Notes under the pieces: generated by a model
The model's input: the letters and a program-made list of their open reading frames with translations, nothing else
Told to the model about the DNA's origin: nothing
Databases searched by the model: none
Source of the DNA: Metabacillus indicus LMG 22858
GTDB taxonomy: Bacteria > Bacillota > Bacilli > Bacillales > Bacillaceae
NCBI RefSeq assembly: GCF_000708755.2
Contig: NZ_JGVU02000006.1
Span: forward strand, 186,001 to 250,000
DNA length: 64,000 nucleotides
Direction: 5' to 3'
Position numbers and translations under genes: made by a program
Shown here: positions 1 through 64,000 of the stretch, one piece after another
How the letters are laid out: the number at the start of each line of letters is the position of its first letter
Numbering within the stretch: position 1 is the stretch's first letter

Positions 1-735
1 GATCTCTTCTTTGTTTTCGTCGCCTTTGCGGACAGTGATGATATTTACGTACGGTGAATCTGATCCTTCAAGGGCAATTGCATCTTTTTGAGGGTTTAGT
101 CCTGCGCCGATTGCATAGTTCGTGTTGATCAGAACAGCATCGCCTTCGTCGTTGTTGTAAGCCTGAGGAAGGATGCTTGCTTCTACATCAGCTTTGAACT
201 TCAGGTTCTTTTTGTTTTCATCGATGTCGTCGACAGTCGCAGTTGTTTTGTCGACTCCTTCTTTAATTGTGATCAGGCCTTCTTTTTCAAGGAGGGAAAG
301 CATGCGTCCGTGATCAGCAACAGAGTTGCTCATAATGATTGTTCCGCCTTCAGGAATATCTTCAAGCGATTTATGTTTTTTAGAATATACACCGATCGGC
401 TCGATGTGGATTCCGCCTGCATTCACAAAATCATAGTCCTTGTTTTCAGCCATTTGTGACTCAAGGTACGGGATATGCTGGAAGTAGTTTGCATCAATTT
501 CTTCACTTGCAAGTGATTTGTTCGGCAGAATGTAATCCTGGAAAGGAACGATATCAAGCTCGATTCCCTTTTCTTCAAGTAAAGGCTGTGCTTCTTCTAA
601 AATTTCAGCGTGAGGAACATTTGATGCTCCGATTTTCAGAGTCTTTGTTTCCTCTCCGCCACCGTCACCGCCGCCGCAAGCAGCAAGAGCGAAAGCAGAT
701 GTAGCAAAAACAGCACTTAATAGTAATTTTTTCAT
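1..735 (-). CDS. metQ: Methionine ABC transporter substrate-binding lipoprotein MetQ (partial)
   Basis: Captures methionine outside the membrane and hands it to MetNP. The N-terminus is a lipoprotein signal: two lysines, a hydrophobic stretch and an LAAC lipobox with Cys20. The rest follows the NlpA/MetQ pattern, including a PYVNIITVR stretch near the C-terminus. The 3' end runs off the left edge, so about 245 residues are present and the last part is missing. It is the third gene of a metN-metP-metQ operon behind a SAM riboswitch, with only 14 bases to metP. The B. subtilis counterpart is YusA. Family assignment is firm; substrate (Met versus related sulfur compounds) is inferred from the S-box. 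Confidence 0.95.
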   Translation of the reverse strand, partial: MKKLLLSAVFATSAFALAACGGGDGGGEETKTLKIGASNVPHAEILEEAQPLLEEKGIELDIVPFQDYILPNKSLASEEIDANYFQHIPYLESQMAENKDYDFVNAGGIHIEPIGVYSKKHKSLEDIPEGGTIIMSNSVADHGRMLSLLEKEGLITIKEGVDKTTATVDDIDENKKNLKFKADVEASILPQAYNNDEGDAVLINTNYAIGAGLNPQKDAIALEGSDSPYVNIITVRKGDENKEEI

Positions 736-749
736 GGTGAATATCCTCC

Positions 750-1406
750 CTAACGTTTATCTAATTTTGATGTTATTAAATCTCCAATAAATTGGATTAT
801 GAAGACAATGACTAATATTAAAATAGTTGCAATCATCGTTACAGCATTATTGTTCCTCTGGAAGCCTTCCAAAAAGGCAAGATTTCCAAGGCCTCCTGCA
901 CCAACTACCCCAGCCATGGCTGTGTAGCCCACAAGAGCGATAGCCGTTACTGTAATGCCGGATATTAAAGCAGGCGATGATTCAGGAATCAGGACCTTCC
1001 AGATAATCGTCGATGTTTTAGCACCCATTGATCTGGCCGCTTCAATGACTCCTTTATCAATTTCACGGAGTGCAATTTCAACCATTCGGGCATAAAACGG
1101 AGCAGCTCCGATGATTAATGCCGGCAGTGCCGCCTTTGCACCAAGGAACGTGTCAAGAATGGCCTTGGTAAAAGGAATAAGTAAAATGATCAGCAGGATA
1201 AACGGAATCGATCTAAAAATGTTTACAAATGCAGATATGATGACATTAACCGGCTTGTTTTCCCAAATTCCGCCTCTGGATGTCAGGAAGAGCAGCAAGC
1301 CGAGGATAATGCCCAGTACAAATGTCGCAGCCACCGAGAATGCAGTCATGAACAGGGTTTCACTGGTTGCTTCCCAAACGTTTTCCCATCTCACGTTCTC
1401 AAACAT
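750..1406 (-). CDS. metP: Methionine ABC transporter permease MetP
   Basis: Inner-membrane channel subunit of the methionine importer, 218 residues, the usual length for MetI/MetP. About five membrane helices are visible and the cytoplasmic EAA loop (EAARSMGAKTSTIIWKVLIPE, about residues 122-142) that docks on the ATPase is present. The ATG is preceded by GGAGGTGATTT and lies inside the last codons of metN (8-base overlap), which suggests translational coupling. The B. subtilis counterpart is YusB. A second MetI with about the same length and loop is at 63025-63675. Confidence 0.95.
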   Translation of the reverse strand: MFENVRWENVWEATSETLFMTAFSVAATFVLGIILGLLLFLTSRGGIWENKPVNVIISAFVNIFRSIPFILLIILLIPFTKAILDTFLGAKAALPALIIGAAPFYARMVEIALREIDKGVIEAARSMGAKTSTIIWKVLIPESSPALISGITVTAIALVGYTAMAGVVGAGGLGNLAFLEGFQRNNNAVTMIATILILVIVFIIQFIGDLITSKLDKR

Positions 1407-2424
1407 TTGAAATCACCTCCGCCTCGACCTCTTGGCTGCGGATGTAGGCCATCGCTCTTTCAAGCTCAGCCGGTTCTCCGTCCATGTGGATAAACAGTGT
1501 GCCGTAAGATCCGCTTTGCGTTTGTGAAATTCTCCCCTGAAGAATGTTCACCTGAATCGGATGGTTTCGGATCAGGTTCGTAATAAGGGGATTTTCAGTT
1601 GAGTCACCTACAAATGTCAGCTGAATAACCATGCCCTGCTTATATTTCTCAAGAATCAGCTCCATTGTTTCCTGCGTGTCGTCCGGCTCTGTAATTTGTT
1701 TCACAAAGCGCTTTGTGATGGCCTGCTGAGGCCTTCTGAATACGTCAAGCACTTCACCCTGCTCGACAATTTTTCCGCTTTCCATTACTGCCACACGGTG
1801 GCAGATTTTTCGGATAACATGCATTTCGTGGGTAATCAGAACAATCGTCAGTCCTAACCGTTCGTTAATGTCAACAAGCAGGTCAAGAATGGAATCGGTT
1901 GTCTGCGGGTCAAGTGCTGATGTTGCCTCGTCACAAAGCAGGACTTTTGGATTGTTGGCAAGGGCTCTCGCAATTCCGACCCTCTGCTTTTGCCCTCCGC
2001 TCAGCTGGGAAGGATAGGAGTCTTCCCGGCCTTCGAGCCCGACAAGCTTGATCAGCTCTTCTACCCGTTTAGCCCGCTGCTCGCTTTTTATCCCGGCAAT
2101 CTCAAGGGGAAACGCAATATTTTCACGGACAGTTCTTGACCAAAGCAAATTGAAATGCTGGAAAATCATGCTGATTTCCTGCCGTGCCTTTCTAAGATCG
2201 CTGCCGCTGATTTCATCGATGCCCTGGCCTGCCACCTGAATGGAGCCTTCCGTTGGTTTTTCAAGTCCGTTCAGCAGGCGGATAAGTGAACTTTTCCCAG
2301 CGCCGCTATAACCGATAATTCCGAAAATTTCACCTTTGTTTATGTCCAGATTGACGGAATCAACAGCCGTGACACGGCCATTCTTCGTCTGAAAGACTTT
2401 TCGCACGTCCTTTAGCGTAATCAT
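1399..2424 (-). CDS. metN: Methionine ABC transporter ATP-binding protein MetN
   Basis: Powers methionine import. 341 residues from the chosen ATG at 2424, which has an AAGGTG ribosome site; an in-frame upstream start at 2460 has none. Walker A (GYSGAGKSS, about 38-46), Q-loop Gln near 89, LSGGQ signature at 141-145 and Walker B LLCDEATS near 162-169 are all intact. The C-terminal 90 residues form the NIL domain that senses methionine in this family. First gene of the operon, directly downstream of a SAM riboswitch and its terminator; B. subtilis counterpart YusC. Confidence 0.96.
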   Translation of the reverse strand: MITLKDVRKVFQTKNGRVTAVDSVNLDINKGEIFGIIGYSGAGKSSLIRLLNGLEKPTEGSIQVAGQGIDEISGSDLRKARQEISMIFQHFNLLWSRTVRENIAFPLEIAGIKSEQRAKRVEELIKLVGLEGREDSYPSQLSGGQKQRVGIARALANNPKVLLCDEATSALDPQTTDSILDLLVDINERLGLTIVLITHEMHVIRKICHRVAVMESGKIVEQGEVLDVFRRPQQAITKRFVKQITEPDDTQETMELILEKYKQGMVIQLTFVGDSTENPLITNLIRNHPIQVNILQGRISQTQSGSYGTLFIHMDGEPAELERAMAYIRSQEVEAEVISNV

Positions 2425-2500
2425 GAATTCACCTTCTTCCAAAATTCCACTCACTAACATTTTGCTCTATATCTCCTTGCTTCATGTTTTTCCATGAAAA

Positions 2501-2535
2501 CAAAAAAGCCTTTCTGCAGAAATGAGCAGAAAGGC
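2501..2535 (-). terminator. Intrinsic terminator of the metNPQ SAM riboswitch
   Basis: On the minus strand a GCCTTTCTGC/GCAGAAAGGC stem (2526-2535 with 2508-2517) is followed by six T residues. It lies between the SAM aptamer and metN, the place of the expression platform, so SAM binding should stop transcription here. Confidence 0.88.
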
Positions 2536-2551
2536 ATATGTGAAAAAACCT

Positions 2552-2660
2552 TTCTCTCATCTTTCAAAGCTGCAAGCTTTGAGTGAATTGGCACCTTTTC
2601 AACAATGTTGACGGTTGCCGGGCTTCATAGGGCACTTCCCTCCACCTCTCTGGATAAGAG
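2552..2660 (-). ncRNA. SAM-I (S-box) riboswitch upstream of metNPQ
   Basis: Reading the minus strand the conserved S-box elements occur in order: CTTATC...AGAGAGGTGGAGGGA, TGAAGCCCGGCAACC, AAAGGTGCCAATTC and GATGAGAG closing P1. Binding of S-adenosylmethionine is known to stabilise the terminator in this class, so the methionine importer is expected to be made when SAM is low. A near identical arrangement precedes the sulfhydrylase gene at 2880-4196. Confidence 0.96.
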
Positions 2661-2713
2661 ACTAACATTTATTAAATTGACTGTATATTTAGTGAGTTTA
2701 TAGTACGAGAGTG

Positions 2714-2743
2714 ATTCTATCATGCAACAAAAGTACGTGTCAA
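2714..2743 (-). promoter_or_regulatory. Sigma-A promoter for metNPQ
   Basis: Minus strand TTGACA (2738-2743), an 18-base spacer and TAGAAT (2714-2719). This would start the transcript near 2707, about 45 bases before the S-box aptamer. Only sequence match; no mapping. Confidence 0.7.
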
Positions 2744-2749
2744 GAACAA

Positions 2750-2866
2750 AAGCGCAAGCGCCTTGGTCAGATCCGATAGGCAGATAAGAATCCGGCAAAA
2801 AAGTCCGGGTTTGACTTTTTTGACGGATTTGTTCTGACAGAGGATTTAGGCGCTGGAGCTGGACGA
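2750..2866. repeat. Interspersed intergenic repeat (family with copies at 28.6-28.9 kb)
   Basis: A 117-bp element running from AGCGCAAGCGCCTTGGTCAG to GGCGCTGGAGCTGGAC, with complementary ends (GCGCAAGCGCC / GGCGCT) and an internal inverted pair (CCGGCAAAAAAGTCCGG). Two related, more diverged copies lie in opposite orientation at 28622-28741 and 28741-28866. Similar elements are, to my knowledge, common between genes in Bacillaceae; mobility is not shown here. Confidence 0.75.
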
Positions 2867-2879
2867 GGATAACCTTGTC

Positions 2880-4196
2880 TTATCGTGCTGTCGATTCTGT
2901 CAGTGACCTAATGCCGACAGCCTTCTCAATTGCCTGCTCCAAGTCTTCGAGAAGGTCGTCTATATGTTCAATTCCAACAGAGAGCCTGATTAAATCCTCC
3001 GTTACGCCTGATTTTCTTAAGCCCTCAGCGTCAAGCTGCTGGTGTGTCGTGCTGGCAGGATGGATGATTAGGCTCTTTGCATCCCCTACATTCGCAACGT
3101 GTGACCACAGCTCTGCAGAGTTGATCACTTTAGCCCCTGCTTCGCGTCCGCCTTCAATGCCGAATACGACAACTGCGCCTGCTCCCTCAGGCAAGTATTT
3201 CTCAGCAAGTGCCTGGTCCGGATGCTTTGAATCTTCAGGATAAAGAACCCATTTCACTGCAGGATGTCCGTTCAGATAGTCTACAACCTTCCTCGTATTC
3301 GAGATATGCTCTTTCATTCTGACGTGCAGCGTTTCAAGACCGAGGTTAAATTGAAAAGCATTAAACGGGCTGAGTGCAGGCCCAAGATCCCTCAGCAGCT
3401 GCACCCTCGCTTTTACAATATAAGCTGCTTCCGGAAGGGCTTCCGCATAAACCAGGTTATGATAGCTTGGATCAGGTGTGGTGAAACCTGGGAATTTTCT
3501 GCTGTTCCAGTCGAATTTCCCTCCATCTACAATGACGCCGCCAAGCGTTGTGCCATTTCCAAGCAGCCACTTTGTCGCAGAATGAACAACGATATCAGCA
3601 CCGTGTTCAAGGGGACGGCACAAATACGGCGTGGCGAATGTGTTATCTACAATCAGCGGAATGCCGGCCTCATGAGCAATTTTTGCAACGGCTTCGATAT
3701 CAAGCACTTGAAGACTCGGGTTGCCGATTGTCTCGGCAAAAATGGCTTTCGTTTTTTCTGTGATCGCGCTTCTGAAATTTTCCGGGTTCTCCGGATTAAC
3801 AAATGTGGTTTCAATGCCGTATTTTGGCAAAGTTGTCTGGAAAAGATTATAGGTCCCCCCGTAGAGACTGGACGCGGACACGATTTCATCCCCGGCACCG
3901 GCAATGTTCAGAATCGAAAGGGTGATGGCAGCCATACCGCTTGCTACTGCAAGACTTCCGACACCGCCTTCAAGTTCAGCAATGCGCTCCTCAAGGACGG
4001 AGGAAGTCGGATTATGTATACGAGTGTAAATGTACCCCTGTTCTTTTAATGCAAATAAGTTTGAAGCGTGCTCAGTGTCATTGAAAACGTATGCATTAGA
4101 CTGGTAAATCGGAACAGATCTGGCTCCTGTTCCAGGATCAGGCTTAAGCCCTCCATGAATGTTGACGGTCTCCAAACGGTACTTTTTTTGAGTCAT
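2880..4196 (-). CDS. O-acetylhomoserine sulfhydrylase (MetY-type, PLP)
   Basis: Pyridoxal-phosphate enzyme of the Cys/Met metabolism family, expected to make homocysteine from O-acetylhomoserine and sulfide. 438 residues, the usual size of the OAH/OAS sulfhydrylase branch (longer than the ~380 of MetC/MetB). The PLP lysine is in VVHSATKW (Lys209), with the DNTFATP motif carrying Asp184. It has its own SAM riboswitch, terminator and promoter upstream, so it is a separate S-box unit next to metNPQ. S-box control favours methionine rather than cysteine synthesis. The exact acyl substrate cannot be told from sequence alone. Confidence 0.92.
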
Positions 4197-4220
4197 GATC
4201 CATTTCTCCTCCCAAGTTTC

Positions 4221-4251
4221 AAAAAATAAAAAGCCCCTTCAAAGAAGAGGC
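4221..4251 (-). terminator. Terminator of the sulfhydrylase SAM riboswitch
   Basis: Minus-strand stem GCCTCTTC/GAAGGGGC (4244-4251 with 4233-4240, G-U pairs included) followed by TTTTTATTTTTT. Sits between the S-box aptamer and the sulfhydrylase start. Confidence 0.85.
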
Positions 4252-4263
4252 GCGCATCCCGGT

Positions 4264-4378
4264 CTTCTTATCTTTCAGAGCATATGCACTCTGCTGGAAT
4301 TGGCACCGTGACTTACTCACTATAACCGGTTGCCGGGCTTCACAGGGCCAGGCCCCTCCACCGCTCTTGATAAGATAT
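4264..4378 (-). ncRNA. SAM-I (S-box) riboswitch upstream of the sulfhydrylase gene
   Basis: Minus strand shows CTTATCAAGAGCGGTGGAGG, TGAAGCCCGGCAACC, CACGGTGCCAATTC and closing AAAGATAAGAAGA, the ordered S-box core. It shares the core with the metNPQ copy while the variable arms differ, so the two are independent leaders rather than a recent duplication. Confidence 0.96.
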
Positions 4379-4396
4379 CTTATTATTTCTGTTGGA

Positions 4397-4426
4397 ATTG
4401 TATCACTTTAGTTTGTCTTAAGTCAA
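4397..4426 (-). promoter_or_regulatory. Sigma-A promoter for the sulfhydrylase leader
   Basis: Minus strand TTGACT (4421-4426), 18-base spacer, TACAAT (4397-4402), placed just upstream of the S-box. Confidence 0.75.
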
Positions 4427-4450
4427 TTATTTGTTTGAATTTTTAGAATA

Positions 4451-4771
4451 TTATTTGCAGAGCTGAATGAGTGACTCTATCCGAAGTATATTTCTGAATG
4501 ATCCTTTTGCCTCCATAGCGCCAAGTTTTACAAGCTGCAAAAGCCTGATCGGCGAATGAAAGCAATCTTGAAAATGCTTTTCTTCCCCAATAATCTGCAC
4601 ATGAAAGAATTCATCATCACTGCTTATATGGCAGTTGCCTTTTTGCAAAACCAGGGTTGATTTCTTGTTGATATTTTTAACAAAAAACTCAATTCTCAAG
4701 TTTTCATTTGGAAGCAGCGGCTGAATAAAGTGGGCATTATTCATTTTTTCGGCAAAAAAGTCCAGATCCAT
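4451..4771 (-). CDS. YusD-like small protein of unknown function
   Basis: 106 residues, no signal peptide, no membrane segment. I do not recognise catalytic motifs. Its size and place (between the metN region and the thioredoxin-like gene) match yusD of B. subtilis, a small protein of unknown role. The composition, with alternating hydrophobic strands in the middle and an amphipathic helical end (SPIRLLQLVKLGA), suggests a small alpha/beta cytoplasmic protein. ATG at 4771. The YusD link rests on gene order and length; no function is offered. Confidence 0.7.
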   Translation of the reverse strand: MDLDFFAEKMNNAHFIQPLLPNENLRIEFFVKNINKKSTLVLQKGNCHISSDDEFFHVQIIGEEKHFQDCFHSPIRLLQLVKLGAMEAKGSFRNILRIESLIQLCK

Positions 4772-4913
4772 CGTTTCTCCCCATTTCCGTGCAAGTGGTT
4801 AAGGGAGAAATTCTAGTTTTCCGTACTTTTCCCTTTAAGAAAGCTTCGACATATTCCTTCCCGCAGATAGACAAGATTCTATTTCCCAAGAAATATGTCA
4901 AATGCCGCCCTCA

Positions 4914-5222
4914 TCAGGCGGCATGTTTTTTCAATATGTGATAGAGATGTTCGACAGAATGAAAGGCATACGTTTTGCTGATTACTCTTCCATTTTCAAA
5001 AACAAGCAGGCAAGGGACACTTTCAATTTCCCAGTCTGACGCCTGTTTCGGAAGATAATTCAGGTTGGCCATATTTATTTCAAGGGCAGGCAGCATCGCC
5101 TCAACGACTGTCATCATTTTTTTAGCAAGCTGACATGTGCCGCAAAAAGGTGTATAGAGATAAAGAATGGCTTTTTCCTTGTCTGCGAGTCTGCTTACCT
5201 GCTCTTCATTGCATTCGATCAT
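4914..5222 (-). CDS. yusE: Thioredoxin-like protein YusE
   Basis: 102-residue thioredoxin-fold protein with a CxxC centre in FCGTCQLAKK (about residues 27-36), the cis-proline region VPCLLVFENG near 75, and no signal peptide, so a cytoplasmic thiol-disulfide protein. CGTC differs from the CGPC of classical TrxA, which usually means a different redox potential or partner. It sits 20 bases from the Toprim gene yusF, as in B. subtilis. A hairpin (4902-4924) overlaps its stop codon and could end the transcript, though the T-run lies on the other strand. Confidence 0.88.
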   Translation of the reverse strand: MIECNEEQVSRLADKEKAILYLYTPFCGTCQLAKKMMTVVEAMLPALEINMANLNYLPKQASDWEIESVPCLLVFENGRVISKTYAFHSVEHLYHILKKHAA

Positions 5223-5242
5223 CGGCTTTTCAGCAGCTCCCT

Positions 5243-5590
5243 TTATAAAAATTTAGCATGTACATCAATGTTTGCACTCAGCAGCACAGCTGCGACGTGC
5301 TGATCCGGCGCGGTGGCAACTTCCCTGTACATTTTGTCGATAAACAAATGCGCAGCCTCGGGAAATTCGCGTTTAAACTGTTTTCTCAGGCGATCCCCGG
5401 AATCGTCAGAATCCACAAGCACATATACATCGCGGCTGAACAGTTCATCCACCATTTCATCAAGCCGTGTCAGACTGATCGTGCCGTTTGTACAAATGAT
5501 TTCTACCGGTTCATTGACAACATTCAATACTTTACGCTTATCAGATGTTCCTTCAACTATTATGACTTTTTCAACCTCAATTGCAGACAT
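5243..5590 (-). CDS. yusF: Toprim-domain protein YusF
   Basis: A stand-alone Toprim domain of about 115 residues. The conserved glutamate is in VIIVEGTSDK and the DxD motif in VLVDSDDSGDRLRK, the metal-binding residues used by topoisomerases, primases and RNase M5. The length and layout are those of small RNase M5-like Toprim proteins, whose substrate is unknown for YusF. The ATG at 5590 has AGGTG six bases upstream; earlier in-frame GTG/ATG starts overlap that site. Followed closely by yusE. Confidence 0.88.
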   Translation of the reverse strand: MSAIEVEKVIIVEGTSDKRKVLNVVNEPVEIICTNGTISLTRLDEMVDELFSRDVYVLVDSDDSGDRLRKQFKREFPEAAHLFIDKMYREVATAPDQHVAAVLLSANIDVHAKFL

Positions 5591-5687
5591 CGCCATCACC
5601 TATTCAGTTAGAGTATATGTTATCTATAACCTATTCGAAATGCATGAGGTTGTTTCCTTCTGACCTTTAAAACAGGCCGTCACAACA

Positions 5688-5715
5688 GGAAAAGGCAGTG
5701 GAACATTCCACTGCC
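5688..5715 (-). terminator. Terminator after yusG
   Basis: Perfect 10-bp stem GGCAGTGGAA/TTCCACTGCC (5694-5715) followed on the minus strand by TTTTCCTG. Ends the gcvH-side or yusG transcript before yusF. Confidence 0.8.
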
Positions 5716-5721
5716 AAGTCA

Positions 5722-5964
5722 TCAGCACCAGCCGTTTTCTTCGTCACAATCGACATACTTCTCATCTTGTTTAGATAGAACGTCTGCATACTGAAAAAAG
5801 GAATGATTTTCTTCTTCATATCCATTTTTCAACGACACCCGGCCGTCCGGTCCAAGTGACATCGAACCGATTTGCTCTTTTTCAAAAAACAGATTCATCT
5901 GTCCGCCTTCAAACCTGCCGGTAACGCGATCCGTAATATCCAGCCGCTTCTTTTCAAATGACAT
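5722..5964 (-). CDS. yusG: YusG-like small protein
   Basis: 80 residues with a charged, strand-rich sequence and a Cys-containing tail (VDCDEENGWC). It has AGGAGGGTG upstream of its ATG and lies between yusF and gcvH, exactly where yusG lies in B. subtilis. No known catalytic motif; the function of YusG is unknown. Gene reality is supported by the strong ribosome site and the terminator right after it. Confidence 0.75.
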   Translation of the reverse strand: MSFEKKRLDITDRVTGRFEGGQMNLFFEKEQIGSMSLGPDGRVSLKNGYEEENHSFFQYADVLSKQDEKYVDCDEENGWC

Positions 5965-6017
5965 GCTGAAACACCCTCCTTTTTACTGTTTAGGGTGTCC
6001 AGAAGGCAGATTGATTA

Positions 6018-6401
6018 TCAGTCTTCGTTTGTCATTTCTTCGTATTGCTCAGCAGTCATCAGGCTGTCAACATCACCTGCATTGCTTGGCTCGATGACAA
6101 TCATCCAGGCTTTTTCATATGGAGACTCGTTGACAAATTCAGGGCTGTCATCAAGGTCTTCATTAATTTCAACAACCGTTCCGCTGATTGGAGCATAAAG
6201 CTCAGATACTGTTTTTACAGACTCAACGCTGCCGAATGGCTCGTCTGCTTTAATTTCGTCGCCTACTTCAGGAAGTTCAACAAACACAATATCTCCAAGC
6301 TCTGATTGTGCAAAGTCCGTAATCCCGATGCGTACTTTATCGCCTTCAACTTTTACCCACTCGTGTTCTTCAGAGTAGCGAAGTTCTTTTGGTGTGTTCA
6401 T
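6018..6401 (-). CDS. gcvH: Glycine cleavage system H protein
   Basis: Lipoyl carrier of the glycine cleavage complex, shuttling the aminomethyl group between P, T and L proteins; in Bacillus GcvH is also the entry point for lipoate relay to other E2 enzymes. 127 residues from the ATG at 6401, which has GGAGGT nine bases upstream; an ATG further up lacks one. The lipoylated lysine is in [12 protein letters not shown] (about Lys63). P, T and L genes are not in the window, as is normal for Bacillus. Confidence 0.97.
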
Positions 6402-6462
6402 GTTTTCTACCTCCAACTGATTATCGTGTTTTATTTGTAAAAAGACTAAAAGTGTAAGTCTT

Positions 6463-6825
6463 CTACTTCCCTAGCCAGGTTTCTTTAAATTGATCTTCTT
6501 TAAATCCGGCAGTTGTCTTGTTTCCGTCTGTTGTCAGCGGACGTTTAATAAGCATGCCGTCTGATGCCAAAAGCGTAAGAAGCTCATCTTCTGACATGGA
6601 GGATATTTTATCCTTCAGGCCAAGTTCACGGTATTTTTGACCGCTTGTGTTAAAGAATTTTTTGATTTCCAGACCGCTTGAATCAAGCATGGTTTTCAGC
6701 TCTTCTTTTGACGGCGGATTTTCGACAATATGTATTTCTTCTGCCTGCAAATGGTGATCTTCTAACCACTTTTTTGCTTTCCGGCATGTCCCGCATTTCG
6801 GATACCAGTAAAATTTAAGCGCCAC
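6463..6825 (-). CDS. yusI: Spx/ArsC-family thioredoxin-fold protein YusI
   Basis: 120-residue ArsC/Spx-fold protein with N-terminal CGTC ([13 protein letters not shown], about residues 6-18) and the family's [10 protein letters not shown] stretch near residue 100. B. subtilis YusI belongs to this family; arsenate reduction or Spx-like RNA polymerase binding has not been shown and cannot be claimed. The start is taken as GTG at 6825, which has AGGTGG six to eight bases upstream; an in-frame TTG at 6843 has no site. Directly next to gcvH, as in B. subtilis. Confidence 0.9.
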
Positions 6826-6950
6826 TCTTTTCACCACCTGCAACCGTAATTGAACATCATTATTTTACCACATTCTTTTTGACAAGCATAATGACAAGCA
6901 TCGTCATTCTGCCATCTATTATCTTAGCCTTTTTTCAGCAAAAAACATCA

Positions 6951-6982
6951 AAAAGGCCTTTTCTTTTGAAAAAGGCCTTTTT
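6951..6982 (-). terminator. Terminator of the fad operon
   Basis: Hairpin AAAAAGGCCTTTTTC...GAAAAGGCCTTTTT on the minus strand just after fadE, followed by GATGTTTTTTG. GGCC core stems are perfect. Confidence 0.85.
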
Positions 6983-6994
6983 GAAAGGTGTTTA

Positions 6995-8779
6995 TTACGC
7001 GCGGTATCCGTTCTCTTCGATCAGTGCAGCAGCGATTTCACGCTTTTTGGCAATCACATTGATCGGCGTGTGGCGAGTGAATTTTCTTAATGCCGAGATC
7101 ATCATGCGGAGAGTGTCTCCCTGTTCAATCGCAACAAGAGATTCCTTTGCATGTGCTTCAATTTCGTTGAATGCTTCCTGGCAATACACTTGTGTGTAAA
7201 GAAGTTTTTGAGCACTCTTAGCTTCACCATACTTGTTAATTGCCTTTTCCGTGCGGAGGATGGCAGATTCCATAGCGTATACATTGCTCACGATATCAGC
7301 AATGTTCACTAAAACTTCCTGTTCCTTCTGCAGGGACTTGCCGTATTTCTGAGCAGCAAGTCCGGCAATCATTAGACCGATTTTCTTTGCATTTTTCAAA
7401 AGGTGCTTTTCCTGCTCAAGAACGCCGTCTCCCGGTTCTTCAGGCATAAGCATCATTAGCTCTTCCTGAAGAGCCTGTGCTTTTTGAAGTAGCGGCAGTT
7501 CACCCTTCATTGCTTTTCTTAAAAATGTGCCAGGAACGAGAAGACGGTTGATTTCATTCGTTCCTTCAAAAATACGGTTAATACGTGAGTCGCGGTATGC
7601 TCTTTCTACTTCGTACTCAGCCATGAAGCCGTATCCGCCGTGGATCTGAACGCCTTCATCAACGACATAGTCAAGTGTTTCAGAACCGAGGACTTTGTTC
7701 AGTGAACACTCGATTGCGTATTCTGCAATAGATGCCGCAACTTCTTTTCCGTCCTTGACTTCTTCAGGAGTCAGGCGGCTCATGCGGTCTTCAAATAATC
7801 CAACTGTACGGTAAACTGAGCTTTCCATTGCATATGTTTTTGAAGCCATGTTTGCCAGTTTTTCCTGGATGAGCGAGAAGCTGCTGATTGGCGTTTTGAA
7901 CTGCTGGCGCTGATTGGCATATTCAACAGATACGTCGATAATGCGTTTTGATCCGCCGATCGTTCCGACAGCAAGCTTATAGCGTCCGATATTTAGAATG
8001 TTAAAGGCAATAACGTGGCCTTTTCCAAGATCTCCAAGAAGATTTTCTTTAGGAACAAGCGCATCTTCTAAAATAAGTGTTCTTGTAGATGAACCTTTGA
8101 TTCCCATTTTCTTTTCTTCCGGACCGGTTGAAACCCCAGGATATTCTTTTTCTACGATAAACGCTGAGAAATGCTCTCCGTCAACCTTTGCATAGACAAC
8201 GAACACGTCTGCAAAGCCGGAGTTTGTGATCCACTGTTTTTCGCCGTTCAATACATAATGCGTGCCTTCTGCATTAAGCTTTGCCGTCGTTCTGGCACCA
8301 AGGGCATCTGAGCCTGATCCTGGTTCAGTCAGTGCATAGGCTGCAATGCGCTGTCCTGATGCAAGGTCTGGAAGGTACTGCTGCTTTTGCTCTTCGCTTC
8401 CGAAAAGAACGATTGGCAGAGACCCGATACCGACATGCGCACCGTATGAAAGAGAGAAGCTTCCTGCACGGGCAAATTTTTCAGTAATCAGCGCAGAGCT
8501 GATTTTATCAAGGCCAAGGCCGCCGTATTCTTCAGGTACGTCAGCACCGAGAAGGCCAAGGTCACCTGCCTGCTTCAATAGTTTGACAGACTTGTCAAAC
8601 TGGTGATTTTCAATATCTTCAAGCTGAGGAAGTACATCATTTACGACGAAATCCTCTGTCGTTTTGGCAATCATTTTATGCTCATCTGTGAAATCCTCTG
8701 GCGTAAAAACACTTTCAAATGTTACATCATCAAGTAAAAAGCTTCCGCCCTTGATTAGATTTTCAGTTGTTTTTGACAT
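6995..8779 (-). CDS. fadE: Acyl-CoA dehydrogenase FadE (YusJ)
   Basis: FAD enzyme for the first step of beta-oxidation (acyl-CoA to trans-2-enoyl-CoA). 594 residues from the ATG at 8779 (GGGGGAA site), the same length as B. subtilis FadE, which carries a C-terminal extension beyond the ~380-residue core. Visible signatures: YALTEPGSGSDALG (FAD/substrate binding) and IHGGYGFMAEYEVERAYRD followed by RIFEGTNEINR. Last gene of fadN-fadA-fadE, 20-35 bases after fadA; under FadR control through the operon promoter. Confidence 0.96.
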   Translation of the reverse strand: MSKTTENLIKGGSFLLDDVTFESVFTPEDFTDEHKMIAKTTEDFVVNDVLPQLEDIENHQFDKSVKLLKQAGDLGLLGADVPEEYGGLGLDKISSALITEKFARAGSFSLSYGAHVGIGSLPIVLFGSEEQKQQYLPDLASGQRIAAYALTEPGSGSDALGARTTAKLNAEGTHYVLNGEKQWITNSGFADVFVVYAKVDGEHFSAFIVEKEYPGVSTGPEEKKMGIKGSSTRTLILEDALVPKENLLGDLGKGHVIAFNILNIGRYKLAVGTIGGSKRIIDVSVEYANQRQQFKTPISSFSLIQEKLANMASKTYAMESSVYRTVGLFEDRMSRLTPEEVKDGKEVAASIAEYAIECSLNKVLGSETLDYVVDEGVQIHGGYGFMAEYEVERAYRDSRINRIFEGTNEINRLLVPGTFLRKAMKGELPLLQKAQALQEELMMLMPEEPGDGVLEQEKHLLKNAKKIGLMIAGLAAQKYGKSLQKEQEVLVNIADIVSNVYAMESAILRTEKAINKYGEAKSAQKLLYTQVYCQEAFNEIEAHAKESLVAIEQGDTLRMMISALRKFTRHTPINVIAKKREIAAALIEENGYRA

Positions 8780-8813
8780 TGCTTGTTCCCCCATTTTCCT
8801 GATTTTTTAAGCC

Positions 8814-9989
8814 TTACACTAATTCAAATACTCCCGCTGCACCCATTCCGCCGCCGATGCACATTGTGACAACTCCGAATTGCTCGCCGCGGCGCTTCAT
8901 TTCGTGAATAAGGGAAAGGGTTAATTTTGCTCCTGTACAGCCAAGCGGATGACCGAGCGCAATTGCTCCTCCGTTGACATTCACTTTCTCTTCATCAATT
9001 CCAAGAGCTCTCATGACTTGTATAGACTGTGAAGCAAATGCTTCATTCAGTTCAAAGAGTCCAATATCAGACAGGCTTAAACCTGCAGCTTTCAGTGCAC
9101 GAGGAATCGCTTCGATCGGACCGATTCCCATTACTTCAGGAGGTACTCCTCCTACTGCGAAGGATCTGAATTTCACGAGTGACTCCAGTCCAAGCGCATC
9201 CGCTTTTTCGCGGTCCATGACCATTACGGCAGCAGCACCGTCGCTCGTCTGCGAGGAATTTCCTGCTGTAACTGATCCTTTCACGTTGAATGCAGGTCTT
9301 AATGTTGATAGAATCTGCATAGTCGTTCCAGGACGGACACCCTCGTCTTTTGAGAACTGGAACGTTTTTTCGCGGAGCTTATGATCTGCTCCCACACTTC
9401 TATGTGTAACCTCTACAGGCACGATTTCATCGTCAAACTTGCCCTCTGCAATGGCTCTTGCCGCTTTTTCATGGCTTCTTACTGCAAAGGCATCCTGCTC
9501 CTCGCGGCTGACTCCGTATTTGACAGCTACCTGCTCTGCCGTGTGGCCCATTCCCATGTAATATTCAGGCGCACTTTCAGCAAGCAATGCATTCGGACGG
9601 ACAACATGGCCCATCATCGGCACCATGCTCATTGATTCGGCTCCGCCTGCAATGGCTGTATCCGAGTGGCCAAGCATAATCTTCTCCGCTGCGTAAGCAA
9701 TACTTTGTAGACCTGATGAACAATAGCGGTTGACAGTGATCGCCGGTACTGTATACGGCAAACCGGCAAGCGCGCCGATGTTACGTGCAAGGTTCAGCCC
9801 CTGCTCTGCTTCAGGCATCGCACATCCAATGATCAGATCATCAATATTCCCTTCATATCCGCCAGCACGCTTAAGTGTCTCTTTTACGACAAGCGCTCCA
9901 AGATCATCTGGTCTAACGGCTGCTAGTGACCCTTTTTTTGCTCTTCCGACAGGTGTTCTGGCACCTGCTACAATGACCGCTTCTCTCAT
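8814..9989 (-). CDS. fadA: 3-ketoacyl-CoA thiolase FadA (YusK)
   Basis: Cleaves 3-ketoacyl-CoA with CoA to acetyl-CoA and a shortened acyl-CoA. 391 residues. The nucleophile is Cys90 in NRYCSSGLQS; the general-base residues are in ALGHPLGCTGA (His) and MCIGGGMG (Cys). ATG with GGAGGGTG upstream. Fifteen bases downstream of fadN and upstream of fadE in one operon. Confidence 0.97.
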   Translation of the reverse strand: MREAVIVAGARTPVGRAKKGSLAAVRPDDLGALVVKETLKRAGGYEGNIDDLIIGCAMPEAEQGLNLARNIGALAGLPYTVPAITVNRYCSSGLQSIAYAAEKIMLGHSDTAIAGGAESMSMVPMMGHVVRPNALLAESAPEYYMGMGHTAEQVAVKYGVSREEQDAFAVRSHEKAARAIAEGKFDDEIVPVEVTHRSVGADHKLREKTFQFSKDEGVRPGTTMQILSTLRPAFNVKGSVTAGNSSQTSDGAAAVMVMDREKADALGLESLVKFRSFAVGGVPPEVMGIGPIEAIPRALKAAGLSLSDIGLFELNEAFASQSIQVMRALGIDEEKVNVNGGAIALGHPLGCTGAKLTLSLIHEMKRRGEQFGVVTMCIGGGMGAAGVFELV

Positions 9990-10003
9990 GACAGTGCACC
10001 CTC

Positions 10004-12388
10004 CTAGTTACGTAATGGTTTTCCTTTTACAAGCATGTGCTGCATTCTTTGCTGAGATTTGCCTTCCTTCACGAGACTCAGGAACGCCTCTCTTTCAAGG
10101 TCAAGTAAGTACTGTTCATCTACTTCCGTGCCAAACGGCACTTTGCCTCCCGCAATGACATATGCGAGCTTTTGGGCAATTTTCAGATCATGCTCTGAAA
10201 TATATCCTGACTGAAGCATGGATTGTGCTCCAAGAAGAAGGGCAGCATATCCCGTCTCGCCTACGACCGGTACCTTTTTGCGCACAGGTGCCTTATAGCC
10301 GTTATCAGACAGCTGAAGAACTTTCTGCTTTGCATCATAAATGAGGTGATCCCCATTGAAGCTTACAGAATCTTTTTCATTCATAAAGAAATTTTCTTTT
10401 GCTTCAGCAGCAGAAGAAGAAACCTTAGCTGTTGCAATCGTTTCAAATACTTTATTGGCTACGTTCTGCAGATCGAAATCGACGCCTTTTGGAACGCTGT
10501 TAAGAAGTTTAATGTAAAGCTCTTTATTGCCTCCGCCGCCCGGAATCAGGCCTACACCGGCTTCAACAAGTCCCATGTACGTTTCGCTTGAGGCCTGAAT
10601 GCTTGCAGACGGCAGACAGATTTCTGCTCCTCCGCCAAGTGACATGCCAAATGGAGCAGCAACGACCGGCTTTGGACTGTATTTGATTTTCATCATGGCC
10701 TGCTGGAAGTGGCGGACAACCATGTCAACTTCAAAATAGTTGTCATCCTGAGCTTCCATCAGGATCATGGCAAGGTTCGCACCGACACAGAAGTTTTTGC
10801 CCTGATTGCCGATGACAAGTCCTTTAAAGTTCTTTTCGACTTCATCCACCGAAAAATTGATCATCTGGATAATATCAAGCCCGATCGCGTTATTCGGTGA
10901 ATGGAACTCAAGCAGCGCTACTCCGTCCCCAAGATCCACTAAACTTGCTCCGCTGTTTTTCTTGATGACCCCTTTTTTCTCTTTTAAGTCTTTAAGATTG
11001 ATGACTTTTTCGTTCGTCTCAATGCGTCTGTAATCCCCGTCATGGTAATAGTAAGAAACGCCGTCTTCTTTTTTATAGAAGGAAGTGAAGCCTCTCCCAA
11101 GCATGTCTTTGATCCAGGCTGGAACTGTTTTTCCTTCTGCCTCCATCTTTTCGACGGATTTTGAAAGGCCGATGCTGTCCCATGTTTCAAATGGGCCATA
11201 CTGCCATCCGAATCCCCATTTCATTGCTTCATCTATTGCAAGGATGTCATCTGCTATATCGCCGAGAAGTTCAGCAGAATAGAGAAGAGTAGGGCTTGTA
11301 ATATTCCAAAGAAGCGTTCCTGCTCTGTCGCCTGAATAGATAAGCGCTTTCATTTTTACTGCTGAACCCTTGATCTGTTTTGCAGCCTCGATGCTCTGAG
11401 CTTTCAGCTTCTTCCGTTCTTGATACTCCAGGGTCTCTGGATTCAGCTCGAGAATCTCTTTTCCTTCTTTTTTGAAGAATCCCTGGCCAGATTTGCTTCC
11501 GAGCCAGCCGTTCTCAAGCATCTTTTTCATAAATTCAGGAATGTCGAATACATCTTTCTCTTCGCCTTCCACCTGGTCATAAACGTTCTTTGCAACATGT
11601 GCAAAAGTATCAAGTCCTACAACATCAAGCGTTCTGAAAGTTGCGCTTTTTGGACGGCCGATAAGAGGACCTGTCACAGAATCCACTTCACCTACACTGT
11701 ATCCGCCCTTTTGCAGTTCCTTAACCGTAACAAGGAGGCCGTAGGTTCCAATTCTGTTGGCAATGAAATTTGGAGTGTCCTTTGCTTCGACTACTCCTTT
11801 TCCAAGAACATCTTCCCCGAATGTTTTCATGAACGAGAGAATCTCCGGCGATGTTGCTTTTGTCGGGATGACCTCGAGCAATTTCAGATAGCGCGGCGGG
11901 TTGAAAAAGTGAGTTCCGAGGAAATGCTTACGGAAGTCATCAGAACGCCCCTCTGACATCGCTTCAACTGATATGCCTGATGTATTTGAGCTGACAATGC
12001 TGCCTTGTTTTCTATATTGATCTACTTGAGTAAAGACTTTTTGCTTCACTTCAAGATTTTCAACGACTACTTCAATAATCCAATCCGCTTCAGCGAGTCT
12101 GTGCATGTCATCTTCGAAGTTACCCGCTTCGATTAAAGCCAGATTTCCTTTTGCAGTAAGCGGTGCCGGCTTTTGCTTAAGAAGCTTTTGCACAGCTCCG
12201 GATGAGATGCGGTTTCTCACAGCTGCATCCTGCAGAGTCAGTCCCTTTTTCTCTTCGCCGTCTGTCAGCGTGCGCGGTACGATATCAAGCAATAGAACAG
12301 GGATTCCGATATTTGCCAAGTGTGCAGCAATGCCTGAACCCATGACTCCGGATCCGAGAACTGCGGCTTTTCTAATACGCTGGTTCAT
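10004..12388 (-). CDS. fadN: 3-hydroxyacyl-CoA dehydrogenase / enoyl-CoA hydratase FadN (YusL)
   Basis: Bifunctional beta-oxidation enzyme, 794 residues. The N-terminal half holds the NAD-binding dehydrogenase (AAVLGSGVMGSGIAAHLA near residues 8-25, and HFFNPPRY), the C-terminal third an enoyl-CoA hydratase (VAAPFGMSLGGGAEICL and GLIPGGGGNKEL). The domain order is reversed from E. coli FadB, as known for Bacillus FadN. ATG at 12388 follows GGGGGAG; an in-frame ATG at 12430 would lie inside the FadR operator and is rejected. First gene of the fad operon. Confidence 0.96.
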   Translation of the reverse strand: MNQRIRKAAVLGSGVMGSGIAAHLANIGIPVLLLDIVPRTLTDGEEKKGLTLQDAAVRNRISSGAVQKLLKQKPAPLTAKGNLALIEAGNFEDDMHRLAEADWIIEVVVENLEVKQKVFTQVDQYRKQGSIVSSNTSGISVEAMSEGRSDDFRKHFLGTHFFNPPRYLKLLEVIPTKATSPEILSFMKTFGEDVLGKGVVEAKDTPNFIANRIGTYGLLVTVKELQKGGYSVGEVDSVTGPLIGRPKSATFRTLDVVGLDTFAHVAKNVYDQVEGEEKDVFDIPEFMKKMLENGWLGSKSGQGFFKKEGKEILELNPETLEYQERKKLKAQSIEAAKQIKGSAVKMKALIYSGDRAGTLLWNITSPTLLYSAELLGDIADDILAIDEAMKWGFGWQYGPFETWDSIGLSKSVEKMEAEGKTVPAWIKDMLGRGFTSFYKKEDGVSYYYHDGDYRRIETNEKVINLKDLKEKKGVIKKNSGASLVDLGDGVALLEFHSPNNAIGLDIIQMINFSVDEVEKNFKGLVIGNQGKNFCVGANLAMILMEAQDDNYFEVDMVVRHFQQAMMKIKYSPKPVVAAPFGMSLGGGAEICLPSASIQASSETYMGLVEAGVGLIPGGGGNKELYIKLLNSVPKGVDFDLQNVANKVFETIATAKVSSSAAEAKENFFMNEKDSVSFNGDHLIYDAKQKVLQLSDNGYKAPVRKKVPVVGETGYAALLLGAQSMLQSGYISEHDLKIAQKLAYVIAGGKVPFGTEVDEQYLLDLEREAFLSLVKEGKSQQRMQHMLVKGKPLRN

Positions 12389-12411
12389 GAATGCTCCCCC
12401 TTTAGTCGCTT

Positions 12412-12429
12412 TGAATGAATGCTCATTCA
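12412..12429. promoter_or_regulatory. FadR operator of the fadN operon
   Basis: TGAATGA-ATGC-TCATTCA, arms of a perfect 7-bp inverted repeat and matching the known Bacillus FadR (YsiA) box (TGAATGA...TCATTCA). It lies between the promoter and fadN, about 24 bases before the start codon, so bound FadR would act as a roadblock until long-chain acyl-CoA releases it. Confidence 0.93.
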
Positions 12430-12472
12430 TTTTTTGGTGAAAAAAATTCGGGAAATCTTCCCTCTATCTATT

Positions 12473-12501
12473 AATATAAAAGATTTAGAAAATTTGTTCA
12501 A
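12473..12501 (-). promoter_or_regulatory. Sigma-A promoter of fadN-fadA-fadE
   Basis: Minus strand TTGAAC (12496-12501), 17-base spacer, TATATT (12473-12478), about 40 bases upstream of the FadR box. Confidence 0.7.
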
Positions 12502-12635
12502 CACATTTACGAAAAATTCACATATTAATTTTTAAAAAGAACCATTTGTCCAACTCATTTGCCAAAAATACGGGCAGCTCCGATTACATGAAAAATGAAC
12601 CCCCGGGAAAAATAAAACCGGGGAGGTGATCACTC

Positions 12636-12785
12636 ATGGCAAGACTGAAGAAAGATCCATCCAATGCAGGGATTAGCGCTGCAAGTGTAAAGGGAAGCTC
12701 CGGGCCGACAAACGAAATGGCCGGCGGAGGGAAACGCTCAAGCACAAACCAGCAATATAAGAAAAAGAATATGGGACAGGAATAG
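12636..12785 (+). CDS. yuzL: YuzL-like small protein
   Basis: A 49-residue gene with a strong site (GGGAGGTGAT) eight bases before ATG. The core KDPSNAGISAASVKGSSGP and the tail KRSSTNQQYKKKN are the signature of the YuzL family, short hydrophilic proteins of spore formers with unknown role. B. subtilis yuzL lies at the same place, between fadN (yusL) and fadM (yusM). No transmembrane segment; basic and Ser/Asn-rich, resembling minor spore proteins, but spore location is inference. Confidence 0.88.
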   Translation: MARLKKDPSNAGISAASVKGSSGPTNEMAGGGKRSSTNQQYKKKNMGQE

Positions 12786-12790
12786 GTGCT

Positions 12791-12842
12791 GGGGTCAGTC
12801 ACGCCGTGCTTTAAAGCACAGCGGGACTGACCCCTATTTTTT
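12791..12842. terminator. Bidirectional terminator between yuzL and fadM
   Basis: Long hairpin: GGGGTCAGTC (12791-12800) pairs with GACTGACCCC (12825-12834), with an inner GTGCTTTAAAGCAC palindrome; T-run at 12836-12842. Lies between convergent genes and overlaps the fadM stop. Confidence 0.85.
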
Positions 12843-13748
12843 AAACAGGCTTTTCAGGATAAACGCAGCGTTTGCAGGCCTTTCTGCCAGCCTCCTCATG
12901 AAATAACCGTACCAGTCTTTGCCGTACGGGACATAGATCCTCATTTTGTAGCCCTCTTCTGCGAGTTCAGCCTGGCGCTCGGGGCGGATCCCGTACAGCA
13001 TCTGAAACTCAAATCGGTCACTCGGAATGCTGTTTTCTTTTACAAATTGCATTGTGAATTCAATGATGGCGTCATCATGGGTGGCAACAGCCGTATAATG
13101 GCCGTTTTGCATATGCATTTTTATAAGCTTTTTAAAGTTTTCATCTGTGTCTTTCTTGTTTGGAAAAGCGACATGCGGAGATTCCCTGTACGCTCCTTTT
13201 ACTAATCGCAGGTTCGGATGATAAGCGCTCAGATCCTCCAGGTCTTTGGATGATCTGTATAAATAACCCTGAATCACGGTGCCCAGATCATATTCCTTCT
13301 TGAGCTCTTTGAATAATTGGAGTGTCTTCCCGCACCTTGCATAGTCTTCCATATCGATTGTGACAAAGACTCCATGCTGTTTGGCGGCTTCCATAATCTT
13401 TTTCATGTTGGTGCAGACAATCTCATCAGAAAGATCAAGTCCCATTGACGTTAACTTCAGTGACAGTTGGGACTGAAGCTGTTCCCCCGCGATTGTTTCA
13501 ATAGCCTTTATAGACTGCTCAGCCATTTCATTTGCCTCAATTTCGTTATCAACAAACTCCCCGAGATAATCAATTGTCACATCCAGATTTTTTTGATTGA
13601 GCTCTTTTATGACCTGTGCAGCCTGCCCAATCGTTTCTCCTGCCACAAAACGCGATGCGCCGAATCTCAGGCCGTAGCGCTTTGCGGCATTCGTCAGCCA
13701 TTTGTTTTTTGATAAAAACAGGAAAAAATGACGGAATAAAAACTCCAA
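12834..13748 (-). CDS. fadM: Proline dehydrogenase FadM/YusM
   Basis: FAD-dependent oxidation of proline to pyrroline-5-carboxylate. 304 residues, the length of monofunctional Bacillus proline dehydrogenases. The barrel signature is present: RLVKGAYRES, ATHDD and the C-terminal FEFQMLYGIRPE with YVPYGKDWYGYFMRRLAERPAN, whose two arginines contact the substrate carboxylate in the family. Start is TTG at 13748 with GGAAGGGG eight bases upstream; a nearer ATG is in another frame. Same position as yusM of B. subtilis. It stands alone, with no P5C dehydrogenase nearby. Confidence 0.92.
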   Translation of the reverse strand: MEFLFRHFFLFLSKNKWLTNAAKRYGLRFGASRFVAGETIGQAAQVIKELNQKNLDVTIDYLGEFVDNEIEANEMAEQSIKAIETIAGEQLQSQLSLKLTSMGLDLSDEIVCTNMKKIMEAAKQHGVFVTIDMEDYARCGKTLQLFKELKKEYDLGTVIQGYLYRSSKDLEDLSAYHPNLRLVKGAYRESPHVAFPNKKDTDENFKKLIKMHMQNGHYTAVATHDDAIIEFTMQFVKENSIPSDRFEFQMLYGIRPERQAELAEEGYKMRIYVPYGKDWYGYFMRRLAERPANAAFILKSLFKK

Positions 13749-13849
13749 CCGGCATACCCCTTCCGATATAAAATCTTACATAGGTGAACCTGTATAAAAT
13801 CAGCAGCCTGAGGAACGATAAGGAAGAAAATGTCCAAGGAGGTTTTTCC

Positions 13850-14119
13850 ATGCAACAACAGCAGAACACAGGCCAACAGCAAGGTATGATGCAGCAGCCG
13901 CCTGCCATGATCACAACAAAGGATCACCTTTACTTAACCGATATGCTTTCATGGAATTTGCTCGCCATGAAAAAAGCTCATTTTTTCGCTTCTCACTGCA
14001 GCGATCAGCAAATTAAAGCAGAGCTTGAAAAGACCGGAAAAATGCATGAAAAGCACTATACGGCCATTCTTAATCACTTAAATCCAAATCAGGAAGCAAG
14101 CTCAACACAGCTTCAATAG
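13850..14119 (+). CDS. Spore coat protein, CotF-like
   Basis: 89 residues. Gln-rich N-terminus (MQQQQNTGQQQ) then a helical segment TTKDHLYLTDMLSWNLLAMKKAHFFA typical of CotF/YusN-type coat proteins that adopt a ferritin-like helical bundle. ATG at 13850 with an AAGGAGG site; the reading frame extends upstream without a site. First of a two-gene coat operon, 12 bases before the next CotF-like gene. Expected in sporulating mother cells; I could not identify a clear SigE/SigK promoter. Confidence 0.85.
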   Translation: MQQQQNTGQQQGMMQQPPAMITTKDHLYLTDMLSWNLLAMKKAHFFASHCSDQQIKAELEKTGKMHEKHYTAILNHLNPNQEASSTQLQ

Positions 14120-14131
14120 GAGGGGTGCAGC

Positions 14132-14470
14132 ATGAACAACAGTCAAAATCAGAATAAGATCGGAAATCCTGAAATACAAGTTCCCAAAACCCCGCAGATG
14201 AACGACAGGGACTTCATTAACGAACTGCTTGCAACTGAAAAGTACATGACGGATTCCTACTCCACTGCGCTGAATGAAATGAGCAACGATGCTCTCTATC
14301 AGGATATTCAGGGGATCTTTAATGAAACACAAAATTGTCAGCGCGAGCTTTACAACATGATGTATAAGTACGGATGGTACAAACTCGAAGCTGCCGACAC
14401 AACTAAAATTCAGCAGTCTCATCAGCAGTTTGCCGGCTATTTGCAGCAGCAGTCTCCTTATATTCAGTAA
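14132..14470 (+). CDS. Spore coat protein, CotF family (YusN-like)
   Basis: 112 residues, CotF family: MNDRDFINELLATEKYMTDSYSTALNEM and a second helix pair ending in MMYKYGWYKLEAAD, then a Gln-rich tail. Ribosome site AGGAGGGG before ATG. Size and position match yusN of B. subtilis, annotated there as coat-like. Together with the preceding gene it looks like a split pair of half-bundles that may assemble together (inference). Followed by a clear terminator. Confidence 0.88.
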   Translation: MNNSQNQNKIGNPEIQVPKTPQMNDRDFINELLATEKYMTDSYSTALNEMSNDALYQDIQGIFNETQNCQRELYNMMYKYGWYKLEAADTTKIQQSHQQFAGYLQQQSPYIQ

Positions 14471-14500
14471 AAAAAGCAGCCGCCGGCTGCTTTTTCTTTT
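14471..14500 (+). terminator. Terminator of the coat gene pair
   Basis: AAAAAGCAGCCG/CCGGCTGCTTTTT stem with following TTTTCTTTT. Confidence 0.88.
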
Positions 14501-14522
14501 ACTGATATGGCAAAACCTGAAC

Positions 14523-15071
14523 TTAAACCTGTCTTTTTCCAGAAAGAGCTTCCCATTCTTCTCTTAAAATGCCGACTCTTACTGAATCGTAGTGTTTACC
14601 GTCCACTACCCTGCATTTTCTCATCCTTCCCTCAACGGTCATTCCGAGCTTTTCTCCAACCTTCATCATTCTGGCATTGCCTGACCAGGTTGTATATCCC
14701 GCTCTGACAATCGGCAGGGATTCAAACAGATGATCAATCCACATTCGAAAAGCTTCCGTACCGTAACCTCCGTTCCAATAAGCGGGGTCGTAGATGCCGA
14801 TGCCCATTTCAAGCCACATGGACGGCTCATGTTCCCAGTAATAGCTGACGGTTCCAATTACCTTTTCATCTACGGTAATAGCCCAGTAGTCATCCAGTCC
14901 GACAATGCTTTCTTTCTGAGAGAGAAAATCAGCCAGAGTCAAGCTTTTATGTTCAAAATAAGGGGCGTCCCATTTTTTCCATTCAGGGTGTTCGTCACTG
15001 TATTTTATTTCCCAAAGGTGAATAAGATCTCTGCTTTCAATAGGGCGAATAATGGTTTTTTGCTGCTTCAT
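14523..15071 (-). CDS. GNAT N-acetyltransferase (RimJ/RimL-like)
   Basis: 182 residues of the RimL-type GNAT fold. Acetyl-CoA-binding motif A is seen as MGIGIYDPAYWNGGYGTEAFRMWIDHLFE, followed by TTWSGNARMMKVGEKLGMTVEGRMRK, where the Asn-Ala-Arg and Gly-Met pattern are typical. RimL-like enzymes acetylate protein N-termini or small amines; the substrate is not predictable. Stand-alone gene, ATG at 15071, between the coat operon and a divergent small membrane gene. Confidence 0.88.
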   Translation of the reverse strand: MKQQKTIIRPIESRDLIHLWEIKYSDEHPEWKKWDAPYFEHKSLTLADFLSQKESIVGLDDYWAITVDEKVIGTVSYYWEHEPSMWLEMGIGIYDPAYWNGGYGTEAFRMWIDHLFESLPIVRAGYTTWSGNARMMKVGEKLGMTVEGRMRKCRVVDGKHYDSVRVGILREEWEALSGKRQV

Positions 15072-15178
15072 TTCGTTTATCCTCCGTTTTGGGATATGAT
15101 TTCCATAAAATTCTTTTACTCTTTTAAACTATATCTTATAATGACAGAAACAGGGAAAATATGGAGGTTGTTAGGTTG

Positions 15179-15394
15179 ATGAGAAGTATTCCTTCCGCTT
15201 TAATCATCTATTTTTCTTTAGTCGGCATTCTGTATGCATGCGGCTATGTATTCGACATTACCTGGCTTCAGTGGCAAAAAACGGTGTACGATCAGGCAGG
15301 AGGAGTGAAAACGGTTACAGGTTCAGTCATTCCTTTTTTTCTTTGTGTACCAGTTCTATATGTCTTTTCAAAAAAAGAATCGGGACAGCCTTAA
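15179..15394 (+). CDS. Small two-helix membrane protein
   Basis: About 71 residues with two hydrophobic helices (SALIIYFSLVGILYACGYVF and VTGSVIPFFLCVPVLYVF) separated by a short hydrophilic loop, and a Lys/Glu tail. GGAGG lies 8-11 bases before a TTG/ATG pair, so the start is 15176 or 15179. Not recognised; no known family. Next to the GNAT gene but divergent. Confidence 0.6.
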   Translation: MRSIPSALIIYFSLVGILYACGYVFDITWLQWQKTVYDQAGGVKTVTGSVIPFFLCVPVLYVFSKKESGQP

Positions 15395-15432
15395 AAATAA
15401 AAAATCCCAGAGTTCCTGGAGTATCTCTGAGA

Positions 15433-15696
15433 TTACGTGCGTTTTTTATTCGTCTGGGACATGCGGTGCTGTTCATTCAGCTGTTTAATTTCAGAAATCA
15501 GTTCTTTCACCATTTCCTTCTCTTCCGGATATGTTTCGTTCCAATGCTTGACCAGCGGCGGCATTGATTTTGCAATGTGTGAATAGAGCACCCACATTTT
15601 CACTTTTTCCTTCAGCTCAGGAGTTGCTTCACCAAGGAGCAGCTCTGTATACTTTTCAAGTAATCCGTCAAGCGGAGCATTCAACTCGTTCTGCAC
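15433..15696 (-). CDS. yusU: YusU-like protein (DUF2573)
   Basis: 87 residues from a GTG at 15696 that has GGAGGG eight bases upstream; in-frame ATGs above overlap that site. All-helical, soluble, with ELNAPLDGLLEKYTELLLGE and KMWVLYSHIAKSMPPLVKHW, the pattern of the DUF2573/YusU family. In B. subtilis yusU directly precedes yusV, and here it lies next to the FhuF-like and yusV-like genes. Function unknown. Confidence 0.82.
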   Translation of the reverse strand: MQNELNAPLDGLLEKYTELLLGEATPELKEKVKMWVLYSHIAKSMPPLVKHWNETYPEEKEMVKELISEIKQLNEQHRMSQTNKKRT

Positions 15697-15710
15697 AAAA
15701 AATCCCTCCA

Positions 15711-16454
15711 TTATGTAAGGCAATGTTTCGGGCATGTGCTGCACCGGTCTCTCTTTTCAGATGTTAAATAATACAGGCAGCAGGTCTGTCTGATTCTCGC
15801 TCCATCTGAATGCTGTTCTCTAAATAACGATTGAAACGGGTTTCTCAATCCTTCGCCAAACAGAGAGCCATCCGCCTTCCTTACCACATACTCATAATCT
15901 TCCTGTATTTGTTCTATCGTAACACACTCAGGTTTGTTTGCAAGGAGGGTTTCATACATCCAGACAATATAAAGGCCGATGTTTTCCCAAAGAATCATTT
16001 TAGAAATCTTTGCTTCTTTTGATACAGTCAGGACAAGCCTGCTCAGATGGTTTTTGAAAAGGCTGCGGAGAACCTCGTCCCTCCACTCATCCCTATTCTC
16101 TCCCGGCACAGAGCACTCAAGCTTCCGGAAATAAAAAGAAGGCAGCCACAACGGGTCTTCATCATCAGATTCCAGGCTCATATTTTCGGGATCTGTATTC
16201 AGACCTTTCTCAAAGACGGTCATTGAGTAAAGCGTAAGTGCTGCAAGAAAGGCATATCTTTTCACAAACAGGGACCCTGTCACATTTAATCTGTCAGAAT
16301 GGATTTTATGCTTAACTGCATCTAAATAAGCAAGGAGAGCTGCAGGTTCAAATAAACCGGCTGATTCAACAGACAGATCCGATCCGCTTCTATCTGACCC
16401 GAGCCGAAACCTGGACAGGTCCTGAAGCTCCTCTTCACTCAGAAAAACCGTCAT
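15711..16454 (-). CDS. FhuF-like siderophore-iron reductase
   Basis: 247 residues. The C-terminus carries the FhuF-type [2Fe-2S] cysteine motif, Cys-Cys-x11-Cys-x2-Cys ([19 protein letters not shown]), used to reduce Fe(III) in imported siderophores so that iron is released. No signal peptide, so cytoplasmic. Its ATG overlaps the stop of the ATPase gene by four bases, which couples it to the siderophore uptake operon and supports the role. The rest of the protein is poorly conserved, as usual in this family. Confidence 0.85.
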
Positions 16455-17263
16455 GAAATAGCAGCCTCTTTAATGATGCAGCGTCCTCTTCCGTGGGGAA
16501 TGCACAGCGGTGTGCCGAAAAGCGGATCCATTGTGACTTCGCAGTTCATCTGGAAAACATCCTTTACAAGATTGCAGTTAATCACATGCTCCGGACGGCC
16601 TTCTGCATAGATTTTCTTATCTTTGATCGCCACAATATGATGAGCGTAGCGGCAGGCAAGGTTGAGATCATGAAGCACCATGACAATCGTTCTTTTTTCT
16701 TTTTCATTCAGCTCAAACAGCAGATCAAGGATCTCAATCTGATGGGTCATATCAAGATAGGTCGTTGGCTCATCGAGCAGAATAATGTCTGTGTCCTGAG
16801 CAAGCGTCATCGCAATCCAGGCGCGCTGACGCTGGCCGCCTGAAAGAGAATCAACCGGACGTTCGGCAAATTCCAGCATTCCCGTAGATGCAAGTGCATC
16901 CATCACGGCTTTCTCATCCTTCTCTGTCCACTGTTTCAGCCAGTTCTGATAAGGATAGCGTCCCTGCTTCACAAGCTGAAGAACCGTCAGACCTTCAGGA
17001 GCAGCCGGACCCTGAGGCAAAATCGCAAGCTTTTTGGCCACTTCTTTTGTAGGAAGCTTTGCAATCGCCTCTCCCTCAAGAAGAACAGCCCCTTTTTCAG
17101 GTTTGAGCAGTCTCGCAATGGAACGGAGAAGAGTCGATTTTCCGCAGCCATTGCTGCCGATAAAGACGGAGATTTCTCCTTTTGGAATCGTGAGGTCAAG
17201 TTCATTGATGATCGTTGTATCCCCGTATGATAATGTGAGCGACTTCGTTTGAATAGCTGTCAT
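16451..17263 (-). CDS. Siderophore ABC transporter ATP-binding protein (YusV-like)
   Basis: 270 residues from the ATG at 17263 (GCTGAGG site); an upstream in-frame extension lacks a site and overlaps the permease. FecE-type ATPase: Walker [10 protein letters not shown] near residue 36-44, signature LSGGQRQR, Walker [14 protein letters not shown]. YusV of B. subtilis energises several Fe-siderophore permeases; here the ATPase sits in one operon with its two permeases, unlike B. subtilis where yfiZ-yfhA are elsewhere. Confidence 0.92.
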
Positions 17264-17297
17264 AGTAGCCTCAGCTCCCTTTCGCATAAGAATGGGT

Positions 17298-18353
17298 TTA
17301 ATTGTTTCTGCTTCTGTAAAGCAGATAAATAAAGTACGGAGCCCCGATTGCTGCGGTAAAAACGCCTGCAGGAATTTCAAGAGGGGCGAACAGTGTTCTT
17401 CCGATGAGATCTGCAGCCATTACAAGAACAGCACCTATCAGAGCTGATACAGGAAGGAGTGCTCCAAAGGAAGATCCGACAAGCCTTCTTGCAATATGCG
17501 GCGCGATCAGCCCCACAAAACCAATGCCTCCGGCAAATGCAACTGCGCTTCCTGTAAGTGCTGTTGCAATCAGCAGAAGAATGAACCGGTTTTTCTGCAC
17601 TGAGCTGCCGACACCGGCTGCAAGCTCATCCCCAAGCTCCTGAATGTTGACGTTCCGGACAAAAATAAAGCTGATGATCACAAGCACTATGGTAACAGGC
17701 ACCATCACTTTCACCTGTTCCCACGTTGCAGAGTACACCGTCCCGGTAATCCATATATTAGCCTGCGCTGCCCTGTATATCGGACCTTTGATCAGCAGCA
17801 GGGTTGTAAGTGACTGAGCAAGCATTGAAAGGCCAATTCCGACCAGAACCAGTCTAATCGAGGATGAACCGCCTCTCCAGGATAAAAGATAAACAAGCAA
17901 AGCAATAACGGTTGCCCCGATAAAAGCAGCGACAGGCATCCACTGAATTGGAACTGTCAGTGAATTGTTTTTATCACTGAAAAGCACCAGGAAAAGGACT
18001 ATCGCGACAGATGCTCCGCCTGTAATCCCGATAATATCAGGGGATGCGAGCGGATTGCGGATAATGCCCTGCAGAATTCCCCCTGCTATGGCGAGAGATA
18101 TGCCGACCATCAGCGCAATTAGAATCCGCGGCAGCCTGAACGAGTTTATGACGAGCTCATCCATTTCCGTGCCGTAGCCCGCTAGCGTCTTCAGCACCTG
18201 CAGAGGTCCAATCCGCATATCCCCCATCCCCGTACTGAACAAAAACGTAAAAGACGTAACGGCAAGAAGGATTAAAAAAACAGCTAGTGCCTTCTTATCA
18301 ATAAGAAACGAGATAAATCCTTTGCCGATTCTGAAAGATTGGTAGCTTTTCAT
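17298..18353 (-). CDS. Iron-siderophore ABC permease (YfhA-like, FecCD)
   Basis: 351 residues, FecCD/BtuC fold with about nine to ten helices and the coupling-loop region [19 protein letters not shown] that contacts the ATPase. Overlaps the preceding permease gene by four bases. Likely forms a heterodimer with the neighbouring permease, importing a hydroxamate/citrate-type siderophore by analogy with YfiZ-YfhA (schizokinen/arthrobactin); the true ligand is unknown. Confidence 0.92.
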
Positions 18354-19351
18354 TTTTGGAACCCCCTGCGTGCGATGTAGATGAAAAACGGCGTTCCGAC
18401 AAGAGCCGTCATCACTCCAACCGGAACCTCTTCAGGCATCGCTGCAAATCTGGCTCCTATATCCGCTATCAGCAGCAGGACTGCACCAAGTACAGCGCAA
18501 TACGGCAAGATCCAGCGGTGATCATTTCCAACCAAGTAACGCGCTATATGAGGAATCACGATTCCGACAAATCCGACAGGTCCTGCAATGGCCACTGCAC
18601 CGCCTGCAAGCAGAATAATAACGGCAGCTGTGACCAGTTTAACCGTCCCTGTCTTCTGTCCGAGACCTTTTGCCACATCTTCCCCCATCATGAGAAGGTT
18701 AATTTTTGACGCAAGAAAAACGCAGATGAAAAAAGCGGCGGCTGTATAAGGCAGCACACTGTAGAGCAGCTCGAGCTTCCTTCCCTGAACAGAACCTGCA
18801 AGCCAGAACAGCACCTGATCAAGGGCAGCCTCATTGCTGACAAGAAATCCCTGAGTTAAAGAAGAAAATAAGGCGGCCATTGCAGCACCCGCAAGTGTGA
18901 GCTTCATCGGAGTAAGACCTTCACGCCCGAAGGAGCCTGCAAAGTAGACTGTAAACGCTGCAGCTGCAGCTCCGGCAAACGAAATCCATGTGAATGCCTG
19001 GAGAGACGTCACGCCGAATACGGACACGGCAATGACTACAAAAAAGCCAGCTCCTGCATTGATCCCGAAAACGCCTGGAGATGCGAGCGGATTTTTTGTA
19101 AGGGCCTGCATAAGTGCCCCTGCAACAGCAAGACTTGCTCCAACAACCGCAGCAACCAAGGCTCTCGGAAGGCGCACATTCTGAATAATAATATGTTCAT
19201 TTGATCCATCAAAGCCTGTAAAAGCAGCAATCGCGGTCTGCCAGGAAGTTTGTGTATAACCGAGCACAACACTGGCACATGCACTTGCAATAAGAAGGAT
19301 GACTCCAAGAACAAGTCCTCCCGATTTCATTAAATTAGATTGTAATAACAT
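18350..19351 (-). CDS. Iron-siderophore ABC permease (YfiZ-like, FecCD)
   Basis: 333 residues, FecCD family, with the early signature NVRLPRALVAAVVGASLAVAG and coupling loop GPVGFVGIVIPHIARYLVG. First gene of the permease-permease-ATPase-reductase operon, reading away from the binding-protein gene and starting next to overlapping Fur boxes. Confidence 0.92.
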   Translation of the reverse strand: MLLQSNLMKSGGLVLGVILLIASACASVVLGYTQTSWQTAIAAFTGFDGSNEHIIIQNVRLPRALVAAVVGASLAVAGALMQALTKNPLASPGVFGINAGAGFFVVIAVSVFGVTSLQAFTWISFAGAAAAAFTVYFAGSFGREGLTPMKLTLAGAAMAALFSSLTQGFLVSNEAALDQVLFWLAGSVQGRKLELLYSVLPYTAAAFFICVFLASKINLLMMGEDVAKGLGQKTGTVKLVTAAVIILLAGGAVAIAGPVGFVGIVIPHIARYLVGNDHRWILPYCAVLGAVLLLIADIGARFAAMPEEVPVGVMTALVGTPFFIYIARRGFQK

Positions 19352-19402
19352 ATTTATACCTCTTGAAGTTAAACCATCCCAGGATTATTTTTTTCTACCG
19401 TT

Positions 19403-19408
19403 ATTGTA
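19403..19408 (-). promoter_or_regulatory. -10 element of the siderophore permease operon
   Basis: Minus strand TACAAT with TTTTCA 17 bases upstream. The -35 region lies inside the overlapping Fur boxes, so iron-loaded Fur should block it. Confidence 0.55.
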
Positions 19409-19419
19409 ACAAAATCAAA

Positions 19420-19440
19420 TGATTTTGAAAATCATTTTCA
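19420..19440. promoter_or_regulatory. Two overlapping Fur boxes (permease side)
   Basis: TGATTTT-G-AAAATCA (19420-19434) and TGAAAAT-C-ATTTTCA (19426-19440) are both perfect 7-1-7 inverted repeats offset by six bases, the arrangement known for paired Fur dimers in Bacillus. They cover the permease promoter. Confidence 0.9.
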
Positions 19441-19448
19441 ATTAAATG

Positions 19449-19477
19449 TTGACAACGGAAATCAGAAAAATTAATAT
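19449..19477 (+). promoter_or_regulatory. Sigma-A promoter for the binding-protein gene
   Basis: TTGACA (19449-19454), 17-base spacer, TAATAT (19472-19477): near consensus. Confidence 0.85.
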
Positions 19478-19489
19478 TTAACTTGTAAA

Positions 19490-19504
19490 TGAAAATCATT
19501 ATCA
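19490..19504. promoter_or_regulatory. Fur box (binding-protein side)
   Basis: TGAAAAT-C-ATTATCA, a 7-1-7 Fur box with one mismatch between arms, at about the transcription start of the binding-protein gene. Confidence 0.88.
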
Positions 19505-19529
19505 AATACAATACGGGGGTACGAAACAT

Positions 19530-20528
19530 ATGCAAGCTACATATCAAAAAGCATGGCTGGCACTGATTGCAATCGTTTTATCTGCAGTAATGCTTACAGC
19601 ATGCGGCAATGGCGAAAAAGAAGAGGCAGCCGATACCGGCAGCAAAGATAAAGAAGGCGAAACTTATACAGTTGAACACGCAATGGGCACGACAGAAGTA
19701 AAGGGCAAGCCTGAAAAAGTGGTCATCCTTACAAATGAAGGAACTGAAGCATTGCTTGCACTTGGAGTAACTCCAGTGGGAGCCGTTAAATCATGGATTG
19801 GCGACCCTTGGTATGAGCATATTGCCGGTGACATGAAAGACGTTGAAGTAGTAGGAGACGAAAGTGCTCTTAATGTGGAAGCAATCGCAGCGCTTAAGCC
19901 TGATTTAATTATCGGAAACAAGCTGCGCCAGGAAGATCAGTATGAAAAACTAAGCAAAATCGCACCGACTGTTTTTTCAGAAACGCTGAAAGGACAATGG
20001 CAGGAAAACTTCAAATTCTACGCAAAAGCTCTTGACCGCGAGGAAGAAGGAAAAAAAGTTCTTGCCGACTACGATGCACGCGTTGCTGAACTGAAAGAAA
20101 AAGGCGGAGAAAAGCTGAATCAGGACGTATCTGTTGTCCGTTTCATGGCTGGCGCTACCCGCATTTACAATAAAGACTCATTCTCAGGTGTCATTCTTGA
20201 GCAGCTTGGATTCACTAAGCCTGCGAACCTGGAAAAAGTATTCTCTGATAACCCAAAGGACCTGTTCGCACGTGAGGTAACAAAAGAATTAATTCCTGAA
20301 ATGGACGGAGATCTACTCTTCTACTTCACTTATGACCCGGCTGAATCAAAAGCTGATGCAGACAAACAAGTAGAAGAATGGACAAATGACCCGCTTTGGA
20401 AAAACCTGAATGCTGTTAAGGAAGGCAAAGCATACCAGGTGAGCGATGCAATCTGGAATACATCAGGCGGAGTAAAATCAGCGAATCTTGTTCTTGATGA
20501 TATTGAAAAGCTGGTTCTTGAAAACTAA
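19530..20528 (+). CDS. Iron-siderophore-binding lipoprotein (YfiY-like)
   Basis: 332 residues. Lipoprotein signal with LTAC and Cys25, then a periplasmic-binding-type II (FhuD/FecB) fold: KVVILTNEGTEALLALGVTPVG early and AIAALKPDLIIGNKL in the middle, the typical signature. Divergent from and sharing a Fur-controlled region with the matching permeases and ATPase, so together they form one complete uptake system. YfiY of B. subtilis is the closest named family member by context. Confidence 0.92.
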   Translation: MQATYQKAWLALIAIVLSAVMLTACGNGEKEEAADTGSKDKEGETYTVEHAMGTTEVKGKPEKVVILTNEGTEALLALGVTPVGAVKSWIGDPWYEHIAGDMKDVEVVGDESALNVEAIAALKPDLIIGNKLRQEDQYEKLSKIAPTVFSETLKGQWQENFKFYAKALDREEEGKKVLADYDARVAELKEKGGEKLNQDVSVVRFMAGATRIYNKDSFSGVILEQLGFTKPANLEKVFSDNPKDLFAREVTKELIPEMDGDLLFYFTYDPAESKADADKQVEEWTNDPLWKNLNAVKEGKAYQVSDAIWNTSGGVKSANLVLDDIEKLVLEN

Positions 20529-20564
20529 TCATTGTCTCCCACTTATCTTTAAATAGACCCTTTT

Positions 20565-20607
20565 AAACGAAAAAACGTCCTCCCATTCGGTGGACGTTTT
20601 TTCGTTT
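20565..20607. terminator. Bidirectional terminator
   Basis: AAACGAAAAAACGTCC pairs with GGACGTTTTTTCGTTT (16 bp, perfect) between convergent genes. Confidence 0.92.
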
Positions 20608-20610
20608 CTT

Positions 20611-22239
20611 CTATTGAATGACAGATTCTCTCGTTTCAGTAATCAACTCATAATATTTCAGTGCAAGCATCTTTTCATCTTTAACTGAGCGGTTCCAGCA
20701 AAGGTCATTCCAGATTTCTGCAACAGCACTTTTCCTCGCGTCTCCGGACTCTGCATCCTTCTTGGCAATGACCGTAAGCAAAAGATCACACATGAGTGAG
20801 GACAGTTTTTTTGCATGCAGCTGCCAGGCGTCATCATCCTGATTTTTCAAATAAGAAAGGAGCTCCCCGAGTTCCTTCACTCCCTTCATGACTTCAGGAC
20901 TGTTTGCAGAATGGGAAAGAATCCATCCGGTAAACGATTCATGAACGGAAAACTTTCTGATCAGCCGAAGAACCTCAAGCCCCAATATATTGGCTGTCCC
21001 CTCCCATACCGTCAGCACCTGCGAATCTCTCAGCAGCCTTGGTGTGACAAAGTCCTCTATATACCCGTTTCCGCCGTGCATTTCTATGGCTTCATGCGAA
21101 AAGTGAATCGCTTCTTCAGCCGTTCTTGCCTTTAACAAGGCGATAAACAGCCTTGTCAGGGCTTTCTCCTCTTCTGTTGCAGTTTTTTCTCTTGCCGATT
21201 TTTCAAACAGCTCGATCATTTCAAAGCAGGCACTTGTCTGAACCTCCTGCTTGACGGCCATTTTGACAAGTGTTTCTTTAATCATCGGGGACTCTGTTAG
21301 CTTCTTGCCGAATGCTTCACGTTTATCGGCGTAGGACTTTGCTTCTACATAAGCTCTTCTCATAATGCCTGCGGATGCAATCGCGTTGCAGATTCTTGAT
21401 AAATTAAGCGCTTCCATCATATAGTAAAACCCTTTAGAAGGATCTCCAATCAAGTAAGCTTGTGCGCCCGTCAGTTCAACTTCAGCAGAAGGGACAGCAC
21501 GGACACCGAGCTTGTCCTTTAAACGCCTGACTGACAGGTGATTCAGCGTTCCGTCGTCTTTTCTCCAAGGTACAAGAAAGAGAGACAGCCCTTTCGTTCC
21601 CTGAGGGGCACCCTCCATTCTTGCCAATACAGCGGCAGCCCCGCAGGCACCGGCATTGCTTGCAAAATACTTTTCCCCATAAAGCCTGTAACCGTCATTT
21701 GTTTTTACTGCCTTAGTCTCATTAGCGCCTACATCTGAGCCTCCCTGCCGTTCTGTTAAAAAAGTCGCTCCTTCATACAGCTCTGTGTCGCCTGTTGAAA
21801 TAAGATGTGGCAAAAACTTTGCTTTTACTTCATCATCTGCGTATTCATCGACAAGGTAAGCCGTCGCCATCGTCAGTGTGACCGGACAGTAAAAACCTGA
21901 TTCCACCTGTGACAGCACATATCCGAGAGCATACGAGTAATGATAGGTTGCTTTTCTGCCAAGCTCAGGCACCGGCTTATGCAGGTACCCGACAATTCCG
22001 GTCCCGTACGTTTCTTCAATCGTCTTTTTATAGCCCTCATTCAGCCATATTTCAGACGCATCGTTTCCGTATTTATCATAGCGGATCAGCTTCGGCTGTC
22101 CCTCCCTGTCTGTGTGTGCGGCACGCCTGTCAAATTCCCCGTAGCAGCGTTTATAAAAAGAAGAAAGACGGGTAATTGTATATTCATACAGTTCATGATC
22201 CATATACTTTTTCAAGTTAAACAGCAGATTTGCTTCCAA
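20611..22239 (-). CDS. Acyl-CoA dehydrogenase, AidB-like
   Basis: 542 residues, longer than ordinary acyl-CoA dehydrogenases and with an Arg/Tyr-rich N-terminal domain like the AidB branch (adaptive response to alkylation). FAD-binding signature TFLTERQGGSDVGANET, and C-terminal HEAIEMHGGNGYIEDFVTPRLLRDSQVLTVWEGTANI with the family glutamate. Start TTG at 22239 with GGGGTG eight bases upstream. Alone, not in the fad operon and without a FadR box in front. Whether it acts on acyl-CoA or protects DNA as AidB does is not known. Confidence 0.85.
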   Translation of the reverse strand: MEANLLFNLKKYMDHELYEYTITRLSSFYKRCYGEFDRRAAHTDREGQPKLIRYDKYGNDASEIWLNEGYKKTIEETYGTGIVGYLHKPVPELGRKATYHYSYALGYVLSQVESGFYCPVTLTMATAYLVDEYADDEVKAKFLPHLISTGDTELYEGATFLTERQGGSDVGANETKAVKTNDGYRLYGEKYFASNAGACGAAAVLARMEGAPQGTKGLSLFLVPWRKDDGTLNHLSVRRLKDKLGVRAVPSAEVELTGAQAYLIGDPSKGFYYMMEALNLSRICNAIASAGIMRRAYVEAKSYADKREAFGKKLTESPMIKETLVKMAVKQEVQTSACFEMIELFEKSAREKTATEEEKALTRLFIALLKARTAEEAIHFSHEAIEMHGGNGYIEDFVTPRLLRDSQVLTVWEGTANILGLEVLRLIRKFSVHESFTGWILSHSANSPEVMKGVKELGELLSYLKNQDDDAWQLHAKKLSSLMCDLLLTVIAKKDAESGDARKSAVAEIWNDLCWNRSVKDEKMLALKYYELITETRESVIQ

Positions 22240-22382
22240 TGATTGTGCACCCCGTTTCAGTAAATGCGTTCACTTCTTATTTTACTGAAAATTCAAATCT
22301 TTTACATATGTTTCTTCGTATTCTTTTAACAATCTTTGGAAAGCTATAGATAGAAAATTCGGGGCAGGAGGGAGTCAGACAA

Positions 22383-23108
22383 ATGCTTCAGGCCGCACTT
22401 TGGGGAGCTTTTGCTGGTTCCTCTATTTTGCTGGGCGCATTGCTTGGCATTTATAAGGAAATCCCAAGGAGAATTCTTGGGTGGATAATGTCGTTTGGTA
22501 CAGGTGTTTTAATAGGGGCAGCTTCCTTTGAACTTTTGAGGGAATCTGTAGATGATGGCGGCCTGATGACCGCATCAGCGGGATTTATCATTGGTTCGCT
22601 GACCTTTACCATCAGTGAACTGCTGATTACGAAAAAAGGGGGCAGCGACAGAAAACGCTCAGACAAAAATCCCGAGAATCATTCGGGAGTCTCAATTTTT
22701 ATCGGCACGGTCATCGATGCCATACCCGAGTCCGTCATTATCGGAGTCAGCCTTCTTCAGGAAAATGCCGTCAGTTTCCTGATGGTCACAGCTGTTTTTA
22801 TCAGCAATTTCCCGGAGGGACTTTCAAGCTCTGTGGGACTGCGCAAGGACGGGTATTCAAAAAAGAAAATCCTTCTCATGTGGCTCATCGTTCTTGTGCT
22901 GTCCTCTTTAAGTTCGTTTCTTGGATACACCCTCCTTCAGCAGGCAGGCCCTGCCGTTATAGCAGGAATAGGCGCCTTTGCCGCAGGGGGAATTATCGCT
23001 ATGGTTGCTTCGACCATGATGCCTGAAGCGTTTGAAGAGGGCGGCCCGGTAGTAGGCTTTATTGCTTCCATTGGTGTACTGGCTTCATTAATCTTATCTA
23101 ACTTGTAA
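22383..23108 (+). CDS. ZIP-family divalent metal transporter
   Basis: 241 residues, about eight membrane helices. Family motifs: GTVIDAIPESVIIG (helix IV) and ISNFPEGLSSS (helix V), where Asp/Pro-Glu and Asn/Pro-Glu line the metal path; the usual His of helix IV is replaced by Asp. A loop rich in Lys, Asp and Arg between helices III and IV is typical. Substrate (Zn, Fe or Mn) cannot be told. Single gene with GGAGGGAG upstream; no Fur or Zur box was seen. Confidence 0.85.
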   Translation: MLQAALWGAFAGSSILLGALLGIYKEIPRRILGWIMSFGTGVLIGAASFELLRESVDDGGLMTASAGFIIGSLTFTISELLITKKGGSDRKRSDKNPENHSGVSIFIGTVIDAIPESVIIGVSLLQENAVSFLMVTAVFISNFPEGLSSSVGLRKDGYSKKKILLMWLIVLVLSSLSSFLGYTLLQQAGPAVIAGIGAFAAGGIIAMVASTMMPEAFEEGGPVVGFIASIGVLASLILSNL

Positions 23109-23136
23109 AAGGGCCCCGCTTTTGCGGAGCCCTTTT
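23107..23136. terminator. Bidirectional terminator between ZIP gene and ktrB
   Basis: AAAAGGGCCCCGC / GCGGAGCCCTTTT stem with a TTTT loop and flanking A/T runs, between convergent genes. Confidence 0.88.
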
Positions 23137-23137
23137 C

Positions 23138-24472
23138 TCATCCTGTTAAGATGTCTTCATTTGGATATTTGATTTTTTCTTTCTTTGGTTTCGCCAATGA
23201 GAACAGAAGTGTAAGAGGCCCAACTTTTCCAATAAACATAATGATGATGATTACTTCTTTCCCAAGATCCGACAGGCTGCCGGTGATCCCCATCGATAAC
23301 CCAACCGTTCCAAAGGCGGAAACGACTTCAAAGAGGATTTCTATAAATGAGGCTTTTTCTGACAGGGTCATAATAAAGATTGCTGTCAGTACAAACATCA
23401 AGCTTACCATCGCAATAGCCAGCGCCTTAAGAATAAACCTCGGATGGATGCTTCTTCTCCCGATTGTCAAATCTTCTTTTCCGCGCAGGAAGGTAATGGT
23501 CGCAAAGACAATAATGATCGCTGTCGTCAATTTAATCCCGCCCGCAGTCGATGCACTGCCGCCCCCGATAAACATGAGAATGATCATCAGAAAAAGAGTC
23601 GCTTCATCAAGGCTCGCCATATCGAGTGTGTTAAAACCTGCTGTTCTCGGAGAAACCGCCTGGAAATAGGAGGCAAGCAGCTTGCTTCCTGAAGACAGAT
23701 TCCCGAGTGTTTCCGGATTGCTGTACTCCACGAAGAAGATAAAAAACATGGCAAACACATTTAAAACGAGCGTGCCGATCAGCATGATTCTTGTATGAAG
23801 AGAAAATTTGCTGAACTTCCGTTTTTTCCATATATCCAGGAGTACGGTAAACCCAATCCCCCCGATGATAAACAGGGAGGAAATAACGATATTGACCAAA
23901 GGATCATTTACATAGCGGATAATATTATCCGGCCACAGGGCAAATCCGGCATTATTAAAAGCTGATATGGAGTGAAAAAAGCTGTAGAAAAGACCTTTGG
24001 ACCAGCCAAATTCTGGAACCCAGCGGATCGATAAAAAGACCATGGCAACAAATTCAATCAAGATGGAAAACAAAAACAAGTGTTTGACAAGATTGACCAC
24101 TCCGCCAAGAGATGTTTGGTTAAGCGCATGCTGCATCACAAGACGTTCTTTTATCCCAATCTTCCTGCCAAGGACCATATAAATCAGGATGGCAAAAGAC
24201 ATAATACCAAGTCCGCCAAGCTGAATAAGGAGAGCGATAATGGTCTGCCCGAATGTAGTAAATGTGCTTCCCGGATCAACCGTAGCAAGACCTGTAACCG
24301 TCATGGCAGATGCTGCAATAAATAGGGCGTCAAGCCATCTGACAGACTCATGCGTAGCGAATGGCAATTTCAGAAGAACCGTTCCAAGCACAATGCCGGC
24401 TGCAAAAACGACGACAAGCAGCTGAGAAGGATTTAATCGTGTTAACCTCTGCATTCTTTTTCTGCTGAACAC
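23138..24472 (-). CDS. ktrB: K+ uptake channel subunit KtrB
   Basis: Na+-dependent K+ translocating subunit, 444 residues with four M1-P-M2 repeats. The four selectivity-filter loops are visible as MTVTGLATVD, AFNNAGFAL, RTAGFNTLD and SAFGTVGLSMG, each with the conserved glycine. The stop of ktrA and start of ktrB are adjacent (no gap), so ktrAB is an operon. It belongs with KtrA, whose ring gates it with ATP/ADP and, in its C-domain, c-di-AMP. Confidence 0.95.
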   Translation of the reverse strand: MFSRKRMQRLTRLNPSQLLVVVFAAGIVLGTVLLKLPFATHESVRWLDALFIAASAMTVTGLATVDPGSTFTTFGQTIIALLIQLGGLGIMSFAILIYMVLGRKIGIKERLVMQHALNQTSLGGVVNLVKHLFLFSILIEFVAMVFLSIRWVPEFGWSKGLFYSFFHSISAFNNAGFALWPDNIIRYVNDPLVNIVISSLFIIGGIGFTVLLDIWKKRKFSKFSLHTRIMLIGTLVLNVFAMFFIFFVEYSNPETLGNLSSGSKLLASYFQAVSPRTAGFNTLDMASLDEATLFLMIILMFIGGGSASTAGGIKLTTAIIIVFATITFLRGKEDLTIGRRSIHPRFILKALAIAMVSLMFVLTAIFIMTLSEKASFIEILFEVVSAFGTVGLSMGITGSLSDLGKEVIIIIMFIGKVGPLTLLFSLAKPKKEKIKYPNEDILTG

Positions 24473-25129
24473 CTACATCCCCTCCTCCTCAAACCTTGAA
24501 ATGTCTTTATTGCGTCCGATGACAAGCAGAATATCACCGCTTTTAATGAATTCTTCTGCAGGCGGGGAAACAATGATTTCTTCCTCCCGCTGAATCCCTA
24601 CAATGTTGCAGCCGTATCTTGATCTGATATCCAGATCAATAAGCGTTTTCCTGTGGATTTTGGAGGTCGCCAAAAGCTCCGCCATACTGTAATCCTTTGA
24701 AAGTTCAATGTAATCAACCATTTTTTCAGAAAAGATATAATGCGCGATCCGCTTTGCCATATCGCGCTCGGGATGAATCACTTTGTCTGCTCCTATTTTG
24801 TCTAAAACTTTATGATGATAGTCATTTTGGGCTTTTGCCCAGACCTGCGGAATCTTCATTTCTTTCAAAAGCAGAGTAGTCAGGATGCTCCCTTCAATAT
24901 CATCTCCAAAAGAAACAAAGGCATGATCCACATTCCGGACCCCCAGCTGCTTTAGTGTTGCTTCATCAATCGCATTTGCCTGCACAGCAAGAGTGGCATA
25001 TTGAGAATAGTACTGCACCTTTTCATCATCTTTATCAACTGCCAGCACTTCAATTCCCATTTCATGAAATTCCTTTACAAGACTTCCTCCGAAACGTCCA
25101 AGCCCAAAAACCGCAAACTGCTTTCTCAC
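24473..25129 (-). CDS. ktrA: K+ uptake regulatory subunit KtrA (RCK)
   Basis: 218 residues: RCK_N (Rossmann) with GLGRFGG (9-15) and acidic VDKDD for nucleotide binding, then RCK_C (about 135-218), the c-di-AMP-binding domain in KtrA/C. Start GTG at 25129 with AGAAGGAAAA upstream. Preceded by a c-di-AMP riboswitch and terminator, as for B. subtilis yuaA (ktrA). So both transcription and activity are predicted to fall when c-di-AMP rises. Confidence 0.95.
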   Translation of the reverse strand: MRKQFAVFGLGRFGGSLVKEFHEMGIEVLAVDKDDEKVQYYSQYATLAVQANAIDEATLKQLGVRNVDHAFVSFGDDIEGSILTTLLLKEMKIPQVWAKAQNDYHHKVLDKIGADKVIHPERDMAKRIAHYIFSEKMVDYIELSKDYSMAELLATSKIHRKTLIDLDIRSRYGCNIVGIQREEEIIVSPPAEEFIKSGDILLVIGRNKDISRFEEEGM

Positions 25130-25164
25130 CTGATTTTCCTTCTTTCAATCCATTAATTTTGCAC

Positions 25165-25202
25165 ACAAAAAAGACACAGAGGTTCCATGAACCACTGCGC
25201 CT
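25165..25202 (-). terminator. Terminator of the ktrAB riboswitch
   Basis: Minus strand AGGCGCAGTGGTTC-ATG-GAACCTCTGTGTCT (G-U pairs, one mismatch) followed by TTTTTTG. Lies between the aptamer and ktrA. Confidence 0.8.
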
Positions 25203-25243
25203 GTTTTTTCAGACTGCAATATGTTTCATTTATCCTCTCTCAA

Positions 25244-25364
25244 GAACGCTTGCGAAGTTAGCTGTCGGATTCGGGCCATGAGAGTAGCCCTACCTGTAAA
25301 GGATTCACCCCGAGCTGCAGTCTGCAGCAAATTTGGGTCCCCCGCTCCTAATGGATTCAGCGAT
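25244..25364 (-). ncRNA. c-di-AMP (ydaO-yuaA) riboswitch upstream of ktrAB
   Basis: Minus strand has the ordered core: CGCTGAATCC, GAGCGGGGGACCCAA, GGGGTGAATCC, AGGTAGGGCTACTCTCAT, CCCGAATCCGACAGCTAAC, and AAGCG closing P1. This class is an OFF switch bound by two c-di-AMP molecules. ktrA (yuaA) is a founding member of the class. Confidence 0.96.
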
Positions 25365-25395
25365 TTAAGAACATATGAATGTGAGTTATGAGAGT

Positions 25396-25424
25396 ATCTT
25401 ACTCCTGTTGGAATGGACAGTAAA
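25396..25424 (-). promoter_or_regulatory. Promoter of the ktrAB leader
   Basis: Minus strand TTTACT, 17-base spacer, TAAGAT. The same TTTAC-17-GGGAG/AGGAG TAAGAT form occurs in front of the riboswitch at 46.1-46.3 kb. Confidence 0.7.
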
Positions 25425-25592
25425 GAGGCATATTCGGGCAAAAAGCTTTAATTTTACGTGTAAATCGTTTAGTTAAGCGCTTACATATATGTTTTGCTGA
25501 CTCTGGCTGTAAATTTTAGGGTTTCTCGTGTATTGTACTAGTGAACTTTGATGCTGATATCTGAACCGCAGGAGGGACATGACTCGTTACCG

Positions 25593-25697
25593 CCGACTTT
25601 TGCCTTTTTTCTGCCGACTCCCGTGTTTTATCTACCGACTTTTGAACTTTTACTGCCAACTTCATCCATTTTACATCCAACTCTCTCTGCAGGCGGT
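25593..25697. repeat. 21-bp tandem array 1
   Basis: Five units starting at 25593, 25614, 25635, 25656 and 25677, each CCGACT or CCAACT followed by a pyrimidine-rich tract; consensus close to CCGACTTTTGNNCTTTTTCTG. Period is exactly 21. Confidence 0.85.
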
Positions 25698-25911
25698 TCC
25701 CACAGTATAACTTCGTTTTCCCTAGAAAAAGAAGGCTTCTAAAGAGGGCTTCTGCCTGGCTAACGATCCAGCTCAGTTTTAGAATCAAATCTCCGTAAAA
25801 TCAACAATCATACAGCGAATAAAAGGCCAGAATACCTCTTTTCTAGAAACCTTGTGACCGAGTTCAGCGTTCCGCTGGAAAAAGAGGTCATCTCAGAGGG
25901 CTCCAGTCCGG

Positions 25912-26016
25912 CTAACGATCCAAAGTCAGAGTCTAACAGTCCAAACTGCCTTGCTAATAAGCGAAATACCGGGTCTAACAATCCAAAACAAGCATCTAAC
26001 AATCCGAGGCCAATTC
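25912..26016. repeat. 21-bp tandem array 2
   Basis: Five units starting at 25912, 25933, 25954, 25975 and 25996, consensus about CTAACAATCCAAAACAAGCGT. Different sequence from array 1 but the same exact 21-bp period. Confidence 0.85.
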
Positions 26017-26099
26017 AGAGCCGGATCCCCATCATTTACAGCAGGCAATCACTGCATCAAAAAAACCAGGCCGCCGCAGCAGACCTGGTTTCGATCTCT

Positions 26100-28517
26100 T
26101 TATAATTTTGCACGCTGCAATCTCAAGGCATTCAGTACAACTGATACGGAACTGAAGGCCATGGCTGCTCCGGCAAGCCATGGTGCAAGCAGACCTGCCG
26201 CTGCAATTGGAATGCCGAGCGTATTGTACCCAAAAGCCCAAAAGAGATTCTGCTTAATGTTGCGGATGGTCAGCTTGCTCATGTAGATGGCATCTGCAAT
26301 GCTGTTCAAGTCGCCTCTCATCAGCGTAATATCTGCCGCTTCCATGGCGATGTCCGTTCCTGTGCCGATTGCCATGCCTGTGTCTGCAGCGGCAAGGGCG
26401 GGAGCATCGTTAATGCCGTCCCCAACCATCGCCACTTTTTTCCCGGCCTTCTGAAGGTTTATCACTTCTTCTGCTTTTCCTTCAGGAAGCACTTCAGCAA
26501 TGACATGATCAATGCCCGCAGCTTTTGCGATAGCCTGTGCTGTCCGTTCGTTGTCGCCGGTCATCATGATGACGTCGAGTCCCATCTGTTTTAACCGTTC
26601 AACCGCTGCTTTAGATGTCTCTTTAATCGTATCCGCTACAGCAATCAAGCCCGCCAATTCTCCGTCAATCGCTGCAAGCATAGCCGTTTTCCCGTCAGCT
26701 TCAAGGCGTTCTTTTTCTGAAAGAGCTTCTTGCGGGTCAACTCCGTATTTTTCCATCAGGCGGATGGTGCCAATCAGCACTTCATGGCCTGCTGCCTCAG
26801 CTTTAATACCAAAACCAGGTACAGCCTCAAACTGGCTTGCTTCTGCGAGCTCGACACCCTTCTCTTTTGCTCCTGCGACAATAGCCTGAGCGAGAGGATG
26901 TTCAGACTGATTTTCTGCTGCAGCAATCAGCTTAAGAATAGCCTCTTCATCGCGGTCACCATAGAGAATCACATCCGTTAATTCCGGTTCCCCTTTTGTC
27001 ACAGTACCGGTTTTATCTAAAACAACCGTATCCACAAGGTGTGCCGTCTCCAGGTGTTCTCCGCCTTTAAAAAGAATACCCGCTTCAGCAGCGCGCCCGG
27101 AACCTGCCATGATGGAGGTAGGCGTAGCAAGGCCCAGAGCACATGGACATGCGATGACAAGCACCGCAATCATTTTTTCAAGCGCTCCTGCAAAGTTTCC
27201 CTGGTCAACCCATAAGATCCAAATCAGGAACGTTAGAACGGCAATCCCGACAACGATCGGAACGAATATGCCTGAAATTTGATCGGCTAGACGCTGAATC
27301 GGCGCTTTTGACGTTTGTGCCTGCTCAACCACTTTAATGATTTGTGCAAGCGCTGAATCCTTGCCGACTTTCGTTGCTTTCACCTTAACGAAGCCATTTT
27401 TATTAATGGTTGCTCCATAGACTTGATCACCAGGTGATTTATCGGCAGGAATGCTTTCACCTGTCAGCATGGATTCATCAAATGCTGAGATCCCCTCTAT
27501 AATTTCACCATCAACCGGCACTTTTTCTCCCGGTTTAATTAACACGGTGTCTCCTGCTGCAACTTCTTCAAGAGGCACCTCAAGTTCGGTGCCGTTCCTG
27601 ATCACCCTTGCTGTTTTTGCCTGAAGTCCCATCAGTTTTTTTATGGCTTCTGACGATCTTCCTTTTGCTTTAACCTCAAACAGCTTTCCGAGCAGAATCA
27701 AGGTAATCAGCACAGCACTCGTTTCAAAATACAGCTCCGGCATATGACCGGCATGCCCGATGGACTCTATTGTCAAATAGAGACTGTAGAAATAGGCAGC
27801 TGATGTTCCAAGTGCAACAAGAACGTCCATGTTGGCACTCTTATTTTTAAGTGCTTTGTAGGCGCCAATGTAAAACTGGCCTCCAATTATAAATTGAACC
27901 GGAGTTGCGAGAATCAGCTGAAACCAGGGATTCATAAACAGTTCCGGCACATACATCCATGAGGTGAAGGAGAAATGACCGACCATTGACCAGAGCAGGG
28001 GAATTGAAAGGATGGCCGATAATATAAATTTTCTCTGCTGCTTCCCAATCTCTTTTTGCTTGCGGTCTGCTGTATCTTCATGGCCCTTCTCTGCTTTGAC
28101 ACTTGCTCCATACCCCAGTTTTTCAATCCGCTTGATCATATCCTGATGTGTAATAACAGAAGGGCTGTATTCAACCGAACCTGTTTCAAGAGCTAAGTTA
28201 ACGGTTGCTTTTGATACGCCTTCGAGCTTGTTCAGTCCTTTTTCAATTCTTGCCGAACAAGCTGCACACGTCATTCCGCTAATACTGAATTCAGCTTTTT
28301 CAAGACTGACTCCGTATCCCAGATCCTCTACCTTTTGATGAATGGCTGCGCTGTTCGTTTTTCCCTGATCGAATGTGACGGAAGCTTTCTCGAGAGCGAG
28401 GTTCACTGTTGCCTGCTCAACTCCCTCAAGCTTATTCAGGCCTCTTTCAATTCTGTTTGAACAGGCTGCACACGTCATTCCGGTTATTTGAAAATTGGTT
28501 TCTTTGAGATTGCTCAT
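26100..28517 (-). CDS. copA: Copper-exporting P1B-type ATPase CopA
   Basis: Pumps Cu(I) out of the cell. 805 residues from the ATG at 28517 (GGAGGG site); the frame extends upstream without a site. Two N-terminal heavy-metal domains each with GMTCAAC, then the membrane CPC motif (VIACPCALGLATP), DKTGT phosphorylation site, SEHPLAQAI His-Pro motif and GDGINDAPAL. Upstream lies a CsoR-type palindrome. CopZ and CsoR genes follow upstream, but a pair of repeats separates copZ from copA. Confidence 0.96.
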   Translation of the reverse strand: MSNLKETNFQITGMTCAACSNRIERGLNKLEGVEQATVNLALEKASVTFDQGKTNSAAIHQKVEDLGYGVSLEKAEFSISGMTCAACSARIEKGLNKLEGVSKATVNLALETGSVEYSPSVITHQDMIKRIEKLGYGASVKAEKGHEDTADRKQKEIGKQQRKFILSAILSIPLLWSMVGHFSFTSWMYVPELFMNPWFQLILATPVQFIIGGQFYIGAYKALKNKSANMDVLVALGTSAAYFYSLYLTIESIGHAGHMPELYFETSAVLITLILLGKLFEVKAKGRSSEAIKKLMGLQAKTARVIRNGTELEVPLEEVAAGDTVLIKPGEKVPVDGEIIEGISAFDESMLTGESIPADKSPGDQVYGATINKNGFVKVKATKVGKDSALAQIIKVVEQAQTSKAPIQRLADQISGIFVPIVVGIAVLTFLIWILWVDQGNFAGALEKMIAVLVIACPCALGLATPTSIMAGSGRAAEAGILFKGGEHLETAHLVDTVVLDKTGTVTKGEPELTDVILYGDRDEEAILKLIAAAENQSEHPLAQAIVAGAKEKGVELAEASQFEAVPGFGIKAEAAGHEVLIGTIRLMEKYGVDPQEALSEKERLEADGKTAMLAAIDGELAGLIAVADTIKETSKAAVERLKQMGLDVIMMTGDNERTAQAIAKAAGIDHVIAEVLPEGKAEEVINLQKAGKKVAMVGDGINDAPALAAADTGMAIGTGTDIAMEAADITLMRGDLNSIADAIYMSKLTIRNIKQNLFWAFGYNTLGIPIAAAGLLAPWLAGAAMAFSSVSVVLNALRLQRAKL

Positions 28518-28530
28518 TTCGAGTCCCTCC

Positions 28531-28552
28531 ATATACCACATAGGGGTATATA
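28531..28552. promoter_or_regulatory. CsoR-type operator of copA
   Basis: Inverted repeat ATATACC-ACATAGG-GGTATAT just upstream of the copA ribosome site, resembling the TACCC...GGGTA copper-sensing repressor operators of Bacillus copZA. Confidence 0.75.
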
Positions 28553-28621
28553 TTTTTGAAAAAGAAAACGTGCGGTTTAGCACGGTTTCTTTGGTTTGAT
28601 AAAGGCAGTTCCGATTTCGCA

Positions 28622-28741
28622 TTGTCCAGCTGCACCTCCCAGGTCCTCAGTCGGAACAAAATCCCCCAAAAAGGCAAACTCGGCCTTTTCGTGTGATTTC
28701 TTATCCGCCGATCGGCCCTAAACGGTCGGCTCCGCTTTTCG
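28622..28741. repeat. Interspersed repeat, degenerate copy
   Basis: Starts TTGTCCAGCTGC and keeps CTCAGTCGGAACAAAATCC, AAAAAGGCAAACTCGG; same family as 2750-2866 (reverse orientation) but shortened and diverged. Confidence 0.65.
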
Positions 28742-28866
28742 TGTTGTCCAGCTCCATCGCCTAACTCCTCGGCCAGAACGGCTCCGCCAAAAAAAGCAAA
28801 CCCGGCTTTTTCCGGCGGATCCTTTTCTGCCCTTCGGAGCTGACCAAGGCGATTCCGCTTTTCGTT
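28741..28866. repeat. Interspersed repeat, fuller copy
   Basis: TGTCCAGCTCCATCGCCTAA ... GCCAAAAAAAGCAAACCCGG ... CCGGCGGATCC ... GGAGCTGACCAAGGCG, the reverse complement layout of 2750-2866. Ends in TTTTCGT like its neighbour; the two form a head-to-tail pair between copA and copZ. Confidence 0.75.
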
Positions 28867-29073
28867 TTATTCCACCTCATACCCCTGATCATCAATAGCT
28901 TCTTTGATGGCAGCCAGGTTCACTTTTTCCGGGTTGTACTCGACAGCTACTGTGCCTTCGTTAAGATTGACTTTTACTGATGTGACACCGTTCAGTTCAC
29001 CCACGCCGCCTTCTACTGCTTTCACACAATGGTTGCATGACATTCCCTGTACATTCAATGTTGCGTTTTCCAT
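28867..29073 (-). CDS. copZ: Copper chaperone CopZ
   Basis: 68-residue heavy-metal-associated domain with GMSCNHC (Cu(I)-binding Cys13/Cys16 region) and the ferredoxin-like beta-alpha-beta pattern. Delivers Cu(I) to CopA's N-terminal domains. Twenty bases downstream of csoR, so csoR-copZ is one transcript, while copA has its own operator. Confidence 0.95.
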   Translation of the reverse strand: MENATLNVQGMSCNHCVKAVEGGVGELNGVTSVKVNLNEGTVAVEYNPEKVNLAAIKEAIDDQGYEVE

Positions 29074-29093
29074 ATTGTATCTCCCCTTTTGTT

Positions 29094-29420
29094 TTATTTC
29101 ATTAGACGTTTAACAGTTACAAGTACTTCATCGATGACTTCAAGATCACCATCCTGGATGCGTTCGACCAGACAGCTTTTCATGTGGCCTTCAAGAAGAA
29201 TTTTGCTGACGGAATTCAGGGCAGATTGTACAGCAGCTATTTGAGTCAGAACATCATCACAATAGGTATCCTTATCAATCAGCCCTTTTACTCCCCGAAT
29301 CTGGCCTTCTATTCTGTTCAGCCGTGTCACTAAATTCTTTTTAGTTGTTTCCGAATGATGGCTCTTTCGGTCTGTTCCTGGAACATGACAGCTTTCAGGT
29401 TCATTTACGTGATCAACCAT
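29094..29420 (-). CDS. csoR: Copper-sensing repressor CsoR
   Basis: 108 residues. Cu(I) ligands Cys-His-Cys are visible: TYCDDVL, then GHMKSCL. Helical RcnR/CsoR fold without HTH. The ATG at 29420 has AAGGAGG eight bases upstream; a GTG three codons earlier is too close. An operator overlaps its own promoter, so it should repress itself and copZ until copper binds. Confidence 0.95.
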   Translation of the reverse strand: MVDHVNEPESCHVPGTDRKSHHSETTKKNLVTRLNRIEGQIRGVKGLIDKDTYCDDVLTQIAAVQSALNSVSKILLEGHMKSCLVERIQDGDLEVIDEVLVTVKRLMK

Positions 29421-29447
29421 GTCATGCACCTCCTTGATTTAAATTTA

Positions 29448-29470
29448 CCATACCCCCCTACCCTATGTAA
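29448..29470. promoter_or_regulatory. CsoR operator and promoter of csoR-copZ
   Basis: Minus strand TACATAGGGTAGGGGGGTATG lies exactly between TTTACA (29466-29471) and GTAAAT (29443-29448), matching the GGG-rich CsoR site that blocks the spacer of its promoter. Confidence 0.82.
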
Positions 29471-29483
29471 AGGAAAAAACCGC

Positions 29484-30161
29484 CTATTTTTTTTCGTCTG
29501 TCCACTTGTAGCCTGCACCCCATACCGTTTGAAGGTGTTCTTCAACCGGAAAGCCTGTTTTTCTAAGTTTGTCCCGGATATGTCTCACGTGAGAATCGAC
29601 CGTTCTGCCGTCTGTATCTGCCTCATATCCCCATACTGCCGTAATCAGGTGGTCCCGGTCAAACACCCTGTTCCGGTTTTGCAGAAAAAGACCGACCAGT
29701 CGAAATTCTTTTGGGGTAAAAGGAATTGTTTTCTCTCGGTAAACAGCTTCCTGCTTATTTTCATCCCACTTTAATCCCCTGAATTCAATTGCAGGGTTGT
29801 TTCGCGTTCTTCTTAGAATGGCTTCAATTCTTGCAAGCAATTCGGATTCATCAAACGGTTTCGTCAGATAGTCATCCGCACCGGCCCTGAGTCCTTTTAC
29901 AATATCCGCCTTATGATCCCGGGCGGTGACCATAATAATCGGAATATCTGAAAACAGCCTGATCTCCCTGCAGATCTCAAAACCGCTTTTATCCGGCATC
30001 ATGATATCTAAAATCACCAGAGCAGGGTTTTCACTTGCGATCAAGTCTGCCGCTTCATTGCCGTCGGTGCTTTTCACGCAGGAATAGCCTGCAGGCACAA
30101 GATAAAGCTCCAGCAGATTAAGCATCAGCTGTTCATCATCTATCAAAAGTATTTTTTTCAT
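29484..30161 (-). CDS. OmpR-family response regulator
   Basis: 225 residues: receiver domain with phospho-Asp in LVILDIMMPDKSG (about Asp52) and Lys in YLTKPFDESELLARI, then a winged-helix DNA-binding domain with FTPKEFRLVGLFLQN and TDGRTVDSHVRHIRDKL. ATG overlaps the kinase stop by four bases, so the kinase gene comes first. Regulon unknown; neighbours are copper genes and a glutamate symporter. Confidence 0.93.
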   Translation of the reverse strand: MKKILLIDDEQLMLNLLELYLVPAGYSCVKSTDGNEAADLIASENPALVILDIMMPDKSGFEICREIRLFSDIPIIMVTARDHKADIVKGLRAGADDYLTKPFDESELLARIEAILRRTRNNPAIEFRGLKWDENKQEAVYREKTIPFTPKEFRLVGLFLQNRNRVFDRDHLITAVWGYEADTDGRTVDSHVRHIRDKLRKTGFPVEEHLQTVWGAGYKWTDEKK

Positions 30162-31516
30162 GCTTTTGACTCCTTTTGAAACTCAATGATAATAGAAGTT
30201 CCTTTTCCAAGACTGCTCTCTGCACGGACTGTGCCTCCCGCAGCCTCCACAATTTCTTTTACGATGGCCAAACCAAGACCTGTCCCTCCGCTGTGGCGCG
30301 ACCTCGACTTGTCTACTCTGTAGAGCCTGTCAAAGACATGCGGCAGGTCTTTCTCAGGTATCCCGATCCCCTCATCAGAAAAGGCAATCTTCACGGAATG
30401 CTGCTCTTCCCGGACTTTGACTGTAATGGCTGAATTCTCCTCCGAATAGCGGATGGCATTGTCTAAAATATTCAAAGTAACTTGCTCAAACCTTGCCAGG
30501 TCAATAAAAAGATAGACCTCATCTTCCGGAAAGTCCTCTACAACCTCCATTTTTTTGTCTGCCAGAACGGCCTGAACCTGTTCAACTGTTTTTCGGAGGA
30601 ATGACCGTATCTCCGTTTTCTCTTTCTCAATGTGAAAGGACAGCTGATCCATTCTTGCCAGTTCGAACAGATCCTCCACTAATCTTGACAGGCTGGATGT
30701 TTGCTCGCTTAATATTGTCAAATAGTTCGATCGCTCAGCAGGGTGAAGCTCCGGTCTTTTTGCCACATCAGCATATCCCTTAATATACGTGAGGGGGGTA
30801 CGCAATTCATGAGCAATGCTTGCCAAAAATTCGTTTCTTTCCTGTTTCAGGTGCTCAAGATCACTTGCCAGCTTTTGAATGGAGGCACCAAGCTCGCCAA
30901 GCTCATCGTTTCTGTGCATTTGCAGCTTAACCGTAAAATCCCCTGCACTTAACCGCTCCGTTGCCTCTTTCATCTTGAGCAGGGGCTTTGTCACAATTCT
31001 TGATAAAAAGAAAACGGCTATAATCGTCAGCAGCACAGAAACAGTGCCGATAAAAAGGAAATGGTCGTTCAGCCTTGAGATCATGGATTGGATGGAATCT
31101 GTCCCTTTAAACATATAGACATATCCTTTTACCTTTTCCCCGTCGCGGACGGGGCTTGCCGTCCATATATAAGGACTGTTTTTCCAGTCTTCCCCCGATG
31201 CCGAAGGTTCCATTAATGCCTTTTCCATATCAGAATTGAGATCAGCAGATCCATAGAGAACGGTTTTATCCGCTGCTGTCAGCAAAACGTCCGTATCAGC
31301 CTCAGATTCCATGAGAACCACATGCTCCATTGTTGTTTCATCCCCGTGTTTCTCAAGGACATCACGATGGCTGTCCCCCCTGATTTGCAGGGCAGTCAGC
31401 TCTTCTTCTACACGTGTATTTACAAGATTTCTGTATAAAAAGAGAAAAAGACAGGTCTCTACTATTAAGATAATGATAAAAAACAATAATCCAATTTTAA
31501 TGGCAAGCTTGTTCAC
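30158..31516 (-). CDS. Sensor histidine kinase
   Basis: 452 residues from a GTG at 31516 with AAGGGG seven bases upstream (an ATG at 31552 has none). Two membrane helices flank an extracellular domain of about 125 residues; then HAMP, HisKA with SIAHELRTPLTYIKGYADV (phospho-His), and HATPase with NILDNAIRYS, DEGIGIP and GGTGLGLAIVKEIV. The gene order kinase-then-regulator is less common than the reverse. Signal unknown. Confidence 0.93.
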   Translation of the reverse strand: MNKLAIKIGLLFFIIILIVETCLFLFLYRNLVNTRVEEELTALQIRGDSHRDVLEKHGDETTMEHVVLMESEADTDVLLTAADKTVLYGSADLNSDMEKALMEPSASGEDWKNSPYIWTASPVRDGEKVKGYVYMFKGTDSIQSMISRLNDHFLFIGTVSVLLTIIAVFFLSRIVTKPLLKMKEATERLSAGDFTVKLQMHRNDELGELGASIQKLASDLEHLKQERNEFLASIAHELRTPLTYIKGYADVAKRPELHPAERSNYLTILSEQTSSLSRLVEDLFELARMDQLSFHIEKEKTEIRSFLRKTVEQVQAVLADKKMEVVEDFPEDEVYLFIDLARFEQVTLNILDNAIRYSEENSAITVKVREEQHSVKIAFSDEGIGIPEKDLPHVFDRLYRVDKSRSRHSGGTGLGLAIVKEIVEAAGGTVRAESSLGKGTSIIIEFQKESKA

Positions 31517-31601
31517 GGTGAATCCCCTTATTATTCTTATTTCTTTTACCATACCAGAAAAATATGCATAATTTGTGCAAGCGGGCTAAAAAAGCATACA
31601 C

Positions 31602-31626
31602 AAAAAGCGGCCCCAAAGGCCGCTTT
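31602..31626 (-). terminator. Terminator of the glutamate symporter gene
   Basis: AAAGCGGCC/GGCCGCTTT stem, then TTTG on the minus strand. Confidence 0.88.
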
Positions 31627-31631
31627 CTGTA

Positions 31632-32879
31632 TTAAACCATTTTCTCATCAATTTCAGGAATCTTATATTCTCCATGTTTCTTTTCCGTTTCAGCAACAAT
31701 AACAGCACATGCTGCATCTCCAGTGATGTTAACGGCTGTACGCGCCATATCAAGAAGACGGTCAATACCGATGATCAAGGCGATACCCGCTACTGGAAGA
31801 CCGACAGAGTTCAGTACCATGGCAAGCAGGATTAGTCCTACTCCCGGCACACCGGCAGTACCGATTGATGCAAGAACAGCTGTCAGAACGACCGTAATCA
31901 TTTGAGTGATTGTAAGGTCGATACCGTAAACCTGCGCAATAAAGATTGTCGCTACACCTTGCATGATTGCTGTTCCATCCATGTTGATTGTTGCGCCAAG
32001 CGGTTGAACGAAGCTTGAGATCGGCTCAGGAACTTTCAGGCGTTTTTGGGCTGTTTCCATAGATACAGGAAGTGTTGCATTACTGCTTGACGTACTGAAG
32101 GCAACTGCCATTGCCGGCGAGAAGTTTTTGAAAAATGCCACCGGACTTTGTTTTGCAAGGAAGAAGATGGCCGATCCATATGTGACAACGGCATGAATCA
32201 CAAGGGCAAGAATAACGACTCCCATGTAGAGACCCATTGCCTTCAGAGCATCGAGTCCCTGGCTGCCGACTGCTGCTGCGATTAAACCAAATGTGCCGTA
32301 TGGAGCGAATTTCATTACAAGATTGACAAGGTACATCATTAAGTCATTGCCCTGCTCAACAAATCTCAGCAAAGCACTTGCCTTTTTACCAAGGAATGTA
32401 ATACCAAGACCTACAAAGATTGAGAAAACGATAATCTGAAGCATATTGCCGTCAGCAAAAGCCTTAACAGGGTTTGTTGGAATCATGTTCAGCAGTGTTT
32501 CCGCTACAGAAGGGGCTTCCTTCGCTTCGTACTCTGCAGAAGATGTATCAAATTCCCCGAAGTTCCCCGGCTGAATCGTAAGGGCAAGAACCAGTCCGAT
32601 GACAATGGCGAGTGCGGTTGTTCCAAGAAAGAATGTTACAGTTTTAACACCGATTCTCCCAAGCTTCTTCGGATCACCGAGCCCGGCTACCCCAAGAGTA
32701 ATAGAGAAGAAGACAATCGGCACAACAAGCATGTTAATTAAGTTCAAGAAGATTTTTCCAAGCGGCGTAAACAGGAATGTATCCAGCTGCTTAAATAAAT
32801 CCGGGGCGGTAATATTGAGGATTAATCCTACAATTGCACCCAGAATGAGACCAATGATGATTTTCGTTGCTAGTTTCAT
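31632..32879 (-). CDS. Na+ (H+):glutamate/aspartate symporter (GltT/GltP type)
   Basis: 415 residues, dicarboxylate/amino acid:cation symporter fold with eight helices and two re-entrant loops. Serine-rich hairpin FSTSSSNATLPVS and NMDGTAIMQGVATIFIAQ are family signatures for Na+-coupled glutamate/aspartate uptake. ATG at 32879 with GGAGG. Behind a c-di-AMP riboswitch and terminator, so glutamate import is predicted to be shut when c-di-AMP is high. Substrate could also be C4-dicarboxylates; riboswitch context favours glutamate. Confidence 0.93.
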   Translation of the reverse strand: MKLATKIIIGLILGAIVGLILNITAPDLFKQLDTFLFTPLGKIFLNLINMLVVPIVFFSITLGVAGLGDPKKLGRIGVKTVTFFLGTTALAIVIGLVLALTIQPGNFGEFDTSSAEYEAKEAPSVAETLLNMIPTNPVKAFADGNMLQIIVFSIFVGLGITFLGKKASALLRFVEQGNDLMMYLVNLVMKFAPYGTFGLIAAAVGSQGLDALKAMGLYMGVVILALVIHAVVTYGSAIFFLAKQSPVAFFKNFSPAMAVAFSTSSSNATLPVSMETAQKRLKVPEPISSFVQPLGATINMDGTAIMQGVATIFIAQVYGIDLTITQMITVVLTAVLASIGTAGVPGVGLILLAMVLNSVGLPVAGIALIIGIDRLLDMARTAVNITGDAACAVIVAETEKKHGEYKIPEIDEKMV

Positions 32880-32975
32880 AGACAACCTCCGTAAAATAGA
32901 ATAATAAAAAGCTAGTTATTTATTCCCAGTTTAACGGGATGGAGAAACATGATTGTGAGAGTTTTTTGAAAAATA

Positions 32976-33005
32976 CAAAAAAACCACAGGAGGAACCCAT
33001 GGTTT
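32976..33005 (-). terminator. Terminator of the symporter riboswitch
   Basis: Minus strand AACCATGGG/CCTGTGGTT stem (wobbles) followed by seven T residues, between aptamer and symporter. Confidence 0.82.
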
Positions 33006-33051
33006 GCATTCGTCAATTTGAATAATTATGACTTTTCACAGTTGAGTCTCT

Positions 33052-33176
33052 CCAGCGCAAGCGAGGTTAGCTGTCGGATTCGGACGAAGAGCTGTCCTAC
33101 CTCAAAACTACAAGGATTCACCCCCAGTGCATGCGCACTTACTCGGGTCCCCCGCTCCTGTTAAGGATTAAGCGTA
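33052..33176 (-). ncRNA. c-di-AMP riboswitch upstream of the glutamate symporter
   Basis: Minus strand: ACGCTTAATCC, GAGCGGGGGACCC, GGGGGTGAATCC, GGTAGGACAGCTCTTCGTCC, GAATCCGACAGCTAACC, CGCTTGCGCT. All ydaO core segments are intact. Its P-arms differ from the ktr copy, so it is an independent leader. Confidence 0.94.
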
Positions 33177-33197
33177 TATTTATTAAGTTATACTACT

Positions 33198-33226
33198 ATT
33201 CTAAATAATAGTTTGTCTTTTGGCAA
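33198..33226 (-). promoter_or_regulatory. Promoter of the symporter leader
   Basis: Minus strand TTGCCA, 17-base spacer, TAGAAT, immediately upstream of the aptamer. Confidence 0.72.
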
Positions 33227-33300
33227 ACATCAAAATTTGCCTTTAGTTGGATTTAAGCATAAAATTTAGCAGAAATCGCGATAAATTAAGGAGTTTTCCC

Positions 33301-34035
33301 ATGAAAAGATGGATCAAAAATTTTTTTCTGATAGCCGTGGCAGTACTTGTACTTGCGTTTGCAGGCTTTTTCATATGGTCACAGCAGACATATAAAGCAA
33401 CTGAAGACCTTTACAACTCGACCAATATTCAAAAGGAAAACACAGCAGACGGCTATTTGCTTTTTGAACCGGTGAATCAGAAGACAAATACGGGCATTAT
33501 TTTTTATCCCGGAGCAAAGGTCGAGCCTGAAGCTTACGCCTATCTTGCCGAGCAGCTTGCTCAGCGGGGATATACAGCGGCGATTGTCAAAATGCCTTTT
33601 AACCTGGCGATTGCCGGCATCAATAAAGCCGGGAATGTAATTAAAGACAATCCGGAAATCACAAAATGGTATCTGGGAGGGCACTCACTTGGGGGAGCTT
33701 CAGCATCGATCTATGCCTATGACCACCAGGATACAATAAAAGGACTGTTCCTTATGGCTGCCTATCCCACAGATTCCAGTGATTTTTCCGGGACTGATTT
33801 TCCGATTTTGACAATTTACGGAGAGAAAGACGGTTTGGCCACTCTTGATGATATCAGGGAGAAAAAACACCTGCTTTCAGAGGATACATTTTTCTATCAA
33901 ATTAAAGGCGGAAATCATGCGCAGTTCGGCATTTACGGCAATCAAAAAGGCGATAATGAAGCGGACATCAACGTTTATATTCAGCAGGACCTTATTGTTA
34001 ATACAATCGACAGATGGATCATCATGAATCAATAA
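33301..34035 (+). CDS. Alpha/beta hydrolase, membrane-anchored
   Basis: 244 residues from ATG at 33301 (TAAGGAG site). N-terminal signal-anchor helix (FFLIAVAVLVLAFAGFFIW), then an alpha/beta hydrolase with nucleophile elbow GGHSLGGASA, Asp in YGEKDGLAT and His in GGNHAQFG, a complete Ser-Asp-His triad. Similar to the extracellular hydrolases annotated as carboxymethylenebutenolidase-like; substrate unknown. Stand-alone. Confidence 0.85.
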   Translation: MKRWIKNFFLIAVAVLVLAFAGFFIWSQQTYKATEDLYNSTNIQKENTADGYLLFEPVNQKTNTGIIFYPGAKVEPEAYAYLAEQLAQRGYTAAIVKMPFNLAIAGINKAGNVIKDNPEITKWYLGGHSLGGASASIYAYDHQDTIKGLFLMAAYPTDSSDFSGTDFPILTIYGEKDGLATLDDIREKKHLLSEDTFFYQIKGGNHAQFGIYGNQKGDNEADINVYIQQDLIVNTIDRWIIMNQ

Positions 34036-34044
34036 GTTTTAAAC

Positions 34045-34083
34045 AAAAAAACTGCACCCCTTCAAATAGCTTAAGGGTGCAGT
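34045..34083 (-). terminator. Terminator between hydrolase and pepF
   Basis: ACTGCACCC(C)TT / AAGGGTGCAGT stem; minus-strand T-run (A-run at 34045-34050). Serves convergent genes, best for pepF. Confidence 0.85.
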
Positions 34084-34092
34084 ATCTTATAA

Positions 34093-35886
34093 TTATTTTA
34101 CTGCCTCAAGAAACTCCTCTGCATCCTGAACTATAAGAGCCACTGCGTCTTTCCAGAAATCCTCTTTTGTCAGATCAGCGCCAAGATGCTTCATGGCAAG
34201 ATCTTCAACCTGCATCGAGCCTGTATCTTTAAGCAAGGCAATGTATTTCTGCTCAAAAGCAGCTCCTTCCTCAAGCGCTTTTGCATAGATTCCAAGCGAG
34301 AACAAGTAACCGAATGTATACGGGAAGTTATAGAATGGAACGCCCGTAATATGAAAGTGGAGCTTTGATGCCCAGAAGTGCGGGTGATACTCGCCTAATG
34401 AATCACAATAGGCTTCTTTCTGAGCGTCTTCCATCAGCTCGCTGATTCTCTCGGCACTCACCATTCCTTTTTTGCGCTCTTCATAAAACGCATTTTCGAA
34501 AATAAAACGGCCATGTATGTTCATCAGAAGCGCCACACTGCGCTGTACTTTATCTTCAAGCAGGGCAAGGCGCTCTTCTTCCGTTTTTGCTTTTTTCACT
34601 GAAGCATCCGCCACAATCATCTCGGCAAATGTCGAAGCCGTTTCCGCCACATTCATCGCATAGCTGCGGTTCAGCGGATGAACGCCTGCCATTGCATGCT
34701 GGTGAAACGCATGGCCAAGCTCATGGGCAAGAGTCGCAATGTTTGAAGGCGTGCCTGAGAACGTCATAAAGATGCGGGACTGGTCGCTCTCAGGAAAGCT
34801 TGTGCAAAATCCGCCCGGCGCCTTTCCCTGTCTGTCTTCCGCTTCGATCCAGCGGTCCTCAAAGGCTTTTTTCGTAAAAGAGGTAAGCTCCTCTCCGAAG
34901 TTTGAGAACTGATCTAGAATAAACTCAGCTCCCTCCTGGTAGGAAACCTTCGACTCTTTGCCGCCGATCGGCGCATCAAGATCATACCAGCTGAGTTTCT
35001 CCACCCCGAGAAGCTCTGCTTTTCTTTTTAAATACTTCACTAGAGACTGCTTGTTTTCAGAGATAACTTTCCACATGACATCAAGCGTCTCCCGCTTCAT
35101 CCGGTTGATTTCAAGGGGCTCGCTGAGCACGTCGTTCCAGCCGCGCTTTTCGTAGACATTCAGCCTGAAGCCCGCAAGATGATTCAGCGTTTGTGCAAAT
35201 AAATCAGCTTTGCTTCCCCATGCTTTTTCCCACTCTTCAAAAACAGCCTTGCGTACTTCACGGTCCCCGCTTGAGAATTTATTGGCCGCCTGGCCAACGG
35301 AAAGTTCTTTTACTTCTCCATTTTCTCTGAATGGAATTTTCACCGTTGAGACGAGCGTGTCATAAAACTGTCCCCACGCATGATATCCATCAACAGAAAG
35401 AGCATTGATCAGCGTTTCCTGCTCCATCGGCAGTTTATTCTTCGCTTTGTTTCTGCGTTCAGTTAGCACATAGCTGAGGTCAGCCAGACTTTCCGTCAGA
35501 ATAAGCTCTTCCCAGATTCTATCCTCCACTTTTACAAGCTTTTGATCAAGGCTTGCGAGTGCATTCTGAAAGTGAGAGCTGAGCTGCGTTACTTTCCCTC
35601 TCAGAACAGCAGCGTTTTTGTCCTCTGTATCCTGGGCCTGCAGGCAGCCGACAAATGCACCCGCCTGTCTAATTCTTTTTGCAATCCCCTGAAATGAATC
35701 AAGGATTTCATTAAGGTAAACGTGATCCTCTTTTGAGCTTGGCACATCCAGCTGATCTGCCTCGGCCTTAAATAATGGAACGTCCTTTTCAAGCTCTTCT
35801 AAGTGGCGCTTAAAACTTTCAGACTTGCTGCCCCCTTCGAAAAACACATCCAAATCCCATGTTTCTGCATATGTAGCGGCTTTCAT
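34093..35886 (-). CDS. pepF: Oligoendopeptidase F (M3B)
   Basis: Zinc peptidase cleaving short peptides. 597 residues from the ATG at 35886 (GGGGGT site). Zinc motif HExxH in LAHELGHAFHQ with the downstream Glu in AETASTFAEM, typical of family M3B. Cytoplasmic, no signal. B. subtilis PepF (YjbG) inhibits sporulation start when overproduced; no such role is shown here. Single gene. Confidence 0.95.
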   Translation of the reverse strand: MKAATYAETWDLDVFFEGGSKSESFKRHLEELEKDVPLFKAEADQLDVPSSKEDHVYLNEILDSFQGIAKRIRQAGAFVGCLQAQDTEDKNAAVLRGKVTQLSSHFQNALASLDQKLVKVEDRIWEELILTESLADLSYVLTERRNKAKNKLPMEQETLINALSVDGYHAWGQFYDTLVSTVKIPFRENGEVKELSVGQAANKFSSGDREVRKAVFEEWEKAWGSKADLFAQTLNHLAGFRLNVYEKRGWNDVLSEPLEINRMKRETLDVMWKVISENKQSLVKYLKRKAELLGVEKLSWYDLDAPIGGKESKVSYQEGAEFILDQFSNFGEELTSFTKKAFEDRWIEAEDRQGKAPGGFCTSFPESDQSRIFMTFSGTPSNIATLAHELGHAFHQHAMAGVHPLNRSYAMNVAETASTFAEMIVADASVKKAKTEEERLALLEDKVQRSVALLMNIHGRFIFENAFYEERKKGMVSAERISELMEDAQKEAYCDSLGEYHPHFWASKLHFHITGVPFYNFPYTFGYLFSLGIYAKALEEGAAFEQKYIALLKDTGSMQVEDLAMKHLGADLTKEDFWKDAVALIVQDAEEFLEAVK

Positions 35887-36020
35887 AATTCTACCCCCTA
35901 TTAAGTATTTCGCTGCACTAAATAAACTGACAGGTCTATTATATAACATCCGTTTGAATTTTTGTATAATTCTTACTCTTTTCAAAATCAAAAAAAAAAC
36001 AACCCGCAGGCTGTTCTTAG

Positions 36021-36197
36021 TTACTTCACCGATTTATCTGATTTTACCTCATCGTCATCCATTAAGCCTTTTGTTGCATTCTTGAATTCTCTCAGTGTTT
36101 TGCCTGCAGCTTTGCCCAGCTCCGGAAGTTTTTTCGGTCCGAAAAGCAGGAGTGCCACAAACACAATCAACATGATTTCGCCGAATCCCAAGTTCAT
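36021..36197 (-). CDS. tatA: Twin-arginine translocase subunit TatA
   Basis: 58 residues from an ATG at 36197 (GAAGGG six bases upstream; two earlier in-frame starts are possible). Classical TatA: short N-terminal helix ([19 protein letters not shown]), the [20 protein letters not shown] hinge plus amphipathic helix, charged tail. No TatC in the window, so it is an orphan TatA like B. subtilis TatAc, or works with a TatC elsewhere. Confidence 0.93.
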
Positions 36198-36350
36198 CAT
36201 GTACCCTTCTTCCATGTCATATTTTCATAAAAATAGAAAGAAAACGTTATCTTTGTAAATTATAGTAGATTCCTGTGTACATTGCAAAGTGAAGTTTTGG
36301 TGACAATTATTTCAAGATATCATGCAAATATTGCTAAATGGGATATCTCG

Positions 36351-36379
36351 TTGACAAATTTATATCCCCCTGCTAAATT
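36351..36379 (+). promoter_or_regulatory. Sigma-A promoter of the lysine riboswitch transcript
   Basis: TTGACA, 17-base spacer, TAAATT, just upstream of the L-box. Confidence 0.78.
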
Positions 36380-36413
36380 AATGCTATTAAAATAACATTA
36401 AAAATCCTCACGA

Positions 36414-36601
36414 CATCTCAGTGAGGTAGAGGTTGCGCGATTGGAAGAGTAGCATGCATGAGGCCGGTGGGGCTGATGAACGCATGACGAAAGGCCTTCG
36501 CGCCGAAGTGTATAACAGCCACACTGTTATACGCTGGGACGGCATCGAACAGGTGCCGGACTGCCGCAGATTTTTCTGCGGAGTGCTATCTGGAGATGAT
36601 G
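36414..36601 (+). ncRNA. Lysine riboswitch (L-box)
   Basis: P1 arms CATCTC (36415) and GAGATG (36593). Core segments GAGGTAGAGGTTGCGC, AGAGTAGC, GGGGCTGATGAACGC, GCCGAAGTGTATAACAGC and GGACTGCCGCAG...CTGCGGAGTGCTATCTGGAGATG match the L-box. Lysine binding is known to terminate transcription. Precedes a permease gene. Confidence 0.94.
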
Positions 36602-36620
36602 GTGAGTTTTTGCGTATTCT

Positions 36621-36652
36621 GGCGCACGGACTTTTCCGTGCGTCTTTTTGTT
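36621..36652 (+). terminator. Terminator of the lysine riboswitch
   Basis: GCGCACGGA-CTTT-TCCGTGCGTC stem followed by TTTTTGTTTGTTT. Confidence 0.88.
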
Positions 36653-36715
36653 TGTTTCTATCAAGAATGACACAGACTGAAAATAAGGTATGTGTTCCAT
36701 AGGAGGTTTCACATT

Positions 36716-38128
36716 TTGAAACAGAAAAAATGGGGTTTCTGGCTGTTAACAGCCTTTGTTGTAGGAAATATGGTCGGATCGGGTATTTTCATGCTTCCGA
36801 GTACACTTGCACAAACGGCAAGTCCTCTCGGTGTAACGAGCGCCTGGCTTGTCACTGGATTCGGCGTACTGATGATTGCTCTTGTTTTCGGCAATCTTTC
36901 TATCCGCAGACCGGATTTGACGGCCGGTCCTCAAAGCTATGCGAAAGCACTTTTTGATTCGCCTAAAAAAGGAAATGTCGCAGGCTTCAGTATGGTCTGG
37001 GGATACTGGGTCGCGAACTGGATCAGCAATGTCGCCATTATCACCAGCTTTGCCGGCTATTTATCTTCCTTTTTTCCGATTATGTCTGACAAATCGGTTC
37101 TTTTTACGATAGGTTCACAGGACGTTCAGCTTGGGAGAGCAGTAACGTTTGCTGTGTGTACCATCCTGCTTTGGGGTACTCATTCCATTCTTGTCACAAA
37201 CATGACGGGTGCAGGGAAGCTTAATTTTGCTGCTACCGCTTCTAAAGTCATTGGATTTATGCTGTTTATCATTGCCGGATTATTTGCACTCGAATCTGCC
37301 TCTTTCGGCGAATTCTATTTCCCGGTTGAAACAGACAGCGGCAGTACACTCGGACTGACAAGTCAAATTCAGTTCGCCGCGATCTCAACTTTATGGGCGT
37401 TTGTCGGCATTGAATCGGCCGTTATTCTTTCAGGTCGTGCATCTTCACAAAAAGATGTGAAAAAAGCGACTATTACCGGCTTAATCATTGCTGTTTTCAT
37501 CTATATGATTATCACACTTATAACCATGGCCGTTCTTCCGCATGAACAGCTGCAGACCTCCGACAAACCATTCGTCGATGTGCTCTCCGTTATTTTAGGA
37601 GATGCAGGAGCGAATGCGATGGCTCTGCTCGCGGTTGTGTCTCTGTTCGGTTCCACCATCGGCTGGATTCTGCTTTCTTCTGAAGTGCCGTATCAGGCCG
37701 CGAAATCAGGCATCTTCCCGGCATTCTTTGCAAAGACCAATAAAAAAGGCAGTCCCGTAAATGCCCTGCTGATAACAAATTTGATGTCGCAGATTTTCAT
37801 TTTCTCAACGATTTCAGGAACCATCAGCGAAGCTTATACGTTCCTGACAACGTCAGCTACACTTGCTTATCTTTTCCCGTACCTAGTATCCTCCATCTTC
37901 TTCCTGAAGCTGATTGCTAAAGGAGAAACGTATGATCTGGTAAAGGGTTCGCGTGTAAAAGACGGGATCATCGCGTCCATAGCCTGTATTTATTCTGTCT
38001 GGGTTATCGTCACCGGAACAGCAGACCTTAAAACATTTGCTTTAGGTGTCGGCCTTTTCCTTGCAGGCTTTGTGATCTATCCATTCCTTGTAAAGTACAT
38101 GAAAAAAGAAGAATCTGCCTCTGCTTAA
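36716..38128 (+). CDS. Lysine-riboswitch-controlled APC amino-acid permease (YvsH/LysP-like)
   Basis: 470 residues, about twelve helices, APC family. Substrate-loop signature NMVGSGIFMLPSTLAQ in helix 1 and FVGIESAVILSGRA in helix 6. Start is TTG at 36716 with AGGAGG nine bases upstream. The L-box in front points to lysine uptake, as for B. subtilis yvsH; ArcD-like antiport (ornithine/lysine) is an alternative. Ends at a bidirectional terminator. Confidence 0.9.
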   Translation: MKQKKWGFWLLTAFVVGNMVGSGIFMLPSTLAQTASPLGVTSAWLVTGFGVLMIALVFGNLSIRRPDLTAGPQSYAKALFDSPKKGNVAGFSMVWGYWVANWISNVAIITSFAGYLSSFFPIMSDKSVLFTIGSQDVQLGRAVTFAVCTILLWGTHSILVTNMTGAGKLNFAATASKVIGFMLFIIAGLFALESASFGEFYFPVETDSGSTLGLTSQIQFAAISTLWAFVGIESAVILSGRASSQKDVKKATITGLIIAVFIYMIITLITMAVLPHEQLQTSDKPFVDVLSVILGDAGANAMALLAVVSLFGSTIGWILLSSEVPYQAAKSGIFPAFFAKTNKKGSPVNALLITNLMSQIFIFSTISGTISEAYTFLTTSATLAYLFPYLVSSIFFLKLIAKGETYDLVKGSRVKDGIIASIACIYSVWVIVTGTADLKTFALGVGLFLAGFVIYPFLVKYMKKEESASA

Positions 38129-38130
38129 CC

Positions 38131-38161
38131 AAAAGGGCTGCATCCATTATGCAGCCCTTTT
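38131..38161. terminator. Bidirectional terminator
   Basis: AAAAGGGCTGCAT-CCATT-ATGCAGCCCTTTT, 13-bp perfect stem between the permease and the CBS gene (convergent). Confidence 0.92.
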
Positions 38162-38576
38162 AATTTGCTGCCGGAGCAAACATCTGGCTTGCACAATACT
38201 CAATGATTTCTCTCCTTCTTATGATTCCAATGAAGATTCCTTTGTCATCAGTCACTGGCACAAAATTCTGTTCCATGGCCCTTGTAATAATATGTTCCAT
38301 CTCAGCCTGAATGGAAATGGGCTCGTTTTTGCGGTGAAAAGGAATTTCCGTCAGCCGGATGTTTTCTGTGTTATGAAAATTCAGGTTTGGGGTATTTTTC
38401 AGCTTCCAGAGCAGATCTCCCTCTGTCAGCGTCGTGACATATTTCCCTTCTTGATCAAGCAGAGGGACCGCTGAATAGCGGTGGTATTCCATCTTTTCAA
38501 GCGCCTGACGCATCGTCGACTGGATAGGCAAATAGACAACTTCCTTTTTTGGAATCAGGAAAAAAGCAATATTCAT
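38160..38576 (-). CDS. CBS-domain-pair protein of the kdp locus
   Basis: 138 residues made of two CBS domains: AVPLLDQEGKYVTTLTEGDLL near residue 36-57 and FVPVTDDKGIFIGIIRRREII near 105-126. Size and the IxRR ending are like B. subtilis DarB/CbpB (YkuL), a c-di-AMP-binding CBS protein, so nucleotide sensing (AMP, ATP or c-di-AMP) is plausible but unproved. Sixteen bases after the short kdpD; last gene of the locus. Not otherwise a regular member of kdp operons known to me. Confidence 0.85.
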   Translation of the reverse strand: MNIAFFLIPKKEVVYLPIQSTMRQALEKMEYHRYSAVPLLDQEGKYVTTLTEGDLLWKLKNTPNLNFHNTENIRLTEIPFHRKNEPISIQAEMEHIITRAMEQNFVPVTDDKGIFIGIIRRREIIEYCASQMFAPAAN

Positions 38577-38592
38577 TTCTTAAAAGTCCTCT

Positions 38593-39744
38593 CTATATTT
38601 TTCCATCTGACACAATATGAATATCAATGTTTTCTGTTTTTCTCATAATTGTATTTACGATAGACCCTTTTCGGATTTCCTCCCATCTTGTTCTTGCTGA
38701 CTGCCCAAGGAGAATTTGGGTCACATGGTATTTCGTTGCTGTTTCTATGATGATGTCTGCAGGTTTCCGGTTTCTCTCATGCTCAAGCAAAAAGACGGCA
38801 TTGAATTGAGAGGACAGCAGCTTCCACCTTTCCATTTTTTCTCTCATCTCCTGGGTAAATGATTCTTCCGGTAATTTTGCTGCATGGAGGATAAAAAGCT
38901 GTGCTCGGAGCCGGTTCGCCATCCTCCAGCCTCTTCTGATGAGTTTTTCTGCTGTGGGGCCGTAGCCCACGCAGACAAGTATTTTTTCATGTACGCCTAT
39001 GGGACCATATGAAAGGTTTCCGCTGATCTGCTCCATTTTTTCATCTACATCGTCCGCCACTTCTCTAAGGGCGAGCTCCCTTAAAGCAGAAAGATTGGGA
39101 ACAGTAAAGAAATGGGAGAGACTTTGCTCAATCTTGTCAGAGCCGTAAATTTTACCTTCTGACATTCTTTTTCTCAGCGTTTCAGGCGTCACATCAATCA
39201 GCTGGATTTCGCTTGCTCTTTGAACAAACAAATCAGGCACGCGTTCGCGCACCGCTACTCTCGTAATTTGCTGAACAATATCATGGACACTTTCCAGATG
39301 CTGAATATTGACGGCGGACATGACATGGATGCCTGCTTCCAGTATTTCTTCTACATCCATATACCTTTTAAGATTTTTAGAGCCTGGTATATTGGTGTGG
39401 GCAAGCTCGTCAATAATAACAACCGCCGGCTTTCTTTCAATAATGGCCTCCACATGCAGTTCTCTGAATATACTTCCTTTATACGTCATCTCTTTTAGCG
39501 GGATAACTTCAAGGTCTTTTACCAGATCCTCTGTTTCTCTTCTTCCATGACACTCTATCAGTCCAATAACTGCATCAATTCCTTCAAGCTTTAAATCATG
39601 GGCATCCTGAAGCATTTTATACGATTTTCCAACCCCTGGGGCAGCTCCGACATAAAGCTTCAGTTTGCCCCGGTTCATTTCTGCTATTTCATCTAGCAGC
39701 TCTTGAGGAGTTTTCCGTCTGAAATAAGGTTGGTTTTCATTCAT
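38593..39744 (-). CDS. kdpD: KdpD N-terminal sensor module (no kinase)
   Basis: 383 residues from the ATG at 39744 (AGGTGAAA). Contains only the cytoplasmic KdpD domain (Walker A GAAPGVGKS at 33-41, VVIIDELAHTNIPGSKN) and a universal-stress (USP) domain from about 253 to the end. The four helices, HisKA and HATPase of full KdpD (~900 residues) are absent, and no KdpE is present. The USP domain of S. aureus KdpD binds c-di-AMP; residues for that cannot be assigned here. Probably acts on transporter activity, not transcription (inference). Confidence 0.92.
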   Translation of the reverse strand: MNENQPYFRRKTPQELLDEIAEMNRGKLKLYVGAAPGVGKSYKMLQDAHDLKLEGIDAVIGLIECHGRRETEDLVKDLEVIPLKEMTYKGSIFRELHVEAIIERKPAVVIIDELAHTNIPGSKNLKRYMDVEEILEAGIHVMSAVNIQHLESVHDIVQQITRVAVRERVPDLFVQRASEIQLIDVTPETLRKRMSEGKIYGSDKIEQSLSHFFTVPNLSALRELALREVADDVDEKMEQISGNLSYGPIGVHEKILVCVGYGPTAEKLIRRGWRMANRLRAQLFILHAAKLPEESFTQEMREKMERWKLLSSQFNAVFLLEHERNRKPADIIIETATKYHVTQILLGQSARTRWEEIRKGSIVNTIMRKTENIDIHIVSDGKI

Positions 39745-39836
39745 AGTTTCACCTGCTCTATAATAGAAAAGCGTAATCTGCCGCCTGCAAGCATCCAGCC
39801 TCAGCTTACCCTGCAACTGAGGCGGATCTTTATTAT

Positions 39837-40031
39837 GGCTGTTTTAGAATAGATTGTTGTTTCCTGCGGTACCCGTTCCCTTGCGCTCCAGTCACTTGCT
39901 TTCCGCGGGGAGGGCCTGAAGCTTCCTCGCTGCGCTTGCGGGATCTTCAATGCCCTCTTCATCCCGCAGGAGTCAAGTGCCTTCCGCTTCAGTCCACTAG
40001 TTTCGAAAATCTAATATAAGGAAACACAGCC
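39837..40031. repeat. MITE-like repeat between kdpC and kdpD
   Basis: 195 bp bounded by GGCTGTTTT and AACACAGCC inverted ends. Interior has the GC-rich Bacillaceae repeat pattern (CTTTCCGCGGGGAGGGCC, GCTGCGCTTGCGGGATC, TCATCCCGCAGGAGTC). No open frame. Sits in the 291-base gap inside the kdp locus. Confidence 0.65.
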
Positions 40032-40035
40032 ATTT

Positions 40036-40620
40036 TTATTGTTTCTTCATGTTTTTCAAGTCCAGATTCAATTGAAGAACATTCACTCTTTCTTCGCCAA
40101 ACAGTCCAAGTTCCCTTCCCTGCACATGGTTTTCAATCAGTTTTTCAAGTTCAGCTTTTTTAATTCCTGTTGCTTCTGAAACTCGATCGACCTGCACGTA
40201 GGCTGCTTTTGGACTTATGTGGGGATCAAGTCCGGAACCCGAATTTGTCAGCAGATCATTCGGCACTTGACCAATTTTCACTTCCGGGTTGTTTTTTTCC
40301 CATTCCTTTATAGATTCCATCGTGCGGTTCAGCATATCTTCATTGGATGGAGCGTAGTTGTTCGATCCTGATCCTGCTCCGTTGTATTCAATGCTTGAAA
40401 CTCTTCCGTGGAAATAGCCTGCTTCAGTAAAGGACTGACCGATCAGCTCAGAACCTATCACCTTATCATTCTCATCATAAATTAAACTTCCATCTGCCTT
40501 ATGAGGAGCAGCCGCCTGGGCAATTCCTGTTACCGCAACCGGATATACCAGGCCGCAGAAGGCCATTAACACAAGGGTCATTCTGATAATCGGCCCTATC
40601 ATTGATTGTTTTTCTTCCAT
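40036..40620 (-). CDS. kdpC: K+-transporting ATPase subunit C KdpC
   Basis: 194 residues: one N-terminal membrane helix ([20 protein letters not shown]) and an extracytoplasmic domain with [32 protein letters not shown], the standard KdpC motifs. Stabilises KdpAB and is thought to help bind ATP/K+. 20 bases after kdpB. Confidence 0.96.
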
Positions 40621-40640
40621 TGTATAAACCTCTTTTCTTC

Positions 40641-42764
40641 TTATATAAATAGAGCAAGGCAGAGATCGATCATTTTAATGCCGATAAAAGGAACCAGCAC
40701 TCCTCCGAAACCGTATACCAGCAGATTTTTTCTGAGCAGGGCATTTGAACTCATCGGTTTATAGCTGACACCTTTCATTGCGAGAGGAATCAGAATCGGG
40801 ATAATAACTGCGTTAAAAATCAAGGCTGACAGGATCGCAGAGATTGGCGAATCAAGTCTCATGACATTCAGCATATTCATTTCCGGAATGGCGAGCATAA
40901 ACATGGCTGGTATGATGGCAAAATATTTGGCAATATCGTTTGCGATACTGAAGGTTGTCAGTGCCCCGCGTGTCATCAGCAGCTGCTTTCCGATTGAGAC
41001 AACTTCAATGATTTTCGTCGGGTTCGAATCCAGATCCACCATATTCGCAGCTTCCTTGGCAGCGGCCGTTCCGCTGTTCATGGCAAGACCTACATCTGCC
41101 TGTGCAAGTGCAGGGGCATCATTTGTACCGTCACCCGTCATGGCAACAAGCTTGCCCTGTGATTGTTCATATTTAATGACTTCGATTTTGTCCTCAGGCT
41201 TGCACTCTGCAATAAATTCGTCAACTCCTGCTTCTTTTGCGATTGTGGCAGCTGTGAGAGGATTATCTCCCGTACACATAACGGTCTTGATCCCCATGCT
41301 GCGAAGCATGTCAAACCGCTCTTTCATTCCGGACTTCACCGTATCTTTCAAATAAATTAATCCGAAGATCTGATTATTCATGGCTACAGCAAGCGGCGTA
41401 CCGCCGGCCTTGGAAATGTCATCCGTTTTTTTATCAAGATCAGCAGGGATGACTCCTCCATGTGACAGAACCCATTTCTTCACGGCATCAACCGCGCCTT
41501 TTCTTACAACCGTCCCATTAGGCAAATCCATGCCGCTCATGCGGGTTTCGGCTTTGAACTCAATGAACGTTCCTCCAGCTGCAAGATCCGTTCTATATGA
41601 AAGCTGCTTGTTCTTTAACAGCTCAAGAACCGATCTTCCCTCAGGTGTTTCATCATCCAGTGAACTGATGGCTGTCCATTGGGCAAGGTCCTGCATCGGG
41701 GCATTGCCGACAGGAATGAACTCACTTGCCATCCGGTTCCCGAATGTAATCGTACCTGTTTTGTCCAGAATGATGGTGTTTATATCACCTGCAGCTTCAA
41801 CGGCTTTACCAGACATGGCAATGACGTTGAACTGGGTTACCCGGTCCATCCCGGCGATTCCAATCGCGGATAGCAATCCCCCGATTGTCGTGGGAATCAG
41901 GCAAACCAGCAGTGCAATCAGAACAGGTATTTCTAGCTGAAAACCGAGATAATCCGCATAAAAAGGAAGTGTTACAACGACAATCATGAAAATGAGTGTC
42001 AAGCTAGTTAAAACCGTATTCAGAGCAATTTCATTCGGTGTCTTCTGACGCTGTGCACCCTCAACAAGAGCAATCATTTTATCAAGGAAGGATTCTCCCG
42101 GATCACTTGTGATTCTCACTTTAATCTCGTCGCTGACCACCTTAGTTCCTCCTGTTACGGAGTTGAAGTCCCCTCCTGCTTCCTTAATAACAGGGGCAGA
42201 TTCTCCTGTAATGGCTGATTCATCAACAGATGCAAGACCGGAGATAACCTCACCGTCCCCTGGAATAAACTCTCCCTGTGATACAATAACCACATCTCCT
42301 TTGCGGAGCGAAGCGGAGTCAATTTTCTCAATCTCTCCATTAGGTTTCAGGCGATTGGCCGTCATTTCTTTCTTGGAATTTTTCAGCGAGTTTGCCTGAG
42401 CCATTCCCCGTCCTTCTGCCAAAGCTTCAGCAAAGTTAGCAAATAACACGGTGAACAAAAGAATCAGTGAGACCGTTAAATTAAACGTCACGTTTACTTC
42501 TGCAGATCCAAAAGCAGAAGGTGCAAAAGTGAGCAGCAATGTCAGGAAGAAACCAATTTCTACAATAAACATGATTGGATTTTTCACCATGATTCGCGGA
42601 TCAAGCTTAATAAAAGATGCCTTTATTGCGTTTCCAATCAGCCCTTTATCCACTTTCGTTCTGCATTCCGGCTTCTGATCTTCCGGCTCTGTCTGTCTTG
42701 CATCTTCCATCTGATCATACCTTTCAGCAGCCTTCACTGCGGTTGCTAATGATGTCTTACTCAT
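40641..42764 (-). CDS. kdpB: K+-transporting P-type ATPase subunit B KdpB
   Basis: 707 residues. Phosphorylation motif DKTGTITFG, actuator TGESAPV, hinge [17 protein letters not shown], and membrane SLITTT-like [21 protein letters not shown]-terminal extension of about 50 charged residues is longer than in E. coli KdpB (682). ATG with GGAGG. Between kdpA and kdpC. Confidence 0.97.
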
Positions 42765-42784
42765 TTCGGATCCTCCAATTAGGT

Positions 42785-44461
42785 TTATAAAGTTAAAAAC
42801 TCTGCGACCGGTCCTAAAACCAGTACCGGGAAGAATGTCAATGCCCCTACAATAAATACCGCTCCGACAAATATGGTGCCAAACAAACTAGTATCTGTAC
42901 GGAATGTTCCGATTGTTTCCGGCACAAGCTTTTTAGAAGCTAATGATGCTCCAACAGCAAGCATGGCAATGATGCCAAAGTATCTGCCGATAAACATGAC
43001 TATTCCTGTTGAGATGTTCCAGAACGGAGTGGCATCTCCAAGACCTTCAAAGCCTGAGCCGTTATTGGCTGCAGAAGATGTGTATTCATAAAGAACTTGG
43101 GAAAGCCCATGGAATCCCGGATTTGAAATACCGTCAGATCCTAGCGGCGTATAAAGCGCAAGGGCTGTTGATCCCAGAATCAGAAACGGATGAATCAGCA
43201 AGGTAACAGCGATCAGTTTCATTTCTTTTCCTTCTATTTTCTTGCCAAGGAATTCTGGCGTGCGCCCTACCATCAGGCCAGATAAGAAAACGGCGATGAC
43301 AGCGTACATGATGATATTCATAAAGCCAGCTCCAATCCCGCCGAAAACCGTATTCAAAAGCATATTCGACAAGGCCAGCATCCCTGTGATGGGAGAAAGC
43401 GTATCATGCATGGTATTAACCGCTCCTGTTTCAGAAGCTGTTGTCACGATTGCATAAAGAGCAGATTGTGCCGCACCAAAGCGGACCTCTTTGCCTTCCA
43501 TGCTTCCTGATGCCTGCTCAAGGCCTGCTTCAGCCAATCTTGGGTTACCCTGATATTCAGATAAAAGAGCTGTTCCAAGAAAGACCACGAAAATCATGGC
43601 CATTGCAGCAAATAGGATTCTGCCCTGCTTTGCGTTTCCGACCATTTTTCCATACGTGAAAGGAAGGGCTGTCGGAATCAGCAGCATCAAAAGAATTTGC
43701 AGCAGGTTGCTAATCCCGTTAGGATTTTCAAAAGGATGGGCTGAGTTGACACCGAAGAATCCTCCTCCGTTGTTGCCCACTTCCTTAATGGATAAAAGAG
43801 AAGCAACAGGGCCCATTGCGATCGTCTGATCCGCGCCTTCTACGGTTTTTGCCGTCACACTTGAATCCAGCGTCTGAGGAACACCAAGAAAAACAAATAC
43901 CAGACCCGTTACAAAGGCTATCGGCAAAAGAACACGAGTAATGGAACGAATTAAATCTACAAAGAAATTTCCAAGAGGGTTGCCTGAAAGTCCTCTTATT
44001 AATGCAATGGCTGCAGCAAATGCTGTAGCAGGAGCGACAAACATCATAAACGTAATGCCGATCATCTGAGAAAGATAAGATAATCCGCTCTCTCCGCTGT
44101 AATGCTGAAGATTTGTATTGGTCATAAAGCTGATGGCCGTATTAAAGGCAAGTGTCGGATCCATTCCGGCAATGCCGCTCGGATTCAGCGGAAGCGAACC
44201 CTGAAAACGAAACACAAGGTAAACGATAAAAATCATGAAAATATTTGAAATCAGTAGAGCAGAAGCATATTGCCTGAAACTTTGATTCGTTTGTTTGATT
44301 CCGCTTAGTTTATAAACCGCATGTTCAAAAGGGCCAAAAAAAGCATCAAGTTTCGTTGTTTCATAAGAAAACGCACGCGCAATGTAGTTGCCTGCAGGCT
44401 TTGCCAGCAGGACGACAAGCGCCAATGTCAGGATAATGGAAAGTATGGATAGTACACTCAA
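42785..44461 (-). CDS. kdpA: K+-transporting ATPase subunit A KdpA
   Basis: 558 residues, the K+ channel-like subunit with four pore loops; selectivity regions [42 protein letters not shown] and [11 protein letters not shown] are all present. Start is TTG at 44461 preceded by GGAGGAAGAG. 18 bases after kdpF. Confidence 0.97.
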
Positions 44462-44479
44462 TGTCTCTTCCTCCGCAAG

Positions 44480-44560
44480 TTAAAATTTTTCAGGGTTTAC
44501 CAATGCATAAAGCAAATAGAGCGTGATGGCGGCGATTCCGCCGAGCAAAACAATCGTCAC
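44480..44560 (-). CDS. kdpF: KdpF, 26-residue subunit
   Basis: One hydrophobic helix ending in LLYALVNPEKF, the KdpF signature. GTG start at 44560 with GGAAGGGAAG upstream; the GTG shares bases with the TGA of the preceding 35-codon ORF (GTGA), so it is translationally coupled. KdpF binds KdpA and stabilises the complex. Confidence 0.92.
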   Translation of the reverse strand: MTIVLLGGIAAITLYLLYALVNPEKF

Positions 44561-44664
44561 TTTTCTTCCCTTCCTTCAGTCACAATCTTTTCAGACCATT
44601 TTACAAGTCCTGACATAAGCAGCGTTAAAGCTGCAAATGAGAGAATCATGATACTGTCAAGCAT
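44557..44664 (-). CDS. 35-residue membrane micropeptide upstream of kdpF
   Basis: ATG at 44664 with GGGGGA; one predicted helix (SIMILSFAALTLLMSGLVKW) and a charged tail (SEKIVTEGREEK). Stop overlaps the kdpF GTG. I do not recognise it. It may be a second small Kdp subunit or serve only to couple kdpF translation. Confidence 0.75.
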   Translation of the reverse strand: MLDSIMILSFAALTLLMSGLVKWSEKIVTEGREEK

Positions 44665-44679
44665 TTAAATCCCCCGTTC

Positions 44680-45063
44680 TTATTGAATCAGAAATTTTAC
44701 GTTATCCAATCTTGAATACATGACATGCTGAGCGCCGAGCAATTCATAAAGCTTAGCCGGATAATTCGCTCTTTTTGTAATCACCGTAATCGGCGCCCTG
44801 ACACTCGCTTTGAGTATTTCCATCAGCCGGCAGGTCTCAGCTATTTTGTCTTCGAGCAAAAGCACTCGTGAAATGGGCTCGTTTATAATCAGGTACTGTG
44901 CATGTTGCTTAATAAAATAAATGGTTTTAAACCCTTTGGTTCTCAAATGACTTTCTACACTGTAATCTCCGGTAATAAATGACAGAGATGAATTCTCCGG
45001 GAGAATCTCATCCAGGCAGCCAAGCCTCGTATAGCTCGGAATGCAAATCAACATCGTTTCCAT
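44680..45063 (-). CDS. Riboswitch-controlled RCK_N-like small protein (kdp locus, P2)
   Basis: 127 residues, soluble, ATG with AAAAGGAAGGG. Not a known family to me. Its second half parallels KtrA's RCK_N: SRVLLLEDKIAETCRLMEI, then PITVITKRANYPAKLYELL and GAQHVMYSR, against KtrA's VSFGDDIEGSILTTLLL, QVWAKAQNDYHHKVLDKI and GADKVIHPE, at nearly the same residue numbers. The N-terminal glycine loop is degenerate (CIPSYTRLG). Lies directly between a c-di-AMP riboswitch/terminator and kdpF. Paralogous to the protein at 45370-45759. A regulator or subunit of Kdp is inference. Confidence 0.82.
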   Translation of the reverse strand: METMLICIPSYTRLGCLDEILPENSSLSFITGDYSVESHLRTKGFKTIYFIKQHAQYLIINEPISRVLLLEDKIAETCRLMEILKASVRAPITVITKRANYPAKLYELLGAQHVMYSRLDNVKFLIQ

Positions 45064-45087
45064 GACGTTCCCTTCCTTTTCAAATCA

Positions 45088-45121
45088 ATAAAAACCGCGG
45101 AAGAGGGTCTCTTCCGCGGTT
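45088..45121 (-). terminator. Terminator of the kdp c-di-AMP riboswitch
   Basis: AACCGCGGAAGAG-ACC-CTCTTCCGCGGTT, 13-bp perfect stem (45093-45121), then TTTATT on the minus strand, between aptamer and the kdp genes. Confidence 0.93.
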
Positions 45122-45171
45122 TTTAGGCATCACTTAAAAAAGCATGCAGCACCTGCGATTTTGATTTCCCT

Positions 45172-45306
45172 CACTGCGCTTTCGGGGTTAGCTGTCGGAT
45201 TCGGGCTATGAGAGCTGCCCTGCCACCTTTTCAGATGGATTCACCCCAAGCGGCTGTATGCCGCAGAAGATTGGTTCCCCCGATTTCATTGTGAAATTAA
45301 GCGTCC
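45172..45306 (-). ncRNA. c-di-AMP riboswitch upstream of the kdp genes
   Basis: Minus strand: ACGCTTAATTTC, ATCGGGGGAACCAA, TTGGGGTGAATCC, GGCAGGGCAGCTCTCAT, GCCCGAATCCGACAGCTAAC, AAGCGC. Complete ydaO core. A ydaO riboswitch controlling kdpFABC is known in B. thuringiensis. No convincing promoter lies between this aptamer and the upstream gene, so it may be reached by read-through. Confidence 0.94.
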
Positions 45307-45369
45307 AGGTATTCAGTTCTGATTTGACATCTCTTTTAGAGATCCACCTCCTTAAATCATTCTCGTATT

Positions 45370-45759
45370 TTAACCTTGCTTCATTTCGCCAAGCCAGTAC
45401 GAGCACGTTCCAGGCTTGCTGAAAATCACGTATCGTGCTCCCAGTTTTTTATATAGGTCATAGTGTCTGCTGTCATCTGTCATCACGATAATCCGCATCG
45501 TGCCCAGATCTGAGAAAAAGGCTGTTAATTCAAATCCTTCATTGATCGAATCCGATATAACATAAACAGAACGATAATTTGAAAACTTCTTTTCCAATTC
45601 GATCAGGTTATCCATTCGTGTGTTTCCATCTCTAGAGTTCGACAGTTCACACGCATACTGCTCATAGTTCATGACATCTGCAAATCTTCTATTCACGCTT
45701 ATACTCTCTACGACAGAACCGAATAAATCTCCCTTGCCTATAACCAGTGTGTGATTCAT
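45370..45759 (-). CDS. Riboswitch-controlled RCK_N-like small protein (P1)
   Basis: 129 residues from an ATG at 45759 with CGGGGGATG seven bases upstream. Looks like a lone TrkA-N/RCK_N domain: glycine loop LVIGKGDLFGS (Gly8, Gly10, Gly14; KtrA FGLGRFGG), SVYVISDSINEGFELTAFF (KtrA AFVSFGDDIEGSILTTLL), IIVMTDDSRHYDLYKKLGARYVIFS (KtrA AKAQNDYHHKVLDKIGADKVIHP). No RCK_C and no membrane part. Behind its own divergent c-di-AMP riboswitch and terminator and upstream of the kdp riboswitch. Undescribed as far as I know. Confidence 0.85.
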   Translation of the reverse strand: MNHTLVIGKGDLFGSVVESISVNRRFADVMNYEQYACELSNSRDGNTRMDNLIELEKKFSNYRSVYVISDSINEGFELTAFFSDLGTMRIIVMTDDSRHYDLYKKLGARYVIFSKPGTCSYWLGEMKQG

Positions 45760-46089
45760 CGTCATCCCCCGCACATCCATGTATAACGGTATTTTTTCCC
45801 TCCTGCCGGCTCTAACCCTATTGGATGAAGCAGCCCAAGTGAAAAAAAAAGAGACCAATGCTTACCCTTCCCCCAAACAGATCCATATCCAATCAAATCA
45901 GCAGAATAAGCTGATTGATCTACATATGGCTGTTTTGGAGAAAAAGTACTCATTGGTCTACTTAACGCCCAGCAAGCCGAAGCCCTCTTTGCGTTCCGTC
46001 TTCCGTTTTTTCCTTTTTCGAATGAATTGCATGCATCAAAAAGACCTTTTACAGTCCCCAGGCCTCTTCTCTGCCTTAAAAAAGGGCAG

Positions 46090-46121
46090 TAAAAAAAAGA
46101 CTCCTGTTAAGGCGGTCTTTT
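46090..46121 (-). terminator. Terminator of the distal (divergent) riboswitch
   Basis: Minus strand AAAGACCGCCT-TAAC-AGGAGTCTTT stem (internal mismatch) followed by eight T residues. Confidence 0.8.
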
Positions 46122-46132
46122 GACCTCCTTCG

Positions 46133-46252
46133 CTTTAGCCGACGAAGTTAGCTGACGGGTAGGATGGCGAAAGATCTCATCCTTCCTGCAAATGCAGAAT
46201 TAACCCCAAAAAATTGGTTCCTCCGCTCCCGAATCTCGGGACTAGGCCGTTA
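46133..46252 (-). ncRNA. Divergent c-di-AMP (ydaO-like) riboswitch upstream of P1
   Basis: Minus strand keeps the order of ydaO segments with changes: GGCCTAGTCCCGAGATTCGGGA, GAGCGGAGGAACCAA, TTGGGGTTAATTC, AGGAAGGATGAGATC...CATCCTACCCGTCAGCTAACTTCG, GGCT closing P1. Two usually invariant spots differ (GGAGGAACC for GGGGGACC, TTAATTC for TGAATCC), so ligand affinity may be altered. Followed by a terminator and P1, preceded by a good promoter. Confidence 0.78.
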
Positions 46253-46274
46253 TGCAATTCGTGATTACGTGATT

Positions 46275-46303
46275 ATCTTACTCCCGCGGTGAGATCGTGT
46301 AAA
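46275..46303 (-). promoter_or_regulatory. Promoter of the P1-kdp transcript
   Basis: Minus strand TTTACA (46298-46303), 17-base spacer ending GGGAG, TAAGAT (46275-46280). Same design as the ktrAB leader promoter. The rest of 46304-46464 holds no other clear signal. Confidence 0.75.
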
Positions 46304-46464
46304 CAGGGAAATACACCGAAAATCAGGTGAATTATACTGCTTTCGCCTTTCATTCTCTCTATTACTCTTATTTGCTCATGTTATTACAAAATTTAAGTCT
46401 TTTTTTTTAACGATTGCTGCAGCATATTACCAGCATACTATTCCCTATCATTTACAGTTTGCTA

Positions 46465-46493
46465 TTGACAGGGTCTGGGTGTGTAAGTAAGAT
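46465..46493 (+). promoter_or_regulatory. Promoter of the DUF2294 gene
   Basis: TTGACA, 17-base spacer, TAAGAT, about 125 bases before the start codon. Confidence 0.72.
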
Positions 46494-46618
46494 AAACTCG
46501 TCAATATATGCAAAGCGCACTCACCAGCAAGATAAGATTTTGTCATTGTATGACGGTGGATCTGCGCAACTGCAGCAGCAATGTTAATCAAAAGCATGTT
46601 TGCCGGGGGTATATTCAT

Positions 46619-46996
46619 ATGGCTGTGTCGCCAAAAAAAAAATTAGAAATGGAACTTAGTGAAGCCTTTATTAAGCTTCAAAGAGACTTAATTGGACGCG
46701 GTCCTCAGGAGACCAGAACCTACATTGTCCATGATATGGTGATCGCGAGGTTCAAAGGTGTTCTCACAGTTGAAGAAAAACACCTGGTTGAAAACGAGAA
46801 TGGCAGAAAGCTTGTGAAACAAATGAGACAAGTCCTGCGTGAAATGTACAGTAAAGAGTTTGAGGAAATCGTAGAAAGATGCACCGGCTGCAAAGTGCTG
46901 TCCAGCCACAGCGACATCAGCACCAAAATGGGGGAACGGATTGAGGTTTTTGTGGTAGATAAGGATTTAGAGCGTTCTCTCGAATCAAAAGGCTAA
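46619..46996 (+). CDS. DUF2294-type protein
   Basis: 125 residues from ATG at 46619 with GGGGG ten bases upstream. Pattern KKLEMELSEAFIKLQRDLIGRGP, TYIVHDMVIARFKGVLTVEEK, GCKVLSSHSDISTKMGERIEVFVVDKDLE fits the DUF2294 (YbcI-like) family, small soluble alpha/beta proteins of unknown role found in Bacillus and cyanobacteria. Divergent from the P1-kdp transcript and upstream of glutamine synthetase, but separated by terminator 47011-47044. Confidence 0.85.
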   Translation: MAVSPKKKLEMELSEAFIKLQRDLIGRGPQETRTYIVHDMVIARFKGVLTVEEKHLVENENGRKLVKQMRQVLREMYSKEFEEIVERCTGCKVLSSHSDISTKMGERIEVFVVDKDLERSLESKG

Positions 46997-47010
46997 AAAC
47001 CGCATTTCAA

Positions 47011-47044
47011 AAGGAGTATGCATAGCCCGCATACTCCTTTTTTC
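47011..47044 (+). terminator. Terminator of the DUF2294 gene
   Basis: AAGGAGTATGC-ATAGCCC-GCATACTCCTT followed by TTTTT. Confidence 0.92.
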
Positions 47045-47208
47045 TATGTATTCAACTATTTTCCACCTCATTTCAAACACCTTCTCAGGAATAATAAATA
47101 ATAATCTGGAGATATACAATAAATTAAAAAAGAGAGAATGAGAGAGAAAACGAGAGAAAAACAGAGTCTGGATAGATTAATTTCTAAATTATTCCTCTTT
47201 TTCAGAGC

Positions 47209-47238
47209 TTTACAAGTAAAATTACCCGGGCTTATGAT
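47209..47238 (+). promoter_or_regulatory. Promoter of the glutamine synthetase leader
   Basis: TTTACA, 18-base spacer, TATGAT, about 20 bases upstream of the aptamer. The preceding 47045-47208 is AT-rich with a GAGAGA tract and no gene. Confidence 0.65.
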
Positions 47239-47256
47239 AGGCTCAATTTATTTCCT

Positions 47257-47372
47257 AATTCGCAGAATCCGCTAAAGGAACGGGGGACCCAATCTTCCGG
47301 GGTGAAGCCGCAGCATCAAGCGGCCGGGCGACTCTTACCGTCCGAATCCGTCAGCTAACTCCGTATGCGTTG
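47257..47372 (+). ncRNA. c-di-AMP riboswitch upstream of a glutamine synthetase gene
   Basis: Plus strand: TTCGCAGAATCCGC, GGAACGGGGGACCCAATC, CCGGGGTGAAGCC, GGCCGGGCGACTCTTACCG, TCCGAATCCGTCAGCTAACTCC, TATGCGT. ydaO core intact apart from GAAGCC for GAATCC. The 130 bases to the start codon hold no strong stem with T-run, so control may be through translation or a weak terminator. Confidence 0.9.
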
Positions 47373-47501
47373 TTTGAGAGAGGAAGGTGTGACTATTCAG
47401 AGCCGGCTAAAACCCGCTTGCTGAAACAAAAATATAATCCTTCGATTTTTCAAAAACCGTTCGTAATGTCAGACAAAAATTAAAAAATCGGGGTGTTTTT
47501 T

Positions 47502-48839
47502 ATGTTGACCATTTTAGATACGTTAAGTGAAATCAAGGCAGAAATAGCTGAAAAACATGTAGAATTGCTGCACCTTCAGTTTGTTGATCTTGAAGGGAAT
47601 TTAAAGCATGTCACCATTACAGCTGATCAGATTGATGAGGCGGTGGAAGGTAAAATGATGTTTGACGGGTCGTCAATCACGGGCTTCTGTCCAATTAATC
47701 AGTCCGACCTATATTTAAAGCCTGATTTGAACACATTTGCCATCATTCCCTGGTCAGTTGAGGAAAAGTATGCGGAAGCAAGGTTTCTATGCAGCATTCA
47801 CAATCCGGATATGACTCCTTATGAAGGTGATCCGAGATTTGTGCTGCAGCAGGCAATGAAAAGAGCAAAATCACTCAGTTATTCCATCAGCATCGGGCCT
47901 GAATTGGAATTCTTCCTTTTCAAAACCGACGAGAATGGAAATCCGACAACAAATCCGCATGATCTGGGAGGCTATTTCGAACCCGCTCATGATTTAGGTG
48001 AAAAAGTGAGGCTTGAGATCTACCGGACGTTAAAAGCAATGGGCTTCAAAATTGAAGCCTCACACCATGAAGTAGCAAACGGCCAGCATGAAATCAACTT
48101 CCGTTTTAACGATGCCCTGACTTCTGCCGATAATGCAACGACTTATAAATGGGTTGTTAAAAATGTCGCAAAGCAATTTAATCTGCATGCTTCTTTTATG
48201 CCTAAACCGGTTCAAGGAATAAACGGATCAGGCATGCACGTGAACATCTCGCTGCTTAAGGATAGGGAAAATACGTTTTACGACGAAAACGATGATATGC
48301 AGCTTTCAAATGAAGCCTACTACTTTATCAATGGCATACTGACCTATATTGAAGAAGTGACCGCCATCACTAACCCGATTGTTAATTCGTACAAGCGGCT
48401 TGTTCCTGGCTTTGAAGCTCCTTGCTATATTGCCTGGTCAACCTCAAACCGTTCAACCTTAATTCGCATACCGGCAAAAAGAGAGGCTGCAACACGCATT
48501 GAAGTGAGGCATCCTGATCCAAGCGCTAATCCATACCTTGCTTATGCCGCGATTGCTGAAGCCGGAATGGCAGGCATTGCCTTATCAGAATTCCCGAAGG
48601 CTGCTGTTCATGATGACATTTTCAGCATGACAGAATCAGAGCGGCTTGAAAAAGGCATCAAGCATCTTCCAGATAACCTTGAGACAGCACTGGATTTGCT
48701 GGAAAACGGCCCACTTGCGAAAATGGTTCTAGGGCCTCACGTTTTCCGTCAATTTCTTCTTCATAAAAGGGCTGAATGGCACGAATACAGAAATACCGTA
48801 CATTTATGGGAAATTGAACGTTATCAGACGAAATTTTAA
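47502..48839 (+). CDS. Glutamine synthetase type I paralog
   Basis: Makes glutamine from glutamate, ammonia and ATP. 445 residues from ATG at 47502 (GGGG site), type I-alpha length without the adenylylation insert. Catalytic motifs intact: MFDGSSI, SIGPELEFFLF, HHEVANGQHEINF, NGSGMHVNISL, RLVPGFEAPCYIAWS (Glu flap) and NRSTLIRIPAKR. The loop FVRIEESD of B. subtilis GlnA reads FCPINQSD here, so feedback residue Arg62 is Pro64. It lies behind a c-di-AMP riboswitch, not a GlnR operon. Likely a second, non-feedback-inhibited enzyme (inference). Confidence 0.94.
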   Translation: MLTILDTLSEIKAEIAEKHVELLHLQFVDLEGNLKHVTITADQIDEAVEGKMMFDGSSITGFCPINQSDLYLKPDLNTFAIIPWSVEEKYAEARFLCSIHNPDMTPYEGDPRFVLQQAMKRAKSLSYSISIGPELEFFLFKTDENGNPTTNPHDLGGYFEPAHDLGEKVRLEIYRTLKAMGFKIEASHHEVANGQHEINFRFNDALTSADNATTYKWVVKNVAKQFNLHASFMPKPVQGINGSGMHVNISLLKDRENTFYDENDDMQLSNEAYYFINGILTYIEEVTAITNPIVNSYKRLVPGFEAPCYIAWSTSNRSTLIRIPAKREAATRIEVRHPDPSANPYLAYAAIAEAGMAGIALSEFPKAAVHDDIFSMTESERLEKGIKHLPDNLETALDLLENGPLAKMVLGPHVFRQFLLHKRAEWHEYRNTVHLWEIERYQTKF

Positions 48840-48847
48840 TAGAAAAT

Positions 48848-48883
48848 CAAAAACCCCGGTTCGTTGTTGAATCGGGATTTTTT
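48848..48883 (+). terminator. Terminator after glutamine synthetase
   Basis: AACCCCGGTTC / GAATCGGGATT stem (one mismatch, one wobble) followed by TTTT. Confidence 0.8.
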
Positions 48884-49026
48884 GTGTCTCATTCCGTGAA
48901 GGGATTCATAATTTCCGGCCAGTTGGTTAACGTAAGAAAATAAGCTGATTCGCAAGGTGAGCGGACTGGTTATTATATCAATATACTTTTGTGAGAGTGT
49001 TATTCTCAACTGTTGGAGGATACTGT

Positions 49027-50409
49027 ATGAATTCCCTTTTCCGAAAAAAATCAATTACCGACCTGCTTGCCCAAAGTCAGCAAAAGTCACTTGAACGCAC
49101 GATGGGTGCAATGGATTTGACCCTGCTCGGCATCGGAGCCATCGTGGGTACAGGCATTTTTGTTCTGACAGGAGTAGTTGCTGCAGAAGCTGCGGGCCCT
49201 GCACTCATTCTTTCTTTTGTCCTGTCCGGTATTGCCTGTGCGCTTGCTGCCTTTTGTTATGCTGAGTTCGCTTCCTCAGTGCCGATTTCAGGGAGCGTGT
49301 ACACCTATACATATGCAACACTTGGTGAGCTTTTTGCTTTTTTAATCGGGTGGGATTTGATGCTTGAATATTTGCTTGCGACTTCTGCTGTTGCAACCGG
49401 ATGGTCTGCTTACTTTCAATCACTGCTCGCAGGTTTCGGACTGGACCTGCCAAAGGCCTTCACCTCCGCTCCCGGTGCTGGAAAGGGCGGATTGATCGAT
49501 TTGCCTGCTGTGTGCATCATCTTTTTAATCACCGCACTTCTGTCAAAAGGAATCAAAGAAAGCACCCGCGTCAACAACATCATGGTGTTCGTCAAACTTG
49601 CCGTGATCATCGCTTTTATCGTAGCTGGTGTGTGGTATGTTAAGCCTGCAAACTGGACGCCGTTTGTCCCTTTTGGCTTTGACGGGATTGTAACAGGTGC
49701 TGCGACTGTGTTTTTTGCATATATCGGGTTTGATGCTGTTGCCACTGCAGCTGAAGAAGTGAAGAGACCGCAGCGGGATGTCCCGATCGGCATTATTGCT
49801 TCTTTGACTGTTTGTACAGCTCTGTATATCATCGTTTCGCTTATCCTGACAGGAATGGTTCCTTATACAAAACTGAATGTGGCCGATCCGGTTTCTTTCG
49901 CCCTTCACTTTGTCGGCCAGAACACACTGGCAGGCTTCGTTTCTGTCGGGGCAATTGCAGGCATTACGACTGTGCTTCTCGTGATGATGTATGCGCAGGT
50001 CCGGATTTCATTTGCGATGAGCCGTGACGGACTGCTTCCAAGCGTTTTATCAAGTGTGCATCCATCATTTAAAACGCCATTCAAAAATACGTGGCTGACA
50101 GGTCTCGTTGCAGCAGCCATTGCAGGCTTCGTCGATTTGACTACACTGGCCCATTTAGTGAACCTGGGTACCCTTGCGGCCTTCACCCTGATATCAATCA
50201 CTGTGATCGTTCTGAGAAAAACACACCCAACTCTTGAGAGGGCATTTAAAGTGCCGTTCGTCCCTGTATTCCCGGCAATCAGCGCCTTGTTCTGCATCTA
50301 CCTCATGACGAGCCTTCCGGCCATCACTTGGACTTCCTTTATCATCTGGATTGCCATCGGGGCCGTCATCTATTTCGTTTATGCAAGGAAAAACAGCAAA
50401 CTAGTTTAG
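49027..50409 (+). CDS. APC amino-acid permease, CAT/YfnA-like
   Basis: 460 residues, twelve or more helices. Cationic amino acid transporter branch: LGIGAIVGTGIFVLTGVVAA (helix 1), FFAYIGFDAVATAAEEVKRPQRDVPIGI (helix 6/loop). ATG at 49027 with TGGAGG; the frame starts earlier without a site. Single gene after glutamine synthetase, with a terminator between, so separately transcribed; no riboswitch seen in 48884-49026. Substrate could be basic or branched amino acids. Confidence 0.9.
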   Translation: MNSLFRKKSITDLLAQSQQKSLERTMGAMDLTLLGIGAIVGTGIFVLTGVVAAEAAGPALILSFVLSGIACALAAFCYAEFASSVPISGSVYTYTYATLGELFAFLIGWDLMLEYLLATSAVATGWSAYFQSLLAGFGLDLPKAFTSAPGAGKGGLIDLPAVCIIFLITALLSKGIKESTRVNNIMVFVKLAVIIAFIVAGVWYVKPANWTPFVPFGFDGIVTGAATVFFAYIGFDAVATAAEEVKRPQRDVPIGIIASLTVCTALYIIVSLILTGMVPYTKLNVADPVSFALHFVGQNTLAGFVSVGAIAGITTVLLVMMYAQVRISFAMSRDGLLPSVLSSVHPSFKTPFKNTWLTGLVAAAIAGFVDLTTLAHLVNLGTLAAFTLISITVIVLRKTHPTLERAFKVPFVPVFPAISALFCIYLMTSLPAITWTSFIIWIAIGAVIYFVYARKNSKLV

Positions 50410-50415
50410 ATCGCT

Positions 50416-50452
50416 AAAAAAACCTTTCTCCGCTGCAGGAGAAAGGTTTTTA
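50416..50452. terminator. Bidirectional terminator
   Basis: AAAACCTTTCTCC-GCTGCA-GGAGAAAGGTTTT between convergent permease and carboxypeptidase genes. Confidence 0.92.
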
Positions 50453-50456
50453 CTCT

Positions 50457-51635
50457 TTATGATCGTCTGACCTGTCTGAAAAAGTACCCGACTAGCAGCA
50501 GTGCGACAGCAAATGAAATCATGACAATAAACTTCAGATGATCATGCAGAACGCTTTTCCCAAAAACGGGTTCTACATCTGCTACTGCGCTTTTCACAAG
50601 CTTATTTTTTTCAGCTTTCACAGGATCAAGCGGATGTTTGGCGAGTTCTCGGCCATCTTCACCGTCAATCGTCAAATTTCCGCTGGTATCCACATCAGCA
50701 GAAATGGTCTCATGTGTTTTTCTGGCATAATAAAGCGGCTCATCCAATGTGAACTCCTGTCCTTCTTGATCCTTATAATATGTTCCAGAAGCGACAAATT
50801 CGGATGTGAAATTTGCAAAGCCGTAATCAAGCAGCTTGACCGTATCTTTGTAAGACATACGGTCTGTCTTTGCATTCAGCGTGACAGCGATCAGCCTGAT
50901 ATTTTCTCTTTCAGCGAGAGTCGACAGCGTAAAACCGGACTGGCTGACATATCCGTTCTTTCCCCCCACCATTCCTTCATATGGGGTCGCCTGCAGAAGT
51001 TTGTGATGATTGTGGAGAGTTGTATCCCAGGTTTCCCCGTCCCATTTCAGCTCGGCTGTTGAAAAGATCTCGCGGAAGATTTCGTTTTGTGATGCATACT
51101 GAGTCAAAGCAGCCAAATCTTCCGCTGTGGTGACATGATTCGGGTCAAAAAGACCGTGCGGGTTCGTAAAATGAGTATCCTCAAGCCCTACTTTCTTCTC
51201 CAAAAACTCATTCATTTCCTTTGAAAATGTTTCTACATTTCCGCTGATATGTTCAGCAATGGCAATTCCTGCATCATTCCCGGAATTGATCATGAGTCCC
51301 TGAATCAGCTTTTTCAGTGGCACCTGTTCGCCTGCCTCAAGATACACTCTTGTCCCGTCGGCATTTCTGGCATTTTCGCTGACAGTTACGATATCATCCA
51401 AATTCCCATTTTCAATCGCATAGATGGCTGTGGCCATTTTTGTCACACTAGCAGGGTACATCTCGGCATCGCTTTTTTTCGAATAGAGAATCTGGCCGGA
51501 ATCAGCATCGATCAGGACGGCTGATTCACTTTCGATTGCCGGTTCATTTGCCGACAGTTCCTCTGCTGATGGTTCTGAAGAAAAAATCATACCTAAAAAG
51601 AAGCTCGCTGCAAGAATCAAAGGGGTTTTTTTCAT
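50457..51635 (-). CDS. D-alanyl-D-alanine carboxypeptidase (class C-type low-mass PBP, DacA/DacF family)
   Basis: 392 residues. Signal peptide (MKKTPLILAASFFLGMIF), S11 peptidase with SxxK as ASVTKMATA, SxN as SGNDAG, and the third motif as KNG in GGKNGYVSQSG where most enzymes have KTG. C-terminal domain, then a hydrophobic anchor (FIVMISFAVALLLVGYFF) with basic end. Trims the peptidoglycan stem peptide. Among B. subtilis enzymes DacF/YodJ-like are candidates; which one is not clear. Confidence 0.9.
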   Translation of the reverse strand: MKKTPLILAASFFLGMIFSSEPSAEELSANEPAIESESAVLIDADSGQILYSKKSDAEMYPASVTKMATAIYAIENGNLDDIVTVSENARNADGTRVYLEAGEQVPLKKLIQGLMINSGNDAGIAIAEHISGNVETFSKEMNEFLEKKVGLEDTHFTNPHGLFDPNHVTTAEDLAALTQYASQNEIFREIFSTAELKWDGETWDTTLHNHHKLLQATPYEGMVGGKNGYVSQSGFTLSTLAERENIRLIAVTLNAKTDRMSYKDTVKLLDYGFANFTSEFVASGTYYKDQEGQEFTLDEPLYYARKTHETISADVDTSGNLTIDGEDGRELAKHPLDPVKAEKNKLVKSAVADVEPVFGKSVLHDHLKFIVMISFAVALLLVGYFFRQVRRS

Positions 51636-51786
51636 CTATATAAATCTCCTGATTGTAGTAGTCTATATTCATTCCGTATACAAGCATAACAGGTAATAAA
51701 ACGGCATGACAATGTAAAGTTATAGAAACGGATGCATAAACGTTCATTTTACCTGAATTTATAGAAAAATCTGTATTTTTATTGAT

Positions 51787-51815
51787 TTGACTTCCAATTC
51801 TGCCTGTCATATACT
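51787..51815 (+). promoter_or_regulatory. Promoter of the tetR-efflux operon
   Basis: TTGACT, 17-base spacer, TATACT. Confidence 0.8.
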
Positions 51816-51818
51816 TTA

Positions 51819-51834
51819 CCTGACGAACGTCAGG
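51819..51834. promoter_or_regulatory. TetR-family operator
   Basis: CCTGACG-AA-CGTCAGG, a perfect 7-bp inverted repeat four bases after the -10 box and just ahead of the regulator gene, the expected place for self-repression. Confidence 0.8.
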
Positions 51835-51849
51835 AAGGCGGTTTTCAAT

Positions 51850-52431
51850 GTGACCTCAGAACAGCTTAAACAGGCGGCCATCCGCCTATTTGCCGATCAT
51901 GGCTATGAAGGTACTTCACTGGCTGACATTGCTGCTGAAGTTGGAATAAAGAAACAGTCGATTTACACCCATTTTAAAAATAAGGATGAACTCTTTCTTA
52001 AAGCGATGGCTGATGTTCTTGAAAAGGAAATTGAATATGCAAAAGCTTCATTTTCTTCTTCAGAACAGCCTCATCTAAAAGAAATTCTCTTCTCCTATTT
52101 GACGGATTATGTGCACCGTTTCGAAGTGGAGGCGGAAACAAAATTCATGCTGAGAATTAGCTTTTTGCCCCCCTCACATTTATATCGGGAGGTCATGGAA
52201 AAAGTTTATGTGTACCTCGATACGTTTGAAGAACTGCTCATCAGCGTTTTTGAAAATCAGCCTGCTCTTGCTGTAAAACCGTCTGAAGCGGCCACGGCGT
52301 ATATGGGTGTCGCAGATGCTGTTTTCGCCGAAATGCTTTATGGCGGACCTTCGCGCGTGCAAAAACGGCTGGACAGCTGTTTTTGCGTTTATTGGAATGG
52401 GATTAAAAGAAAAGCGGAGCCGACCGTTTAG
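51850..52431 (+). CDS. TetR/AcrR transcriptional regulator
   Basis: 193 residues from GTG at 51850 with GGAAGGCGG upstream. N-terminal HTH: LKQAAIRLFADHGYEGTSLADIAAEVGIKKQSIYTHFKNKDELF. C-terminal ligand domain diverged as usual. First gene of a tetR-smr-smr-eamA operon with a palindrome over its own transcription start, so it likely represses the efflux genes until a drug binds. Confidence 0.92.
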   Translation: MTSEQLKQAAIRLFADHGYEGTSLADIAAEVGIKKQSIYTHFKNKDELFLKAMADVLEKEIEYAKASFSSSEQPHLKEILFSYLTDYVHRFEVEAETKFMLRISFLPPSHLYREVMEKVYVYLDTFEELLISVFENQPALAVKPSEAATAYMGVADAVFAEMLYGGPSRVQKRLDSCFCVYWNGIKRKAEPTV

Positions 52432-52532
52432 CCCTGACAGGCATCCAAAATATCATTCGGTAAAGAAGGTGCTTTTCTGCCTCTCATCCGTTCTCATCGA
52501 TGATATGGAAACATAAGGAAAGGACGATTATC

Positions 52533-52871
52533 ATGAACAAAGACTGGACGAAAGTATTTATGGCCGGTTTTATTGAAGTCATTTGGGTTGCCGGTCTGAA
52601 GTATTCAGACAGCTGGCTTGAATGCCTGGGAACCATCATCACAATCTGCATCAGCTTTTACCTGCTGATCAGTGCATCGAAAAGACTGCCTGTCAGTACG
52701 GTTTACGCTGTTTTTACGGGACTTGGGGCAGCCGGAACCGTTATAGCAGAAATTCTGTTTTTTAATGAGCCTTTTCAGCTGGTTAAAATCCTTTTAATCA
52801 CCGTTTTAGTATGCGGGGTTATCGGGTTAAAAACACTGTCTGATGACAAAAAAGAGGAGGCTTCCATATAA
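52533..52871 (+). CDS. Small multidrug resistance (SMR) protein, subunit 1
   Basis: 112 residues, four helices. Conserved Glu in AGFIEVIWVAGLKYS (about Glu13), which couples drug and proton movement. ATG at 52533 with AAGGAAAGG. Shares one base with the next SMR gene, so the two likely form a heterodimer as in EbrAB and YkkCD. No guanidine riboswitch is seen. Confidence 0.92.
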   Translation: MNKDWTKVFMAGFIEVIWVAGLKYSDSWLECLGTIITICISFYLLISASKRLPVSTVYAVFTGLGAAGTVIAEILFFNEPFQLVKILLITVLVCGVIGLKTLSDDKKEEASI

Positions 52872-53185
52872 TGGACTGGGCGTTTCTAATTGGGGCCGGC
52901 CTGTTTGAAGTAGCCGGCGTTATCGGGATTAATAAAATGAAGGAATCTAAGGGAATCGTTCCACTGCTGATTATGATTGCAGGTTTTTCGCTAAGCTTTC
53001 TGCTGCTGAATCAGTCCCTCCAGACGATTTCACTCGGGACTGCCTATTCCGTCTGGACAGGAATCGGATCTGCCGGGAGTGCGCTGATCGGCATCTTGTT
53101 CTACGGGGATTCAAAGAGCTGGAAACGGATATTATTCATCAGCATGATTATTTCCGCAACGGTAGGGCTCAAACTGGTTTCGTAA
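52871..53185 (+). CDS. Small multidrug resistance (SMR) protein, subunit 2
   Basis: 104 residues, four helices, with the coupling Glu in AGLFEVAGVIGINKM and GTAYSVWTGIGSAGSALIG, the SMR loop. Overlaps the previous gene by one base (TAATG). Partner of the preceding SMR protein. Confidence 0.92.
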   Translation: MDWAFLIGAGLFEVAGVIGINKMKESKGIVPLLIMIAGFSLSFLLLNQSLQTISLGTAYSVWTGIGSAGSALIGILFYGDSKSWKRILFISMIISATVGLKLVS

Positions 53186-53198
53186 GGAGTTTTTACTT

Positions 53199-54098
53199 TT
53201 GATTAAATATTCGTTTCTCGTGTTTATTGGCGCATGCAGCTACGGTATCATTTCAACAATTATCAAGCTTGCCTACAAACAGGGCTATTCAGTGGAAGAA
53301 GTGATCGGCAGCCAGTATGTGACTGGCTTTCTTCTGTTTTTAGTCTGCTCCCTTCTCTTTTCAAGAAAAAAAGCGACATGGAAACAGGCGCTCTTCTTGA
53401 TGCTGACAGGGACGACGACAAGTTTTACAGGGATTTTTTACGGCAAATCACTTGAAACCGTTCCGGCGTCCATTGCGATTATTCTGCTGTTTCAATTTAC
53501 ATGGATCGGCATTTTAATTGAGGCAGTTTATCTTAAAAAGAGACCTGACAGAGCGAAGCTTTTCGCTGTCCTTCTTTTGCTTATAGGCACTTTCATGGCA
53601 GGCAACCTGTTCGGGAAAGAAGCCGTCAGCTTAACGGACCCGGGAATCATCTGGGGCCTTTTCTCGGCTGTCTCTTTTTCCCTCTTTATCTTTGCAAGCG
53701 GAAAAGTGGCAGCTGAGCTTCCATCGCTGAACAGAAGCTTGTTCATGTCGTTTGGGGCGGCGATCTTTCTCACCGTCCTTTTCACTCCCGATTTTATGAC
53801 AAATGGTTCTCTTCAGGAAGGACTATGGAAATTCGCCTTGCCGCTCGGCTTTTTCGGCGTGTTTATCCCGGTTGTGCTGTTTTCCATCGGCACTCCTAAA
53901 ATAGGCTCAGGACTCGCCACGATTGTCGGTGCTGCCGAACTGCCAGCAGCCGTTCTATGCTCGGTCTTTTTTCTGAAAGAATCGGTGAACCTGGTGCAGA
54001 CGGCCGGTATTATGCTTATCCTTTTGGGAATTTCCGTCTCGCAGCTTTTTTATTATTTTCGGCAGAAAAAGAAGGTAAGTCATACGCTGGATATGTAA
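53199..54098 (+). CDS. EamA/DMT-family transporter
   Basis: 299 residues, ten helices, two EamA repeats (GTTTSFTGIFYGKSLETVPASIAIILLFQFTW in the first; GLATIVGAAELPAAVLCSVFFLKE in the second). TTG start with AAGGAG nine bases upstream. Last gene of the tetR-smr-smr operon, so probably also an exporter. Substrate unknown. Confidence 0.88.
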   Translation: MIKYSFLVFIGACSYGIISTIIKLAYKQGYSVEEVIGSQYVTGFLLFLVCSLLFSRKKATWKQALFLMLTGTTTSFTGIFYGKSLETVPASIAIILLFQFTWIGILIEAVYLKKRPDRAKLFAVLLLLIGTFMAGNLFGKEAVSLTDPGIIWGLFSAVSFSLFIFASGKVAAELPSLNRSLFMSFGAAIFLTVLFTPDFMTNGSLQEGLWKFALPLGFFGVFIPVVLFSIGTPKIGSGLATIVGAAELPAAVLCSVFFLKESVNLVQTAGIMLILLGISVSQLFYYFRQKKKVSHTLDM

Positions 54099-54131
54099 GG
54101 TGATATGCACAGCAAAAAGAGGAAAAAACGT

Positions 54132-54480
54132 GAATCGTATGCTATACGTACACTGGATGGAGATTATAACGTAAGGAAACCCTCAAATCGTATGCTATTC
54201 GTACACCAGATGAAGATTATAACGTAAGAAAACACTCGAATCGTACGCTATATGTACACCAGATGAAAATTATAACGTAAGGAAACACTCGAATCGTACG
54301 CTATACGTACACCGAATGAAAATTATAACGTAAGGAAACACTCGAATCGTACGCTATACGTACACCGAATGAAAATTATAACGTAAGGAAACACTCGAAT
54401 CGTACGCTATTTTTACACAGGATGGAGATTATAACGTAAGAAAGAAAATAGATTGTACGCCACGTATGCCTTATATAGAA
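54132..54480. repeat. 53-bp tandem array, seven units
   Basis: Units begin at 54132, 54185, 54238, 54291, 54344, 54397 and about 54451. Consensus has GAATCGTACGCTATACGTACACC then GATGAAAATTATAACGTAAGG. Each has the palindrome GTACG-CTATA-CGTAC. Period not divisible by three and no ribosome site: non-coding. Units diverge most at both ends of the array. Confidence 0.9.
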
Positions 54481-54481
54481 A

Positions 54482-54528
54482 AAAAGAGGGTGAATTTGAT
54501 GTGTTTATACTCAAATTCACCCTCTTTT
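54482..54528. terminator. Bidirectional terminator
   Basis: AAAAGAGGGTGAATTTGA pairs with TCAAATTCACCCTCTTTT (18 bp, perfect), extended by TATAGA/TCTATA outside. Confidence 0.92.
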
Positions 54529-54542
54529 CTATATGCTGTGTC

Positions 54543-55067
54543 TTAATAATCCGCTTTAATGTGGCGGATCAATGCCTCTGCACTTTCGTTTACCTGTTCC
54601 TGATTCAGCGTTCTTACCCCATGCTCGACAAACGCTGGAAGAAAGCGCATGCCGGTCAGATTAGCCATTGCCTGAAACGGCTTGAACAGCTCGCTCATGC
54701 TGTAATGGTTATAGCCGCCTGACTGATACGCAGCTTCCGGTCCTCCCGTTGAAACAGCCAGCATAAACTCTTTTCCGTGAAGCTTTGTCCCCTGTGAGCC
54801 ATATGCCCAGCCGTAGGCAAGAACTTCATCCTGCCATTCTTTCAAAAGTGACGGACTGCTGTACCAGTAGAATGGAAACTGAAAAACGATCCGGTCGTGT
54901 TCAAGCAAGAGCTTTTGTTCGCGTTCCATGTCAATTTTAAAATCAGGATACTCACTGTAAAGGTCATGAACCGTGACGTCCTGCTCTTCGTGTAATCTGA
55001 GACTCCACGCTTTGTTGACTGTTGAATCTGATAGATGAGGGTGTGCAAGTATAACAAGTGTTTTCAT
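54543..55067 (-). CDS. NAD(P)H oxidoreductase, flavodoxin-like (YwrO/GSP14-type)
   Basis: 174 residues of the KefF/MdaB/YwrO quinone reductase family: LVILAHPHLSDSTVNKAW at the FMN loop, FQFPFYWYSSPSLLKEWQDEVLAYGWAYG in the middle. Two-electron reduction of quinones or nitro compounds with FMN. 21 bases after the SDR gene in a MarR-controlled group. Confidence 0.9.
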   Translation of the reverse strand: MKTLVILAHPHLSDSTVNKAWSLRLHEEQDVTVHDLYSEYPDFKIDMEREQKLLLEHDRIVFQFPFYWYSSPSLLKEWQDEVLAYGWAYGSQGTKLHGKEFMLAVSTGGPEAAYQSGGYNHYSMSELFKPFQAMANLTGMRFLPAFVEHGVRTLNQEQVNESAEALIRHIKADY

Positions 55068-55088
55068 TTCATGTATCTCTCCTTTTAT

Positions 55089-55748
55089 TTAGTTTCCGCC
55101 GGTCGTTTCTTCGTAAATAACCTCTGCTTCTGTTCGGTTTTGATACATACTGTAAAAAGCATCGGCAATTTTTTCTGAATCATAGTAGGTGCCGGATTCT
55201 ACAAAGCCTTTTATCGTCAAAGTACCTGCATAAATTCCTTCCGGCTTCAGTTCATCATGAAGGCTTTTGGCCAGACTGCGGATCCCTGCTTTTCCTATGG
55301 ATAAAGACGCGAGATCTGCGTAAGGATGGAGAGCAAGCCCACCGCCAGTCAGAAGAATAGCCCCTTTGTTCATATATGGAAGAACTTCTTTCGTGCTTGC
55401 AAGAGCTCCAGACACGCTGACTTTGAAATCGGCAATCAAATCTCCGCTGTCAAGGGCCGTCGGTTTTCCCGGCTTTCCTGCAGCCGCATTGTACAAGAGA
55501 ACATCCACCTTGCCAAAAGCATGGATAACATCTGAAATGGCGGACTTAAGTTGAGATTCGGATGCGATATCTGCCTTGAATCCTCTAGCCTCTATTCCAT
55601 GAGCTTCCAGTTCTCTTTGATAATCCGCCAAAGCTTCTTTTCGGCGTGCGATCATCGCCACCCTAAATCCTTTTCTCCCAAATGCAAGAGCCGTGTTCAA
55701 ACTGATTCCTTTGCCGGCTCCAACCACAAGCAGGACATTTTCATTCAT
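55089..55748 (-). CDS. Short-chain dehydrogenase/reductase
   Basis: 219 residues from ATG at 55748 (AAAGGAG). Rossmann motif VVGAGKGISLNTA (GxGxGIS-like), NAAAG, but the usual YxxxK is not obvious: LASLSIGKAGIRSL has Ser in place of Tyr with the lysine kept. So activity on carbonyls may be changed. Upstream lie two TTTG-palindromes probably bound by the MarR regulator next door. Confidence 0.85.
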   Translation of the reverse strand: MNENVLLVVGAGKGISLNTALAFGRKGFRVAMIARRKEALADYQRELEAHGIEARGFKADIASESQLKSAISDVIHAFGKVDVLLYNAAAGKPGKPTALDSGDLIADFKVSVSGALASTKEVLPYMNKGAILLTGGGLALHPYADLASLSIGKAGIRSLAKSLHDELKPEGIYAGTLTIKGFVESGTYYDSEKIADAFYSMYQNRTEAEVIYEETTGGN

Positions 55749-55772
55749 ATTTCTATCTCCTTTGCACTTTAT

Positions 55773-55788
55773 ATTTGTATATGCAAAT
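55773..55788. promoter_or_regulatory. MarR-type operator, site 1
   Basis: ATTTGTATATGCAAAT, inverted repeat upstream of the SDR-oxidoreductase genes; nearly the same sequence as sites at 55807 and 56294. Confidence 0.75.
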
Positions 55789-55806
55789 GAATAAGCAAAA
55801 AAATAT

Positions 55807-55822
55807 AGTTGTACATGCAAAT
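55807..55822. promoter_or_regulatory. MarR-type operator, site 2
   Basis: AGTTGTACATGCAAAT, 34 bp from site 1; TTGTACATGCAA core. Confidence 0.65.
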
Positions 55823-55839
55823 GAATACCAAAAAAAAAT

Positions 55840-56274
55840 TTACGTTCTTTTCTCTAGTTTATTGCTCGCCTCATGCAGTGACTTGCTTAATTCCAGGCTG
55901 AATTCTTTTCCTAGAACAGCCGAGTATTCCTGAAACAGATCCTTCAGAGATGCCCGGAACTGTGTATAAATTTTATCTCCCTCACTCGTAAGTGAAATGA
56001 AAGACTGCTTGCCGCTTACTTTCCGGTTTACAAGCCCCTGCTTCTCAAGCTTATCAATAAATCTGGTGCTTGTGGAAGGCGCAATGGAAAGCTTTTTGCA
56101 CAGCTCTTTTTGAGTAATTCCGGGATGGAATTTAACGGTCATGATTAAGTACAAGTAAGATGGTGCAAGGTCACCCGCATCAAAAACCTGTTCAGCAAGC
56201 TTTGTCATGTTTCGAGCAAACCTGCTCGCTGTAAAATACAAGCAGTGCATGAGTACTTGTTCTTCTTCGTTCAT
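55840..56274 (-). CDS. MarR-family transcriptional regulator
   Basis: 144 residues from ATG at 56274 with AAAAGGA nine bases upstream. Winged helix with ITQKELCKKLSIAPSTSTRFIDKLEKQGLVNRK and wing KQSFISLTSEGDK. Next to the SDR and flavodoxin-like genes, all minus. Three near-identical palindromes (two before SDR, one before this gene) suggest it controls itself and the two redox genes. Confidence 0.9.
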   Translation of the reverse strand: MNEEEQVLMHCLYFTASRFARNMTKLAEQVFDAGDLAPSYLYLIMTVKFHPGITQKELCKKLSIAPSTSTRFIDKLEKQGLVNRKVSGKQSFISLTSEGDKIYTQFRASLKDLFQEYSAVLGKEFSLELSKSLHEASNKLEKRT

Positions 56275-56293
56275 CTGCATCATTCCTTTTTTC

Positions 56294-56309
56294 ATTTGCA
56301 TATACAAAT
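56294..56309. promoter_or_regulatory. MarR-type operator, site 3 (own gene)
   Basis: ATTTGCATATACAAAT just upstream of the marR gene; reverse complement of site 1. Confidence 0.75.
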
Positions 56310-56365
56310 TAACATTTTTCTAAATGCAATGTCAAGTAAGTCATTCAGAGCAGGGAGAGCGTCAA

Positions 56366-56914
56366 TCAGTCCCCTGCCCGAAACGTCTTCATTGCTTCCT
56401 CTGCCTGCTCTTCTGTTACATAAGGAGTATGGAAGTAAACACGCACAAGCGTCCCGTCTTCAAGTTCAAGAAAATAATGATAGGTCTGCACGGCGGTCAT
56501 CGTCTTTACGTGCTGAAGCAATCGTTCAGCAGGATAGGCCAGGTTCGTGATCTCCTTTATCTCAAAAATTCCAGGACTGGATTCAAGACTTAGTTTTTCC
56601 TTAGTCGAACTAGGAACAGCACCTCCGACTGTGCGCTCGCCCAGCTTGAATTCAAGACCCTTCTCCCTTTTTAAAATGTCCATTCCCTGCGGCAGATCAA
56701 TTGCGTACGTTTGCTCGCCGCTCCTGCCGGATTCATTTGCAAGATAGACAGAGAAAACACCAATGCCAAGGAGCAGAACAGCGGCAGCAGCTATCTGAAA
56801 AAATCGGTGCATGAGTGTAATAGGAGCCTGCCTTCTCTGCATGCGTTCACGAATGAATTGTTTTTGTGAAGGGGACATATTTTTTCTAGGGAATTTCATG
56901 TTCTCATAATTCAA
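56366..56914 (-). CDS. Putative anti-sigma factor, one membrane helix
   Basis: About 182 residues. Basic cytoplasmic part (PRKNMSPSQKQFIRERMQRRQ), one helix (FFQIAAAAVLLLGIGVFSVYLA) and an extracellular domain of about 115 residues. Overlaps the ECF sigma gene by 11 bases, the usual place of a cognate anti-sigma factor; no zinc motif is seen. Start uncertain: TTG at 56914 fits the GAGGTG site, with GTG 56923 and ATG 56899 as alternatives. Confidence 0.75.
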   Translation of the reverse strand: MNYENMKFPRKNMSPSQKQFIRERMQRRQAPITLMHRFFQIAAAAVLLLGIGVFSVYLANESGRSGEQTYAIDLPQGMDILKREKGLEFKLGERTVGGAVPSSTKEKLSLESSPGIFEIKEITNLAYPAERLLQHVKTMTAVQTYHYFLELEDGTLVRVYFHTPYVTEEQAEEAMKTFRAGD

Positions 56915-57392
56915 GCTCAGCACCTCTTTCCAACCGTGGGTTTTGCTTTAATTTCTGCAGGGCCCGGTAATACGTCCGGCTTACTTTGTCCCTTGACCAT
57001 CCGAGAACATGTGCTGTTTCTTCTACCGAAAGCTCAGAAACAATTCTGAGCAAAATCACATCGCGGTATTCTGCCTTCAGCTCTGAAATCGCTTTGTACG
57101 CTTCACTCAGCTCCTCATGTTCAAGCAGGATCTCATCCGGCGTTTTCACATTCCGCACTCCGGGCATCCAGCCAAGAAATTTTTTTCTCCTCCACTGGTC
57201 GATCACAAGTCTTCTTGCGATGCTGATCAGCCAGGTTTTCGGATGGCTCTCGTCCCGGAACCTGCTTTTGAATGCTTTTAAAAACACTTCCTGAACCTCA
57301 TCTTCGACATCATGCGTACCTTTATAATAGACAAGAAAGTGATGCACATCGTCACCGTATTCGCTGAACATCCTCTCCAGTTCCTGTCCGTC
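56904..57392 (-). CDS. ECF RNA polymerase sigma factor
   Basis: 162 residues from ATG at 57392 (TGAGGTGAAT). Region 2: DVEDEVQEVFLKAFKSRFRDESHPKTWLISIARRLVIDQWRR; region 4: ELSVEETAHVLGWSRDKVSRTYYRALQKLK. Family of SigX/YlaC-sized factors. Likely held inactive by the membrane protein encoded right after. Target promoters unknown; no self-promoter was identified. Confidence 0.92.
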   Translation of the reverse strand, partial: DGQELERMFSEYGDDVHHFLVYYKGTHDVEDEVQEVFLKAFKSRFRDESHPKTWLISIARRLVIDQWRRKKFLGWMPGVRNVKTPDEILLEHEELSEAYKAISELKAEYRDVILLRIVSELSVEETAHVLGWSRDKVSRTYYRALQKLKQNPRLERGAELEL

Positions 57393-57464
57393 CATCCCAT
57401 TCACCTCATTTTGCCCTCTTTGCCCCATTAGACGTTTTCTTTCTCCCATTCTCTCACTGAAACG

Positions 57465-57496
57465 AAAAAAATTCAGTCCCTTTTCAGACTGAATTT
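57465..57496 (-). terminator. Terminator of the aldo/keto reductase gene
   Basis: AAATTCAGTC / GACTGAATTT stem followed by TTTTCG on the minus strand. Confidence 0.85.
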
Positions 57497-57505
57497 TCCT
57501 CCCTC

Positions 57506-58402
57506 TTATACTTGTCCGGCCCATTCCTTTTTGGCAGCACGGTTATATAGGTCTCTTATTTGATTATATTCTTTTTCTGAAAGATTGCCTTTAGCCGCAA
57601 GCTTCGCATTCTGTATCCACCTGTCCGGTTTCGCCGTTCCGACAATGGCTGTATGAACACCCGGAACTGTAAGTGTAAAACGGAGTGCTTTTTCTACTGC
57701 CTCAGGCAATTCCCCTTTTAGAAACGGATAATCAAGCTCGTTAAATCTTTCCCAATACTCCTGGTAATAGCCGTTTTCAGGCTTCTCGCTGTAGTTCCAG
57801 GCAACGTTTGCAATTGGGCGTTTTGCAATGATGCCCATTCCTCTTTTTACTGCCTCCGGAATTGTGAGATCAACAGCCTCCTGATCGGCGATGCTGACGG
57901 ATGTTTCAAAGGTATCGAAAGCGCCGGTTTTTATCGCATACAAGGCGTCAGTGTGATCTCCGCTGTAGCCGATATAGCGGGTTTTCCCCTTCTCCTTCGC
58001 CCGCTTTAGAACATCAATGACATCTCCCTGTCTGAGGATATCCTCAGAGCAGCTGTGCAGATGGATGGTATCAACATAGTCTGTTTTGAGCCTTTTTAAG
58101 CTTCGGTCGATGGATTCTTCAAGCATGGCCGGATTCCAGTCTTCGCCGTCAAGGCCTGACGTGTGGCCGCACTTTGTGAAAAGATAAAAATCATCTCTGC
58201 GGTGAGACATCGTTTTGCCGATCAGTTCTTCACTTGTGTTGTAGCATTCTGCGGTATCGATGACGTTCAACCCGGCATCAAGCGCCGTTCCGAGAAGGCG
58301 GTCCACCGTTTCTTCAGAAGCATTTGAAAACCCGATTTCCGCTGCTCCAAAACCAAGTACACTGACCATCATATCTGTTTTTCCAAACGCGCGTCTTTCC
58401 AT
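57506..58402 (-). CDS. Aldo/keto reductase
   Basis: 298 residues from ATG at 58402 with GAGGAAA. (beta/alpha)8 NADPH enzyme: catalytic Asp/Tyr in NVIDTAECYN, Lys in LFTKCGH, His in IHLHSC, cofactor end VGTAKPDRWIQN. Substrate unknown. Divergent from the SDR gene with about 130 bases between starts. Confidence 0.92.
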   Translation of the reverse strand: MERRAFGKTDMMVSVLGFGAAEIGFSNASEETVDRLLGTALDAGLNVIDTAECYNTSEELIGKTMSHRRDDFYLFTKCGHTSGLDGEDWNPAMLEESIDRSLKRLKTDYVDTIHLHSCSEDILRQGDVIDVLKRAKEKGKTRYIGYSGDHTDALYAIKTGAFDTFETSVSIADQEAVDLTIPEAVKRGMGIIAKRPIANVAWNYSEKPENGYYQEYWERFNELDYPFLKGELPEAVEKALRFTLTVPGVHTAIVGTAKPDRWIQNAKLAAKGNLSEKEYNQIRDLYNRAAKKEWAGQV

Positions 58403-58534
58403 TTTCCTCATCCTCCCTGAAATGGATCTCCTGTAAATTTTATAACAATTCGGACAATAATACGAAAGATAACCCTTCGTTGCTGCCGCCATATATAATG
58501 GAGAAAAGACATGCCTACACGGAGGAAATGCCAT

Positions 58535-59380
58535 ATGAATGAAAAAACGGTGCTCATTACAGGTGCATCAAGCGGCTTTGGGATGCTCGCTTCCCTCAGA
58601 CTTGCTGCGGAAGGATACCGCGTCATCGCTTCTATGAGAAATACGGAGAAACAAACGGAACTTTTCAGGATGCTTGGAGAACACAAAGAAAGAGTGACGG
58701 TCCTCGAGCTTGACGTCACGTCCCCGGAATCGATTGATGGCTTAAAGGAGTATTTGAAAGAGACCGGCAGAATCGACATTCTGATCAACAACGCCGGATT
58801 TGCCTTTGGCGGATTTGGAGAGGAAGTAACGGTGATCGACTATAAAAGCCAGTTCGAAACAAATTTCTTCGGTGTCATCGCTGTTACCCAGGCGGTCCTG
58901 CCGCATATGCGCAAACAGCGGAGCGGAAAAATCATCAACATGAGCAGCATCAGCGGATTGATCGGCTTTCCGGGCATCTCGCCGTATGCAGCATCAAAGC
59001 ATGCGCTTGAAGGGTACAGCGAAAGCCTAAGACTCGAAGTCAAGCCGTTCGGCATCGATGTCGCCCTGATTGAACCGGGTTCCTTTTCTACGAACATTTG
59101 GACAACTGGAAGAAAAGTATCTTCTATAGAAGATTCACCGTATCTTGTGTATATGAATGCCATTGAAAACGAACTTGAGCAGGGGAAAGAGAAGCTTGGG
59201 AATCCAGCTGATGTCGCTGAACTGATTGTTAAGCTATGTTCAAAAGATTCATTGACCAAGCTCAGATATCCGGCTGGAAAAGGCGTCCGGATATCTCTGT
59301 TCTTAAAACGGATTCTTCCTTGGCGCATGTGGGAATCCATACTTATTGGCAAGCTGCTTGGAAAAAAGACCGAATTGTAA
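58535..59380 (+). CDS. Short-chain dehydrogenase/reductase
   Basis: 281 residues from ATG at 58535 with GGAGG. Classical SDR: TGASSGFG (cofactor), NNAGFAFGG, Ser in INMSSISGL, catalytic YxxxK in YAASK, then PGSFSTNIW. Looks like retinol/ketoacyl-type SDRs. Substrate unknown. Convergent with the hydrolase gene. Confidence 0.92.
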   Translation: MNEKTVLITGASSGFGMLASLRLAAEGYRVIASMRNTEKQTELFRMLGEHKERVTVLELDVTSPESIDGLKEYLKETGRIDILINNAGFAFGGFGEEVTVIDYKSQFETNFFGVIAVTQAVLPHMRKQRSGKIINMSSISGLIGFPGISPYAASKHALEGYSESLRLEVKPFGIDVALIEPGSFSTNIWTTGRKVSSIEDSPYLVYMNAIENELEQGKEKLGNPADVAELIVKLCSKDSLTKLRYPAGKGVRISLFLKRILPWRMWESILIGKLLGKKTEL

Positions 59381-59382
59381 CC

Positions 59383-60339
59383 TTACTTTTTCAGAAACTC
59401 TGTCGTATACTCGCTTATTTCCGCTGACTTTGTCCAGTGGAGATAATGATGACCTGTAAGTGAAACAAGTTTATGTTCCTCCGCAGGACTCATTTGATCT
59501 CCATAAAATGCTTTGATCTTTTCGTCCTTCTCTTTTTGGTCCTTGTCCATCGCTTGAAAAATCATGACGGGAACATGCGGCGGGAACGTCATAACTTCTG
59601 TTTTTTCCGCATTCCTGTTCAGTTCATTCGCTTCATCTATGACGTTTTTATTGGAACTTTTCCATGCGGCAATTCGTTTGGTCATATTCAGATTCTCCTC
59701 TGAATACGTTCCTTCCCCTGCAATGGGCAGAAAGTCTTCAGGTGTGAATACAGCCGCCCACCTGGCAGCACCAAGTACAGATGCAGCACGAACGAACGAA
59801 GGAACCGACGGAGCCTTTTCATTAAAGTAGTCAAAAGCCTTTGGCAGGGTTGGATCAATTCCGATAATGGCTTCTATTTCATCTGGATAGGCATTGGCAT
59901 AATACATGCTGTAGACCCCGGAGACTGAATGCGGCATCAAAACATACGGTCCTTGGATGCCGGCTTTCTTAAGCGCCGTCCGCACCTCTTCCACCATGTT
60001 TTCCACTGTGCGCGCCTTATTTGTCCCATCACTCCATCCATAGCCGAATGGTTCTGCGACCACGACCTTGTGCTTCTTTGCCAGTTCATTTACCAGCGGT
60101 TCAAAATCAAGGACTGGCGCAGCCGTTCCGAGGCCGCTTAACAGCAAAATCGTGTGTTCCCCTTCCCCCTTTGTGTAAACGTGCATGCTCCTGCCGTCTA
60201 CCTCGACAAGCTGCCCCGGAGCCTGGTATTTCTTCTGCTCATAGAGTGTGATCCCTTGATGAAGGATGAAGCTCAGCAAAATGACAGCTCCAATCAGCAG
60301 AAAAAGAGTTCGAATGATTTTTTTCCATTTCATTTTCAT
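59383..60339 (-). CDS. Alpha/beta hydrolase, membrane-anchored
   Basis: 318 residues. N-terminal anchor helix (IIRTLFLLIGAVILLSFIL), then hydrolase with oxyanion LLSGLGTAAP, nucleophile MPHSVSGVYS, and C-terminal GHHYLHW with His. Resembles prolyl-aminopeptidase/haloalkane-type enzymes anchored outside the membrane. Substrate unknown. Confidence 0.85.
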   Translation of the reverse strand: MKMKWKKIIRTLFLLIGAVILLSFILHQGITLYEQKKYQAPGQLVEVDGRSMHVYTKGEGEHTILLLSGLGTAAPVLDFEPLVNELAKKHKVVVAEPFGYGWSDGTNKARTVENMVEEVRTALKKAGIQGPYVLMPHSVSGVYSMYYANAYPDEIEAIIGIDPTLPKAFDYFNEKAPSVPSFVRAASVLGAARWAAVFTPEDFLPIAGEGTYSEENLNMTKRIAAWKSSNKNVIDEANELNRNAEKTEVMTFPPHVPVMIFQAMDKDQKEKDEKIKAFYGDQMSPAEEHKLVSLTGHHYLHWTKSAEISEYTTEFLKK

Positions 60340-60498
60340 GGTTTGTCCCGCTTTCTTTAGTAAAAGTATTCACCTAGTTTAGCGGACAAAAGTTAAAAAA
60401 AAGGTGTGATTATAGGAATATTTTGTTTAAGTTTGACATCGCGGGGAGTTGCGACAAAATGGGGAACCATCAATTGAGTGGCAGCATTTTCGGGAATT

Positions 60499-60869
60499 GC
60501 GCCACTTTTGAGAGTCTCATCACTCGAGAAGTGGCAGTACTGCGCAGAATGGCGCCACTTTTGAGAGTCTCTTCACTCGGAAAGTGGCACCACTGTGCAG
60601 AATGGCGCCACTTTTGAGAGTCTCATCACTCGGAAAGTGGCACCACTACGCAGAATGGCGCCACTTTTGAGAATCTCATCAATCGAAAAGTGGCACCACT
60701 GTGCAGAATGGCGCCACATATTAGAATCTCATCAATCGAAAAGTGGCACCACTATGCAGAATGTCGCCACATTTGAGAATCTCATCACTCGAAAAGTGGC
60801 AGCACTGCGCAGAATGGCGCCACATTTGAGAGTCTCTTCACTCGAAAAGTGGCAGCATTCTGGGTGAAC
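60499..60869. repeat. 53-bp tandem array, seven units
   Basis: Units begin at 60499, 60552, 60605, 60658, 60711, 60764 and 60817. Consensus GCGCCACTTTTGAGAGTCTC then ATCACTCGAAAAGTGGCACC and ACTGTGCAGAATG. CCACTTTT and AAAAGTGG make a hairpin in each unit. Open frames across it shift each unit (53 is not divisible by three) and have no site: non-coding. Confidence 0.92.
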
Positions 60870-60892
60870 TGTTGAACCCTTTATATACATTA

Positions 60893-60924
60893 AAAGATCC
60901 GGACTAATTACAGTCCGGATTTTT
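60893..60924. terminator. Terminator after the M20 gene
   Basis: ATCCGGACT / AGTCCGGAT stem (60897-60920) with A and T runs on both sides. Confidence 0.82.
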
Positions 60925-60956
60925 CTTTGGCTGAATGATTTTCTTTAAGTCTCTTC

Positions 60957-62162
60957 CTATCCCTCAAGTTCCTTCCGCTGTCTGAATTCTTCCTTAATTT
61001 CATCCAGAAGGACAGGGTCTGTCAGCAGCTCAAGCGCTGTCAGGGCAAGGCCTTTTGCACCGAGCAAAAGCGCTGCGTCCCCCTGCTCTGACTTGGCTGC
61101 CTCCCTGAATTCGTCTGTGTGGCCGACGAGGGTATCAGGTCCAATTTTGATATACGGATGGATCGTCGGAACAACGTGGCTGATGTTGCCGGCGTCCGTT
61201 GAACCGAGGCCTTCGCGCTCAGACGTTTCCACTGTTTCTCCGAGACTTTCAAGCTGCTTTTTAAAAACGGAGTCAAATCTCCGGTTTAGCACCAGGTTGT
61301 CGACTTCATTTTGAAAAGCAATGACATTCAGCTTAGCGCCTGTTGCCAATGCTGCTCCCTGTGCTGCAGCTTTGATGCGTTCTGTTGTTTCTGAGCATTT
61401 TTTTCTTGTTGCCGCACGGATGTAAAACCGAGCTTTCGCATAGTGCGGGACGATATTCGGGGCATCGCCGCCGTGTGTGATGATCCCGTGGATCTTCACA
61501 TCGTCTGTAACATGCTGACGGAGGGCATTGATGCTGTTGAAAAGCTGAATGACTGCATCCAGCGCATTGATTCCCTGATGAGGAGCAGCTGCAGCATGCG
61601 CCGGCTTTCCAATGAATTCAAAATCAAGCGGATCCACCGCAAGCGAGTTCCCCGTTATTCTTGTAGCATTGGACGGATGCACCATCAAGGCCGCATCAAT
61701 GCCTTCAAGCAGCCCGTGCTTGACAAAACTTCCTTTCGCACTGCCGTTCGGTCCGCCTTCTTCCGCTGGTGTGCCCAAAACAACTACTTCTCCGCCAATT
61801 ACGTCAATCTGTCTGCCTAGGGCAATCGCTGCTGCTGTGCTTGCGGTGCCGATGATGTTGTGGCCGCAGGCATGGCCAAGTCCCGGAAGCGCATCGTATT
61901 CCGCCAGAAAAGCAACAGATGCCCCGTTTTTTAGCGGCGATTTCTTCCTGGCCAGAAACGCCGTCTCATGTCCTGCGACTCCGCGTTCAACTGTAAACCC
62001 TTCTGACTCAAGCAAGTCGGAAAGGAGCTTTGAAGCGAAAAATTCTTCGTTGCCGATTTCAGGGTTTTCATGAATCGAATGGCTGATTCTCAGGTAGCTT
62101 GCCTTTCTTGATTCGATTTCATCAATGATTTGCTCTTTAAGCGTAACAACTGCTGTGCTCAT
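60957..62162 (-). CDS. M20-family amidohydrolase (AbgB/hippurate-hydrolase type)
   Basis: 401 residues, two-domain M20D. Metal ligands in LGHACGHNIIG and TPAEEGGPNGSAKG; dimerisation/lid domain in the middle (PLDFEFIGKPAHAAAAPHQGINALD). Cleaves N-acyl amino acids. Twenty bases after the second metQ, so in one operon with metN-I-Q: the transporter may bring in an N-acyl sulfur amino acid that this enzyme opens (inference). B. subtilis YxeP has a similar role in S-(2-succino)cysteine use. Confidence 0.9.
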   Translation of the reverse strand: MSTAVVTLKEQIIDEIESRKASYLRISHSIHENPEIGNEEFFASKLLSDLLESEGFTVERGVAGHETAFLARKKSPLKNGASVAFLAEYDALPGLGHACGHNIIGTASTAAAIALGRQIDVIGGEVVVLGTPAEEGGPNGSAKGSFVKHGLLEGIDAALMVHPSNATRITGNSLAVDPLDFEFIGKPAHAAAAPHQGINALDAVIQLFNSINALRQHVTDDVKIHGIITHGGDAPNIVPHYAKARFYIRAATRKKCSETTERIKAAAQGAALATGAKLNVIAFQNEVDNLVLNRRFDSVFKKQLESLGETVETSEREGLGSTDAGNISHVVPTIHPYIKIGPDTLVGHTDEFREAAKSEQGDAALLLGAKGLALTALELLTDPVLLDEIKEEFRQRKELEG

Positions 62163-62181
62163 GCTCTTTCCTCCTCAATGA

Positions 62182-63012
62182 TTATTCTCCAATTTCACTT
62201 AGAGGGACAAACGTCGGAATCGTGGCTCCATCGTATTCTTTTTCAATAAATTCAGCTGTGTCTTCCTCCTGGTAAAGCTCAACGATGCGTTTCAGTTCTT
62301 TGCGGTCCTTGTCTTCTGTGCGTGTTGCGATGATGTTGATATAAGGTGTGGCTGTGTCATCTTCATGGAAAATAGAATCCTTGATTGGGTTAAATCCTGC
62401 ATCAACAGCAATTCCGTTGTTGATGATAGAACCTGCTACATCGGGAAGCACACGCGGTGTCTGGCCGGCGACGACGGGCACGATTTCAAGCTTTTTCGGA
62501 TTTTTGACGATTTTATCAAGTGATCCGTTTCCGTCAAAGTCTTCAGGAAGTTCAATTAAACCGGCTGCCTGAAGAAGAAGGAACGCTCTTCCCATGTTTG
62601 TCGCTTCATTCGGAACTGCAATTTTTCCGCCTTCCGGAATGTCTTCAACAGATTTGTATTTATCCGAGTAGAGGCCAAGAGGTGCGATGACCGTTGTTCC
62701 AATGGGAGTCAGGTCAAGATTGTGTTCTTTTTTGAAGGCATTAAAGTAAGAAATCGTTTGAAACGCATTGGCATCCAGCTCGCCTTCTGAAAGCGCAAGA
62801 TTCGGCTGCACATAATCTGAAAATCTGACAATCTCAATGTTAATGCCTTCTTTTTCTGCCTTCTTGGCAACAAAGTCCCAGATGCGGTTATCAGATCCGC
62901 TGACGCCGATTTTCACATCCACCTCTTCTTTTCCGCTTGCTGTTTTATTTCCGCATCCCGCAGCAAAAGCGGCGAGTGCTGCAATCAGTGTTAAAATGAT
63001 CCATTTTTTCAT
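62182..63012 (-). CDS. MetQ-type substrate-binding lipoprotein, second copy
   Basis: 276 residues. Lipobox AAGC with Cys20, NlpA/MetQ fold with PNLALSEGELDANAFQTISYFNAF and PYINIIATRTED. Clearly paralogous to the first MetQ at the left edge but not close. Second gene after metI, before the M20 gene. Binds methionine or a derivative. Confidence 0.93.
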   Translation of the reverse strand: MKKWIILTLIAALAAFAAGCGNKTASGKEEVDVKIGVSGSDNRIWDFVAKKAEKEGINIEIVRFSDYVQPNLALSEGELDANAFQTISYFNAFKKEHNLDLTPIGTTVIAPLGLYSDKYKSVEDIPEGGKIAVPNEATNMGRAFLLLQAAGLIELPEDFDGNGSLDKIVKNPKKLEIVPVVAGQTPRVLPDVAGSIINNGIAVDAGFNPIKDSIFHEDDTATPYINIIATRTEDKDRKELKRIVELYQEEDTAEFIEKEYDGATIPTFVPLSEIGE

Positions 63013-63024
63013 CATTGTTCTCTC

Positions 63025-63675
63025 CTATCGTCTTCTGATTTTTTTCGATAAAATGTTTCCTGAAGTCTGAAGTCCCTGAACAAGGACAACAAGAATGGCC
63101 ACTGTAATGATCATGACAACCGTGTCAAAGCGCTGGTAGCCGTATGTAATGGCGAGATCTCCAAGTCCGCCTCCGCCGACAGCCCCTGCCATCGCAGATG
63201 CACCGACAAGTCCCACTGTCGCAATCGTCAGACTCAAAACAAGTGAGCTTAATGCTTCAGGAACAATAAACTTGAAGATGATCTGGGTTGGCGTTGCACC
63301 CATTGCTTCTGCCGCTTCAATGACTCCCGGGTCCACTTCAAGCAACGAGTTCTCTATTAATCTGGCAATATAGGGTCCTGCGTAAAAGACAAGCGGCACA
63401 ACAGCTGCAGCTGTTCCGATTGAGGTTCCGACAATCAATCTCGTCAGCGGAACAATCGCCACCATCAAAATGATGAACGGCACAGAGCGGAAAAGATTCA
63501 CGATCCCGTTCAGGATGTTAAAAATAATGGCGTTTTCCCATAGATGTCCCTTTCGGGTGATGACCAGCAGCACGCCGAGCGGAAGGCCGATCAACGTGGA
63601 GAAAAGCAGGGAAAAACCGGTCATTGCGAGTGTTTCGACTAAAGCATCAAGTATTTGCTGAGAATCAACTAGCAT
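63025..63675 (-). CDS. MetI-type permease, second copy
   Basis: 216 residues from ATG at 63675 (GAGGTG seven bases upstream). Five helices and the EAA loop IEAAEAMGATPTQIIFKFIVPE. Overlaps the end of metN2 by 11 bases. Confidence 0.94.
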   Translation of the reverse strand: MLVDSQQILDALVETLAMTGFSLLFSTLIGLPLGVLLVITRKGHLWENAIIFNILNGIVNLFRSVPFIILMVAIVPLTRLIVGTSIGTAAAVVPLVFYAGPYIARLIENSLLEVDPGVIEAAEAMGATPTQIIFKFIVPEALSSLVLSLTIATVGLVGASAMAGAVGGGGLGDLAITYGYQRFDTVVMIITVAILVVLVQGLQTSGNILSKKIRRR

Positions 63676-64000
63676 GTGCATTCACCTCTTTCACTGATAC
63701 GTTCTCCTGGTTCATCACCAGAAGCGCTCTTTTTATTTCACTTTCCGTTCCCTGAAGTTCAACGATTAAATGTCCAAATGGAATCCCCTGAAGCTCCGTG
63801 ATGTTGCCGAACAGCACGTTGATATGGAGGTCAAATCGTTTCGCAATCTGCGAAAGCAGCGGCTGACCTGAGGATTTTCCGACAAAATTAATTTTGAAAA
63901 TCTGTCCCTGGCTGTTTTCTTCCTGAACAAGTTTCAGAACCGATTCAGGAATCGAATCATTCAGAACAGAGCTGACAAAGTTTGAAGCGGTTTTTGTTTT
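63665..64000 (-). CDS. MetN-type ATPase, second copy (C-terminal part)
   Basis: Only the C-terminal 111 residues are in the window; the gene runs off the right edge. The NIL domain is seen (FKINFVGKSSGQPLLSQIA, FDLHINVLFGNITELQ). Stop TGA at 63665. Walker motifs are off the window. Whether an S-box precedes it cannot be seen. Confidence 0.9.
   Translation of the reverse strand, partial: KTKTASNFVSSVLNDSIPESVLKLVQEENSQGQIFKINFVGKSSGQPLLSQIAKRFDLHINVLFGNITELQGIPFGHLIVELQGTESEIKRALLVMNQENVSVKEVNAHAS

Follow-up and report, generated by a model that had tools for sequence, protein, structure and literature searches.

The analysed window is a 64,000-nucleotide stretch of Metabacillus indicus LMG 22858 (contig NZ_JGVU02000006.1, 186,001 to 250,000), and all positions given here are counted within it. 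It contains a kdpFABC operon on the minus strand, the strand that carries all of the features described. The kdpA (42785..44461) and kdpB (40641..42764) genes were identified by matches above the NCBIfam cut-offs (TIGR00680, 701 bits, and TIGR01497, 1109 bits), kdpC (40036..40620) from its open reading frame and gene order, and kdpF (44480..44560; 26 amino acids, GTG start) by eye. Beside the operon are genes for a KdpD-like non-kinase sensor (38593..39747; NF038185, 618.5 bits against 550) and a CBS-domain (PF00571) protein resembling CbpB (38160..38576), whose NF041630 match of 64.5 bits is under the cut-off of 125. A 35-amino acid membrane micropeptide, recognised by eye, is encoded 5' of kdpF (44557..44664), and a pattern search found a small ORF in a similar position in 34 of 39 kdp leaders, in some of them in another frame. 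Further upstream are two open ORFs, P2 (44680..45063), encoding a stand-alone RCK_N-like protein of 127 amino acids, and its paralogue P1 (45370..45759), encoding 129 amino acids.

Two c-di-AMP (ydaO) aptamers precede these ORFs, each well above the RF00379 gathering threshold of 38 bits: A1 (46122..46258, 83.6 bits), of a divergent subtype, and the canonical A2 (45163..45313, 100.7 bits). A1-like sequence is found in aptamers ahead of P2-kdp in loci L018 and L021, and in L019 and L020 such aptamers have MpsC-like genes in their neighbourhood; nothing on MpsC together with c-di-AMP was found in the openly licensed literature. The terminator of A2, T3 (45089..45125), is a 17-bp stem with a T-rich tail (z -8.9). 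The putative terminator of A1, T1 (AAAAGACC ... GGTCTTTTT; 46038..46121), is proposed from its recurrent layout, GACC ... GGTCT followed by a T-rich tail, present in all 24 leaders compared. Its fold (-24.5 kcal/mol, z -0.75) has no unusual stability, and a simple terminator scan did not list it. A GGAGGTC/GACC hairpin near T1 is a possible antiterminator.

The interval between A1/T1 and P1 holds another RNA element, which we call E. Its aptamer-like domain of about 50 nt (GGAAGAC ... GTAGACC; 45955..46004) scores 90.7 bits with model R2 and shows covariation, and it is followed, directly before P1, by T2, a long terminator hairpin with a U run (45852..45959) that has AGACC in common with the closing strand of E. 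The window sequence of E adopts the consensus fold at -15.8 kcal/mol (z -1.8), and T2 folds at -54.9 kcal/mol (z -8.4). In silico, the E domain and T2 exclude each other, because the GUAGACC strand is common to the closing helix of E and the 5' strand of T2, an arrangement like that of a riboswitch. Both folds, the covariation in each, and the shared strand are computed results. The sequence between the aptamers and kdp was also considered as coding for small proteins; those ORFs are noise, and the repeated letters are element E.

Forty copies of E were collected. In the E domain alignment 97.8 % of cells are paired, compared with 20-33 % in slid controls, and 23 cells are changed on both sides, compared with 6.1 in shuffles (0 of 500), which here and for T2 ignore kinship among the sequences. 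Two of five measures were not clearly above the shuffles (pairs with double change, 49/500; pair types, 233/500). RNAalifold, unprompted, returned a nearly identical fold for E with both-sided changes at 5 of 13 pairs. The outer GG/CC pairs never vary, and the outer helix is therefore without covariation support of its own; many conserved letters of E are also found outside the helices. T2 has 21 pairs and 95.9 % of its cells are paired, against 47-57 % when slid, and its double-change cells number 8 versus 2.2 in shuffles (0 of 500), although one slid control (+2) also reaches 8. The 9-bp base of T2 is complete in 37 of the 40 copies, with both-sided changes at five positions, and the AGACC-type strand and the CC common to both folds are present in all 40, counts that lean towards pairing because the 3' strand was taken as the best complement before a T-rich tail, and because the pattern used to locate the shared strand itself ends in CC.

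Comparison of the window copy of E with Rfam 15 gave no credible match, the two matches returned being unrelated (best E-value 2.8). For the copy in locus L163 there were six sub-threshold matches (five miRNA families and one fstAT), and the best Rfam match of that locus (1.7e-5, 34.6 bits versus 117) lay over the terminator hairpin. The Na+-I riboswitch is among the Rfam 15 families, and E differs from it in this respect. Searches of the openly licensed literature listed nothing on a further RNA element at kdp or on a potassium riboswitch. With its mutually exclusive folds and no Rfam match, E may represent a previously unknown type of RNA switch that serves potassium uptake.

The gene context of E is best judged from a gene-blind scan of 150 genomes, which gave nine matches: six at kdp, one of them decayed, and three upstream of ktrAB. 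These nine are free of selection bias, and two of them are the window genome and its relative G048; 36 of the 40 copies came from loci chosen because they carry kdp, P2 or, for L179, an aptamer of the A1 type, and their gene association is biased by that choice. At two of the three ktr loci other genes precede ktrB (a CitMHS fragment at one, a 78-amino acid ORF and an AI-2E-type transporter gene at the other). Half of the kdp leaders studied in the order sample (28 of 56) are without E, and outside the order only two copies were seen, both in G579. A second R2 match in the window genome (24.7 bits), adjoining genes that look by eye like rnr and smpB, was judged to be noise.

It is possible, if doubtful, that E is no ligand riboswitch and is instead bound by a protein that causes antitermination or termination, as the targets of BglG/LicT or GlpP are, with the domain serving as a protein-binding hairpin. 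The E domain is a small (50 nt), purine-rich, interrupted hairpin, and it occurs before P2-glpFKD in G074 and G077; glpFKD in Bacillus is under protein antiterminator control. Against such a target, no adjacent regulator gene common to the E loci was noticed except the MpsC-like gene and P1/P2, and E is found at loci where P1/P2 were not detected, for example L154, L155 and L165. The conserved letters outside its helices also speak against this reading. A less probable alternative is that E has no sensing role of its own and merely forms, as a conserved and slow terminator, an atypical expression platform for the A1 riboswitch. The narrow spacing of E after the c-di-AMP aptamer (99-126 nt in the 24 leaders compared) would fit such a platform, but the separate terminator T1 lies between A1 and E, and neither A2 nor the aptamers of the f50 loci are accompanied by E. 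Furthermore, L193 has E but no c-di-AMP aptamer, and in L019 and L020 E precedes P2-glpFKD, which argues that it is not merely a platform of A1.

With E in place, the minus-strand order is A1, E, P1, A2, terminator, P2, kdpFABC. The order aptamer, P1, aptamer, terminator, P2, kdp given in the original prediction was confirmed by the RF00379 matches, the ORFs, and the NCBIfam matches for KdpA and KdpB. The terminator that it placed after A1 probably corresponds to T1, but the same region also holds the overlooked element E with its own terminator. Its serial c-di-AMP checkpoints agree with the layout, except that, with E/T2 between A1/T1 and P1, there are three terminators ahead of kdp and not two, the middle one without a c-di-AMP aptamer of its own. 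It had also placed a strong promoter only before the first unit. Between 44400 and 46700 the promoter scan indeed found a single, weak minus-strand site (TTTACA-17-TAAGAT, 46275..46303), just 5' of A1, and the P1 stop is only 56 nt from A2; however, the scan gave four promoter-like sites compared with 4.7 in shuffles, and the evidence for a lone promoter is weak for that reason.

P2 belongs, by sequence comparison, to an unnamed Bacilli family conserved widely in the class, and P1 appears to be its remote paralogue (found by the P2 profile at 6.2e-4, with a further P1-P2 match at 5e-4). A strong P2 match is present in 19 of 397 genomes (one a fragment), all 19 of which have KdpA, whereas KdpA is present in 57 of the 397 overall. 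A c-di-AMP aptamer lies upstream of 40 of the 47 family members read, and Rfam agrees at the rechecked loci. It is very improbable that the P1 and P2 ORFs are of little importance, mere remnants or leader ORFs within an array of riboswitches: the P1-like genes of G259 and G335 look broken, as does P2 of G045, suggesting dispensability, and many kdp operons are without P1/P2, but beside their wide conservation the dN/dS values, where measurable, indicate purifying selection on both P1 (0.06-0.14, three pairs) and P2 (0.05-0.07 in three of six pairs, the three pairs with G049 being saturated).

The likeness of P1 and P2 to RCK_N domains is modest. When profiles of the family were searched against the PDB, KtrA and GsuK came first both with A4 (4.5e-7, from a KtrA chain scored on two domain copies that are each about 0.1 alone, and 9.1e-5) and with A12 (8.8e-5 and 2.4e-4), followed by de novo designs (3.4e-4 and 3.8e-4 with A4; 5.9e-4 and 0.0057 with A12). 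By profile, the RCK_N domains of KtrA/KtrC/TrkA rank as the closest solved relatives, and the C-terminal motif YPxxLYxxLGAxYVIYS is conserved in the family. Unlike these relatives, P1 and P2 stand alone, lack RCK_C, and have no conserved glycine loop. Pfam TrkA_N (PF02254) matched P1 at 13.8 bits, under the cut-off of 23.8, did not match P2, and matched 5 of 40 P2-family members weakly (best 0.008). Alignment by hhalign with three and five KtrA/TrkA domains gave 17.5 % and 9.4 %, not significant, and the AlphaFold models, built from two-row alignments, were poor (pLDDT 42.9 and 51.4). The RCK_N assignment of the original prediction therefore holds in part, as a profile resemblance with KtrA and GsuK first, against which stand the Pfam, hhalign and AlphaFold results. 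The glycine loop claimed for P1 is not conserved, its GxG being present in G000 and G050 and missing in G048, and the idea of nucleotide sensing is weakened accordingly, P2 having no GxGxxG loop at all.

On the same prediction P1 and P2 would be subunits of KdpFABC, built as ordinary RCK_N domains with adenine nucleotides as their ligands. Together with the KtrA and GsuK matches, the link to Kdp favours this idea, since 27 of the 47 P2-family members read (window included) are followed immediately by kdpA. That link is partial, however: the other 20 members are elsewhere, and of the 56 kdp operons examined in the order sample, 41 are not immediately preceded by a strong P2-family match (G084 carries one at the other end, and G178, G335 and G403 have weak matches). 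We regard ordinary nucleotide-binding Kdp subunits as improbable; the 20 members not before kdpA favour a protein of the c-di-AMP regulon with a broader target over a dedicated Kdp subunit.

The locus resembles the kdpFABC operon of Bacillus thuringiensis, where a c-di-AMP aptamer followed by an intrinsic terminator acts as an OFF switch (Wang 2019, PMC6488665). That study reports a truncated KdpD, no KdpE, and low K+ reaching kdp via c-di-AMP. Its leader has one aptamer, with the terminator ending at +227 and kdpF starting at +370, a gap that leaves no room for E/T2, P1, A2 and P2 together. The same study places the kdp riboswitch mainly in the B. cereus group, whereas in our order sample model R1 found a c-di-AMP aptamer in 53 of the 56 kdp leaders examined. 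A review of tandem riboswitches counts 77 c-di-AMP doublets, in the majority of which a terminator separates the two aptamers (PMC9481103); in the window, the A1-A2 interval holds not just a terminator, as expected of a tandem, but also a protein gene, P1, and an unrelated third RNA element, E. Triplets without E were observed in L017 and L022. A logical parallel is the Na+-I/c-di-AMP tandem gate of osmotic genes (White 2022, PMC9337991), which, as proposed for E, serially combines an aptamer overlapping the terminator stem (ON) with an OFF switch for c-di-AMP. E differs in lying 3' of the c-di-AMP aptamer and in serving K+ uptake genes, and kdp and ktr are not mentioned in the accessible text of that paper. 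The available sections of PMC11109978 and PMC8632094 mention neither kdp nor potassium, those of PMC5670726 describe one ydaO element ahead of a cell-wall hydrolase, and those of PMC3848588 describe kdp with a predicted KdpE site.

Taken together, the locus is probably a multi-stage attenuator before the kdp operon, gated by A1/T1, E/T2 and A2/T3, with P1 and P2 as RCK_N-like products. One promoter would likely read through three serial terminators, and a non-kinase KdpD sits beside the operon. A1/T1 and A2/T3, computed as aptamers and terminators, would be c-di-AMP OFF switches by analogy with the direction of the B. thuringiensis kdp riboswitch. E/T2 would be a previously undescribed bistable RNA. 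When E is folded, its closing helix GG(purine loop)AC/GU(purine loop)CC would sequester GUAGACC and block T2, so that transcription continues into P1 and on into kdp; when E is unfolded, AGACCAAUG would pair with CAUUGGUCU and transcription would stop. We infer that the folded form is ON and that the balance is tipped by a ligand or protein, probably one that reports ionic or osmotic conditions, so that kdp would be on only when c-di-AMP is low and E is folded. P1 and P2 are paralogous, stand-alone and RCK_N-like, and their synthesis would be confined to times of falling c-di-AMP. They would most likely act as an adaptor for a K+ transporter or an RCK ring (Ktr, or Kdp in cis), altering its activity under K+ starvation.

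A wider reading can be offered tentatively: E could define a riboswitch class of its own, responding to a monovalent ion or to some other direct readout of K+ or osmotic state; low K+, high Na+ and a related metabolite, for instance glutamate, are conceivable signals. On the same speculative reading, E might turn K+ importers on, forming an AND gate with the serial c-di-AMP riboswitches over Kdp and Ktr, in some ten families of one Bacilli order and beyond, with the P2 family perhaps as companion effector. The presence of E at kdp and Ktr leaders would offer a direct and cheap test of an RNA that senses K+, Na+ or osmotic state, and the P2 family would add a conserved, unnamed protein to c-di-AMP regulons.

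In contig 6 of the 4.13-Mb Metabacillus indicus genome (G000; G048 is of the same genus), the minus strand of the window carries, in order, A1, P1, A2, a terminator, P2, a micropeptide, kdpF, kdpA, kdpB, kdpC, and the genes for a KdpD-like non-kinase protein and a CBS-domain protein. The original prediction had given the order promoter, aptamer, terminator, P1, aptamer, terminator, P2, micropeptide, kdpF-A-B-C, and sequence, open reading frames and aptamers bear it out. Both c-di-AMP (ydaO) aptamers, A1 (window 46122-46258, minus strand) and A2 (window 45163-45313, minus strand), are far above the Rfam threshold. Because only 56 nt separate the P1 stop from A2, and a weak promoter scan found no minus-strand promoter-like site in that gap, a single promoter upstream of A1 likely drives the leader. 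The 35-aa membrane micropeptide ahead of kdpF (window 44557-44664, minus strand) has counterparts of 28-35 aa in 34/39 kdp loci by pattern search, a count that includes a few matches, e.g., in L141 and L167, that sit in another frame. As an observation of the region the prediction was right but incomplete, E having been counted as part of the A1 terminator, and its interpretation was partly right overall.

Letters repeated within the open-reading-frame noise between the aptamers and kdp of other species stem from a conserved DNA element, E, which was found at 33 places by pattern search of the fetched loci. The 50-nt domain of E in the window reads GGAAGACGGAACGC-AAAG-(hairpin)-GCUGGGCGUU-AAGUAGACC. 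It is followed 3' by a consensus hairpin, with AGACCAAUG..UACUUUUUCUCC on the 5' side and GGGGAAAAGUA..CAUUGGUCU on the 3' side, and then a U run; 41-139 nt separate the 9-nt base strands of this terminator hairpin. RNAalifold recovered the domain unprompted, with 13 pairs and both-sided changes in five. In a 12-pair structure of our own, 97.8% of cells are paired and both-sided changes affect 23 cells versus 6.1 in shuffles; pairing falls to 20-33% once the partners are slid, and two of five pairing measures are not clearly above shuffles (49 and 233 of 500 match them). The outer GG/CC pairs are invariant. The window domain folds as the consensus (-15.8 kcal/mol, z -1.8), and no credible match to E was found among the Rfam 15 families.

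In the terminator of E, 95.9% of cells are paired versus 47-57% when slid, with one slid control equaling its count of double changes; the window hairpin (T2) has a folding energy of -54.9 kcal/mol (z -8.4). The motif GUAGACC provides the 3' strand of the E closing helix, and all of it but the initial GU also begins the terminator 5' strand. Since both helices draw on these letters, the E domain and the terminator cannot coexist; E looks like a switch. Searches with R2, a covariance model built on the domain, added copies of greater divergence: one ahead of P2-glpFKD in G074, two in G579, which belongs to another order, and those of a 150-genome scan. In several of these the terminator base is altered on both sides (AGACCGGUG/CGCCGGUCU, AAGCCUGCG/CGCAGGCUU). 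The CC common to domain and terminator is present in 40/40 copies. The 9-bp terminator base is complete in 37/40, a count biased towards pairing, since the best complement ahead of a T-rich tail was taken as the 3' strand, and the pattern that defined the shared strand itself ended in CC.

E lies upstream of kdp in 34/40 copies, a gene count that is biased, since kdp, P2, or an A1-type aptamer was the reason for fetching the loci of 36 of the 40. The kdp assignment rests on tblastn for 27 copies (one of these being the decayed kdp of G125), on loci fetched as kdpA leaders, with short kdpA ends that have no score, for six, and for L020:248 on L195, which shows kdpA downstream. The remaining copies precede ktrAB (three), P2-glpFKD (two), and an MpsC-like gene with P2 (one). 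The fair sample for the setting of E comes from 150 genomes of the order scanned without regard to genes: nine have E, the nine copies comprising five kdp loci (including the window and G048), one decayed kdp, and three ktrAB loci. The ktrAB loci were recognized by Pfam (TrkH, TrkA_N, TrkA_C); ktrA directly follows E in L192, and the ktr genes are preceded by a CitMHS fragment in L191 and by a 78-aa ORF and an AI-2E-type transporter in L193. Since Kdp and Ktr differ in kind, the theme that these loci share is K+ uptake. In 24 leaders examined, E is 99-126 nt downstream of a c-di-AMP aptamer, and a separate predicted terminator, T1, lies between them. It also occurs without any c-di-AMP aptamer in G114 (L193) and, without one on that strand, ahead of a P2-like gene before glpF-glpK-glpD, identified by eye (L019:6679-7179, plus strand; L020:7657-8061, minus strand). 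An MpsC gene (PF10057, 128.5 bits; window 46508-46996, plus strand) is the divergent neighbor of the E-bearing leader, and its relatives, recognized by eye in L190, L191, L192, and L193, are retained where kdp has decayed or ktrAB replaces it.

KdpA is present in 57/397 genomes of the order sample, and 56 kdp leaders were examined, that of G342 being cut by a contig end. Our own c-di-AMP aptamer model (R1), built on 23 Rfam-found aptamers and concordant with Rfam in rechecked loci, detected an aptamer in 53/56 leaders (none in L152, L173, and L177), and R2 detected E in 28/56. PMC6488665 assigns riboswitch control of kdp to 'mainly the B. cereus group'; given the 53 aptamer-bearing leaders, such control looks wider than that. 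Five of the six c-di-AMP riboswitches found in the whole genome fall in the 64-kb window: A1, A2, and those at 25232-25372 (minus strand), preceding a TrkA_N gene (match 25117-24770), 33041-33184 (minus strand), and 47251-47385 (plus strand). The last is ahead of a glutamine-synthetase-like gene identified by eye (window 47251-48839, plus strand, aptamer included), relatives of which in L018 and L020 have two tandem aptamers. Triple tandem aptamers, without E or P1, precede P2 and kdp at L017:5948-6516 and L022:5796-6370 (both minus strand), P2 being broken in L022. In most of the 24 leaders, conservation of the stretch after A1 (window 46038-46121, minus strand) goes further than a simple hairpin, the conserved letters being CAGGxGGCUUUUUUGUUG ... 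CAGCCUG ... GUAGGUCUUUUU. A lysine riboswitch (window 36419-36596, plus strand, 127.2 bits) precedes a 478-aa amino-acid permease-like gene identified by eye.

P1 and P2 evolve as proteins do, since their dN/dS is 0.05-0.14 (six of nine pairs measurable). With a cut-off of E 0.01, the P2 profile matched 34/397 genomes of the order; 19 of the matches are strong (2.1e-9 or better), all in genomes with KdpA, and the one in G280 is a 50-residue fragment. In the class sample 44/398 matched at 0.01, most from one family, f50. We read 47 P2-family loci (46 fetched plus the window, excluding the broken or fragmentary L022 and L095; ~19 further class matches are outside this set), many of them from close species and not independent. 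In these, kdpA is the next gene in 27, six of which have an unnamed ORF of 82-113 aa in between, and a same-strand c-di-AMP aptamer lies <800 bp upstream in 40, the exceptions being L019, L020, L094, L096, L106, L110, and L119. Several f50 members follow an aptamer at loci other than kdp. The rarer P1 was found in 3/80 family genomes with its own sequence as query; G178 (L150) has an intact relative ahead of kdp, and G259 and G335 have broken ones. By sequence comparison P1 is a paralogue of P2: the two are 29% identical over 52 residues (5e-4), and the P2 profile recovers P1 in all three P1 genomes (3.0e-4 to 1.3e-3). Of 40 P2-family members, any one Pfam family matched at most six (ADH_zinc_N 6, TrkA_N 5) and any one NCBIfam family at most two; the best E values were 3.2e-4 (DUF4218) and 2.9e-4, respectively. 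Both proteins had been read as single RCK_N domains, and RCK_N domains are their nearest solved relatives by profile; given this modest support and a glycine loop that is absent or not conserved, we term them RCK_N-like rather than filing them as RCK_N.

The best explanation, and in our judgment a probable one, is that three terminators stand in series ahead of kdp under A1, E, and A2; our confidence is slightly lowered because the complete T1 fold has no unusual stability and because, at two of the three ktr loci, intervening genes separate E from ktrB. RNA polymerase would meet T1 (A1), T2 (E), and then, past P1, T3 (A2), before reaching P2 and kdp. High c-di-AMP would halt transcription at T1 and T3; PMC6488665 describes a drop in c-di-AMP under K+ limitation in B. 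thuringiensis. Read-through of T2 would require E in its folded form, and from this anatomy E would switch expression ON, like the Na+ riboswitch described in PMC9337991, which also acts in series with a c-di-AMP switch. That E has K+ uptake genes among its targets, along with a glycerol operon and the P2 family, suggests that its input is ionic or osmotic state. P1 and P2 may be made stepwise while c-di-AMP falls, tuning a K+ transporter; of all the steps, this one is the least secure. Of everything in the region, E itself is of most value.
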